This document shows, one piece after another, positions 1 through 32,477 of a stretch of 32,477 bases of DNA. This stretch comes from Fidelibacterota bacterium. GTDB taxonomy: Bacteria > Fidelibacterota > UBA2242. Location: the NCBI GenBank assembly GCA_016782645.1, contig JADHYC010000025.1, positions 1 through 32,477 of the forward strand, read 5' to 3'. The translations under genes and the position numbers were made by a program. Under the pieces are notes generated by a model. It made no database searches. It worked only from the letters and a program-made list of their open reading frames with translations, and was not told the origin of the DNA. Within the stretch, counting starts at the first letter, position 1, and each line of letters opens with the position of its first letter.

Positions 1-15
1 TATTAAATTCCAGTT

Positions 16-3000
16 ATGAAAAATTTATCTATACTAATTCTCACTATTTGCTTATTAATGCTTTCAGGATGTACACTAATCGCAATCCAGAGACAAATGT
101 ATGATTATTCTAAAATAGAAAAACCAAGCAGAGCTGCTCATAAAAGAGTTGAGAAATTCATCAATTCATGTATTTATAAAAAATATCCTATGGAAATTCC
201 ACCAAAAACCCGTATTGAAAAAGTAATTGTCGACAAAAAGTCAAAACATATAGACATCTATTTGAATCGTTTTTTCTCTTTTATACCTTTTCGCCAGGAA
301 AATACCAGTCTGATTTATGATGTAATGAAAAAGAAGTTAGGTTGGCGATTCAGGAAATATTCCTTTAAAATTTATTCTCTTGACAAGCCGATTGAGGAAC
401 TAATTCCAAATTATTTTCGCCAAGATAAGGAAAAATATGATTGGACACGAATTCCAAAAGAAGATATACGTGCAGAACCTGTTGTAAGAAATATTAATAA
501 ACCCTGTCATTCCGAAAATGGATTATATAATCGAAATATTGCAATATGGCATAGCCACGGCTGGTATTATAATAACAAAAAAGATCGTTGGGAATGGCAG
601 CGACCGAGACTTTTTCAAACTGTGGAAGACCTGTTACCAATGTCTTTCACAATTCAATATATTGTACCAATGTTAGAAAATGCGGGGGCAAATGTTTTTT
701 TACCAAGGGAACGAGATATACAAACTAATGAAGTTGTGATTGATAACGATTCTCTCAATAGTAAAGATTCTTATATTGAAATATTTTCAGATAGTAATCA
801 TATATGGCAAACAGGGAAGAGTACAGGATTTGCACCTGCTAATCTACCTTATACAAGCGGTGTAAATCCCTTTAAGTCAGGGAGTTACCGCTTTGCAGAA
901 TCGGATACTATTAAATCTGCTTCGGTTGAATGGATTCCTGAAATCCCGAAAACCGGATATTATGCAGTTTATATTTCTTACTTCCATAACGAAAATAACG
1001 TTACTGATGCTCATTATACAATCTACCACACAGGCGGCAAAACAGAGTTTCAAGTTAATCAAAAAATTGGCGGTAATACCTGGATTTATTTAGGGAAATT
1101 CAAATTTAAAGCAGGTCAAAATCCGGAGATTGGAAAAGTCATGCTTAGTAACAAAAGTTCAGAATTAGGTAGAACTGTTACAGCTGACGCAGTTCGCTTT
1201 GGTGGGGGAATGGGAAATGTCGAAAGGAATGGAAGTACTAGCAGACGTCCAAAGTATGTAGAGGCTTCTCGATATTATTTGCAATATGCCGGAATGCCTG
1301 ATACTCTGGTTTATAGTTTTAATAGTGATTCGAATGATTATAAAGATGACTACCAATGTCGGGGTGAATGGGTGAATTATCTAAGGGGAAAACCTTTTGG
1401 TCCAAATAAAGACCGAAATGTAAAAGGACTTGGGATTCCTATTGATTTATCGCTGGCTTTCCATACCGATGCTGGAATTAGCTTTAATGATACAACTATT
1501 GGGACACTCTCAATTTACAGCATTGAGGATTATGACTCTGCTTTAGTTTTTCCTGACAGCATGTCACGCTTTACCAATAGGGACTTTGCTGATATATTAC
1601 AAACACAAATTGTAGAGGATATACGAGCTAAATATGATCCTATATGGAACCGTCGTCAACTTTATAACAGCCAATACAATGAAGCATATCGCCCAAATGT
1701 TCCATCTGCTCTAATAGAATTATTATCGCATCAAAATTATCTGGATATGAAATTTGCTCTTGACCCTTGTTTTCGATTTGATGTAAGCCGTGCATTTTAT
1801 AAAGCAATACTGAAATTTATTTCTACGCAATATCAGTATGAATATATTGTTCAACCGCTTCCCATTTCACATTTTCATGCCACTTTTACCGGAGAAAGAA
1901 AGATAACTCTAAAATGGCAGCCGACCATAGATCCATTGGAAGAAACAGCAATTCATGAAAAATACATTGTCTATATGAGAAAAGATGACAATGGATTTAA
2001 TAATGGTACTTTAGTTTACACTCCCCATATTACTCTTGTTAATTTAAAGTCGGGTGTTATTTATAGCTTCAAAATAACAGCTATAAATAAGGGAGGAGAG
2101 AGTTTTCCTTCGGAAATTCTTTCGGTTTGTTGGATTGATAATGATAAAGAACCGGTTTTAATTGTAAATGGTTTTGACCGGGTTTCAGCACCGGAAATAG
2201 TCGAATTGGATGGATTTACCGGATTTGCCAATTTTTGGGATCAGGGTGTTCCCGATAAGTATGATATTAATTATACGGGTTCGCAGGTAAACTATTTACC
2301 TACATCACGATTTTTATCAAATGATGCGCCGGGATGGGGAAGAAGCTATGCAGATTTTGAGACAAAAATAATTCCAGGTAACACTTTTGATTTTCCTTAT
2401 CTACATGGAAAATCCATTCAGGCAGCAGGATACTCTTTTGTTTCAGTCAGTGATGAAGTAATCGTGGATAAACAGATTGATATAACTCAATATAAATACG
2501 TGGACCTAATTTTAGGTGAAGAAAAAGAGACAGTATCAATTAGAGATATATCTAACAAGAAATATAAAACATTTCCGAAAAAATTGCAGCGTGAAATTTG
2601 GCGTTATTGTGATCAAGGAGGAAATCTTTTCATATCAGGAGCATATATCGCTTCAGATCTTTTTATAAATGGAGATAGTAAAGATATTATATTTGCTGAA
2701 GACACATTAAAGTATAGATTGCAAACGGATCATGCTGTAAAAACAGGTGAATTTTTCTCAGATGATGCGGATTTTTTACTTTCAATTCAGTCCTTTGAAT
2801 TTAATACTAATTATAATCCTGATATTTATACCGTTGAAGCGCCTGATGCGATTGAACCAGCGGATTCTTTAGCAAAAACAATTTTAAGATATTCTGAAAA
2901 TCAATTCAGTGCCGCAGTTGCTTATAAAGATAATTATAATGTTATTGCTTTTGGATTTCCATTTGAGACGATTATTACACAGGAAAGTCGAGATATCATA

Positions 3001-3039
3001 ATGAAGGCAGTTTTAGAATATTTTAAAGCTAGTAATTAG
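16..3039 (+). CDS. Lipoprotein: zinc-amidase-like hydrolase with golvesin-like insert and FnIII domain
   Basis: The N-terminus is a lipoprotein signal ending in LMLSGC, with Cys19 as the lipidated residue, so the protein should be anchored in an envelope membrane. The pattern fits an N-acetylmuramoyl-L-alanine amidase (Amidase_3-like) fold split by an insertion: H179/H181 in WHSHGW, then H483 in LAFHTDAG, then E568 in a VPSALIELLSHQN segment, where such amidases place their zinc ligands and catalytic Glu. Between them, about residues 260-400 resemble the golvesin C-terminal-like domain seen in FCB amidases and xanthan-lyase-like proteins. Residues about 620-710 form a fibronectin type III domain, and the last 300 residues contain a flavodoxin/GATase-like stretch (DQGGNLFISGAYIASDLF). 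Inferred role: cleavage of peptidoglycan or a surface glycan. The start is the ATG after position 15 because the signal peptide begins there; no good ribosome site is visible. Confidence 0.72.
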   Translation: MKNLSILILTICLLMLSGCTLIAIQRQMYDYSKIEKPSRAAHKRVEKFINSCIYKKYPMEIPPKTRIEKVIVDKKSKHIDIYLNRFFSFIPFRQENTSLIYDVMKKKLGWRFRKYSFKIYSLDKPIEELIPNYFRQDKEKYDWTRIPKEDIRAEPVVRNINKPCHSENGLYNRNIAIWHSHGWYYNNKKDRWEWQRPRLFQTVEDLLPMSFTIQYIVPMLENAGANVFLPRERDIQTNEVVIDNDSLNSKDSYIEIFSDSNHIWQTGKSTGFAPANLPYTSGVNPFKSGSYRFAESDTIKSASVEWIPEIPKTGYYAVYISYFHNENNVTDAHYTIYHTGGKTEFQVNQKIGGNTWIYLGKFKFKAGQNPEIGKVMLSNKSSELGRTVTADAVRFGGGMGNVERNGSTSRRPKYVEASRYYLQYAGMPDTLVYSFNSDSNDYKDDYQCRGEWVNYLRGKPFGPNKDRNVKGLGIPIDLSLAFHTDAGISFNDTTIGTLSIYSIEDYDSALVFPDSMSRFTNRDFADILQTQIVEDIRAKYDPIWNRRQLYNSQYNEAYRPNVPSALIELLSHQNYLDMKFALDPCFRFDVSRAFYKAILKFISTQYQYEYIVQPLPISHFHATFTGERKITLKWQPTIDPLEETAIHEKYIVYMRKDDNGFNNGTLVYTPHITLVNLKSGVIYSFKITAINKGGESFPSEILSVCWIDNDKEPVLIVNGFDRVSAPEIVELDGFTGFANFWDQGVPDKYDINYTGSQVNYLPTSRFLSNDAPGWGRSYADFETKIIPGNTFDFPYLHGKSIQAAGYSFVSVSDEVIVDKQIDITQYKYVDLILGEEKETVSIRDISNKKYKTFPKKLQREIWRYCDQGGNLFISGAYIASDLFINGDSKDIIFAEDTLKYRLQTDHAVKTGEFFSDDADFLLSIQSFEFNTNYNPDIYTVEAPDAIEPADSLAKTILRYSENQFSAAVAYKDNYNVIAFGFPFETIITQESRDIIMKAVLEYFKASN

Positions 3040-3070
3040 GAAACCACAGATTATAATAAGTATAACTTTT

Positions 3071-3140
3071 AACTTGATATAAGTCCAAACATCATTTTTA
3101 AGAAGGGTATAATCATTCTATTAAGGACTTGTGTTAAGTT
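3071..3140. repeat. Short inverted-repeat element, copy 1 (70 bp)
   Basis: Left arm 3071-3086 reads AACTTGATATAAGTCC and right arm 3125-3140 reads GGACTTGTGTTAAGTT, so the ends are imperfect inverted repeats about 38 bp apart. The same arm sequence recurs at 6249-6316, 7734-7802, 9244-9261, 17598-17615 and 31754-31770. This copy lies between two convergent genes. There is no T-run, so it is not a standard terminator. Confidence 0.6.
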
Positions 3141-3162
3141 GAATCATTATGTTTAAAAGATA

Positions 3163-6135
3163 TCAGCCAATCTTAATACTAATACTTTTTAAATCTATTT
3201 GAATTAACCACCGATATTTTAATGCATCAAAGTCAGATAGTTTGTCATATCCATCAACAGGGCGGTTAAGATATAAGGGTAGATAGAAATTTAATGGACC
3301 AAATCTTAATCCTATCCCGAAGTCAAAATGCCCAGCAAACTTTTCAGATTCGTTTAAAACATCGCCAATGTCAAAAAATGCAAAGAGGTTTGAAAATCTG
3401 TACTTTACATTAAAACCTGCCGATTGGAAATTACCTGATAAACCGGGATAACCTTTAAGGTTTATTCCGTCTGAAATGTAGTAATAATTCATTGGTGTCG
3501 AATCGGTTTTTCCAGACCTATCTAATACAAATCGGTCTTCAAATGACGGATCAATTCCTCCGTTTGCATAGAAATATTCCTGTTTGGGAAGGTTCTTATA
3601 TGCTTTTAAAAATGAACCGACAAATAATCGTAATTGTATGCGCTGTTTCCGGTTAAGTCTATAACTATAAGAAGACTCAAAAGTTACTTTAGCGTATTTT
3701 GATAAACCGTTTGTACCAGTAACATTCGAACCAATTTTTAACTTTGCCTCAGTATTGAATCGTGATAAAAACCAACGTTTGGAATAATTCCATGAAGTAA
3801 TGACATTTGTAAAATTCCCAATATCCCAGTAGGTTGAATCGTAGAAATCATCATAGAAGATGTCAAGATATTCACCCTTAATATCAAAAGTGTGTTTGTG
3901 TGTTCCCCAGAATTTGGGATACTGTATTACTGAAGCAGAGATAGTATAAAGTCGTTTGCCTGTAGATTCCCCGGCTTTAAAGCCATACTTGAACTCAGTG
4001 CCAATTTTATCATAAATAGTATTACCATATCCAGTAGACCAAAGAGGATTTTTAGACTTCCAGGTATAAGATGAGGTAATAAAAAAGTTATGTTTCAGTG
4101 GTGTTATATTTCCCCGGAATAGAGCCATTCCTGCATGAAATCCATCCATATAATCAAATCCAATTAGAGGTGAATAAAAGACATGGAATTTGTCAGGTTT
4201 AGAAACGTTGACAAAAGGATCCAAATCGATTGGCAGTCGGTTTGAGTTATTGCTGAAATCTATATCAGTAGTAAGCAAATTGGGATCAAGGACAACGCGT
4301 GTTGGGCGGTAATCAGTCGTAATAGTATATTTTAATTCGTCATCATTTGGAAATATCCAGCGATTAACCAATTTTTTATTTTTATCAAATAGAGCAAGTT
4401 GAACTGGTACTTTTAAATCTCCGGAGTTCTCAACTTTTATATTCGTTTTCCACTTATCGTTATCAGGCTTTGTTGAAAAATCAGTAATCTTGTGGTCAAC
4501 TTTCTTTATTGTTTTAAGAAAGTCGTGGAAAAACCAATCGAGGTTTTCACCCAGAGACTCTTCAAATGATAGTTCCATGTCAATAGGTTTGGGATGCTGG
4601 TATTTCCAATCGTTATAAAATTCTCTCATAGCACCGTCAAATTTTTCTCTTCCGATATAACTTTCAAGAAATCTTAATCCTAAAGCCGGCTTATAGTAAA
4701 TACTAGCTGCATATTGTAAAAATGGATATTTTTCAGCAGAGAGATGAGAGGGGAGGTCTTGATTTTTATTGGTAGTGAGATCAAGGAGTATCCGACTCAT
4801 ATATAAGTGATTGAAATCCTTCAATAGAAAACGGAATTTTTTCGGGAGGATGTTCTGTTCGGTTTCGGGGATATATTTCTCTATGTAGCGATGTTCTGCC
4901 CAGGTATTAATCCCTTCATCCATCCAGCCATGTTCGCGTTCGTCAAAACCTAAGATCCCATAAAACCAGTTATGCCCTACTTCATGTGCAATAATCATTT
5001 CTATGATAAATATATTTTTAATTGGGACAATAAGGGTAAGCATAGGATACTCCATGCCACCTCCTGCCATTAATGTTGATTCAATTACCCAAACATTAGG
5101 GTAGGGATAGGGTCCAATAATAGAACCGTAGATTTCAAGAGTATTTTGTACGGTTTTAATTGTATGTATCCAGGGCTTATAATTTCTTGGTAAAAAGAGA
5201 TTCCATATAGCTATAGAGTCTTGTTCATCAGGATATTTGTAAAATCCTTTCTGCACATAAAATTCTTTATCAGCAATCCATGCAAAATCGTGTACATCTT
5301 TTGCTACATATCTGAGAGTTTTGAAACTCTTTTTAATTTCTTTCTCCTTTTTTTTCTTCTTTTTTTCCTTTTTCACTGATTTTGTAATCTTTTTAAATTC
5401 TTTTTTCATTTCCTTTTTGGGGAGGTTCATCAAACGGTTGCCAATTTCAGCAAGAGAATCTATTTTTAATATTTCTGATTCCGGAGATATTAATTGTCCA
5501 GTAGCTCCAACAACATATTCGTCGGGAAGGGTAATTTCGACATCGAATGTTCCGAATTCATAATAAAACTCTCCCTGATCTAAGTAGGGATATGGGTGCC
5601 AGCCATTTTCGTCAAAAACAGCAACTTTAGGAAACCATTGGACCATCTCGTAGTGCTGATCAACATGACCGAATCTTGAGAATATTTTTGGAATTTTTAC
5701 TGTCCAGGACATATATATTGATATTGAATCGCCTGGCAGGAGGGGATCTGTAAGATCTATATAACCCACATCGATAGAGTCAGGAGGTGAAGTGATATTT
5801 ACCGTATCATCATTAACCGTTACAAATTCAAAATCTATATAGCCTCTGTCTTTTTCTTTACTAAAGTGAAATATAGTTGAAAAATTTCGTTTTCCCTGTT
5901 TAGCGAAAGCAGTAGTCTCATCTTTATAAGCATTAGGATAGAGGAGAAGCCAGATTCGACTCAGTGGGGTAGGGGAGTTGTTGTAATATTTTAGTGTCTC
6001 TTCTCCAGACAGAATATGCTTTTCATCGTCGAGTTTAACCTTAATTTTGAAATCAACAGAATTTTGCCAGTCGGAGCCGGCGAAAAGCATTATGGTTCCA
6101 AGTAAAAAAAGAATAAGAATCCGATGAATCTTCAT
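3163..6135 (-). CDS. Secreted M1-family metallopeptidase (gluzincin) with long C-terminal region
   Basis: A 990-residue protein with an N-terminal signal peptide (MKIHRILILFLLGTIMLFAG). Zinc site: H384-E385-V-G-H388 followed by E407 in WMDEGINTWAE, the exact HEXXH-x18-E spacing of M1 aminopeptidases. GGGMEYP upstream matches the exopeptidase substrate-binding motif (GxMEN in typical members). The first 250 residues are the usual M1 beta-domain. A very Lys/Glu-rich stretch (about residues 245-275) interrupts the region before the catalytic domain. After about residue 650 the sequence is rich in alternating aromatic strands and ends with beta-strand-like segments, which could be a beta-barrel-like or surface-associated region (inference). 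Likely role: periplasmic or surface peptidase for peptide uptake. It is monocistronic and convergent with the upstream lipoprotein gene. Confidence 0.85.
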   Translation of the reverse strand: MKIHRILILFLLGTIMLFAGSDWQNSVDFKIKVKLDDEKHILSGEETLKYYNNSPTPLSRIWLLLYPNAYKDETTAFAKQGKRNFSTIFHFSKEKDRGYIDFEFVTVNDDTVNITSPPDSIDVGYIDLTDPLLPGDSISIYMSWTVKIPKIFSRFGHVDQHYEMVQWFPKVAVFDENGWHPYPYLDQGEFYYEFGTFDVEITLPDEYVVGATGQLISPESEILKIDSLAEIGNRLMNLPKKEMKKEFKKITKSVKKEKKKKKKEKEIKKSFKTLRYVAKDVHDFAWIADKEFYVQKGFYKYPDEQDSIAIWNLFLPRNYKPWIHTIKTVQNTLEIYGSIIGPYPYPNVWVIESTLMAGGGMEYPMLTLIVPIKNIFIIEMIIAHEVGHNWFYGILGFDEREHGWMDEGINTWAEHRYIEKYIPETEQNILPKKFRFLLKDFNHLYMSRILLDLTTNKNQDLPSHLSAEKYPFLQYAASIYYKPALGLRFLESYIGREKFDGAMREFYNDWKYQHPKPIDMELSFEESLGENLDWFFHDFLKTIKKVDHKITDFSTKPDNDKWKTNIKVENSGDLKVPVQLALFDKNKKLVNRWIFPNDDELKYTITTDYRPTRVVLDPNLLTTDIDFSNNSNRLPIDLDPFVNVSKPDKFHVFYSPLIGFDYMDGFHAGMALFRGNITPLKHNFFITSSYTWKSKNPLWSTGYGNTIYDKIGTEFKYGFKAGESTGKRLYTISASVIQYPKFWGTHKHTFDIKGEYLDIFYDDFYDSTYWDIGNFTNVITSWNYSKRWFLSRFNTEAKLKIGSNVTGTNGLSKYAKVTFESSYSYRLNRKQRIQLRLFVGSFLKAYKNLPKQEYFYANGGIDPSFEDRFVLDRSGKTDSTPMNYYYISDGINLKGYPGLSGNFQSAGFNVKYRFSNLFAFFDIGDVLNESEKFAGHFDFGIGLRFGPLNFYLPLYLNRPVDGYDKLSDFDALKYRWLIQIDLKSISIKIG

Positions 6136-6248
6136 TTCTACCTCATATATTTTTAAAAAATCTTAGTATTTCAGATTTTATTAAACTTTAAGATAGTAAA
6201 ATTAGTTGTCAATATTTTTATTTGGCACAAATCCTCGAGAATTAAAGG

Positions 6249-6316
6249 CTTAACACAGTCTTTGAGATGAATTCGTCCTTTTAGTTAAAACGTTTGATAT
6301 GAATTATGTCAAGTTT
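6249..6316. repeat. Short inverted-repeat element, copy 2 (diverged)
   Basis: Left arm 6249-6263 (CTTAACACAGTCTTT) and right arm 6301-6316 (GAATTATGTCAAGTTT) resemble the arms of the copies at 3071-3140 and 7734-7802 and are spaced to give almost the same total length. It lies between the M1 peptidase gene and the AbiE-type pair. Arms are more diverged here, so confidence is moderate. Confidence 0.4.
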
Positions 6317-6400
6317 GTTTTTATCTATACTTCTATGTAGAATTTCTGCAAGAATTTATCCTACTACGGTTACTTTTGATGTCAATGCGAAAATATATCT

Positions 6401-6997
6401 TCATTGTGACAAGCTGTTAATTGATTCTTGAACTCTTTTCGGATATTTTAATGAATCCTTTTTCAATTTCTGTAAATTTACTTTTTTTATATCAATTGAA
6501 TCTGGTAAAAAGTATATTTTACCAAATGATGAAATGTAAAGAGTATCAAGAAGGCTTTTTTCAGGTGAAGCGATAAAAAGTCCATTATCAAGTTTTTTAT
6601 ATCCATAGAATAGCGAACATTTCAGCTGATGATATTTGACGCTATAGTTTTCAATTTTTATCTTTTTTGTTTTATGTGTAGTTGCAAAATTAATTGTGTA
6701 AGGTATTTGAGAAATTATACCATATTTCGATAATGCAGATTCAAAGGATAGATAGGAAGGGAAGTAGAGTAAATTTGCAATTCTTTCAATTTCACCATAT
6801 TTATCGGGAAGAATGTAAATTCCTGTAGTAAGTCTGATCAATCTGCCTTTTTTAACCAGACGATTTAGAATAACATAAATAGAATTTCTATCATATTTTC
6901 CTTTTCCAGCAAAATTATCACATTGTAAAGTTTTTTCAATATCGCTAATTGTATAGTAAAGTTTATCTAATCCTACAAGCTTATCTATAATATTCAT
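6401..6997 (-). CDS. AbiEi-like antitoxin / winged-helix transcriptional regulator
   Basis: A 198-residue protein with an N-terminal winged-helix region (about residues 1-65: YDRNSIYVILNRLVKKGRL then LTTGIYILPD), the arrangement of AbiEi-type antitoxins of type IV toxin-antitoxin systems. The second half (LSFESALSKYGI, then SPEKSLLDTLYIS) matches the conserved AbiEi C-terminal pattern. In characterised AbiE systems this protein binds DNA and autoregulates while counteracting the nucleotidyltransferase toxin. It follows the toxin gene with a 3-bp gap, so the two are co-transcribed. The order is toxin first, the reverse of the classical abiEi-abiEii arrangement. Confidence 0.75.
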   Translation of the reverse strand: MNIIDKLVGLDKLYYTISDIEKTLQCDNFAGKGKYDRNSIYVILNRLVKKGRLIRLTTGIYILPDKYGEIERIANLLYFPSYLSFESALSKYGIISQIPYTINFATTHKTKKIKIENYSVKYHQLKCSLFYGYKKLDNGLFIASPEKSLLDTLYISSFGKIYFLPDSIDIKKVNLQKLKKDSLKYPKRVQESINSLSQ

Positions 6998-7000
6998 TGA

Positions 7001-7678
7001 TTATCCAATTTCGCTTATAATTTCATCAATTGATTTGTACCAATTTATAGGAAGATATTTTCTTAACACCTGTTTTATGATTATTGGGTCAATTTTAGAT
7101 GAAATTGGACGAGGAATATCAATATCAAATTTCTGGCAAAGAAACCATATATCGAATAGGTCTCTTGGTTCTTTTCTTTCTTTTAATGCCGTCAATTTCT
7201 CGCTTATAATGAACTCAGGGGTAGCTACATTTAAAAGTACCTGAAAAGGAGAAATAGGACTTGAAAGTATTTTTAATGTAAATTGTTCTTGTAAAGTTTC
7301 TCTTTTTGATATTTCTATCTTTAATCGAAAATTTTGTGAAAGATATTCTTGCTCTATAATGAATTCACAAAGAATTGTATTTCGTTTTTCCCATTTATCA
7401 TTAATCTTTATTCCCAATTTGTTTGAAATAATACTCATAGACCTGAAAAGTTGTTCAACGTCAATATTTTTCCGTAATGTAAAATCAAGGTCATCTGAAA
7501 AGCGGGGTGATTTATAGGCAAGTCTAAGAGCCGTACCACCTTTAAAAATAAGATATTGACTCCAAGGTTCTTTTGAAATTTCGTACAGCAACTGTATTTC
7601 ATAATACTCTCTGACTATTCTCTCATAATCAATTCTTAATTCTTTTGAGAGTTTACGGACATCGTTTTCTGTAAGCAT
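7001..7678 (-). CDS. AbiEii-like nucleotidyltransferase toxin
   Basis: A 225-residue member of the AbiEii/AbiGii (COG2253) nucleotidyltransferase family. The signature is present: FKGGTALRLAY followed by SPRFSDDLDFTL, that is GG(T)xLR and the S-x-D-D-x-D-F metal-binding motif of DNA polymerase beta-like enzymes. Further on, LLNVATPEFIISEKLTALKERKEPRDLFDIWFL is the conserved late Lys/Arg-Asp block of the family. Characterised members modify nucleic acids (some modify tRNA 3' ends) and block growth, giving abortive infection. It is first in the two-gene minus-strand operon with the AbiEi-like gene. The pair is bracketed by the inverted-repeat elements at 6249-6316 and 7734-7802, which suggests a horizontally moved module. 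Confidence 0.83.
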   Translation of the reverse strand: MLTENDVRKLSKELRIDYERIVREYYEIQLLYEISKEPWSQYLIFKGGTALRLAYKSPRFSDDLDFTLRKNIDVEQLFRSMSIISNKLGIKINDKWEKRNTILCEFIIEQEYLSQNFRLKIEISKRETLQEQFTLKILSSPISPFQVLLNVATPEFIISEKLTALKERKEPRDLFDIWFLCQKFDIDIPRPISSKIDPIIIKQVLRKYLPINWYKSIDEIISEIG

Positions 7679-7733
7679 TTATTTATTCCTTATATCTTAA
7701 CATAACTGTTAAGAATCTAAGAATAATTTTAAA

Positions 7734-7802
7734 TTAACACAAGACCCTGTAACCGTTTTACCTAAAATAAAGATCAATTCCAGGGACTTGTATCAAGTTA
7801 AT
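7734..7802. repeat. Short inverted-repeat element, copy 3 (69 bp)
   Basis: Left arm 7734-7747 (TTAACACAAGACCC) and right arm 7783-7802 (GGGACTTGTATCAAGTTAAT) are imperfect inverted repeats. The length is nearly identical to the copy at 3071-3140. It occupies the divergent intergenic space between the AbiE-type operon and the DUF4143 ATPase gene. Confidence 0.6.
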
Positions 7803-7911
7803 TGATATCATTTTTACTTTTAAAATATCCTTGTACTATTAAAACAAAAATTATAATGTTACCTTGTGTTTTTAAATGATTTTTAGTGTTATGTTAATTC
7901 ACAGCGGTATT

Positions 7912-9204
7912 ATGGAAAGATTTGTAATAAAAAAATTGAAAGATTGGAAAGATCAAAAACATCGAAAGCCACTAATTCTAAGGGGAACCCGGCAAGTAGG
8001 GAAAACATGGTCTATACTAAATTTAGGAAAAAATCATTTTAATGGTAATGTCCATGTCATTGATTTGGAAAAACATCCGGATTGGCATCGTGTTTTTGAG
8101 CCAAATCTTGATGTAAAAAGAATTTTATCGGAATTTGAGATTCTTCTGAATACAAAAATAGATCCTGAAAGAGATCTTCTCTTTTTTGATGAAATCCAAA
8201 GCTGTTCACGTGCTCTTATGGCTTTGCGCTATTTTTATGAAGAATTACCACAACTTCATATAATTGCAGCCGGATCATTGTTAGGATTTGCTTTTAAAGA
8301 TATTTCATTTCCCGTTAGTAGAGCACAATTTCTAAATTTACATCCTATGAGTTTTGCTGAATTAGGCAAAGACAAATTAGTGGATATTATTTTATCTAAA
8401 CCCATTAAACTATCAGAAATAATCCATAATATGTTGCTTGATGAACTTCGTAAATATTTTTTTATTGGAGGTATGCCCGAATGTGTTCAATACTTTGCGG
8501 AAACTAATAGCATACGTTCGGTTATGGAATTGCAATTAGATTTAATAAATACATTTCGTCAAGATTTTTCAAAATATACTCCATACTCAAATAAGCATTG
8601 TTTAAATCAAGTATTATCTTCTACTGTAAAAAATGTTGGAAAACAACTTAAGTATTCAAGACTTGCTGAAGATTTTACAAATCCAACCATAAAAAAGGCC
8701 TTTATATTACTATGTAAGGCTCAGATTATTCATAAAGTATCTTCTACGAATCCTGGAGGTTTGCCCTTAGGTGCTTCTGCTTCAGAACGTATATTTAAAT
8801 CTATAATGGTTGATATAGGATTGATGCAGTCTATTTGTGGAATTCCTGTTGATATTGAATATAATAAATCAGATTTACTTTCAATTTATCAAGGTGCTTT
8901 AGCAGAGCAGTTTGTCGGACAAGAATTTATGGCTGCCGGTCATTCAGAATTATTTTATTGGTCTCGCAGAGCAAAAAGCAGTACTGCAGAGGTAGATTTC
9001 TTGATTGAAAGTAAAGGTAAAATAATTCCTGTTGAAGTGAAAAGTAGTGTGTCAGGCAGATTGAAAAGTATGCATATATTATTAAGAGAGTACCAGAACT
9101 GTCCGGTTGGATACGTCTTTTCCTGTGCACCTTATTCAAAACTCCCAGGTCAAAGACTAATATTTCTACCTTTGTATTATGCTTTCCAGAAGGGGATGGC
9201 TTAA
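7912..9204 (+). CDS. AAA ATPase of the AAA_14/DUF4143 family
   Basis: From the chosen ATG the product is about 430 residues. It has a Walker A loop (RGTRQVGKTWSI) near the N-terminus, a Walker B (LLFFDEIQSC), an AAGSLLGFA sensor-like segment and a C-terminal DUF4143 region with an EVDFLIESKGKIIPVEVKSS nuclease-like signature (E-V-D-F...E-V-K, PD-(D/E)XK-like). Such proteins are widespread P-loop ATPases of uncertain function, frequent in accessory regions. The frame is open upstream to an ATG at 7876, but the family normally begins with an MxxRF/L-type start, so I prefer 7912; neither start has a convincing ribosome site. The gene stands alone between repeat elements at 7734-7802 and 9244-9261. 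Confidence 0.82.
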   Translation: MERFVIKKLKDWKDQKHRKPLILRGTRQVGKTWSILNLGKNHFNGNVHVIDLEKHPDWHRVFEPNLDVKRILSEFEILLNTKIDPERDLLFFDEIQSCSRALMALRYFYEELPQLHIIAAGSLLGFAFKDISFPVSRAQFLNLHPMSFAELGKDKLVDIILSKPIKLSEIIHNMLLDELRKYFFIGGMPECVQYFAETNSIRSVMELQLDLINTFRQDFSKYTPYSNKHCLNQVLSSTVKNVGKQLKYSRLAEDFTNPTIKKAFILLCKAQIIHKVSSTNPGGLPLGASASERIFKSIMVDIGLMQSICGIPVDIEYNKSDLLSIYQGALAEQFVGQEFMAAGHSELFYWSRRAKSSTAEVDFLIESKGKIIPVEVKSSVSGRLKSMHILLREYQNCPVGYVFSCAPYSKLPGQRLIFLPLYYAFQKGMA

Positions 9205-9243
9205 TAGCTGTATAGGTTTTATTTTTAGGTAGAATGATCGGTA

Positions 9244-9261
9244 GGAATTGTATCAAGTTAA
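9244..9261 (+). repeat. Single arm of the short inverted-repeat family
   Basis: GGAATTGTATCAAGTTAA matches the right arm of the 7734-7802 element at all but two positions. It lies 40 bp after the stop codon of the DUF4143 ATPase. I see no good left arm at the expected distance, so it may be a solo or decayed copy. Confidence 0.5.
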
Positions 9262-9366
9262 AGAAATCTGGTATTGTAGGAAATGCTATGAAAAAAAGGG
9301 AGGTAATTCACTATAATATTTTCTTGATTTTCATGTTACAAACATGTATACTGCAAATGTGAAAAT

Positions 9367-9401
9367 CCAATTTAAAATTGGCGAATAAACGGAAAATTTC
9401 C
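9367..9401. promoter_or_regulatory. Paired palindromes upstream of the helicase/R-M operon
   Basis: CCAATTTAAAATTGG (9367-9381) is a perfect 7+1+7 palindrome, and GGAAAATTTCC (9391-9401) is a second palindrome 9 bp later. Both lie about 75-105 bp upstream of the first ATG of the four-gene operon, in a 230-bp AT-rich leader. They are candidate operator sites. No regulator gene of the operon is visible, and AT-rich palindromes can arise by chance. Confidence 0.3.
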
Positions 9402-9472
9402 TATATATAGAAAATGGTAGAATACTTAATTTGAAAAACAGTGCTTACTGATAATTATTATAATAAAACAAC

Positions 9473-12241
9473 ATGATAAATCAGAACATAATAAATGATT
9501 TGAAGAATAAACCTGATTTAACACAGGAAAATCTTCAAATCATCGCCTGTGCCGGTTCTGGAAAAACTGATTTCATTTCTCACCGGATTGCCTATATTGT
9601 AGCAGAAGAAATAGCAGAACCTGAAAATATTGTAGCCTTTACATTTACGGAGAAGGCTGCTGAAGAATTAAAATTTAGAATACGAAGTAGGATTAGAGAC
9701 TTAATAGGTCATCAACCGGATATTGGTGATATCTATGTCGGAACAATTCACAGTTTCTGTTATGAATTATTAAAAGAGTTCGTCCCTGAATATAGAGCCT
9801 TTGATGTACTGGATGAGGGCAAACGTTTTTCATTTTTAAGTTCGATTCGTAACGATCTTGGATTGCGTGATCTTGAAGATTTTTTGGTATCAATCGGAAT
9901 GAGAAAACCTTATGGCACAACCAAGCAGGCTTGGATTATCAATACTTTTATTCGAGGTATTGATATTGTTCGGGAAGAAATGCTTAATTCCGAAGATGTA
10001 TCAAATTCGGAAGCATTTGTAAACGCTTATAATTTGTATAACCAGAGACTAAACGAAAGACGGTTTTTGGATTTCAGCAGCATGATGGCTCTTGCAGTAG
10101 GATTTTTGGATAAGGATAAAAATATTCTTTCAGAAGTTCGAAAACGATTTACCTATATCACAGTTGATGAATACCAGGATGTAAACCTGATACAGGAAAG
10201 ACTGGTAAACCTGATGGCAGGAAAGAAAAATAATATATGTGTGGTTGGTGACGACGACCAATCTATTTATCAATGGCGGGGTTCTACTGTAGATAATATT
10301 ATCAACTTCAAGAAGCGGTATCCAAAAGTATTTACACACCATTTACATACCAACTTCCGTTCTGCAGATGGAATAATAAATCTTTCAAACGAAATGATTA
10401 AAAACAATGATCCAAACCGGCTAAAAAAATCAATGAAGTCTTCAAGTAAAAAATCACAGCATGGTGATATTTATAATATTGAATTTCAAGAGCAGGATGA
10501 AGAAATACAATTTATCATTGAGCGAATCCAAAAATTGATCGGCACTGAATGGACCAACAAAGATGGCTCAAAACGCGGTTTGGCATATTCCGACATTGCC
10601 ATTTTATTCCGCTCAGTAAAATATGGAGCACGACCTTATTTGGATGCATTAGAAAAAGCTAAAATCCCCTATGCCGTTACTAATATCGGTGGTCTATTTG
10701 AAGCCTCAGAAGTGGATACTATCTTTAGCATTTTTTCTTATCTTGGCGATTTCGGGAAAATATGGGACTGGCAATCAGGAACCGGATTTGTGCCAGACGA
10801 GAATTCCATTTATTTATCCGCAAAATCAACTTTTTCATTATCAAATAAAAGAGCATTTAAAAAGCATTTTCAGGAATTGAAAGAATCCATTTCCGGGCGT
10901 ATTTCCTTGCAAGGAACCTATGGTAAAATTCTGGCAATCCTTGGTGTTGGAATGTATGATATTCACGACGATAAAAACGAAGTGGCGCTATACAATCTGG
11001 GGAGGTTAAGCCAGGCAATTTCCGATTACGAAGGCACACGTACTTATTGTACCCCTCGTGATATTAAACGCTTCTGCTGGTTCATCAGAAACTATGCGCA
11101 GAACGCCTATGACGCGGGATCTGGAGATGACAGAACTCTTTCTATTAACGCTGTGCAGGTAATGACCCTTCACGGAACAAAGGGATTAGGATTCCCGGTG
11201 GTGTTTATGCCTTACAGCGTGGATAAACCTTTCCGGCAGACACATCCCGGTTTTTTAGATGCAAGCAAATTTAATTTTGTTCGTTATCAGGGAAGCGTTG
11301 AAGACGAGAGGCGTTTATTCTATGTAGGAGTGACCCGTGCAAAAAAATATCTCTATATTACGTCCTGCATAGATCCCGGCCCACATAAAAGGAAGAAAAA
11401 ACCCAGCCAATTTTTGAAAGAATTAAACAAGAATTACTTTATAGATAAGCCAATAGAAGACCCCATAAAAAGGAAGAAACTAAAACCACAGCTATCAAAC
11501 GAAGATTACCGCTTCCCCACCAATTATTCTGAAATGAGTGATTATTTGCGTTGTGAATACGATTACAAAATGCGCTACATTTATGGTTTTAATCCAATCC
11601 TTGTACAGGCTCTGGGATACGGGAAGCAAGTGCATAACATATTGAATATCTTACATAAAGTTGCCCAAGAAACAGGCAAAGTGCCCACCGATGAAGAAGC
11701 TGCTGAAATATTAAAAGAACAATTCTACCTCCGTTATGCGGCGGAAAGCCAGCAGGATACATTAAAGCGCAGCGCTATGCGAAGTGTATTGAGATATATT
11801 GGAATGTGGCGTGAAGATTTTACACTTTCCGTGAATACGGAGCGTAATTTTGAAATGGATATGGACAATGCGCTTATTTCCGGCAGTATTGACCTGATTA
11901 AAAGAGAAAATTCCGATGAAAGTATTCTGGAAGTGGTGGATTTTAAAACCGGCAACGAAAAACGAATGGATGACGAGCTTATCCTGCAGGTGCAACTTTA
12001 TACTATTGCTGCCCGGGAAGCGCTCAACCTTCAAGTTAACAAAGCATACGTGCACTTTTTAGATGCTAAAAAACAGGCACGTATTGAAGTGTTGACCACT
12101 CCCAAGCAGTTGGAATTGGCGAGCAGAACCATATCGGATACAATAACAGGTATTACGACCAGGCGGTTCAGGCGGAATCCGAAAAATAATAAAGTATGTA
12201 GCAGATGCGATTGGAGTAAATTTTGCCCTCAGAAGCAATGA
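9473..12241 (+). CDS. UvrD/PcrA-like SF1 helicase fused to a Fe-S PD-(D/E)XK nuclease
   Basis: A 922-residue fusion. Helicase motifs occur in order: I (ACAGSGKT, Lys31), II (TVDEYQDVN), III (GDDDQSIYQWRGS), IV (HTNFRSADGI), V (MTLHGTKGLGFPVV) and VI (RRLFYVGVTRAKK). The C-terminal third is a nuclease of the AddB/Cas4 type: D807 in GSIDLI, D823-F-K825 in VVDFKTG, a following QVQLY motif, and four cysteines placed as in Fe-S nucleases (C694, then C909, C912 and C918 at the end). This is the layout of AddA/AddB-type DNA end-processing enzymes. It is the first gene of an operon; its TGA overlaps the next ATG (ATGA). Its partnership with RadC, Mod and Res suggests it processes DNA ends made by the restriction complex (inference). 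No strong ribosome site precedes the start. Confidence 0.9.
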   Translation: MINQNIINDLKNKPDLTQENLQIIACAGSGKTDFISHRIAYIVAEEIAEPENIVAFTFTEKAAEELKFRIRSRIRDLIGHQPDIGDIYVGTIHSFCYELLKEFVPEYRAFDVLDEGKRFSFLSSIRNDLGLRDLEDFLVSIGMRKPYGTTKQAWIINTFIRGIDIVREEMLNSEDVSNSEAFVNAYNLYNQRLNERRFLDFSSMMALAVGFLDKDKNILSEVRKRFTYITVDEYQDVNLIQERLVNLMAGKKNNICVVGDDDQSIYQWRGSTVDNIINFKKRYPKVFTHHLHTNFRSADGIINLSNEMIKNNDPNRLKKSMKSSSKKSQHGDIYNIEFQEQDEEIQFIIERIQKLIGTEWTNKDGSKRGLAYSDIAILFRSVKYGARPYLDALEKAKIPYAVTNIGGLFEASEVDTIFSIFSYLGDFGKIWDWQSGTGFVPDENSIYLSAKSTFSLSNKRAFKKHFQELKESISGRISLQGTYGKILAILGVGMYDIHDDKNEVALYNLGRLSQAISDYEGTRTYCTPRDIKRFCWFIRNYAQNAYDAGSGDDRTLSINAVQVMTLHGTKGLGFPVVFMPYSVDKPFRQTHPGFLDASKFNFVRYQGSVEDERRLFYVGVTRAKKYLYITSCIDPGPHKRKKKPSQFLKELNKNYFIDKPIEDPIKRKKLKPQLSNEDYRFPTNYSEMSDYLRCEYDYKMRYIYGFNPILVQALGYGKQVHNILNILHKVAQETGKVPTDEEAAEILKEQFYLRYAAESQQDTLKRSAMRSVLRYIGMWREDFTLSVNTERNFEMDMDNALISGSIDLIKRENSDESILEVVDFKTGNEKRMDDELILQVQLYTIAAREALNLQVNKAYVHFLDAKKQARIEVLTTPKQLELASRTISDTITGITTRRFRRNPKNNKVCSRCDWSKFCPQKQ

Positions 12242-12921
12242 AAAAGAAACTGCACAGCGGTCATCATAAACGACTTAGGGAAAGGTTTACTAAATCAGGT
12301 CTTGGAGGTTTCCACGATTATGAAGTTTTAGAATTATTATTGACTTATGTATTCCCGAATAGGGATACAAAACCTATTGCCAAAGAACTATTGGATAAGT
12401 TTAAAACACTCACTGGAGTATTCAGTGCTGAAAAAGAGGAACTAGAAGAAATAAAGTGGATTGGTGAACGAACAGCTATATATTTAAAACTGATGAATGA
12501 TACACTTGGTTTTGTGTTTGAAGAGCGAGCCCGAAATGAGGAAATCCAGTTCACCAAAACTGCACAATTGTTTGAATATTTTAAAGCCACAATAGGAAGC
12601 AAGAAAAATGAAGTGATGAGGGCTGTGTATCTGAATAGCCAGAACAAAATCATCCATGCGGAGAATCTAAGCGAAGGCACCGTGGTGGAAGCTGTCGCTT
12701 TCCCGCGAAAGATTGTGGAAGTTGCTTTGAAATACCACGCCATTAGTGTGATTATCGCTCATAACCATCCTGGCGGCGTATCGGAACCCTCTGATAATGA
12801 TGATAAGATTACAGAACAGATTAAAAATGCGCTGGAAACAGTAGGAATAAGTTTGCAGGACCATTTGGTAATTACAGAGAATGATTATTTTAGTTATCGG
12901 CAAACCGGATATTTAGAATAG
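12238..12921 (+). CDS. radC: RadC-family JAMM/JAB-domain protein
   Basis: A RadC-like protein of about 227 residues. The N-terminal half is helix-hairpin-helix-like (LELLLTYVFPNRDTKPIAKE, then EEIKWIGERTAIYLKL). The C-terminal half is the JAMM metal-binding domain with H175-N-H177-PGG and SEPSDND, the H-x-H...S...D set of RadC. RadC is often annotated as a DNA repair protein, although its biochemical role is unsettled, and copies are common in mobile and defence loci. A TTG at 12223 in the same frame is possible. The ATG at 12238 is preferred because it forms an ATGA overlap with the helicase stop, typical of translational coupling. The gap to the next gene is 8 bp. Confidence 0.85.
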   Translation: MKKKLHSGHHKRLRERFTKSGLGGFHDYEVLELLLTYVFPNRDTKPIAKELLDKFKTLTGVFSAEKEELEEIKWIGERTAIYLKLMNDTLGFVFEERARNEEIQFTKTAQLFEYFKATIGSKKNEVMRAVYLNSQNKIIHAENLSEGTVVEAVAFPRKIVEVALKYHAISVIIAHNHPGGVSEPSDNDDKITEQIKNALETVGISLQDHLVITENDYFSYRQTGYLE

Positions 12922-12929
12922 GAGACATC

Positions 12930-14744
12930 ATGTCAGAAGAAAAATTTAAAGACCTGCCCACCGGACTTTACTGGAAAGGCAAAAAGACCGAAGTGGACCG
13001 GGTGGTTTTGCCCTTTCAGACCATTGAAACCATAAACGAAAGCCGGGCAACACGGGAGCGTGAGAAAGTTAAAGGAAAGGATTTATTTAAAAATGAAAAT
13101 GGCGGCAACTGGCATAACCGCCTGATCTGGGGCGACAATAAATACATTATGGCGTCGCTCTTAGAAGAGTTTGCAGGAAAGATTGATCTCATCTATATCG
13201 ACCCGCCCTTTGCCACCGGCGCAGATTTCAGTGTGAAGATGACATTGGGTGATGCTGAGTGGACGAAGGAACCATCGGCCATTGAAGATAAAGCATATCG
13301 AGATACGTGGGGGCAGGGGTTGGATAGTTATTTGCAGATGATGTATGAACGTTTGGTAATTATGAGGGAATTGTTATCAGAGAAGGGCGCTATATATGTT
13401 CATTTGGATTGGCACGTAGGACATTATGTGAAGGTATTTTTGGATGAAATCTTTGGTATTAAATACTTTAGAAACGAAATCATTTGGTGTTATACAGGTC
13501 CGTCGAACCAAAAAAGTGATTTTCCAGACAAACACGATGTAATTTATCGATATTCAAAAAGTGATAAACCCATTTTTAACATTGATGATATACGTATACC
13601 CTATGATGAAAAAACAATGGCAAATTACAAAAAGGGCTTAATGGGTTCAGGGACATTATACAGCGGTGAAATAAAATCTGATAAAGGGATATTAGATAAA
13701 AAAGGGAAAATTCCTGAAGATTGGTGGATCATGGCAGCATCCAGTAGATATCCAATAGATGGTGTCAAAAGAACAGGGTATGCAACCGAAAAACCTTGGC
13801 CTTTAATTGAAAGAATCATCAAAGCCTCCTCCAACGAAGGAGATTTAGTCGCCGACTTTTTCTGCGGTTCTGGCACCACCGGCGCTGTGGCGGAAAAGTT
13901 GGGCCGGCGGTGGGTCATGGCAGACCTGGGCAGGTATGCTATCCACACCACCCGCAAGCGTCTTTTGGGCATAGACAACTGCAAACCCTTTGTTGTTCAG
14001 AACCTGGGCAAATATGAAAGGCAATATTGGCAAGGTGTTACTTTTAAAAAGCGTAGTGATGAGCAGATGCCTATCTACGAATATATCCGGTTCATTCTCA
14101 AACTCTACAATGCCGAACCCCTGACAGGCATGTTGCACATTCACGGAAAGAAAGGAAAACATTTTGTTCATGTGGGGGCTGTGGTTGCACCGGTTACGCT
14201 TACTGAAATAAAAGAGGCAATGGATGAGGTAAAACAGGCCGGTCAGAAGGCGCTGGATATCCTGGGCTGGGAATGGGAGATGGGCTTGCATGATGTGGTG
14301 GAAAAAACCGCAAAAGAAAGCGGCATCCATCTTCGCCTGCTTTCCATTCCAAGAGATGTTATGGACACCAGAGCATCAGAAAAAGGAGATGTTACATTTT
14401 ATGAGTTGGCCTATCTGGAAGTTGAAGTAACGCAAACAAAATCGCGCGCTTTCAAGGTAAAATTGAAAGACTTTGCCATTCCAAATCTTGATTTAATCCC
14501 GCAGGGGGTGCGGGATAAGATAAAGAAATGGTCGGATTATATTGACTATTGGTCTGTTGACTGGGACTGGCACGAGGACACCTTTCACAATATGTGGCAG
14601 TCCTACCGCACCCGCAAGGAGCGAAAATTAGAATTAACATCTGATGCGCATAAATATGAAAATAGCGGTAATCATAAACTCATGGTTAAAGTAATTGATA
14701 TCTTTGGTAATGATACCACCCATGTCATTGAGGTAAAATCATAA
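12930..14744 (+). CDS. Type III-like site-specific DNA methyltransferase (Mod), beta class
   Basis: A 604-residue adenine-type methyltransferase. The catalytic motif IV D91-PPF comes first, and the AdoMet-binding motif I (ADFFCGSGTT, around residue 310) comes later, the permuted beta-class order shared by type III Mod subunits. The conserved TGYATEKPWPLIERIIKASSNEGDLV run before motif I is typical. The segment between about residues 160 and 285 should hold the target recognition domain; the recognised site cannot be read from sequence. Well-placed GGAGAC precedes the ATG. It shares an operon with Res, which begins at the base after its stop codon. No homopolymer or tetranucleotide tract suggesting phase variation is seen in the coding region. 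Confidence 0.9.
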   Translation: MSEEKFKDLPTGLYWKGKKTEVDRVVLPFQTIETINESRATREREKVKGKDLFKNENGGNWHNRLIWGDNKYIMASLLEEFAGKIDLIYIDPPFATGADFSVKMTLGDAEWTKEPSAIEDKAYRDTWGQGLDSYLQMMYERLVIMRELLSEKGAIYVHLDWHVGHYVKVFLDEIFGIKYFRNEIIWCYTGPSNQKSDFPDKHDVIYRYSKSDKPIFNIDDIRIPYDEKTMANYKKGLMGSGTLYSGEIKSDKGILDKKGKIPEDWWIMAASSRYPIDGVKRTGYATEKPWPLIERIIKASSNEGDLVADFFCGSGTTGAVAEKLGRRWVMADLGRYAIHTTRKRLLGIDNCKPFVVQNLGKYERQYWQGVTFKKRSDEQMPIYEYIRFILKLYNAEPLTGMLHIHGKKGKHFVHVGAVVAPVTLTEIKEAMDEVKQAGQKALDILGWEWEMGLHDVVEKTAKESGIHLRLLSIPRDVMDTRASEKGDVTFYELAYLEVEVTQTKSRAFKVKLKDFAIPNLDLIPQGVRDKIKKWSDYIDYWSVDWDWHEDTFHNMWQSYRTRKERKLELTSDAHKYENSGNHKLMVKVIDIFGNDTTHVIEVKS

Positions 14745-17561
14745 ATGGCACGCAAACGCAAAGCAAAACGAACTAAAAAGGAGGCCATTATCCACCTGGA
14801 TCAACGGCTTCCCGAGGTGACTGGAAGAGATCCGTATTCCATTCCGGTGAAACATTTGTTACCTGATAAGAAAGGCGGGTACATCGAAAAGGATGAACGT
14901 CGTCCCAGTAAGACCCTGCTGGTAAATCAGATCCGCAAAGAGGTTGATAAATGGCGGGGAAACGGTTATGAACATCCGCGAGGGATTTCTGATACTTCCA
15001 GGCGGCTGATGGAATGGTGGTTTGATGAAACCCATTTCTTCCCAGATGGAGAATCCTTCAAATATTATTTCGCCCAGCGGGAAGCCATTGAGACCATCAT
15101 TTACCTGTTTGAAGTCGCCAAGAAGCAGGAGGCAGCTGATCTCATTTTTAAATACATGGACCCAAAGGCGTATAAGGATGATTTATTCACTACCCGCAAA
15201 AAAATAGAAGAAACAACCCGTCAAAAACGAATGCTCAGCAGAGTTGTGCCTGAAACAGGGCTTATTGCCCATCAGGAAATTCCTGCGCCGGATCATTATC
15301 GTTATGCAATTAAGATGGCAACCGGTTCGGGCAAGACGCTGGTCATGGCAATGGTAGTTGTCTGGTCATATTTTCATAAAAAATTTGAAACGGATTCGAA
15401 GTTAAGTAAGTCGTTTCTGATTATTGCGCCAAATATCATCGTCTTTGAACACTTAAAGGATGATTTTGAAAGTGGTAGAGTCTTTCAAGATTGGGACTTA
15501 ATCCCGAATGAGTGGAAACACGACTGGCAGATGACATATATCTTGCGAGGTGAAAGCAGGAAGACCTCTACAGAGGGTACGCTCTATCTTACAAATATTC
15601 ATCAATTGTATGAACCAAGAAATAATAATTTTATAGATGATCCTGTAAATCGACTTCTTGGATTAAAACCAAAAGAAGCTACTGGCTCATGGGAAGAGGA
15701 TTTGTTAGACAGGATTAAAGCTCATGACGATTTGCTTATAATTAATGATGAAGCACATCATGTTCATGATGAAGATCTGGAATGGATGCATGTTATTTTA
15801 CGTTTGTATAATTACCTGAAAGAAAAGGGCAGCAAAGGATTATCTCTTCAATTAGATTTTACCGCCACACCTAAGGATCAAAATGGCACCTTTTTCCCTT
15901 GGATAATTTGTGATTATCCGTTAGCGCAAGCCATTGAAGATCGCATTGTCAAAGCGCCGTTGATTGTTCACCAGTCAGATAAAGCCGATCCTGAGAAATA
16001 TGACAGTGCCTACGTTGCATACTCGGAATGGATCAGCATCGCCATTTCCCGCTGGAAAGATCATTATGATGCTTATGGGAAAGTCAGAAAGAAACCCGTT
16101 CTCTTCATCATGGCTGAAAATACTCGGGATGCTGATGATATTTATGAATCATTGAAATTGAAAGCAGAATTTAAAGGAGACGGTCGACTTCTTTTAATTC
16201 ATACGGATAAAAAGGGTAAAATTCAGAAGCGAGACCTGGAAAAAGCCAGAGAAGCGGCGCGCTCAATTGACAAGCCAGCGAACAAAATAAGAGCCATAGT
16301 CAGTGTTATGATGTTGCGGGAAGGCTGGGATGTGCGTGGTGTGTCTATTATATTAGGTTTAAGACCATTTTCTGCAAAAGCTAATATTCTTCCGGAGCAG
16401 GCAGTTGGTCGCGGTCTTCGATTGATGAAAGAAATAGGTCCTGAATATATTCAGATCGTAGAGATAATTGGTACCCAAAAATTCGAAGAATTTATAAAGA
16501 AACTTGAAGTTGAAGGTGTAGGCGTTGGCTATACACGTCAAACTCCGGATTTGGGTCCATTCATTTTCCCCCACAAGATGAAATCAGAATATGATATTGA
16601 AATCCCGTTATTAACTCCATCTTACACTCGCCAAGTAAACGATCTGGATGCTTCTTTTATATATGATTTGCCTCCTAATCCAAGAGGATTGAAAGTAACT
16701 GAAGAAGTAATTAACAAGGTAGAATTGGTTGAAACTGTGACTCAAAAAACAGTTGCCCAGAAAAAGGTAACTATTGATGAAGCGGTGCCGGAGATCAATG
16801 AGATTATTTCCAATTTAACCAATCGTGTTTGTAAAGAAGCAAGGATAGATGGACACTTTGCTACTGTATATCCATTATTAAGTAGATATTTGAAACAAGT
16901 GTTTTTTGGTCAAGAAGTAGATTTAAACAATAATAAAATCAGAAGACTTTTAACAGACTCACGGAATACGGCAGAAATTATTAAAACTCTAGCAAAAGCG
17001 ATCGGTGATAAATGTATTATAAAAATTACAGTAACAATGAAAAGCGAACCTTTACGATTATCAGAATTAGACGGCTTTTACTGGAAGCGGATGTGGGTTG
17101 AATTGGATAAAACCATTTTTAACATTACACCGTGCTTTAATGATTTTGAGAAACATTTTGCACAGTTTTTGGACCAGGCAAAGGATATTACCAAATTTGC
17201 AAAACTTGCAGAAACCTATACAAAGTTTTCAATTGAATATATCAATCATAAAGGCGCTATTGCATACTACTATCCTGATTTTATAGCAGAACAAGAAACA
17301 GAAAATTGCAAAACAATGTGGTTAATTGAAACAAAAGGTTGGGAACAGGCGGATGTCTCTCTAAAAGATGCCAGGGCTGAAAAATGGTGCGAAGATGCTA
17401 CAAAATTAACTGGTATCGAGTGGTGTTATTTGAAAGTTCAATATAAGCCATATATGGGTATTACTAAAAATTTATCTTTGATTCCCTCTGGATTGTTTTC
17501 AAAGTTTTTGGAAATTCTTAAAAAGGTATTGATTGATAATCAAATTAAACTGAAGGTTTAA
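14745..17561 (+). CDS. Type III-like restriction subunit (Res): SF2 helicase with PD-(D/E)XK nuclease
   Basis: A 938-residue protein. Helicase motif I is ATGSGKT (residues 192-198), motif II D335-E-A-H338 in INDEAHH, motif III LDFTATP, and motif VI around EQAVGRGLRLM. The C-terminus has the type III endonuclease core: D845 in YYPDF and E862-T-K864-G, that is PD-x(16)-ExK. It should form a complex with the preceding Mod and cut DNA after ATP-dependent translocation or diffusion. The N-terminal 150 residues include a Lys/Arg-rich start and a region found in Res homologues. Its ATG directly follows the Mod stop (TAAATG), so translation is probably coupled. It is the last gene of the operon; a repeat arm lies 37 bp downstream. 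Confidence 0.9.
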   Translation: MARKRKAKRTKKEAIIHLDQRLPEVTGRDPYSIPVKHLLPDKKGGYIEKDERRPSKTLLVNQIRKEVDKWRGNGYEHPRGISDTSRRLMEWWFDETHFFPDGESFKYYFAQREAIETIIYLFEVAKKQEAADLIFKYMDPKAYKDDLFTTRKKIEETTRQKRMLSRVVPETGLIAHQEIPAPDHYRYAIKMATGSGKTLVMAMVVVWSYFHKKFETDSKLSKSFLIIAPNIIVFEHLKDDFESGRVFQDWDLIPNEWKHDWQMTYILRGESRKTSTEGTLYLTNIHQLYEPRNNNFIDDPVNRLLGLKPKEATGSWEEDLLDRIKAHDDLLIINDEAHHVHDEDLEWMHVILRLYNYLKEKGSKGLSLQLDFTATPKDQNGTFFPWIICDYPLAQAIEDRIVKAPLIVHQSDKADPEKYDSAYVAYSEWISIAISRWKDHYDAYGKVRKKPVLFIMAENTRDADDIYESLKLKAEFKGDGRLLLIHTDKKGKIQKRDLEKAREAARSIDKPANKIRAIVSVMMLREGWDVRGVSIILGLRPFSAKANILPEQAVGRGLRLMKEIGPEYIQIVEIIGTQKFEEFIKKLEVEGVGVGYTRQTPDLGPFIFPHKMKSEYDIEIPLLTPSYTRQVNDLDASFIYDLPPNPRGLKVTEEVINKVELVETVTQKTVAQKKVTIDEAVPEINEIISNLTNRVCKEARIDGHFATVYPLLSRYLKQVFFGQEVDLNNNKIRRLLTDSRNTAEIIKTLAKAIGDKCIIKITVTMKSEPLRLSELDGFYWKRMWVELDKTIFNITPCFNDFEKHFAQFLDQAKDITKFAKLAETYTKFSIEYINHKGAIAYYYPDFIAEQETENCKTMWLIETKGWEQADVSLKDARAEKWCEDATKLTGIEWCYLKVQYKPYMGITKNLSLIPSGLFSKFLEILKKVLIDNQIKLKV

Positions 17562-17597
17562 CATTTTGTAATGAAAATTACTTAGTATTTGTCAGTA

Positions 17598-17615
17598 GGA
17601 CTTATATCAAGTCAA
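17598..17615 (+). repeat. Single arm of the short inverted-repeat family at the distal end of the R-M operon
   Basis: GGACTTATATCAAGTCAA matches the consensus arm GGACTTRTATCAAGTTAA with one clear difference. It overlaps the stop codon of the convergent phosphatase gene. A weak left arm (GTTTAACATTTTG) may lie around 17556-17568 over the res stop. With the arm at 9244-9261 it brackets the whole four-gene operon. Confidence 0.5.
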
Positions 17616-18400
17616 ATAAACAATACCTCCAGCATCTCTTTTTCAATAAGACTATTCGTTGCCAGAACCTGCTTTTCATAAATGGAAAAATCTCTCCCTG
17701 AAAAATCAGACATTTTTCCGCCAGCTTCGGTGACAATCAAAGCACCTGCAGCAACGTCCCAGGGATTCAAATCAAATTCCCAGAATCCCTCGAAGCGACC
17801 ACATGCAACATAACACAAATCAATAGCAGCTGACCCTACACGGCGTATATCCTGACTCTTTTCAAAGAATGCTCTAAAAAGTTCAATATTTTTATAAAAG
17901 TACTCGTTTAATTCATAAGGAAAACCAGTTGATAGGAAGGAAGCTGACAGATTTTTTATCGAGGAAACATGAATTGGTTTTTTGTTCATATATGCACCTC
18001 GCTCTTTAATCGCTGAAAACAGTTCATTTCTTTCAGGGTCAAGTACGACACCCATTATAATTTCATCATTATATTCCAGTGCAATTGATACAGCGAAATA
18101 GGGAAACCCATGAATAAAATTAGTTGTGCCGTCGAGTGGATCAATAATCCATTTAAAAAGCGATTCATTATTTACAGGCGTCGTTTCCTCTGCTAGAATT
18201 TGGTGTTCCGGGAAATTTTCCTTGATCAGATCAGTGATAATTTTTTCTGAATTGCGATCTACTTGAGTAACCATATTTGCTCTGCCTTTGTAATCTATTT
18301 TCAGGGTAGTATTTAACTTTTCATGAATATATTTACCTGATGACTGTGCAGCGATAAGCGCAGTGTTAAAGAGTTTTTCTTTTATTGAATCAGTTAACAT
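17612..18400 (-). CDS. suhB: Inositol-1-monophosphatase family phosphatase
   Basis: A 262-residue member of the FIG/IMPase superfamily. Metal-binding motifs are complete: LAEETTPVN (Glu of the first motif), WIIDPLDGTTNF (D-x-L-D-G-T/S) and NPWDVAAGALIVTEAGG (W-D-x-A-A-G). It hydrolyses inositol monophosphates or related sugar phosphates with Mg2+; bacterial SuhB-like members also bind RNA polymerase or ribosome components, so substrate assignment is uncertain. Length matches E. coli SuhB closely. It lies 17 bp after a sodium/solute symporter gene on the same strand, which may indicate uptake and dephosphorylation of a polyol or sugar (inference). Confidence 0.88.
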   Translation of the reverse strand: MLTDSIKEKLFNTALIAAQSSGKYIHEKLNTTLKIDYKGRANMVTQVDRNSEKIITDLIKENFPEHQILAEETTPVNNESLFKWIIDPLDGTTNFIHGFPYFAVSIALEYNDEIIMGVVLDPERNELFSAIKERGAYMNKKPIHVSSIKNLSASFLSTGFPYELNEYFYKNIELFRAFFEKSQDIRRVGSAAIDLCYVACGRFEGFWEFDLNPWDVAAGALIVTEAGGKMSDFSGRDFSIYEKQVLATNSLIEKEMLEVLFI

Positions 18401-18417
18401 TTATTCTATAACTCTCT

Positions 18418-19782
18418 TTATTTTTTATTTATAAAATAAGCCGTAAAGAAGGCGAAGAAATTACATGAAAGACCTATAATAAGACCATCGATTCCGAATG
18501 GCTTCTTTAAAACGAAACTCCAAATAATTACACCTGCGATTCCTGCAATTGCGCCAATAAAGAACTGTTTCTTATTAGTATTTAAACCTAATATTGCTGA
18601 CACTAATGGTACTAAAATAACTGGAGACCAAAAATTATACGAATAAAGCAAAATGTCTAAAATGCTTTTAATTTTAATTGCAAAAACTATAGCAAAAACA
18701 CCTACAAATATTGTGATAATTCGTACTGCAAGTAGCTTCTGATTACTGCTCATTTCATGTTTCTTAAGCGGTGTTATAATATCATGGATAAATGCCACAG
18801 AAGCCGCATTTAAAAAGGAATCAGCTGAAGACATTACGATTGAAATCATACCCGCAATGACAATACCTTTTAACCCAACAGGTAAAACTTCATTTATAAC
18901 AAATGGCATGGATAGATTAGGATTAAGGTCAGGTTTAAGTGATAACGCCACTATGCCTATTAAACCGGTGATTGCAAAGAAGGGAAAAGAAAAAATTCCA
19001 CTCCATAAGGTACCTTTCACAGTATGTGTATAATCCTTTGCTAAAAAAAGTCTTTGTACATAAGGAGGTACTAAAGTTTCACCGAATAAAAAAGAAAGAA
19101 ATAAAACAATAAATTGTAGTAATGTTTTTTGAGTTCCCAGAAATGTAAAATGTGTTGCTGGTACTGAAAGCCTAATTGTATTCCACCCACCGGCATGATG
19201 AATACCGAAGATCAAAGTTAAAGGAATACCAATAGCAAGAACAATAAATTGGACTATGTCAGTAAAAACGACGGCACGCATACCGCCAATTGTAGAGTAA
19301 ATAATTACGATGCCACAGCCAATAAGAATCCCATATATTTGTGGAATTTTCAGAAAAATATTGAAAATATAACCGATGGCACCAACTTGTGCTCCAAGTA
19401 TTCCTGCACAAAGGATTACCGAGAATATTCCGGTTAAAATCTTAGCTATTTTCCCGTAGTTTCTAGACATTATGTCGCCGACAGAAATAGCCTCAGGGTA
19501 TTTATACATTTTAGGTGCAATGAATTGAGATACTAAAATTTCTTTGAAGCTAAAGCCCCAAAGTGCAAAAATGTTAACGATTCCGAAAAGGAAAACTTTC
19601 TCGGCATTACCCAATGAAAAGCCACCTCCGATAAAAGAGGCAGACAGAGTTGCGAAAATTATCCATGCACCGAAAGAACGACCTGCTACTGAAAACTGAT
19701 TAATATTTTTAATTCCTTTTCCTGCAAAAATTCCCAATGCAAGGATTCCAATCAGATAAATAATGATTATAACTTGATCCAT
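18418..19782 (-). CDS. Sodium:solute symporter (SSS family)
   Basis: A 454-residue integral membrane protein with about twelve to thirteen hydrophobic segments across its whole length. The N-terminal pattern FSVAGRSFGAWIIFATLSASFIGGG is the SSS family start (the region bearing Na+ ligands), and VMSSADSFLNAASVAFIHDI matches the later SSS signature. Family members carry sugars, polyols, amino acids, pantothenate or carboxylates with Na+. The sequence does not settle the substrate; the downstream inositol-monophosphatase-family gene makes a polyol or sugar plausible. It is the first gene of a two-gene minus-strand operon whose promoter should lie in the AT-rich divergent spacer 19783-19999 shared with tadA. 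Confidence 0.85.
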   Translation of the reverse strand: MDQVIIIIYLIGILALGIFAGKGIKNINQFSVAGRSFGAWIIFATLSASFIGGGFSLGNAEKVFLFGIVNIFALWGFSFKEILVSQFIAPKMYKYPEAISVGDIMSRNYGKIAKILTGIFSVILCAGILGAQVGAIGYIFNIFLKIPQIYGILIGCGIVIIYSTIGGMRAVVFTDIVQFIVLAIGIPLTLIFGIHHAGGWNTIRLSVPATHFTFLGTQKTLLQFIVLFLSFLFGETLVPPYVQRLFLAKDYTHTVKGTLWSGIFSFPFFAITGLIGIVALSLKPDLNPNLSMPFVINEVLPVGLKGIVIAGMISIVMSSADSFLNAASVAFIHDIITPLKKHEMSSNQKLLAVRIITIFVGVFAIVFAIKIKSILDILLYSYNFWSPVILVPLVSAILGLNTNKKQFFIGAIAGIAGVIIWSFVLKKPFGIDGLIIGLSCNFFAFFTAYFINKK

Positions 19783-19999
19783 ATATATTTTTCTTTTAAT
19801 TAGGTGGAATTTTTATTCATCTTATTATTCGATAACATTCATCAATTAATTTTTCTTTTGGGAATATACTTTATAAAAAGCCTTTTAATCAAGTACTTGC
19901 TGAAATCTCAAAATGTAAAAGTTTTTATATATTGATTTTTAATTTTTGTACATTTTTATATCTATAACATGTTAAATTACTTAAAATTGAAGAGTAAGT

Positions 20000-20485
20000 A
20001 TGATTAATAAAACTGATGAATACTGGATGACTTTTGCTTTAAAAGAAGCGGAAAAATCAATGGAAAAAGGGGAAATGCCCGTAGGTGCCATTATACTGCA
20101 TAGTAATAAAATAGTAGGGAAGGGGTATAACCTTCGAGAAACCTTGAAGGATCCTACTGCTCACGCAGAAATATTAGCGATAACCTCTGCGGCTGCTTCA
20201 TTAAATTCCTGGAGATTAGAAGATTGTACGTTGTATGTAACGCTTGAACCCTGTCCTATGTGTGCAGGCGCAATTCTTAATGCGCGTATTCCCAGAGTTG
20301 TTTTTGGTTCCTACGATAAAGCAGCTGGAATGTGTGGCTCGGTTGAAAATCTGTGTGACCAGAATCTTTTAAATCATAGAGCATTGGTAAAAGGCGGTGT
20401 GATGGAAGAGCAATGCAAATCCTTGATAGAGGCTTTTTTCCAATCGATGAGAAAAAGTAATAGCAACATTGAAAATACGTCATAA
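20000..20485 (+). CDS. tadA: tRNA adenosine(34) deaminase
   Basis: A 161-residue cytidine-deaminase-fold enzyme that converts A34 to inosine in tRNA-Arg(ACG). The zinc site is complete: H55-A-E57 with the proton-shuttling Glu, and P-C85-P-M-C88-A-G. Length and the MPVGAII opening match TadA. Its substrate gene, tRNA-Arg(ACG), is in the same window at 31173-31246, which supports the assignment. tRNA-Ser(CGA) follows 26 bp after the stop and may be co-transcribed. Confidence 0.93.
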   Translation: MINKTDEYWMTFALKEAEKSMEKGEMPVGAIILHSNKIVGKGYNLRETLKDPTAHAEILAITSAAASLNSWRLEDCTLYVTLEPCPMCAGAILNARIPRVVFGSYDKAAGMCGSVENLCDQNLLNHRALVKGGVMEEQCKSLIEAFFQSMRKSNSNIENTS

Positions 20486-20511
20486 AGAGATGTATATTAT
20501 AAAAGTTTTTT

Positions 20512-20603
20512 GGAGAGGTGGCAGAGTGGTTGAATGCGGCGGCCTCGAAAGTCGTTTTCCGGCAACCGCCGGGACGGGGGTTCAAATCCCTCCCTCTCCG
20601 CCA
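20512..20603 (+). tRNA. tRNA-Ser (anticodon CGA)
   Basis: A class II tRNA with a 7-bp acceptor stem (GGAGAGG with CCTCTCC), a long variable arm and a GGTTCAAATCC T-loop. The anticodon loop CTCGAAA gives CGA at 20546-20548. The 3' CCA is encoded (20601-20603). A partial copy of its 3' end recurs at 21089-21104, on the far side of the GIY-YIG gene. Confidence 0.95.
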
Positions 20604-20639
20604 CTCTACACTGCGTTACGAGTAGCAAGCTAATCTTCA

Positions 20640-20730
20640 CTTCGTTATTTATTTATCGCCTGCCTGTCGTAACGATCTACCTGTCGTAGCGACAGTGTAG
20701 ACAGGTAGTACAGACAGGTAATTTATGTAG
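20640..20730 (+). repeat. Left 91-bp direct repeat flanking the GIY-YIG gene
   Basis: This 91-bp segment aligns without gaps to 21185-21275, and most positions are identical. Together with the tRNA 3'-end repeat (20586-20625 versus 21089-21128) it places direct repeats on both sides of the GIY-YIG gene. The segment contains nested palindromes: CTGTCG-TAG-CGACAG and the outer ACCTGTC...GACAGGT (20679-20706). Confidence 0.85.
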
Positions 20731-20811
20731 ATAGGCGAATGGCAGACAAATCTACTTCTTGCAATTTGTGCGTCGTAATGGAATAAAACTCACAGAAAGC
20801 GACAATTAACT

Positions 20812-21051
20812 ATGTGGGTTGTGTATATTATTAAATCTGAGGAAGGATTAATTTATATAGGAATCACTAAAAATCTTGAAAAAAGACTTCAAGAACACAA
20901 TTCTGGTCATAGTTATTATACTAAACGAGGTAGTAATTGGAAGATAATTTATACAGAAAGTTATGATAGCTCTAACGAAGTAAGAAAACGTGAAAAATAT
21001 TTTAAGAATAATGCAAGTAAGGAGTGGTTAAGAAGAAGGGGAATATTATAG
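20812..21051 (+). CDS. Small GIY-YIG nuclease-domain protein
   Basis: A 79-residue single-domain protein of the GIY-YIG superfamily (UvrC/YhbQ-like). The signature reads VVYIIKSEEGLIYIGITKNL, where VYII and YIGIT are the two motif halves. Then come R25 in KRLQEHN, the H-N-x-G stretch and a final RKREKYFK helix with the expected Glu. Standalone proteins of this size are common in Bacteroidetes-like and uncultured genomes, often beside RNA genes; their function is unknown. It lies 208 bp after tRNA-Ser and is flanked on both sides by direct repeats including a copy of the tRNA 3' end. That suggests a small mobile or homing-like unit (inference). No strong ribosome site is visible. Confidence 0.87.
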   Translation: MWVVYIIKSEEGLIYIGITKNLEKRLQEHNSGHSYYTKRGSNWKIIYTESYDSSNEVRKREKYFKNNASKEWLRRRGIL

Positions 21052-21065
21052 GCAGTTCGACTTGT

Positions 21066-21088
21066 CTTTCGTAACGTAGTGTAGAAAG
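21066..21088. repeat. Small hairpin of the TCGTARCG...GTGTAGA family
   Basis: CTTTCGTAACG-TAGTGTAGAAAG has complementary ends CTTTC/GAAAG around a core related to the flanking repeats (TCGTAGCG...GTGTAGA). It lies between the GIY-YIG stop codon and the duplicated tRNA 3' end. Confidence 0.5.
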
Positions 21089-21128
21089 ATCCCTCCCTCT
21101 CCGCTACTCTACACTACGTTATGATGAA
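21089..21128 (+). repeat. Duplicated tRNA-Ser 3' end plus downstream flank
   Basis: Positions 21089-21104 (ATCCCTCCCTCTCCGC) repeat the 3' end of tRNA-Ser at 20586-20601, and similarity continues through CTACTCTACACTACGTTATGA (compare 20602-20622). The encoded CCA is altered to CTA. It looks like a target duplication or att-like remnant on the far side of the GIY-YIG gene. Confidence 0.75.
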
Positions 21129-21184
21129 CAAGCCAATTTTCGTCCTGAAATGCATCGGAATTACGAATGACATGCCAATCTACG

Positions 21185-21275
21185 CTTCGCTATTTATCTA
21201 CTGCCTGCCTGTTGTAACGATCTACCTGTCGTAGCGACAGTGTAGACAGGCAGTACAAACAGGTAGTTTATGTAG
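21185..21275 (+). repeat. Right 91-bp direct repeat flanking the GIY-YIG gene
   Basis: Gap-free partner of 20640-20730. It carries the same CCTGTC...GACAGG hairpin (21225-21250). Weaker similarity runs on to about 21295, up to the end of the permease gene. Confidence 0.85.
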
Positions 21276-21291
21276 CGACTGGTAAGCAAAT

Positions 21292-23163
21292 TTACTCTTT
21301 TTCACGTCGTCTTGTTGCAAGAAGTATAATATCACGCAATTGCTCGATATTTTTTGCATGCAACCAGTCTTTGTCAAAATCCGCACCATGTGCTACTTGC
21401 GCAATTGCAGAAAGTGCACGCAGATGGAAGTTTCTTTCATCACGGGAGCCGACCAATACAAAAACAGCATAAACAGGCGGCATACTTTCAATAAAATTAA
21501 TACCTGCTTCACATCTTGCAATAAGCAAATCGAATTTATTCTCCCCATCAATAGTTATATGTGGAATCGCTAATCCCGGTCGTATTGTTGTTGTTGACTC
21601 TTTCTCACGCTCAATAAAAGAATCAAACAATTCTCTGGGATCAATATCCAATCTATTTGCAATTTTGTCTGCAATAATTGTGAAAAAATCCTTAAGTGAA
21701 GTTTGTTTACCTATATCAATTATCTCACATTTTTTCACCAATTTATCAAACCTGTCCTCGATTATCTTATCACGCTCCCTTAAAATCTCGCCTAATTCTG
21801 CATGTAACGAATCACCGGCAATATCTTTAGCAGTAACACGCTCAACTATATGTATCAGAGCAGATTTTGATTTTGCCCTCCCACGAATATAAATTCTATG
21901 CCATAATAGGCATAAAATAACGAATCCTATCGTTGTAAAAAGTGCAACACTTCCCATTTTATAAATAAAAAAACCATAACTGATAATCCCAATTATTTGT
22001 ATCCATGGATATAAGGGTGAAATAAAAGTAGGTTTATAATTTAAAATCTTACTTTCACGCATAATAACACAAGCAAGTAATACGAAAACAAACAATAAGA
22101 TCTTCATAGTAGAGGCAACTTTTACAAGTTTTTCAAGGTCCAGAAAGAGAATAACCACTATCATAAAAATCCCGGTAAATATTATGGAATAGTGTGGGGT
22201 ATTGAATCGCTTATTTACTTTTGCAAAAAATCCCGGTAAAAACTGATCTCTACTCATTGCCACAGGAAAGCGTGATGCAGATAAGATACCGGCATTGGCA
22301 GTAGAGATAAACGCAAATATGGCAGCAAATGCCATAATTACGCCGCCAATTGAGCCAAAAATTTTAGTTCCGCCAATTGATACAGGAATAAATGAACCCG
22401 CAAATTCGTGTCTATCAAGCAAACCGACTGTAATAAAAATTGTCGATCCATAAAGAGCCAGTACAACACAAAATGCTAATATCATCCCAAATGGTATATT
22501 CCTGGTTGGATTCTTGACTTCTTCAGCAATACTTGAAATCTTCGTCAGTCCTCCAAATGATATAAAAACCATACCAACTGCGGCAAATACTGCACTTCGA
22601 TCAGATATCATAAATGGGATATAACGGTGAACATTGAGCGACATCACTCCTCGAAAAATATACAATAGCAGCAAAGCGATAAGAATGAATACAAGGAAAA
22701 CCTGAACTTTACCTGTGATTTTAACACTTACCACATTAAGAATTGTAAAAAACACACAGAGCCCAACAGCAATGAGTTTTATCTGCATCTCAGTAATACC
22801 TGGGTTAATCAAGGTTATAAATATACTAATACCAACTAAAGCAAATGCACTTTTTAAACTGAGTGAAAACCAGCTTGCGAATCCACCTATAGTACCCGCA
22901 ACTGAACCCATACTACGTTCAATAAAAAAGTAACTCCCTCCTGCTTTAGGCATTGCGGTAGTCAGTTCCGCTTTAGAAAACAGGGCAGGAAGAATAAATA
23001 TCCCTGCCAGAATATAGACCAGGATAACCGCAGGACCGACTTTGGCATAGATTATTCCTGGTAAGACAAACAAACCGGAACTGATCATTGCCCCAGCAGC
23101 AATACAGAAAACATCTGTACAACTCAGCTGGCGGATTAATTTCTCAGGGTGATTACCATGCAT
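21292..23163 (-). CDS. APC-family amino acid permease fused to a PTS EIIA-like domain
   Basis: A 623-residue fusion. Residues about 1-430 are an APC-superfamily permease with roughly twelve hydrophobic segments: the opening SCTDVFCIAAGAMISSGLFVLPG carries the unwound TM1 Gly-rich motif, followed by PKAGGSYFFIERSMGS. After a charged linker, residues about 475-620 resemble PTS EIIA type 2 domains (mannitol/fructose or nitrogen PTS): GLAIPH has the phosphoacceptor-like His535, and H580 in FHLRALSAIAQ is the second conserved His. The permease may therefore be regulated by phosphorylation or PII/EIIA-like sensing (inference). No EI or HPr gene is in the window. A decayed copy of its N-terminus lies at 30120-30414. 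The start is the ATG at 23163; the ribosome site is weak. Confidence 0.87.
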   Translation of the reverse strand: MHGNHPEKLIRQLSCTDVFCIAAGAMISSGLFVLPGIIYAKVGPAVILVYILAGIFILPALFSKAELTTAMPKAGGSYFFIERSMGSVAGTIGGFASWFSLSLKSAFALVGISIFITLINPGITEMQIKLIAVGLCVFFTILNVVSVKITGKVQVFLVFILIALLLLYIFRGVMSLNVHRYIPFMISDRSAVFAAVGMVFISFGGLTKISSIAEEVKNPTRNIPFGMILAFCVVLALYGSTIFITVGLLDRHEFAGSFIPVSIGGTKIFGSIGGVIMAFAAIFAFISTANAGILSASRFPVAMSRDQFLPGFFAKVNKRFNTPHYSIIFTGIFMIVVILFLDLEKLVKVASTMKILLFVFVLLACVIMRESKILNYKPTFISPLYPWIQIIGIISYGFFIYKMGSVALFTTIGFVILCLLWHRIYIRGRAKSKSALIHIVERVTAKDIAGDSLHAELGEILRERDKIIEDRFDKLVKKCEIIDIGKQTSLKDFFTIIADKIANRLDIDPRELFDSFIEREKESTTTIRPGLAIPHITIDGENKFDLLIARCEAGINFIESMPPVYAVFVLVGSRDERNFHLRALSAIAQVAHGADFDKDWLHAKNIEQLRDIILLATRRREKE

Positions 23164-23256
23164 AGTCTATCTATCTAATAATACTATCTTCTAATTTCCA
23201 TTTCCACCTCCATCTATAAAAATATAAACTCGATTCATATATCAAACAACCTTTTC

Positions 23257-23273
23257 AACGATTTTAAATCGTT
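23257..23273. promoter_or_regulatory. Perfect palindrome upstream of the permease gene
   Basis: AACGATTT-T-AAATCGTT is a perfect 8+1+8 palindrome about 95 bp upstream of the permease start. It is a candidate operator or transcription-start hairpin. The spacing suits promoter-proximal regulation, but no regulator is visible nearby. Confidence 0.35.
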
Positions 23274-23990
23274 TAAATTTTTACGATTGGATATTGATTA
23301 AGAAATACGATTTACTTTTATAAAGTAATGGTTATAATCATTTTGAAATATTAAATATTTAATATGAAATACAAATGTGTTTTAACTACAACTAAGAAGA
23401 ATACCAATTCGATATAAAGTAAATTTGACACTTTAAAAGATGATATTTATACCTAATAGGAACTTTAATATTCAGTTTTATAAGAGATTTTGAATTTTCT
23501 TCGTCATTTTACTCACCTTCTATAATTCGTTAATATTTATAAACTCAGCGATTCCTGCTTTTCAATTCTTGCATGTTTTTACACCTCTTTCTTGTACGAG
23601 TAAGCTTCTACTATAACTGGTTATATTTTTCAAATTGGTAAAAGATTATTGTGATTGTAGAAGTCATTTCCCAAATATATCAAGATGAGGGTTTTCTTAC
23701 TGAGTCTCAACTTCGGCACAAATAACTTGAATGTTCATAAACTAAATAATGGAGTAAATATCAGGTTGATTTCTTTTGGGAGATATTTTCAGAAGAACTT
23801 TTGTAACTCGCTAAATGTTATTAAATTTCCAATGCAAGAAGAATTAAGATTGTATAAATGCGAAACAGATGATAAATCAAGCAATAGAACAAACCAAGCT
23901 CAATGAAGAATTGGTTCACTAATTTCCTTTATGTTTCAATTTTTTGCAAAATTCACTATCTTTAAATGAGAATGTAATTGTGAAGAAAAT
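23274..23990. other. Gene-poor AT-rich stretch
   Basis: About 700 bp without a convincing gene. One 73-codon frame (23685-23906, plus strand) lacks a ribosome site and shows no recognisable motif, so I do not call it. I see no tRNA, riboswitch or ribosomal RNA signature here. The region should contain the promoter of the downstream small Cys-rich gene. Confidence 0.5.
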
Positions 23991-24167
23991 ATGAAGTTTT
24001 GTGATCTTAGTTGTGAATATGCTCGATTTCCGGACAAACTTTCCGACGGCTCATATACTTGCAGGACTTTTATTGCTCTATATTGCGAAAAATTGGGGAG
24101 ATTAGTAAATAAGAATGGAGTATGTCAGGCAGAATTGGAGGATGTGGAAAAAGAAGAAGTTGAATAA
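23991..24167 (+). CDS. Small Cys-rich protein (58 residues), unrecognised family
   Basis: A complete small frame with ATG at 23991 and TAA at 24165. Five cysteines occur at residues 4, 8, 24, 32 and 45 (C-x3-C, then C-x7-C, then C), in FCDLSC, YTCRTFIALYCEKLGRLV and KNGVCQ. The tail is acidic (ELEDVEKEEVE). Such regular cysteines with hydrophobic and basic residues between them suggest a metal or Fe-S binding mini-protein (inference). There is no signal peptide. The composition is unlike random translation of the AT-rich spacer, which favours a true gene. A weak GAAG ribosome-like site precedes it. It is 99 bp upstream of the C1 peptidase gene on the same strand. Confidence 0.6.
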   Translation: MKFCDLSCEYARFPDKLSDGSYTCRTFIALYCEKLGRLVNKNGVCQAELEDVEKEEVE

Positions 24168-24266
24168 TACCTTTTATTTAAGCATCTTTTTTCTCAAGTA
24201 GTATAGACTTTTGCTATTAAATTTATGTATTGTTTGGTTTCTAAATAAAGTAGAAGGAGAAGCACA

Positions 24267-25544
24267 ATGAAAAAAGTTTTAACTGTTTTGGTAGTGATAT
24301 TAATGGTCTCTACTTTGTTCGGACAAACCGACAAAGTAAAGTATATCAAAAGGTACTATGATCCTGTTCTTAAAGAAATGAGAGAACAAGCAGATCATGA
24401 AAAAGCAATCGAAGATTCTATTACTGTGGAAATTCGAAAACGTCAGAAAGAACGAAAAGATAAAGAGAGAGAAGAAAAGAAATCTCTTCGTTTCGAATTT
24501 AAAGGTATAAAAAAGCCAAAATCCCCTGATGTTTTTGAAAAAGCATTTCACTTCCCACCTGTTCCTCAATATCGAACCGGTACATGCTGGTGTTTTTGCA
24601 CAACATCTTTCATAGAGTCTGAAATTTATCGACTAACTGAGGAAAAGATAAAACTTTCGGAAATGCATACAGTGTATTACGAATATATAGAAAAAGTTCG
24701 TCGCTATGTCAATGAAAGAGGTGATTCTGAATTTGGGCAAGGTTCCGAGTCTAATGCAGTCTTCCGGATTATTAAAGAACACGGTATGGTACCTATTGAT
24801 GTTTACCCAGGACTTATCAACAATGATAAACATGAGCATTCTCATATGTTCGATGAAATAAATAATTATCTGAAATATATAAACGAACATAATTACTGGG
24901 ATGAAAATGAGATTATCTCCACAGTCAAAATTATATTAAACAAGTATTTAGGTGTTCCCCCCGAATCATTTAAATACAAAGGCAAAAAAACGACTCCTCT
25001 GAATTTTATGAATAAAGTGCTGAAAATAAACCTGGATGACTATATTGATGTAATGTCAACTTCATCGATTCCATTTTATACTAAAGGCGAATTTAAGGTA
25101 CCTGATAACTGGTGGCATGATGAAAATTACTACAATGTTCCTTTGGATGTGTGGTACAAAATAATTAAAGACGCTGTTAAAAGGGGCTATACCGTTGCAA
25201 TCGGTGGAGATGTAAGTGAACCGGGATATAATGGATTTGAGGACGCAGCATTTGTACCTGATTTTGACATACCACAACAATATATTAATCAGGATTCAAG
25301 AGAATTCAGATTTTACAACCACTCCACAGCTGATGATCACGGTATTCATATTGTAGGATATATAACAATAGGAAAAGGTAATAAAAAACGTGATTGGTTT
25401 TTGATTAAGGATTCTGCGAGAAGTTCACGTCATGGAAAGTATAAAGGCTACTATTTCTATCGTGATGACTATATAAAACTTAAAATGCTAACATTTACCG
25501 TTCATAAAGATATGATGAAGAAAATACTGAAAAAATTTGGTTAG
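24267..25544 (+). CDS. Secreted C1B-type (bleomycin-hydrolase-like) cysteine peptidase
   Basis: A 425-residue protein with a signal peptide (LTVLVVILMVSTLFGQ) and a strong AGAAGGAGAA ribosome site. Catalytic features: oxyanion Gln101 and nucleophile Cys107 in PQYRTGTCWCFCTTSF (Q-x5-C, as in papain), and the catalytic His in DDHGIHIVGY. The third member, usually Asn in K-N-S-W/G, reads as Asp in IKDSARSS, a departure from the family. Residues about 25-75 form a highly charged helical linker after the signal peptide. Bleomycin-hydrolase-like enzymes are aminopeptidases and are usually cytoplasmic, so an exported version suggests extracellular or periplasmic peptide processing. Neighbouring small Cys-rich protein may or may not be related. 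Confidence 0.85.
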   Translation: MKKVLTVLVVILMVSTLFGQTDKVKYIKRYYDPVLKEMREQADHEKAIEDSITVEIRKRQKERKDKEREEKKSLRFEFKGIKKPKSPDVFEKAFHFPPVPQYRTGTCWCFCTTSFIESEIYRLTEEKIKLSEMHTVYYEYIEKVRRYVNERGDSEFGQGSESNAVFRIIKEHGMVPIDVYPGLINNDKHEHSHMFDEINNYLKYINEHNYWDENEIISTVKIILNKYLGVPPESFKYKGKKTTPLNFMNKVLKINLDDYIDVMSTSSIPFYTKGEFKVPDNWWHDENYYNVPLDVWYKIIKDAVKRGYTVAIGGDVSEPGYNGFEDAAFVPDFDIPQQYINQDSREFRFYNHSTADDHGIHIVGYITIGKGNKKRDWFLIKDSARSSRHGKYKGYYFYRDDYIKLKMLTFTVHKDMMKKILKKFG

Positions 25545-25567
25545 AATTTCATTATAGTTATAGTTCC

Positions 25568-26023
25568 TTAAGCGGATTTATTACAATATGAATCTGACAA
25601 ACGGAGGATAGCTCTCAACCATAAATATCCAATTATACAACCTATGACATAATAAAAGAAATCCCACCATATGAAGTCGGTTCCTATTAAAGTTCTACCA
25701 ATGAAAGATCTTCGAATCCATTCAAGAAAGGCTGGATGCCATAGTTGAAGAGTTTTTAAAAAGGACGTTGCAATAAAAACGACAATTGCGATTTTTAGTG
25801 GGGGGGTGGTGGGAGTAAATAAAAATATCACCAGACACCAGAAGATTTCATAAAGTATCGCTCCACCATAATTATGAAACCAAATTTCTCCTGGTCCAGT
25901 ATAGAATTTAGTGACAAAACCAAGAGGAGTTACAATTAATAAAGAAATAATTATCCACATACGATAAATAAAAAAGTCATTTTTCATGTATTTAAAACTT
26001 ATGAAATATTTCATATTATTCAA
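25568..26023 (-). CDS. DUF2809-like integral membrane protein
   Basis: A 151-residue membrane protein with four hydrophobic segments. The layout PLGFVTKFYTGPGEIWFHNYGGAILYEIFWCLVI, then LQLWHPAFLEWIRRSFIGRTLIGTDFIWWDFFYYVIGCIIGY, fits DUF2809: a G-rich loop followed by W-x-x-x-x-x-GxxxY and the late F-x-W-x-D-x-x-x-Y-x-x-G. The function of the family is unknown. It converges on the C1 peptidase gene with a 23-bp gap. Confidence 0.7.
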   Translation of the reverse strand: MNNMKYFISFKYMKNDFFIYRMWIIISLLIVTPLGFVTKFYTGPGEIWFHNYGGAILYEIFWCLVIFLFTPTTPPLKIAIVVFIATSFLKTLQLWHPAFLEWIRRSFIGRTLIGTDFIWWDFFYYVIGCIIGYLWLRAILRLSDSYCNKSA

Positions 26024-26117
26024 CTACTATATACTCAACAAGAATAAAGAATCGATATTTAAAATTATTGCATAAACTTTATAAACTGGTTAAATTTTAT
26101 TTGGTTTTTTATGATAT

Positions 26118-26190
26118 GCGAGAGTAGCTCAGTTGGTAGAGCCCCACGTTGCCAACGTGGTTGTCGCGGGTTCGAGTCCCGTCTCTCGCT
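26118..26190 (+). tRNA. tRNA-Gly (anticodon GCC)
   Basis: Cloverleaf with acceptor stem GCGAGAG/CTCTCGC, D-arm GCTCAGTTGGTAGAGC, anticodon stem CCACG/CGTGG around loop TTGCCAA (GCC at 26151-26153), and T-loop GGTTCGAGTCC. The 3' CCA is not encoded. Confidence 0.96.
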
Positions 26191-26370
26191 CTAAACTTAT
26201 AATTGATTACATAGAATCTATATATAAAAACTTCGTTTTATTGGCTTATTCTTTTAATATTACTTGAGTATGATGTTAAAAAATGCGATTCGATATATCT
26301 TACAAAATGTACAAAAAGTTATCTCCGTTGATAAATAAGAAAAATTCACCTAACTTTCTCCAGTTTTATT

Positions 26371-27060
26371 ATGAATACAAAAAAAATTAAATATTGTGTA
26401 ATTATTCCGGCATTTCAGGCTGCTGAAAGTTTACCAACTCTTATTAATCAGATTCAATTAATTCCAATATCAATAAAAATAATAGTAGTAAATGACGGTT
26501 CAACTGATAACACATTAGATGTTTTAGGAAAATTCAGCGATATTATAGTTGTCAACCACCAAATAAATTTAGGAAAGGGAGTAGCTATAAAATCAGGTAT
26601 TAAAAAAGCCAAAGGACTGGGATTTCAATATGCAATTTGTATCGATTCCGATCTTCAGCATTCTCCTGAGTCAATTCCCGATTTTATAAAAACACAATCT
26701 GAGGCAGATGTATCACTGGTTCTTGGAGTTCGGCAATTTTCTCGGGAAATAATGCCCTTTCATAGAATTCTGTCTAATACTATAACGTCATTTGTTGTTT
26801 CTATACGTATAGGGAAGAGAGTTCATGATAGCCAATGTGGATACCGTCTCATTCATATTTCAGATATTGATATTGACCAATTCAATGAAAATGGTTTCCA
26901 ATTTGAGACGGAACTATTACTAAAAATGATCCCGGCTGGGGTAACTTTCAAAGAAATACTTATCTATACGATTTATAATAAATCAAAAAGCTCTATAAAT
27001 AATGTAAAAGATACACTGAAATTTATTAATTTATTTCTGCGTAGTTATTTATGGAGCTGA
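26371..27060 (+). CDS. Family 2 glycosyltransferase (dolichol-phosphate mannosyltransferase-like)
   Basis: A 229-residue GT-A fold enzyme. The start VIIPAFQAAESLPTLINQ, the nucleotide-binding VVNDGSTDNT, the metal-binding C-I-D-S-D-L-Q-H region and a late DSQCGYRL segment match the DPM1-like branch of GT2 (acceptor-lipid mannosyl or glucosyl transfer). There is no C-terminal membrane segment, as in soluble DPM1-type enzymes. The acceptor and sugar cannot be deduced. It is followed 47 bp later by a COG2426 gene on the same strand. Confidence 0.85.
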   Translation: MNTKKIKYCVIIPAFQAAESLPTLINQIQLIPISIKIIVVNDGSTDNTLDVLGKFSDIIVVNHQINLGKGVAIKSGIKKAKGLGFQYAICIDSDLQHSPESIPDFIKTQSEADVSLVLGVRQFSREIMPFHRILSNTITSFVVSIRIGKRVHDSQCGYRLIHISDIDIDQFNENGFQFETELLLKMIPAGVTFKEILIYTIYNKSKSSINNVKDTLKFINLFLRSYLWS

Positions 27061-27107
27061 AGTACATATCTTTAATTTAAGAGTATAAATACAGGAGAAT
27101 TTATTAA

Positions 27108-27584
27108 ATGGCTGAAATTTTACAAATCATAATGATTACTTTTCTACCGTTACTAGAATTAAGAGCATCAATACCTTTTGGTATTTTCGGTACAGATTTA
27201 AATTGGAAAGTGGTTTTTATCATTTGTATTATTTCAAATATTGTTATTGGGATGCTAATTTTTATACTACTTGATTGGTTAATAAAATTGCTGACGATAA
27301 TAAAACCGGTAGAAATTGTTTGGAATAAATATGTTGAAAAGACACGAAGGAAAATACATAGAGGAGTTGAAAAATATGGAGAATGGGCAGTGATTTTGTT
27401 TATCGGTATTCCACTACCAGGTTCAGGTGTTTACTCCGGAGCATTAGCCTCTTTCATCATAGGGCTTAATTTTAAAAAATTTATTATTGCGGATATAATT
27501 GGCGTATTAATAGCAGGTGTTTTAGTTACAATAGCAAGTCTCACAGGATCGGAAATATTTAGTATCTTCATCAAGATAATGTAA
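27108..27584 (+). CDS. COG2426-type small membrane protein (putative small multidrug export)
   Basis: A 158-residue membrane protein with four or five hydrophobic segments, opening ITFLPLLELRASIPFGIF, and with a central GEWAVILFIGIPLPGSGVYSGALAS motif. These are the conserved elements of the Sm_multidrug_ex (PF06695) family. The name reflects annotation rather than proof of drug export. An ACAGGAGAA ribosome site precedes the ATG. Placement after the glycosyltransferase suggests one transcript. Confidence 0.83.
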   Translation: MAEILQIIMITFLPLLELRASIPFGIFGTDLNWKVVFIICIISNIVIGMLIFILLDWLIKLLTIIKPVEIVWNKYVEKTRRKIHRGVEKYGEWAVILFIGIPLPGSGVYSGALASFIIGLNFKKFIIADIIGVLIAGVLVTIASLTGSEIFSIFIKIM

Positions 27585-27674
27585 ATTTTTATGAACAAAT
27601 ATTTTTTATTGAATAAACTCGATGTTAACTATAAATTCCGGTAGCTTTTTAAAATAATAATCATAGAGTGTAGC

Positions 27675-27689
27675 CCCGATTTTATCGGG
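27675..27689. repeat. Short perfect hairpin CCCGAT-TTT-ATCGGG
   Basis: A 6-bp stem with a 3-nt loop inside GTGTAGCCCCGAT...ATCGGGATCGCAGG, 54 bp before tRNA-Pro. The flanking GTGTAG echoes the small hairpins near tRNA-Ser and tRNA-Arg. No T-run follows, so it is not a standard terminator. Confidence 0.4.
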
Positions 27690-27742
27690 ATCGCAGGTCC
27701 ATTGTTAATACGATTGAAAAAAAAAGTTCTTTAAGAAATTTA

Positions 27743-27817
27743 CGGGGTGTAGCGCAGTCTGGTTAGCGCGCTGCGTTCGGGACGCAGAGGTCGGGAGTTC
27801 AAATCTCCCCACCCCGA
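27743..27817 (+). tRNA. tRNA-Pro (anticodon CGG)
   Basis: Acceptor stem CGGGGTG/CACCCCG, D-arm AGCGCAGTCTGGTTAGCGCG, anticodon stem CTGCG/CGCAG with loop TTCGGGA (CGG at 27778-27780), T-loop AGTTCAAATCT. CCA is not encoded. It marks the left edge of the accessory region. Confidence 0.96.
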
Positions 27818-27845
27818 CAAAAAAGAACAAGTTTGATTAATTAGT

Positions 27846-27959
27846 AAGGGAGAAATAGAAGAAGAATTAATGGACTTAAAAAAAGAACTTGAAGATTTCA
27901 GAAAAGAAAAAGAGAGTGTAAGAGCAGTTATTGGGCAAATCGTGCAAAAAACCCTTTAA
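27846..27959 (+). pseudogene. Truncated copy of the small coiled-coil membrane protein
   Basis: The frame reads KGEIEEELMDLKKELEDF and continues RKEKESVRAVIGQI before ending in an unrelated stop. Positions 27861-27940 align without gaps to 30500-30579, the start of the fuller copy at 30476-30849. Everything after the GQI residues is lost, so the membrane half is missing. Confidence 0.7.
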
Positions 27960-27960
27960 A

Positions 27961-28055
27961 TGTCTGCTATTTAATGAAGTAAACTAAGTACGTAGTAAAA
28001 TATACCAAATTGAGCGTATAAATGAAATAGTTCGGTTACTTTAAGTTAGCCGACA
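27961..28055. repeat. Imperfect 95-bp palindrome at the left cassette boundary
   Basis: TGTCTGCTA (27961-27969) faces TAGCCGACA (28047-28055), and interior stretches TTTAATGAAGTAA and TTACTTTAAG also pair imperfectly. The right arm includes GTTAGCC (28045-28051), the proposed crossover site. It could be a diverged attC-like site or a simple hairpin; evidence is limited. Confidence 0.35.
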
Positions 28056-28103
28056 TGTCTGCTCGCTTACATAGGATAGCAGCAAAAAGAAGGAGGTTCT
28101 GCA

Positions 28104-29438
28104 ATGATTGTTTCTTTAAGGTGTGAGAATTTTAGGTGCTTTCGTGACACAGGTATGATAGAATTGGCTCCTATTACACTACTAGTCGGTGAAAACAATT
28201 CTGGTAAATCATCAATACTCCAAGCGCTCCATATCCCTGCACTCACGCTTCAAAGTGAAGATCCAGGTGTTTGCCTCAAGCTTCTCCATCAAGATTACGA
28301 CTACGGGTCTTTCAAAGACCTCGTCTTCCAACATGATGAGAGCAAGGTTGTGACACTGAGTTTCGGAGCAATGGTTGACGTCAATATAATGCGCGGTAAG
28401 AAGTTAAGCTCGGATACGATGCAAGTTACTCTACGGCTTACTTATGGTTATTTGCCGAAGCGCAAGGAAATCTATCTTGATCAGCTTGTTATAGAAGATT
28501 CGAAGGGAGAAAGGTTGAACATCCGTCAAGATAAGTATAGCAACTCAAAGAAGATTTTAATGCGCGAATACAAAGACGAATCAGCATATCTCGCACGGTT
28601 AATTGAACGCAGAGGTTTTCTCTTCCAGCCGCGTCTTGACCTATTTAGTACATTCAATCGCCTGAAACGTAAATTTGGTGAGAAATCAGCCGGTAAGCTG
28701 GTTAATGACATCTTCTTAGATATCCAACTCATTGGTGGATTTACCTCTATCCTTCGCAAAATTCATCTTCTTGACCCACTAAGGGTCCCCCCAAGTCGAA
28801 CCTACTTGTATTCGGGGGAGATGGCGGATAGAGTTGGCCCAAAAGGCGAGTTAGCTTTGCAGAATTACTCTGCCCTGTTAAAGAGAGGTAAGAAAGAAGA
28901 CATAGAAAAAGTTAAGTCTATTAACAATGCATTGTACCAATTGGGATTTATCAAGAAGCTCGATGTGCAGAAAATAGGAACAAGACATTACGAGTTCTGG
29001 ACTCAACATAAGGAAAGTTCATTTAGTGCAAACTTGTCTGACACGGGTTTCGGTATATCGCAGGTCATACCCGTTATAATTTCGCTCTACACATCATCTA
29101 CGGGCTCTACGCTTCTCTATGAACAACCGGAAATACATCTACATCCAGCAGCGCAGGCTGAGCTAGGCTCAGTATTCGTAAAAGCATACTCACCTAAGAA
29201 GCGAATCGTAATTGAGACGCACAGCGAGAGTTTGATTTTAAGGATTCAAACAGAGGTTGCAAAAGGAACTCTAAAGCAGGAAGATGTAAGAATCTACTAT
29301 ATCCAACCTAATAGTTTAGGTCATCAAGTAGTTCCGATTCCTTTAAACGAAAAGGGAGAATTTCTTGCTGAGTGGCCAAAAGGTTTCTTTGAAGAGAACT
29401 ACCAAGAGAGCTTAAAACTGTCAAAAGCTCGTCATTGA
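28104..29438 (+). CDS. AAA ATPase with DUF3696 C-terminus (OLD/ABC-like)
   Basis: A 444-residue SMC/ABC-like ATPase. Walker A is VGENNSGKSS near residue 30. An ABC-signature-like SDTGFGISQVIPVI occurs about residue 315, Walker B is LLYEQPEIHLHP, and the H-loop is ETHSESLIL. The end, VPIPLNEKGEFLAEWPKGFFEE, is the DUF3696 tail. There is no Toprim nuclease domain, unlike OLD or GajA. A strong AAGGAGG ribosome site precedes the ATG. It is coupled to a PIN-like gene whose upstream frame overlaps its stop. ATPases of this type act as sensors or regulators in several anti-phage and toxin systems; pairing with a small nuclease-like partner suggests the same (inference). Confidence 0.85.
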   Translation: MIVSLRCENFRCFRDTGMIELAPITLLVGENNSGKSSILQALHIPALTLQSEDPGVCLKLLHQDYDYGSFKDLVFQHDESKVVTLSFGAMVDVNIMRGKKLSSDTMQVTLRLTYGYLPKRKEIYLDQLVIEDSKGERLNIRQDKYSNSKKILMREYKDESAYLARLIERRGFLFQPRLDLFSTFNRLKRKFGEKSAGKLVNDIFLDIQLIGGFTSILRKIHLLDPLRVPPSRTYLYSGEMADRVGPKGELALQNYSALLKRGKKEDIEKVKSINNALYQLGFIKKLDVQKIGTRHYEFWTQHKESSFSANLSDTGFGISQVIPVIISLYTSSTGSTLLYEQPEIHLHPAAQAELGSVFVKAYSPKKRIVIETHSESLILRIQTEVAKGTLKQEDVRIYYIQPNSLGHQVVPIPLNEKGEFLAEWPKGFFEENYQESLKLSKARH

Positions 29439-29446
29439 GGTTAGAC

Positions 29447-29962
29447 ATGGCTGTAGCTGGCACGGATAAAACGCTTACGGTTGATGCAAATGTTGTTCAG
29501 TATTCTTTTCTCTTCATAAATCAACATTCACTTCCACAAGGCCTAACAGTTCGAAGGATCAAAGATTTTTGCCATTCTGTCTTGAACAAATATCCCCTTG
29601 CTATCAATAAGTTCATCAGAATTGAGTATGAACAGCTTGTAGGTTTGGAGCCCACAAAGAATTGGCTAACGAAGCGACTTCAGAAGGGCTTGGCAATTGA
29701 TGTGGATTGCTTGCCTCTGCCAAATGAAATCAAGAATTGCCTTCGGGACGACTATGGGTTTGATTGTCGATCTAGGGATGCGAGATACTTACAAACCTGT
29801 CTAAATACGGTCTTCAAGCACCTAGTTACAGAAAACATAAAGCATTTCGGACGGCCGCATCGTGCAAAAGGACGGCGACCAATGTGTACCTTTCTGCAAC
29901 ATAAACTATGCATCTCAATATATACAATTGACGAATGCTGTAGGATACTTTTGGATGGGTAG
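29447..29962 (+). CDS. PIN-like domain protein, probable effector partner of the ATPase
   Basis: About 171 residues. The N-terminal strand TLTVDANVVQYSF carries D13 and N15, the position of the first PIN-domain acidic residue. A middle FIRIEYEQL supplies a Glu. Then RSRDARYLQTCL followed by KHLVTENIKHFGRP matches the late PIN block (D-x-x-Y/I...a-x-L-V-T-x-D/N-x-x-F). PIN domains are Mg2+-dependent RNases in toxins and RNA surveillance. The last acidic position is Asn here, so activity is unproven. An earlier TTG at 29435 is in frame, but ATG 29447 has a TGAGG ribosome site 6 bp upstream. The stop is 24 bp before the attC-like site. I did not recognise a named family. Confidence 0.6.
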   Translation: MAVAGTDKTLTVDANVVQYSFLFINQHSLPQGLTVRRIKDFCHSVLNKYPLAINKFIRIEYEQLVGLEPTKNWLTKRLQKGLAIDVDCLPLPNEIKNCLRDDYGFDCRSRDARYLQTCLNTVFKHLVTENIKHFGRPHRAKGRRPMCTFLQHKLCISIYTIDECCRILLDG

Positions 29963-29985
29963 GACGGTGAGCGAATAGACACTTC

Positions 29986-30059
29986 AGCTAACACGGGCTT
30001 TGCGACTTACTGTGTTCGTCCAAATGCTTCGCACTTCGCAAAGCCCGAGGATGTTATGC
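29986..30059 (+). other. attC-like recombination site (imperfect palindrome, 74 bp)
   Basis: Layout: AGCTAAC (29986-29992), a 12-bp arm CGGGCTTTGCGA (29994-30005), a 30-nt loop, the perfectly complementary arm TCGCAAAGCCCG (30036-30047), AGGAT, then GTTATGC (30053-30059). The AAC...GTT ends, asymmetric spacers and size agree with integron attC sites. There is no T-run, arguing against a terminator. The end boxes deviate from the RYYYAAC/GTTRRRY consensus. Confidence 0.5.
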
Positions 30060-30119
30060 GTCTTCCGTGAGGTATTCGTAAAATGACTTATAATAATTGG
30101 CATCAGCAACTGAAAAGGT

Positions 30120-30414
30120 ATGTATAATAATCAAGATAAGAAATTAATCCGTCAACTTGGTGGCATCGATGTATTTGCATTGCCGTTGGTGCAATAATCT
30201 GTACTGGTTTGTTTATTCTTCCTGCTTTGGCATACGCTAAAGTCAGACCAGCGGTAATTTTAGTCTATATTCTGGCGGGGTATATTAGTATTGCCTGCAT
30301 TGTTTGCTAAGGCTGAACTTGCCACCGCTCTGCCCAAAGCTGGTGGCAGTTACTTCTTCATCGAGCGAAGTATGGGCTCGGAAATCGGGTACAATAGGTG
30401 GGTTTGCCAGTTGG
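30120..30414 (+). pseudogene. Decayed N-terminal copy of the APC permease
   Basis: Reading across frames gives KKLIRQLGGIDVFA, then IAVGAIICTGLFILPALAYAK and PAVILVYILAG, then LPALFAKAELATALPKAGG with SYFFIERSMGS, then GTIGGFASW. Each piece aligns in order with residues about 7-100 of the permease at 21292-23163. At least three frameshifts separate the pieces, and the copy stops after the second membrane segment. The PTS EIIA part is absent. Confidence 0.85.
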
Positions 30415-30475
30415 TAATTACTTTTTCAGGAGACCCTAAATATAAGTATTTGGAAAAATATTAGGAGAGATAATT

Positions 30476-30849
30476 ATGGATAAGGAAAAAAGAATAGAAG
30501 AGGAATTAATAGACTTAAAAAAGGAACTGGAGGATTTTAAAAAAGAAAAAGAGCGCGTACGAGCTATCGTAGGTCAAATAGGTGGGGTGCCATCTTTTAA
30601 CTCAAAGATTGCTAACGTTTTATTATTCTTGTTTTATCTTGTCTTGTAATTTCACCTTTTATAGAAGGCACATTAAGATTTATTATTATAGACATGGCAA
30701 TTGGAATTTTATCACTTAAAATAATATATATCATACGCAATTTAACAAGAAAAAATCATTTTATGTTATGGATTTTGTCTTCATTAGAATGGCAGCTTAA
30801 TGACCTCAGAAAAGAAATAAAGAACCTATTAAAAGAAAATTTAAATTGA
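30476..30849 (+). pseudogene. Small coiled-coil membrane protein, interrupted by one frameshift
   Basis: The first frame (30476-30649) encodes a highly charged coiled coil, EEELIDLKKELEDFKKEKE followed by RVRAIVGQIGGVPSFNSK, then enters a hydrophobic segment and hits TAA. The frame one base back, from about 30643, continues as LVISPFIEGTLRFIIIDMA, then IYIIRNLTRKNHFMLWILSS and LEWQLNDLRKEIKNLL, ending at TGA 30847. Joined, it makes a protein of about 124 residues with a cytoplasmic coiled coil and two membrane segments. Good AGGAGAGAT precedes the ATG. A sequencing error, a real one-base loss or programmed shifting are all possible. A truncated copy lies at 27846-27959. Confidence 0.65.
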
Positions 30850-31024
30850 TAAATCCTTTTAACAATACTTAACCTTCTGATCAATAATCAGATGTTATAT
30901 CCAAGTAGAAAAAGGAAGATTAATAAAACCAGTTTCAGCCTGAGTATAGCGAGGTCTAAATGGGTTTTAATTAAAACTGTGGTAAATTATATCAGGGAGG
31001 ATTCACTCGTATAGTGAATGGAAT

Positions 31025-31147
31025 AAGTGCTTACACATTGTAACATAGATATTCAAATATGTGTCATTCTACAAAGTGAAAAAGTGCTTGCACATTGTAA
31101 CATAGATATTCTAATACGTATCATTATACAAAGTGAATAAGTGCTTG
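31025..31147 (+). repeat. Tandem repeat with a 57-bp period
   Basis: AAGTGCTT recurs at 31025, 31082 and 31139, exactly 57 bp apart. The first two units share the rest of the sequence with few changes (TACACATTGTAACATAGATATTC and TGCACATTGTAACATAGATATTC types). The third unit breaks off after the first bases into the hairpin at 31148-31172. Confidence 0.8.
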
Positions 31148-31172
31148 CACATCGTAGCGAAGCGTAGATGTG
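31148..31172. repeat. Small hairpin of the TCGTARCG...GTAGA family beside tRNA-Arg
   Basis: CACATCGTAGCGAAGC followed by GTAGATGTG: the ends CACATC/GATGTG are complementary and the interior matches the hairpins near tRNA-Ser (TCGTAGCGACAGTGTAGA). It abuts the 3' end of tRNA-Arg directly. Confidence 0.55.
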
Positions 31173-31246
31173 TACGCCCAGGAGGATTCGAACCCCCAAC
31201 CTTCTGGTCCGTAGCCAGACGCTCTATCCAATTGAGCCATGGGCGC
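31173..31246 (-). tRNA. tRNA-Arg (anticodon ACG)
   Basis: Read on the minus strand: acceptor arm GCGCCCA with TGGGCGT, D-arm GCTCAATTGGATAGAGC, anticodon stem TCTGG/CCAGA with loop CTACGGA (ACG), T-loop GGTTCGAATCC. CCA is not encoded. Its A34 is the substrate of TadA, encoded in this window. It forms the right edge of the accessory region. Confidence 0.95.
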
Positions 31247-31370
31247 ATTTTTTCCTTTAAAAAGCGACATAATTTATATCCAATTCCATTTTTTATCAAA
31301 TAAAATATGTTGCTAAATGTACTGATAAAATTTATTTTAGTAAAAAATCAGATATATCGAAGGAGAGAAA

Positions 31371-31709
31371 ATGAAAATAGAAAGCTATAAATTTGGAGAG
31401 ATGATTGTTGATGGTATTAAATATCGAAAAGACCTCATAATTTTTCCCGATTATATAATGGATAACTGGTGGAGAAAATCGGGTCATAATCTCATTAAAG
31501 AAGATATCCTAGAGATAATTGATGCTAAACCGGAGTATTTATTTATTGGAACCGGTAAATTTGGCTTAGTGAAAGTAAGCAAAGAAATCATTAGTTATCT
31601 GGAAAATCTTGGAATAACAGTATTTATTGGGAAAACAGACGACGCTGTGGAAGCCTTTAATAATGAGACAAATTCTAATAAAATTAGCGCTTTTCATTTG
31701 ACCTGCTGA
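31371..31709 (+). CDS. Mth938/DUF498 (AAMDC/NDUFAF3-like) protein
   Basis: A 112-residue protein with the family pattern: YKFGEMIVDGIKYRKDLIIFPD at the start, a central DNWWRKSGHNLIKEDI, then PEYLFIGTGKFGLVKVS and LENLGITVFIGKTDDAVEAFNN. These are the features of the small Mth938 domain found in archaea, bacteria and as NDUFAF3 in mitochondria. The bacterial function is not established. A strong AAGGAGAG ribosome site lies 4 bp before the ATG. Confidence 0.85.
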   Translation: MKIESYKFGEMIVDGIKYRKDLIIFPDYIMDNWWRKSGHNLIKEDILEIIDAKPEYLFIGTGKFGLVKVSKEIISYLENLGITVFIGKTDDAVEAFNNETNSNKISAFHLTC

Positions 31710-31753
31710 ATTGGAATTTTCTCAATTTTGGAAGTATAACACTGGATTAGATT

Positions 31754-31770
31754 TTAACTTGATAAAAGTT
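31754..31770 (-). repeat. Single arm of the short inverted-repeat family
   Basis: TTAACTTGATAAAAGTT is the reverse complement of AACTTTTATCAAGTTAA, close to the consensus GGACTTRTATCAAGTTAA. It is a lone, diverged copy downstream of the Mth938 gene. Confidence 0.35.
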
Positions 31771-31804
31771 ATTAATATAATAAATTTATTCAGGAGAATA
31801 TTTA

Positions 31805-31837
31805 ATGGATAGTGGTGAATTATATAGTTTATTGTAG
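31805..31837 (+). other. Ten-codon mini-ORF with a good ribosome site
   Basis: CAGGAGAAT precedes ATG 31805, which opens MDSGELYSLL and then TAG. It may be the 5' remnant of a lost gene or a leader peptide ahead of hutH, 111 bp downstream. After the TAG the frame continues for 24 codons without a recognisable motif. Confidence 0.25.
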
Positions 31838-31948
31838 GTTGACAAGCCCTGTTTTAATATATCATTCACCTGATATCAATCACTTCTGTTTGAAACAAAT
31901 TAAAATATAGACCTGTAATTAAGAAGAACCCAAACTAAGGAGAATTAA

Positions 31949-32477
31949 ATGTCTATCGTTCTTGACGGATCTGGACTGACAATTGAAAAACTTGTACGAA
32001 TTGCCCGGCATGGTGAAAGGGTAGAACTTCATCCCGATGCATTGGAAAGGATTAATGTGTGTCGTCGTATGCTGGAGGAAAAGATCAATGCTTGTGAAAT
32101 TATGTATGGTGTAAACACCGGTATCGGCGAATTCTCAGAAGTGGTTTTAACTGATGAGCAAGTACAGCAATTCCAGAGGTATTTGATATATAACCATGCT
32201 GCTGGAATCGGAGAACCGGCACCTATTGAGTACGTCCGAGGTGCTATCGCTGGCAGGATCAACGTACATGCTCATGGAAAATCCGGCTGTCGCCCTGAAA
32301 TCACCATGACTCTAGTTGATATGCTGAATAAGGGAGTTACACCAGTTGTCTGCCAGAAAGGTTCTGTAGGTGCATCAGGGGATCTGGCACCAATGTCCCA
32401 GATTGCTCTATTGTTAATGGGTGAGGGTGAAGCTTACTACAATGATAAACGCCTGCCTGGCAAGGAAGCTATGGAAA
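31949..32477 (+). CDS. hutH: Histidine ammonia-lyase, 5' part (cut by window end)
   Basis: The first 176 codons of an aromatic amino acid ammonia-lyase. It makes urocanate and ammonia from L-histidine through a self-formed MIO cofactor. The MIO tripeptide A142-S143-G144 lies in GSVGASGDLAPMS; Tyr53 in YGVNTGIGEF and His83 in YNHAAGIGEP are at the same positions as in Pseudomonas putida HutH. The residue before His83 is Asn rather than the usual Ser. His83 argues for histidine over tyrosine or phenylalanine substrates. AAGGAG lies 7 bp before the ATG. The C-terminal two-thirds are outside the window, and no other hut gene is seen inside it. Confidence 0.88.
   Translation, partial: MSIVLDGSGLTIEKLVRIARHGERVELHPDALERINVCRRMLEEKINACEIMYGVNTGIGEFSEVVLTDEQVQQFQRYLIYNHAAGIGEPAPIEYVRGAIAGRINVHAHGKSGCRPEITMTLVDMLNKGVTPVVCQKGSVGASGDLAPMSQIALLLMGEGEAYYNDKRLPGKEAME

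Follow-up and report, generated by a model that had tools for sequence, protein, structure and literature searches.

A free-standing 79-residue GIY-YIG gene behind tRNA-Ser(CGA) points to a minimal homing-like element of bacterial tRNA genes

The stretch of DNA analysed here (the window, 32,477 nucleotides of contig JADHYC010000025.1 from a Fidelibacterota assembly, GCA_016782645.1) contains an intact tRNA-Ser(CGA) gene, a small GIY-YIG open reading frame on the same strand and, beyond it, a second, interrupted copy of the tRNA end. In positions of the window, the locus is organized as follows.

20000..20485, plus strand: tadA, the conserved upstream neighbour; context outside the element, used for the empty-site and divergence comparisons
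20512..20603, plus strand: intact tRNA-Ser(CGA), host and presumed target gene (ARAGORN, Rfam RF00005)
20586..20800, plus strand: direct repeat copy 1, the tRNA 3' end from T-loop nucleotide 59 and about 200 bp of palindrome-rich flank (repeat comparison, own-genome DNA search)
20660..20708, no strand assigned: inner palindromes of repeat copy 1, CTGCCTGTC..GACAGGTAG
20812..21051, plus strand: predicted GIY-YIG endonuclease ORF, 79 amino acids (Pfam, alignment, AlphaFold2, dN/dS)
21054..21060, plus strand: AGTTCGA, what is left of the T-loop's 5' half in the second tRNA copy (sequence reading; same layout in clade members L049, L095 and L153)
21061..21088, plus strand: 28-nt hairpin-forming insert that interrupts the second copy's T-loop (equivalents at other loci)
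21089..21106, plus strand: displaced copy of the tRNA 3' end, ATCCCTCCCTCTCCGCTA
21089..21296, plus strand: direct repeat copy 2, tRNA 3' end and flank
21199..21255, no strand assigned: inner palindrome of repeat copy 2, matching that of copy 1, TACTGCCTGCCT..AGACAGGCAGTA
21292..23163, strand opposite to the tRNA and the ORF: amino-acid permease with an EIIA domain

An earlier, sequence-only reading of this DNA had described direct repeats that flank the GIY-YIG gene and duplicate the tRNA-Ser 3' end, and our comparison recovered them: positions 20586-20638 (the tRNA-Ser 3' end and its flank) match 21089-21141 over 53 bp at 85%, and positions 20616-20730 match 21161-21275 over 115 bp at 87%. 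The matches stand, but not their description as two separate blocks, since together they make up a single repeat, about 210 bp long (20586-20800 and 21089-21296) and split by an indel. Likewise, a second tRNA end is present but is no plain duplicate: it starts with AGTTCGA (21054-21060), continues with the 28-nt hairpin insert and resumes as ATCCCTCCCTCTCCGC from 21089, with its T-loop broken between A58 and N59. Part of this insert (21061-21085) is 84% complementary to 21108-21132, which places the displaced tRNA end in the loop of a larger palindrome. The repeat is local rather than spread through the genome without the gene: elsewhere in the assembly (2.56 Mb) it has just one significant match (contig C71, locus L010), which adjoins an apparent decayed tRNA-Arg; this single match beside a tRNA relic rules out a coincidence of dispersed repeats. 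The unit holds no other gene-like ORF, and hence no tyrosine or serine recombinase, which leaves the 79-residue protein as its only enzyme, as first proposed. Its gene is an ORF of its own between the tRNA and the displaced copy, outside any intron or intein, and no Rfam intron reached the gathering score in the window or at the loci of its own genome.

The ORF product matches PF01541 (Pfam, E 2.8e-17), and in an alignment of 26 homologues Y5, Y15, G17, H29, E61 and K65 are invariant and R25 nearly so. AlphaFold2 modelled a confident single GIY-YIG domain (mean pLDDT 93.7) with the active site present, and the domain, the conserved Tyr, Tyr, Arg, His and Glu and the fold together assign the protein to the GIY-YIG superfamily. 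No NCBIfam subfamily reached its cut-off for the window protein; the closest solved structures by profile and fold are the UPF0213 proteins (1zg2, 1ywl) and SLX1. The gene is under purifying selection, with a dN/dS of about 0.38 against the copy in genome G030 and omega values of 0.09-0.44 over the pairs with measurable dS. From the sequence and the model we infer nuclease activity, and the window protein is a predicted endonuclease.

The association with tRNA genes recurs throughout the family. All five other small GIY-YIG genes of the window's own assembly lie directly behind a tRNA on the same strand, namely Met(CAT), Glu(CTC) with two genes in tandem, Pro(CGG) and Ser(TGA); because this assembly is about 4.7% contaminated (4.69% as reported), the count of six copies may be at least one too high. 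A search of GTDB genomes with the sequence only gave 45 loci in Fidelibacterota (Neomarinimicrobiota), Bacteroidota, Ignavibacteria, Patescibacteria, Elusimicrobia, Firestonebacteria and Zixibacteria, most with a same-strand tRNA close by and most with direct repeats around the gene. The full set comprises 158 homologous loci with 192 gene copies (Fidelibacterota, Bacteroidota, Patescibacteria and others); nearly all are in metagenome assemblies, where repeats break contigs, although cultured hosts are represented by Gelidibacter algens ACAM 536 (L072) and Roseivirga pacifica (L073), and the loci whose flanks were read were picked from lists ordered by protein score, not randomly and never by tRNA content. 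A tRNA lies within 800 bp of 145 of the 192 copies, on the same strand in 145 of 145, and within 100 bp of 104 copies, and 24 tRNA isotypes occur within 400 bp of gene copies. At eight further loci without a tRNA the gene follows a tmRNA on the same strand, and most of the other loci lie at a contig end, beside decayed tRNAs or inside protein genes. The comparison proposed in the sequence-only reading, of homologues for RNA-gene neighbours and repeats of the same kind, therefore found both, and a family devoid of them, which would have spoken against a tRNA-linked unit, is not what emerged. Within Fidelibacterota, 98 of 149 sampled genomes are carriers, with 1-12 copies each (0-12 over all genomes). 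Often the tRNA and the start of the ORF are only 0-10 nt apart, and at L191 the start codon directly follows the tRNA, a position which suggests that this ORF may be released by tRNA 3' processing.

Two layouts were found: type A, with the intact tRNA, the gene and then a partial copy of the tRNA 3' side, and its mirror image, type B, with a partial copy of the tRNA 5' side, the gene and then the intact tRNA. The location at a tRNA 3' end thus holds for the window but not as the sole site, as the element occurs on either side of the tRNA across the family. With an alignment score of 12 as threshold, a partial copy of the same tRNA was present across the gene in 102 of 142 gene-tRNA pairs versus 4 of 59 control windows around the own genome's tRNAs, one of these four being itself a GIY-YIG locus. 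This difference excludes chance for the partial tRNA copies. The commonest joint of type A is GGTTC^RA. Displaced copies differ in their left boundary, which ranges from the D-arm to the T-arm, so that there may be more than a single insertion point.

Inserts of at least 8 nt interrupt 81 of the 102 partial copies and fold with a mean of -11.8 kcal/mol, versus -3.1 kcal/mol for random stretches. By a count that depends on the alignment, 57 of 87 distinct inserts are in one of three tRNA loops (T 34, D 13, anticodon 10), versus 29.9 expected (binomial p 3e-9). Outside the inserts many partial copies match the tRNA at 97-100% identity (e.g., L149 and L053), which argues that the inserts do not arise merely from prolonged decay, although gene conversion could also account for this near-identity. 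A hairpin, CCTGCCTG..CAGGCAGG, was detected in 17 of 149 genomes, all 17 gene carriers (Fisher p 7e-4, with genomes treated as independent), and a flank motif in 6 of 149, again all carriers.

The preference for loops, the near-identity outside the inserts and the confinement of both motifs to carriers, together with a structure-specific relative in SLX1, would also fit a GIY-YIG protein that mobilises palindromic hairpins, by REP/RAYT-like logic with another nuclease, and acts on the loops of folded DNA hairpins, into which further hairpins would be inserted; tRNA genes would then be hit because their arms fold. We regard this explanation as quite unlikely: several of the palindromes are far from any tRNA or nuclease gene, intact tRNAs are intolerant of inserts, so that survivorship alone favours degenerate copies, and the two statistics carry the dependence on alignment and on independent genomes given above. 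It is because the two motifs are confined to carriers (17 of 17 and 6 of 6) that a nuclease which additionally mobilises hairpins is still to be considered.

Comparison of alleles showed the same sites with and without the element. Within the family, the tadA-tRNA-Ser(CGA) site is empty in G066, occupied by the window's nuclease lineage in G030 and by a different lineage, 39% identical, in G021, and bears a scar without the gene in G034, which was for this reason rejected as an empty site. In another neighbourhood, tRNA-Ser(CGA) has scars without the gene in G050 and is without the gene in G010, G058 and G054. The congeneric genomes G030 and G066 share 94.3% identity along 1588 bp and diverge exactly at the tRNA 3' end; the native flank past the displaced copy gave no homology to the empty site of G066, whose contig is too short. 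At tRNA-Arg(CCG) in one Fidelibacterota genus, the element is absent from G029, G053, G020 and G084, present in G041 and G080, and reduced to remnants without the gene in G057, G069, G088 and G037. Four identical genes follow one another in tandem at locus L172 with a 692-bp spacing, and tandem tRNA-end copies without the gene occur at L235, L216 and L003 (copies of tRNA-Gln). Alleles without the insert and tandem arrays, both of which the sequence-only reading had proposed to look for, therefore exist, as do scars without the gene. Occupied and empty alleles at one site are what a homing endonuclease would leave, and spread of the element is suggested by a single lateral transfer.

This transfer concerns the window genome and G030, which are from different genera: their nuclease genes are 89.5% identical in nucleotides (87% at third positions, dS 0.24), whereas the adjoining tadA genes are 68% identical (40% at third positions), and the difference in third positions, 87% versus 40%, argues for lateral transfer into the same tRNA. 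The median third-position identity over 7756 cross-genus pairs is 36%. The similarity is bounded on both sides (approximately 20721-21122) and takes in non-coding DNA as well; for G030, adjacency of the nuclease gene to the tRNA gene is deduced from a shared end repeat, as the two lie on separate contigs. A second candidate at tRNA-Pro(CGG), L005 versus L141, was rejected, as its similarity (86.5% over 1.2 kb) enters the neighbouring gene; this extension, and the fact that contig C44 repeats the window's tRNA order, indicate that C44 is probably a contaminating contig, and only one clean cross-genus transfer is therefore counted. On a protein tree of 75 columns, with many open forks, the target isotype changes 60 times versus 109 +/- 2.5 with shuffled labels, and 38 times versus 79 within Fidelibacterota only. 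By this measure, the nuclease lineages are isotype-specialised.

If tRNA ends were duplicated passively in tandem, and the nuclease gene kept nearby for a tRNA-related host function such as processing, this would account for the tandem tRNA-end copies that lack the gene and for ORFs so close behind tRNAs that they appear co-transcribed and released by tRNA processing. However, the patchy presence among the 149 genomes and the range of 0-12 copies, the many unrelated isotypes plus tmRNA, the lateral transfer and the members inside protein genes are unlike a housekeeping gene and make this explanation very unlikely. Tyrosine-recombinase islands are classically recognised by a tRNA 3' end repeated in direct orientation, but a remnant of such an island at a tRNA att site, reduced to a passenger gene, is extremely improbable and was rejected as the identity of the unit, which has no tyrosine or serine recombinase to make it a tRNA-targeted integrative element, given that the same single gene recurs at the loci examined, that 5'-side insertions and hairpin inserts fit poorly, and that passengers of unrelated islands would not follow the target isotype in their phylogeny.

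The reading that we favour, and hold to be probable, is that the unit is a minimal, intron-less, free-standing homing-like element consisting of a single one-domain GIY-YIG endonuclease gene with a tRNA gene as its target. The sequence-only reading had expected such an element, and comparative evidence supports it: the neighbourhood and orientation, the displaced copies and their hairpins, presence and absence at the same sites, one lateral transfer and isotype specialisation. The homing-like character follows from an anatomy like that of fungal mobile ORFs combined with a SegB-like choice of tRNA genes. In the scheme that we infer from these sequences for nuclease activity, cut site, repair route and movement, the nuclease would cut an uninvaded tRNA gene in a conserved arm, in the T-arm where its gene is behind the tRNA and in the D-arm or anticodon arm where it is in front. 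Repair of the break would copy in the nuclease gene together with the tRNA end belonging to it, and the tRNA would stay whole because the gene brings this end. The native tRNA end would be displaced to the far side as a pseudo-copy, which would then bear hairpins in its loops; isotype-specialised lineages would move between genomes into the same tRNA, and gene loss would leave tRNA-end scars. The displaced copy is interrupted by hairpins. The rebuilt intact tRNA, however, retains its T-loop, and if this loop by itself were the target, invaded alleles would be cut as well, which counts against the scheme.

Members of the family also occur as the sole gene of 274-308-bp inserts inside protein genes, with terminal inverted repeats of 12-14 bp, (A)CCCNGTGAAATA..TATTTCACNGGG(T). 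The genes hit, named by reading their translated flanks, are two four-helix-bundle genes, one of which has a second insert further on, one HepT-like, one integrase-like and one epimerase-like gene. At L207 the gene halves rejoin exactly over the insert; at the further candidates L089 and L193 a clear repeat pair was not found. A bolder proposal, which we consider rather unlikely, is that the protein of about 79 residues suffices to mobilise DNA, identifying tRNA-like hairpins by their folded arms and not by a long sequence, and inserting or attracting palindromes at hairpin loops, with a unit of about 290 bp, bounded by the 12-14-bp terminal inverted repeats and entering protein genes, as its second form. 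If so, few autonomous mobile elements would be smaller.

Altogether, the homing-like reading suggests that a minimal parasite of tRNA genes, apparently undescribed so far, is widespread in several bacterial phyla, associated with more than 20 kinds of tRNA and with tmRNA. If it is correct, tRNA and tmRNA genes of several phyla would host their own minimal class of selfish gene, harmless because it spares the tRNA, and the tandem tRNA fragments and hairpin-ridden tRNA pseudogenes of carrier genomes would be explained. It would also be a warning for annotation, as some predicted tRNAs would be displaced copies, and would supply a very small nuclease for tests of structure-specific cutting; since the hairpins may mark cut sites, the mechanism would be directly testable.

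Among known systems, the single-domain UPF0213 proteins and SLX1 are nearest to the window protein, as noted above; SLX1, a structure-specific nuclease, has a longer chain, and full-text literature of partial coverage gave no description of tRNA-linked mobility for UPF0213. REP/RAYT and Rickettsia palindromic elements are dispersed hairpins, some of them inside reading frames, and for RAYT hairpins there is a link to a small nuclease gene, RAYTs being HUH enzymes. The window family likewise has dispersed hairpins, but its enzyme is GIY-YIG rather than HUH and its link between hairpins and nuclease is correlative, which sets it outside the REP/RAYT class. A GIY-YIG nuclease of Neisseria is reported to act on single-stranded DNA and carries no weight in the argument here. 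A published description of the bacterial family was not found in the full-text literature, weak evidence given that preprints and most subscription papers fall outside its coverage.

The closest parallels are phage and fungal. The SegB/Seg GIY-YIG homing endonucleases of T-even phages are free-standing, lie in neither an intron nor an intein, show significant co-localisation with tRNA genes of many isotypes and are linked to amplification of tRNA-gene segments (PMC13096335). The window family resembles them as free-standing GIY-YIG enzymes that favour tRNA genes, but the SegB family is defined by phage carriage and a SegB-type protein, whereas the window family is on chromosomal contigs, has one domain of about 79 residues and gave only 11 weak matches among 50,697 phage records. 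Its position on the tRNA's strand, displaced tRNA end and hairpin inserts have no counterpart in the passages on SegB that were consulted (PMC13096335). In fungal mitochondria, mobile ORFs duplicate gene ends in Allomyces atp6 and in Glomus atp6, atp9, cox2 and nad3: the ORF enters a gene together with the donor gene end, the gene stays whole and the native end is displaced downstream, with ORFs that are mostly LAGLIDADG and GIY-YIG in the atp9 case (PMC3630166). The window family shares the defining anatomy, a whole host gene beside the ORF and a second copy of its end beyond it, and differs in residing at bacterial tRNA and tmRNA genes rather than mitochondrial protein genes and in inserting on either side. 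If the homing-like reading is correct, it would bridge phage SegB and the fungal mobile ORFs that swap gene ends.

Two stretches in the window may be scars, that is, gene-less remnants of the element; each is listed below its neighbouring tRNA gene:

31172-31246, minus strand: tRNA-Arg(ACG)
31020-31171, minus strand: palindromic repeat units (CTACGCTTCGCTACGATGTGCAAGCAC and variants) behind tRNA-Arg(ACG)
27743-27818: tRNA-Pro(CGG)
27666-27700: short piece resembling the 5' part of a tRNA-Pro, containing the hairpin GTGTAGCCCCGATTTTATCGGG and preceding tRNA-Pro(CGG)

The units behind tRNA-Arg(ACG) are similar to the flank of the element, no nuclease gene lies among them (31020-31171), and the stretch is a possible scar; the same possibility is considered for the tRNA-Pro-like fragment. 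At another locus, L003, the tRNA-Gln end is present as 2 tandem copies (1623-1815) with a hairpin in the T-loop, TCCCGATAAATCGGGA, and no nuclease gene lies between them.

Contig C44 of the window's own genome, G000 (locus L257), carries tRNA-Arg(ACG), tRNA-Gly(GCC) and tRNA-Pro(CGG) with their neighbours as a partial duplicate of the window. It shows 86.5% identity to G066, a relative whose tadA-tRNA-Ser(CGA) site is empty of the element, over the compared part, and is probably a contaminating contig within the assembly.

Defence-like genes are clustered at 6401-17561 of the window, comprising the following:

AbiEi/AbiEii-type pair
DUF4143 ATPase
UvrD helicase-PD-(D/E)XK nuclease
N6/N4 DNA methylase
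type III restriction helicase

Elsewhere, tmRNA genes lie directly 5' of GIY-YIG genes at L188, L189, L139, L148, L150, L165, L183 and L203, and at the first two a second copy of the tmRNA T-arm end lies beyond the GIY-YIG gene.

Members of the element's GIY-YIG family were also observed inside conserved parts of protein genes (L105, L114, L140, L144 and L207), as the only gene within inserts of 274-308 bp bounded by terminal inverted repeats of 12-14 bp; at L207, the gene halves join up exactly once the insert is skipped. At L152 (G092:C91:1599-1820), a GIY-YIG domain bordered by CCTGCCTGCGCCGC and GCGGCAGGCAGG is contained in frame within an open frame of 1071 amino acids, which reads like a DNA methylase/restriction enzyme.
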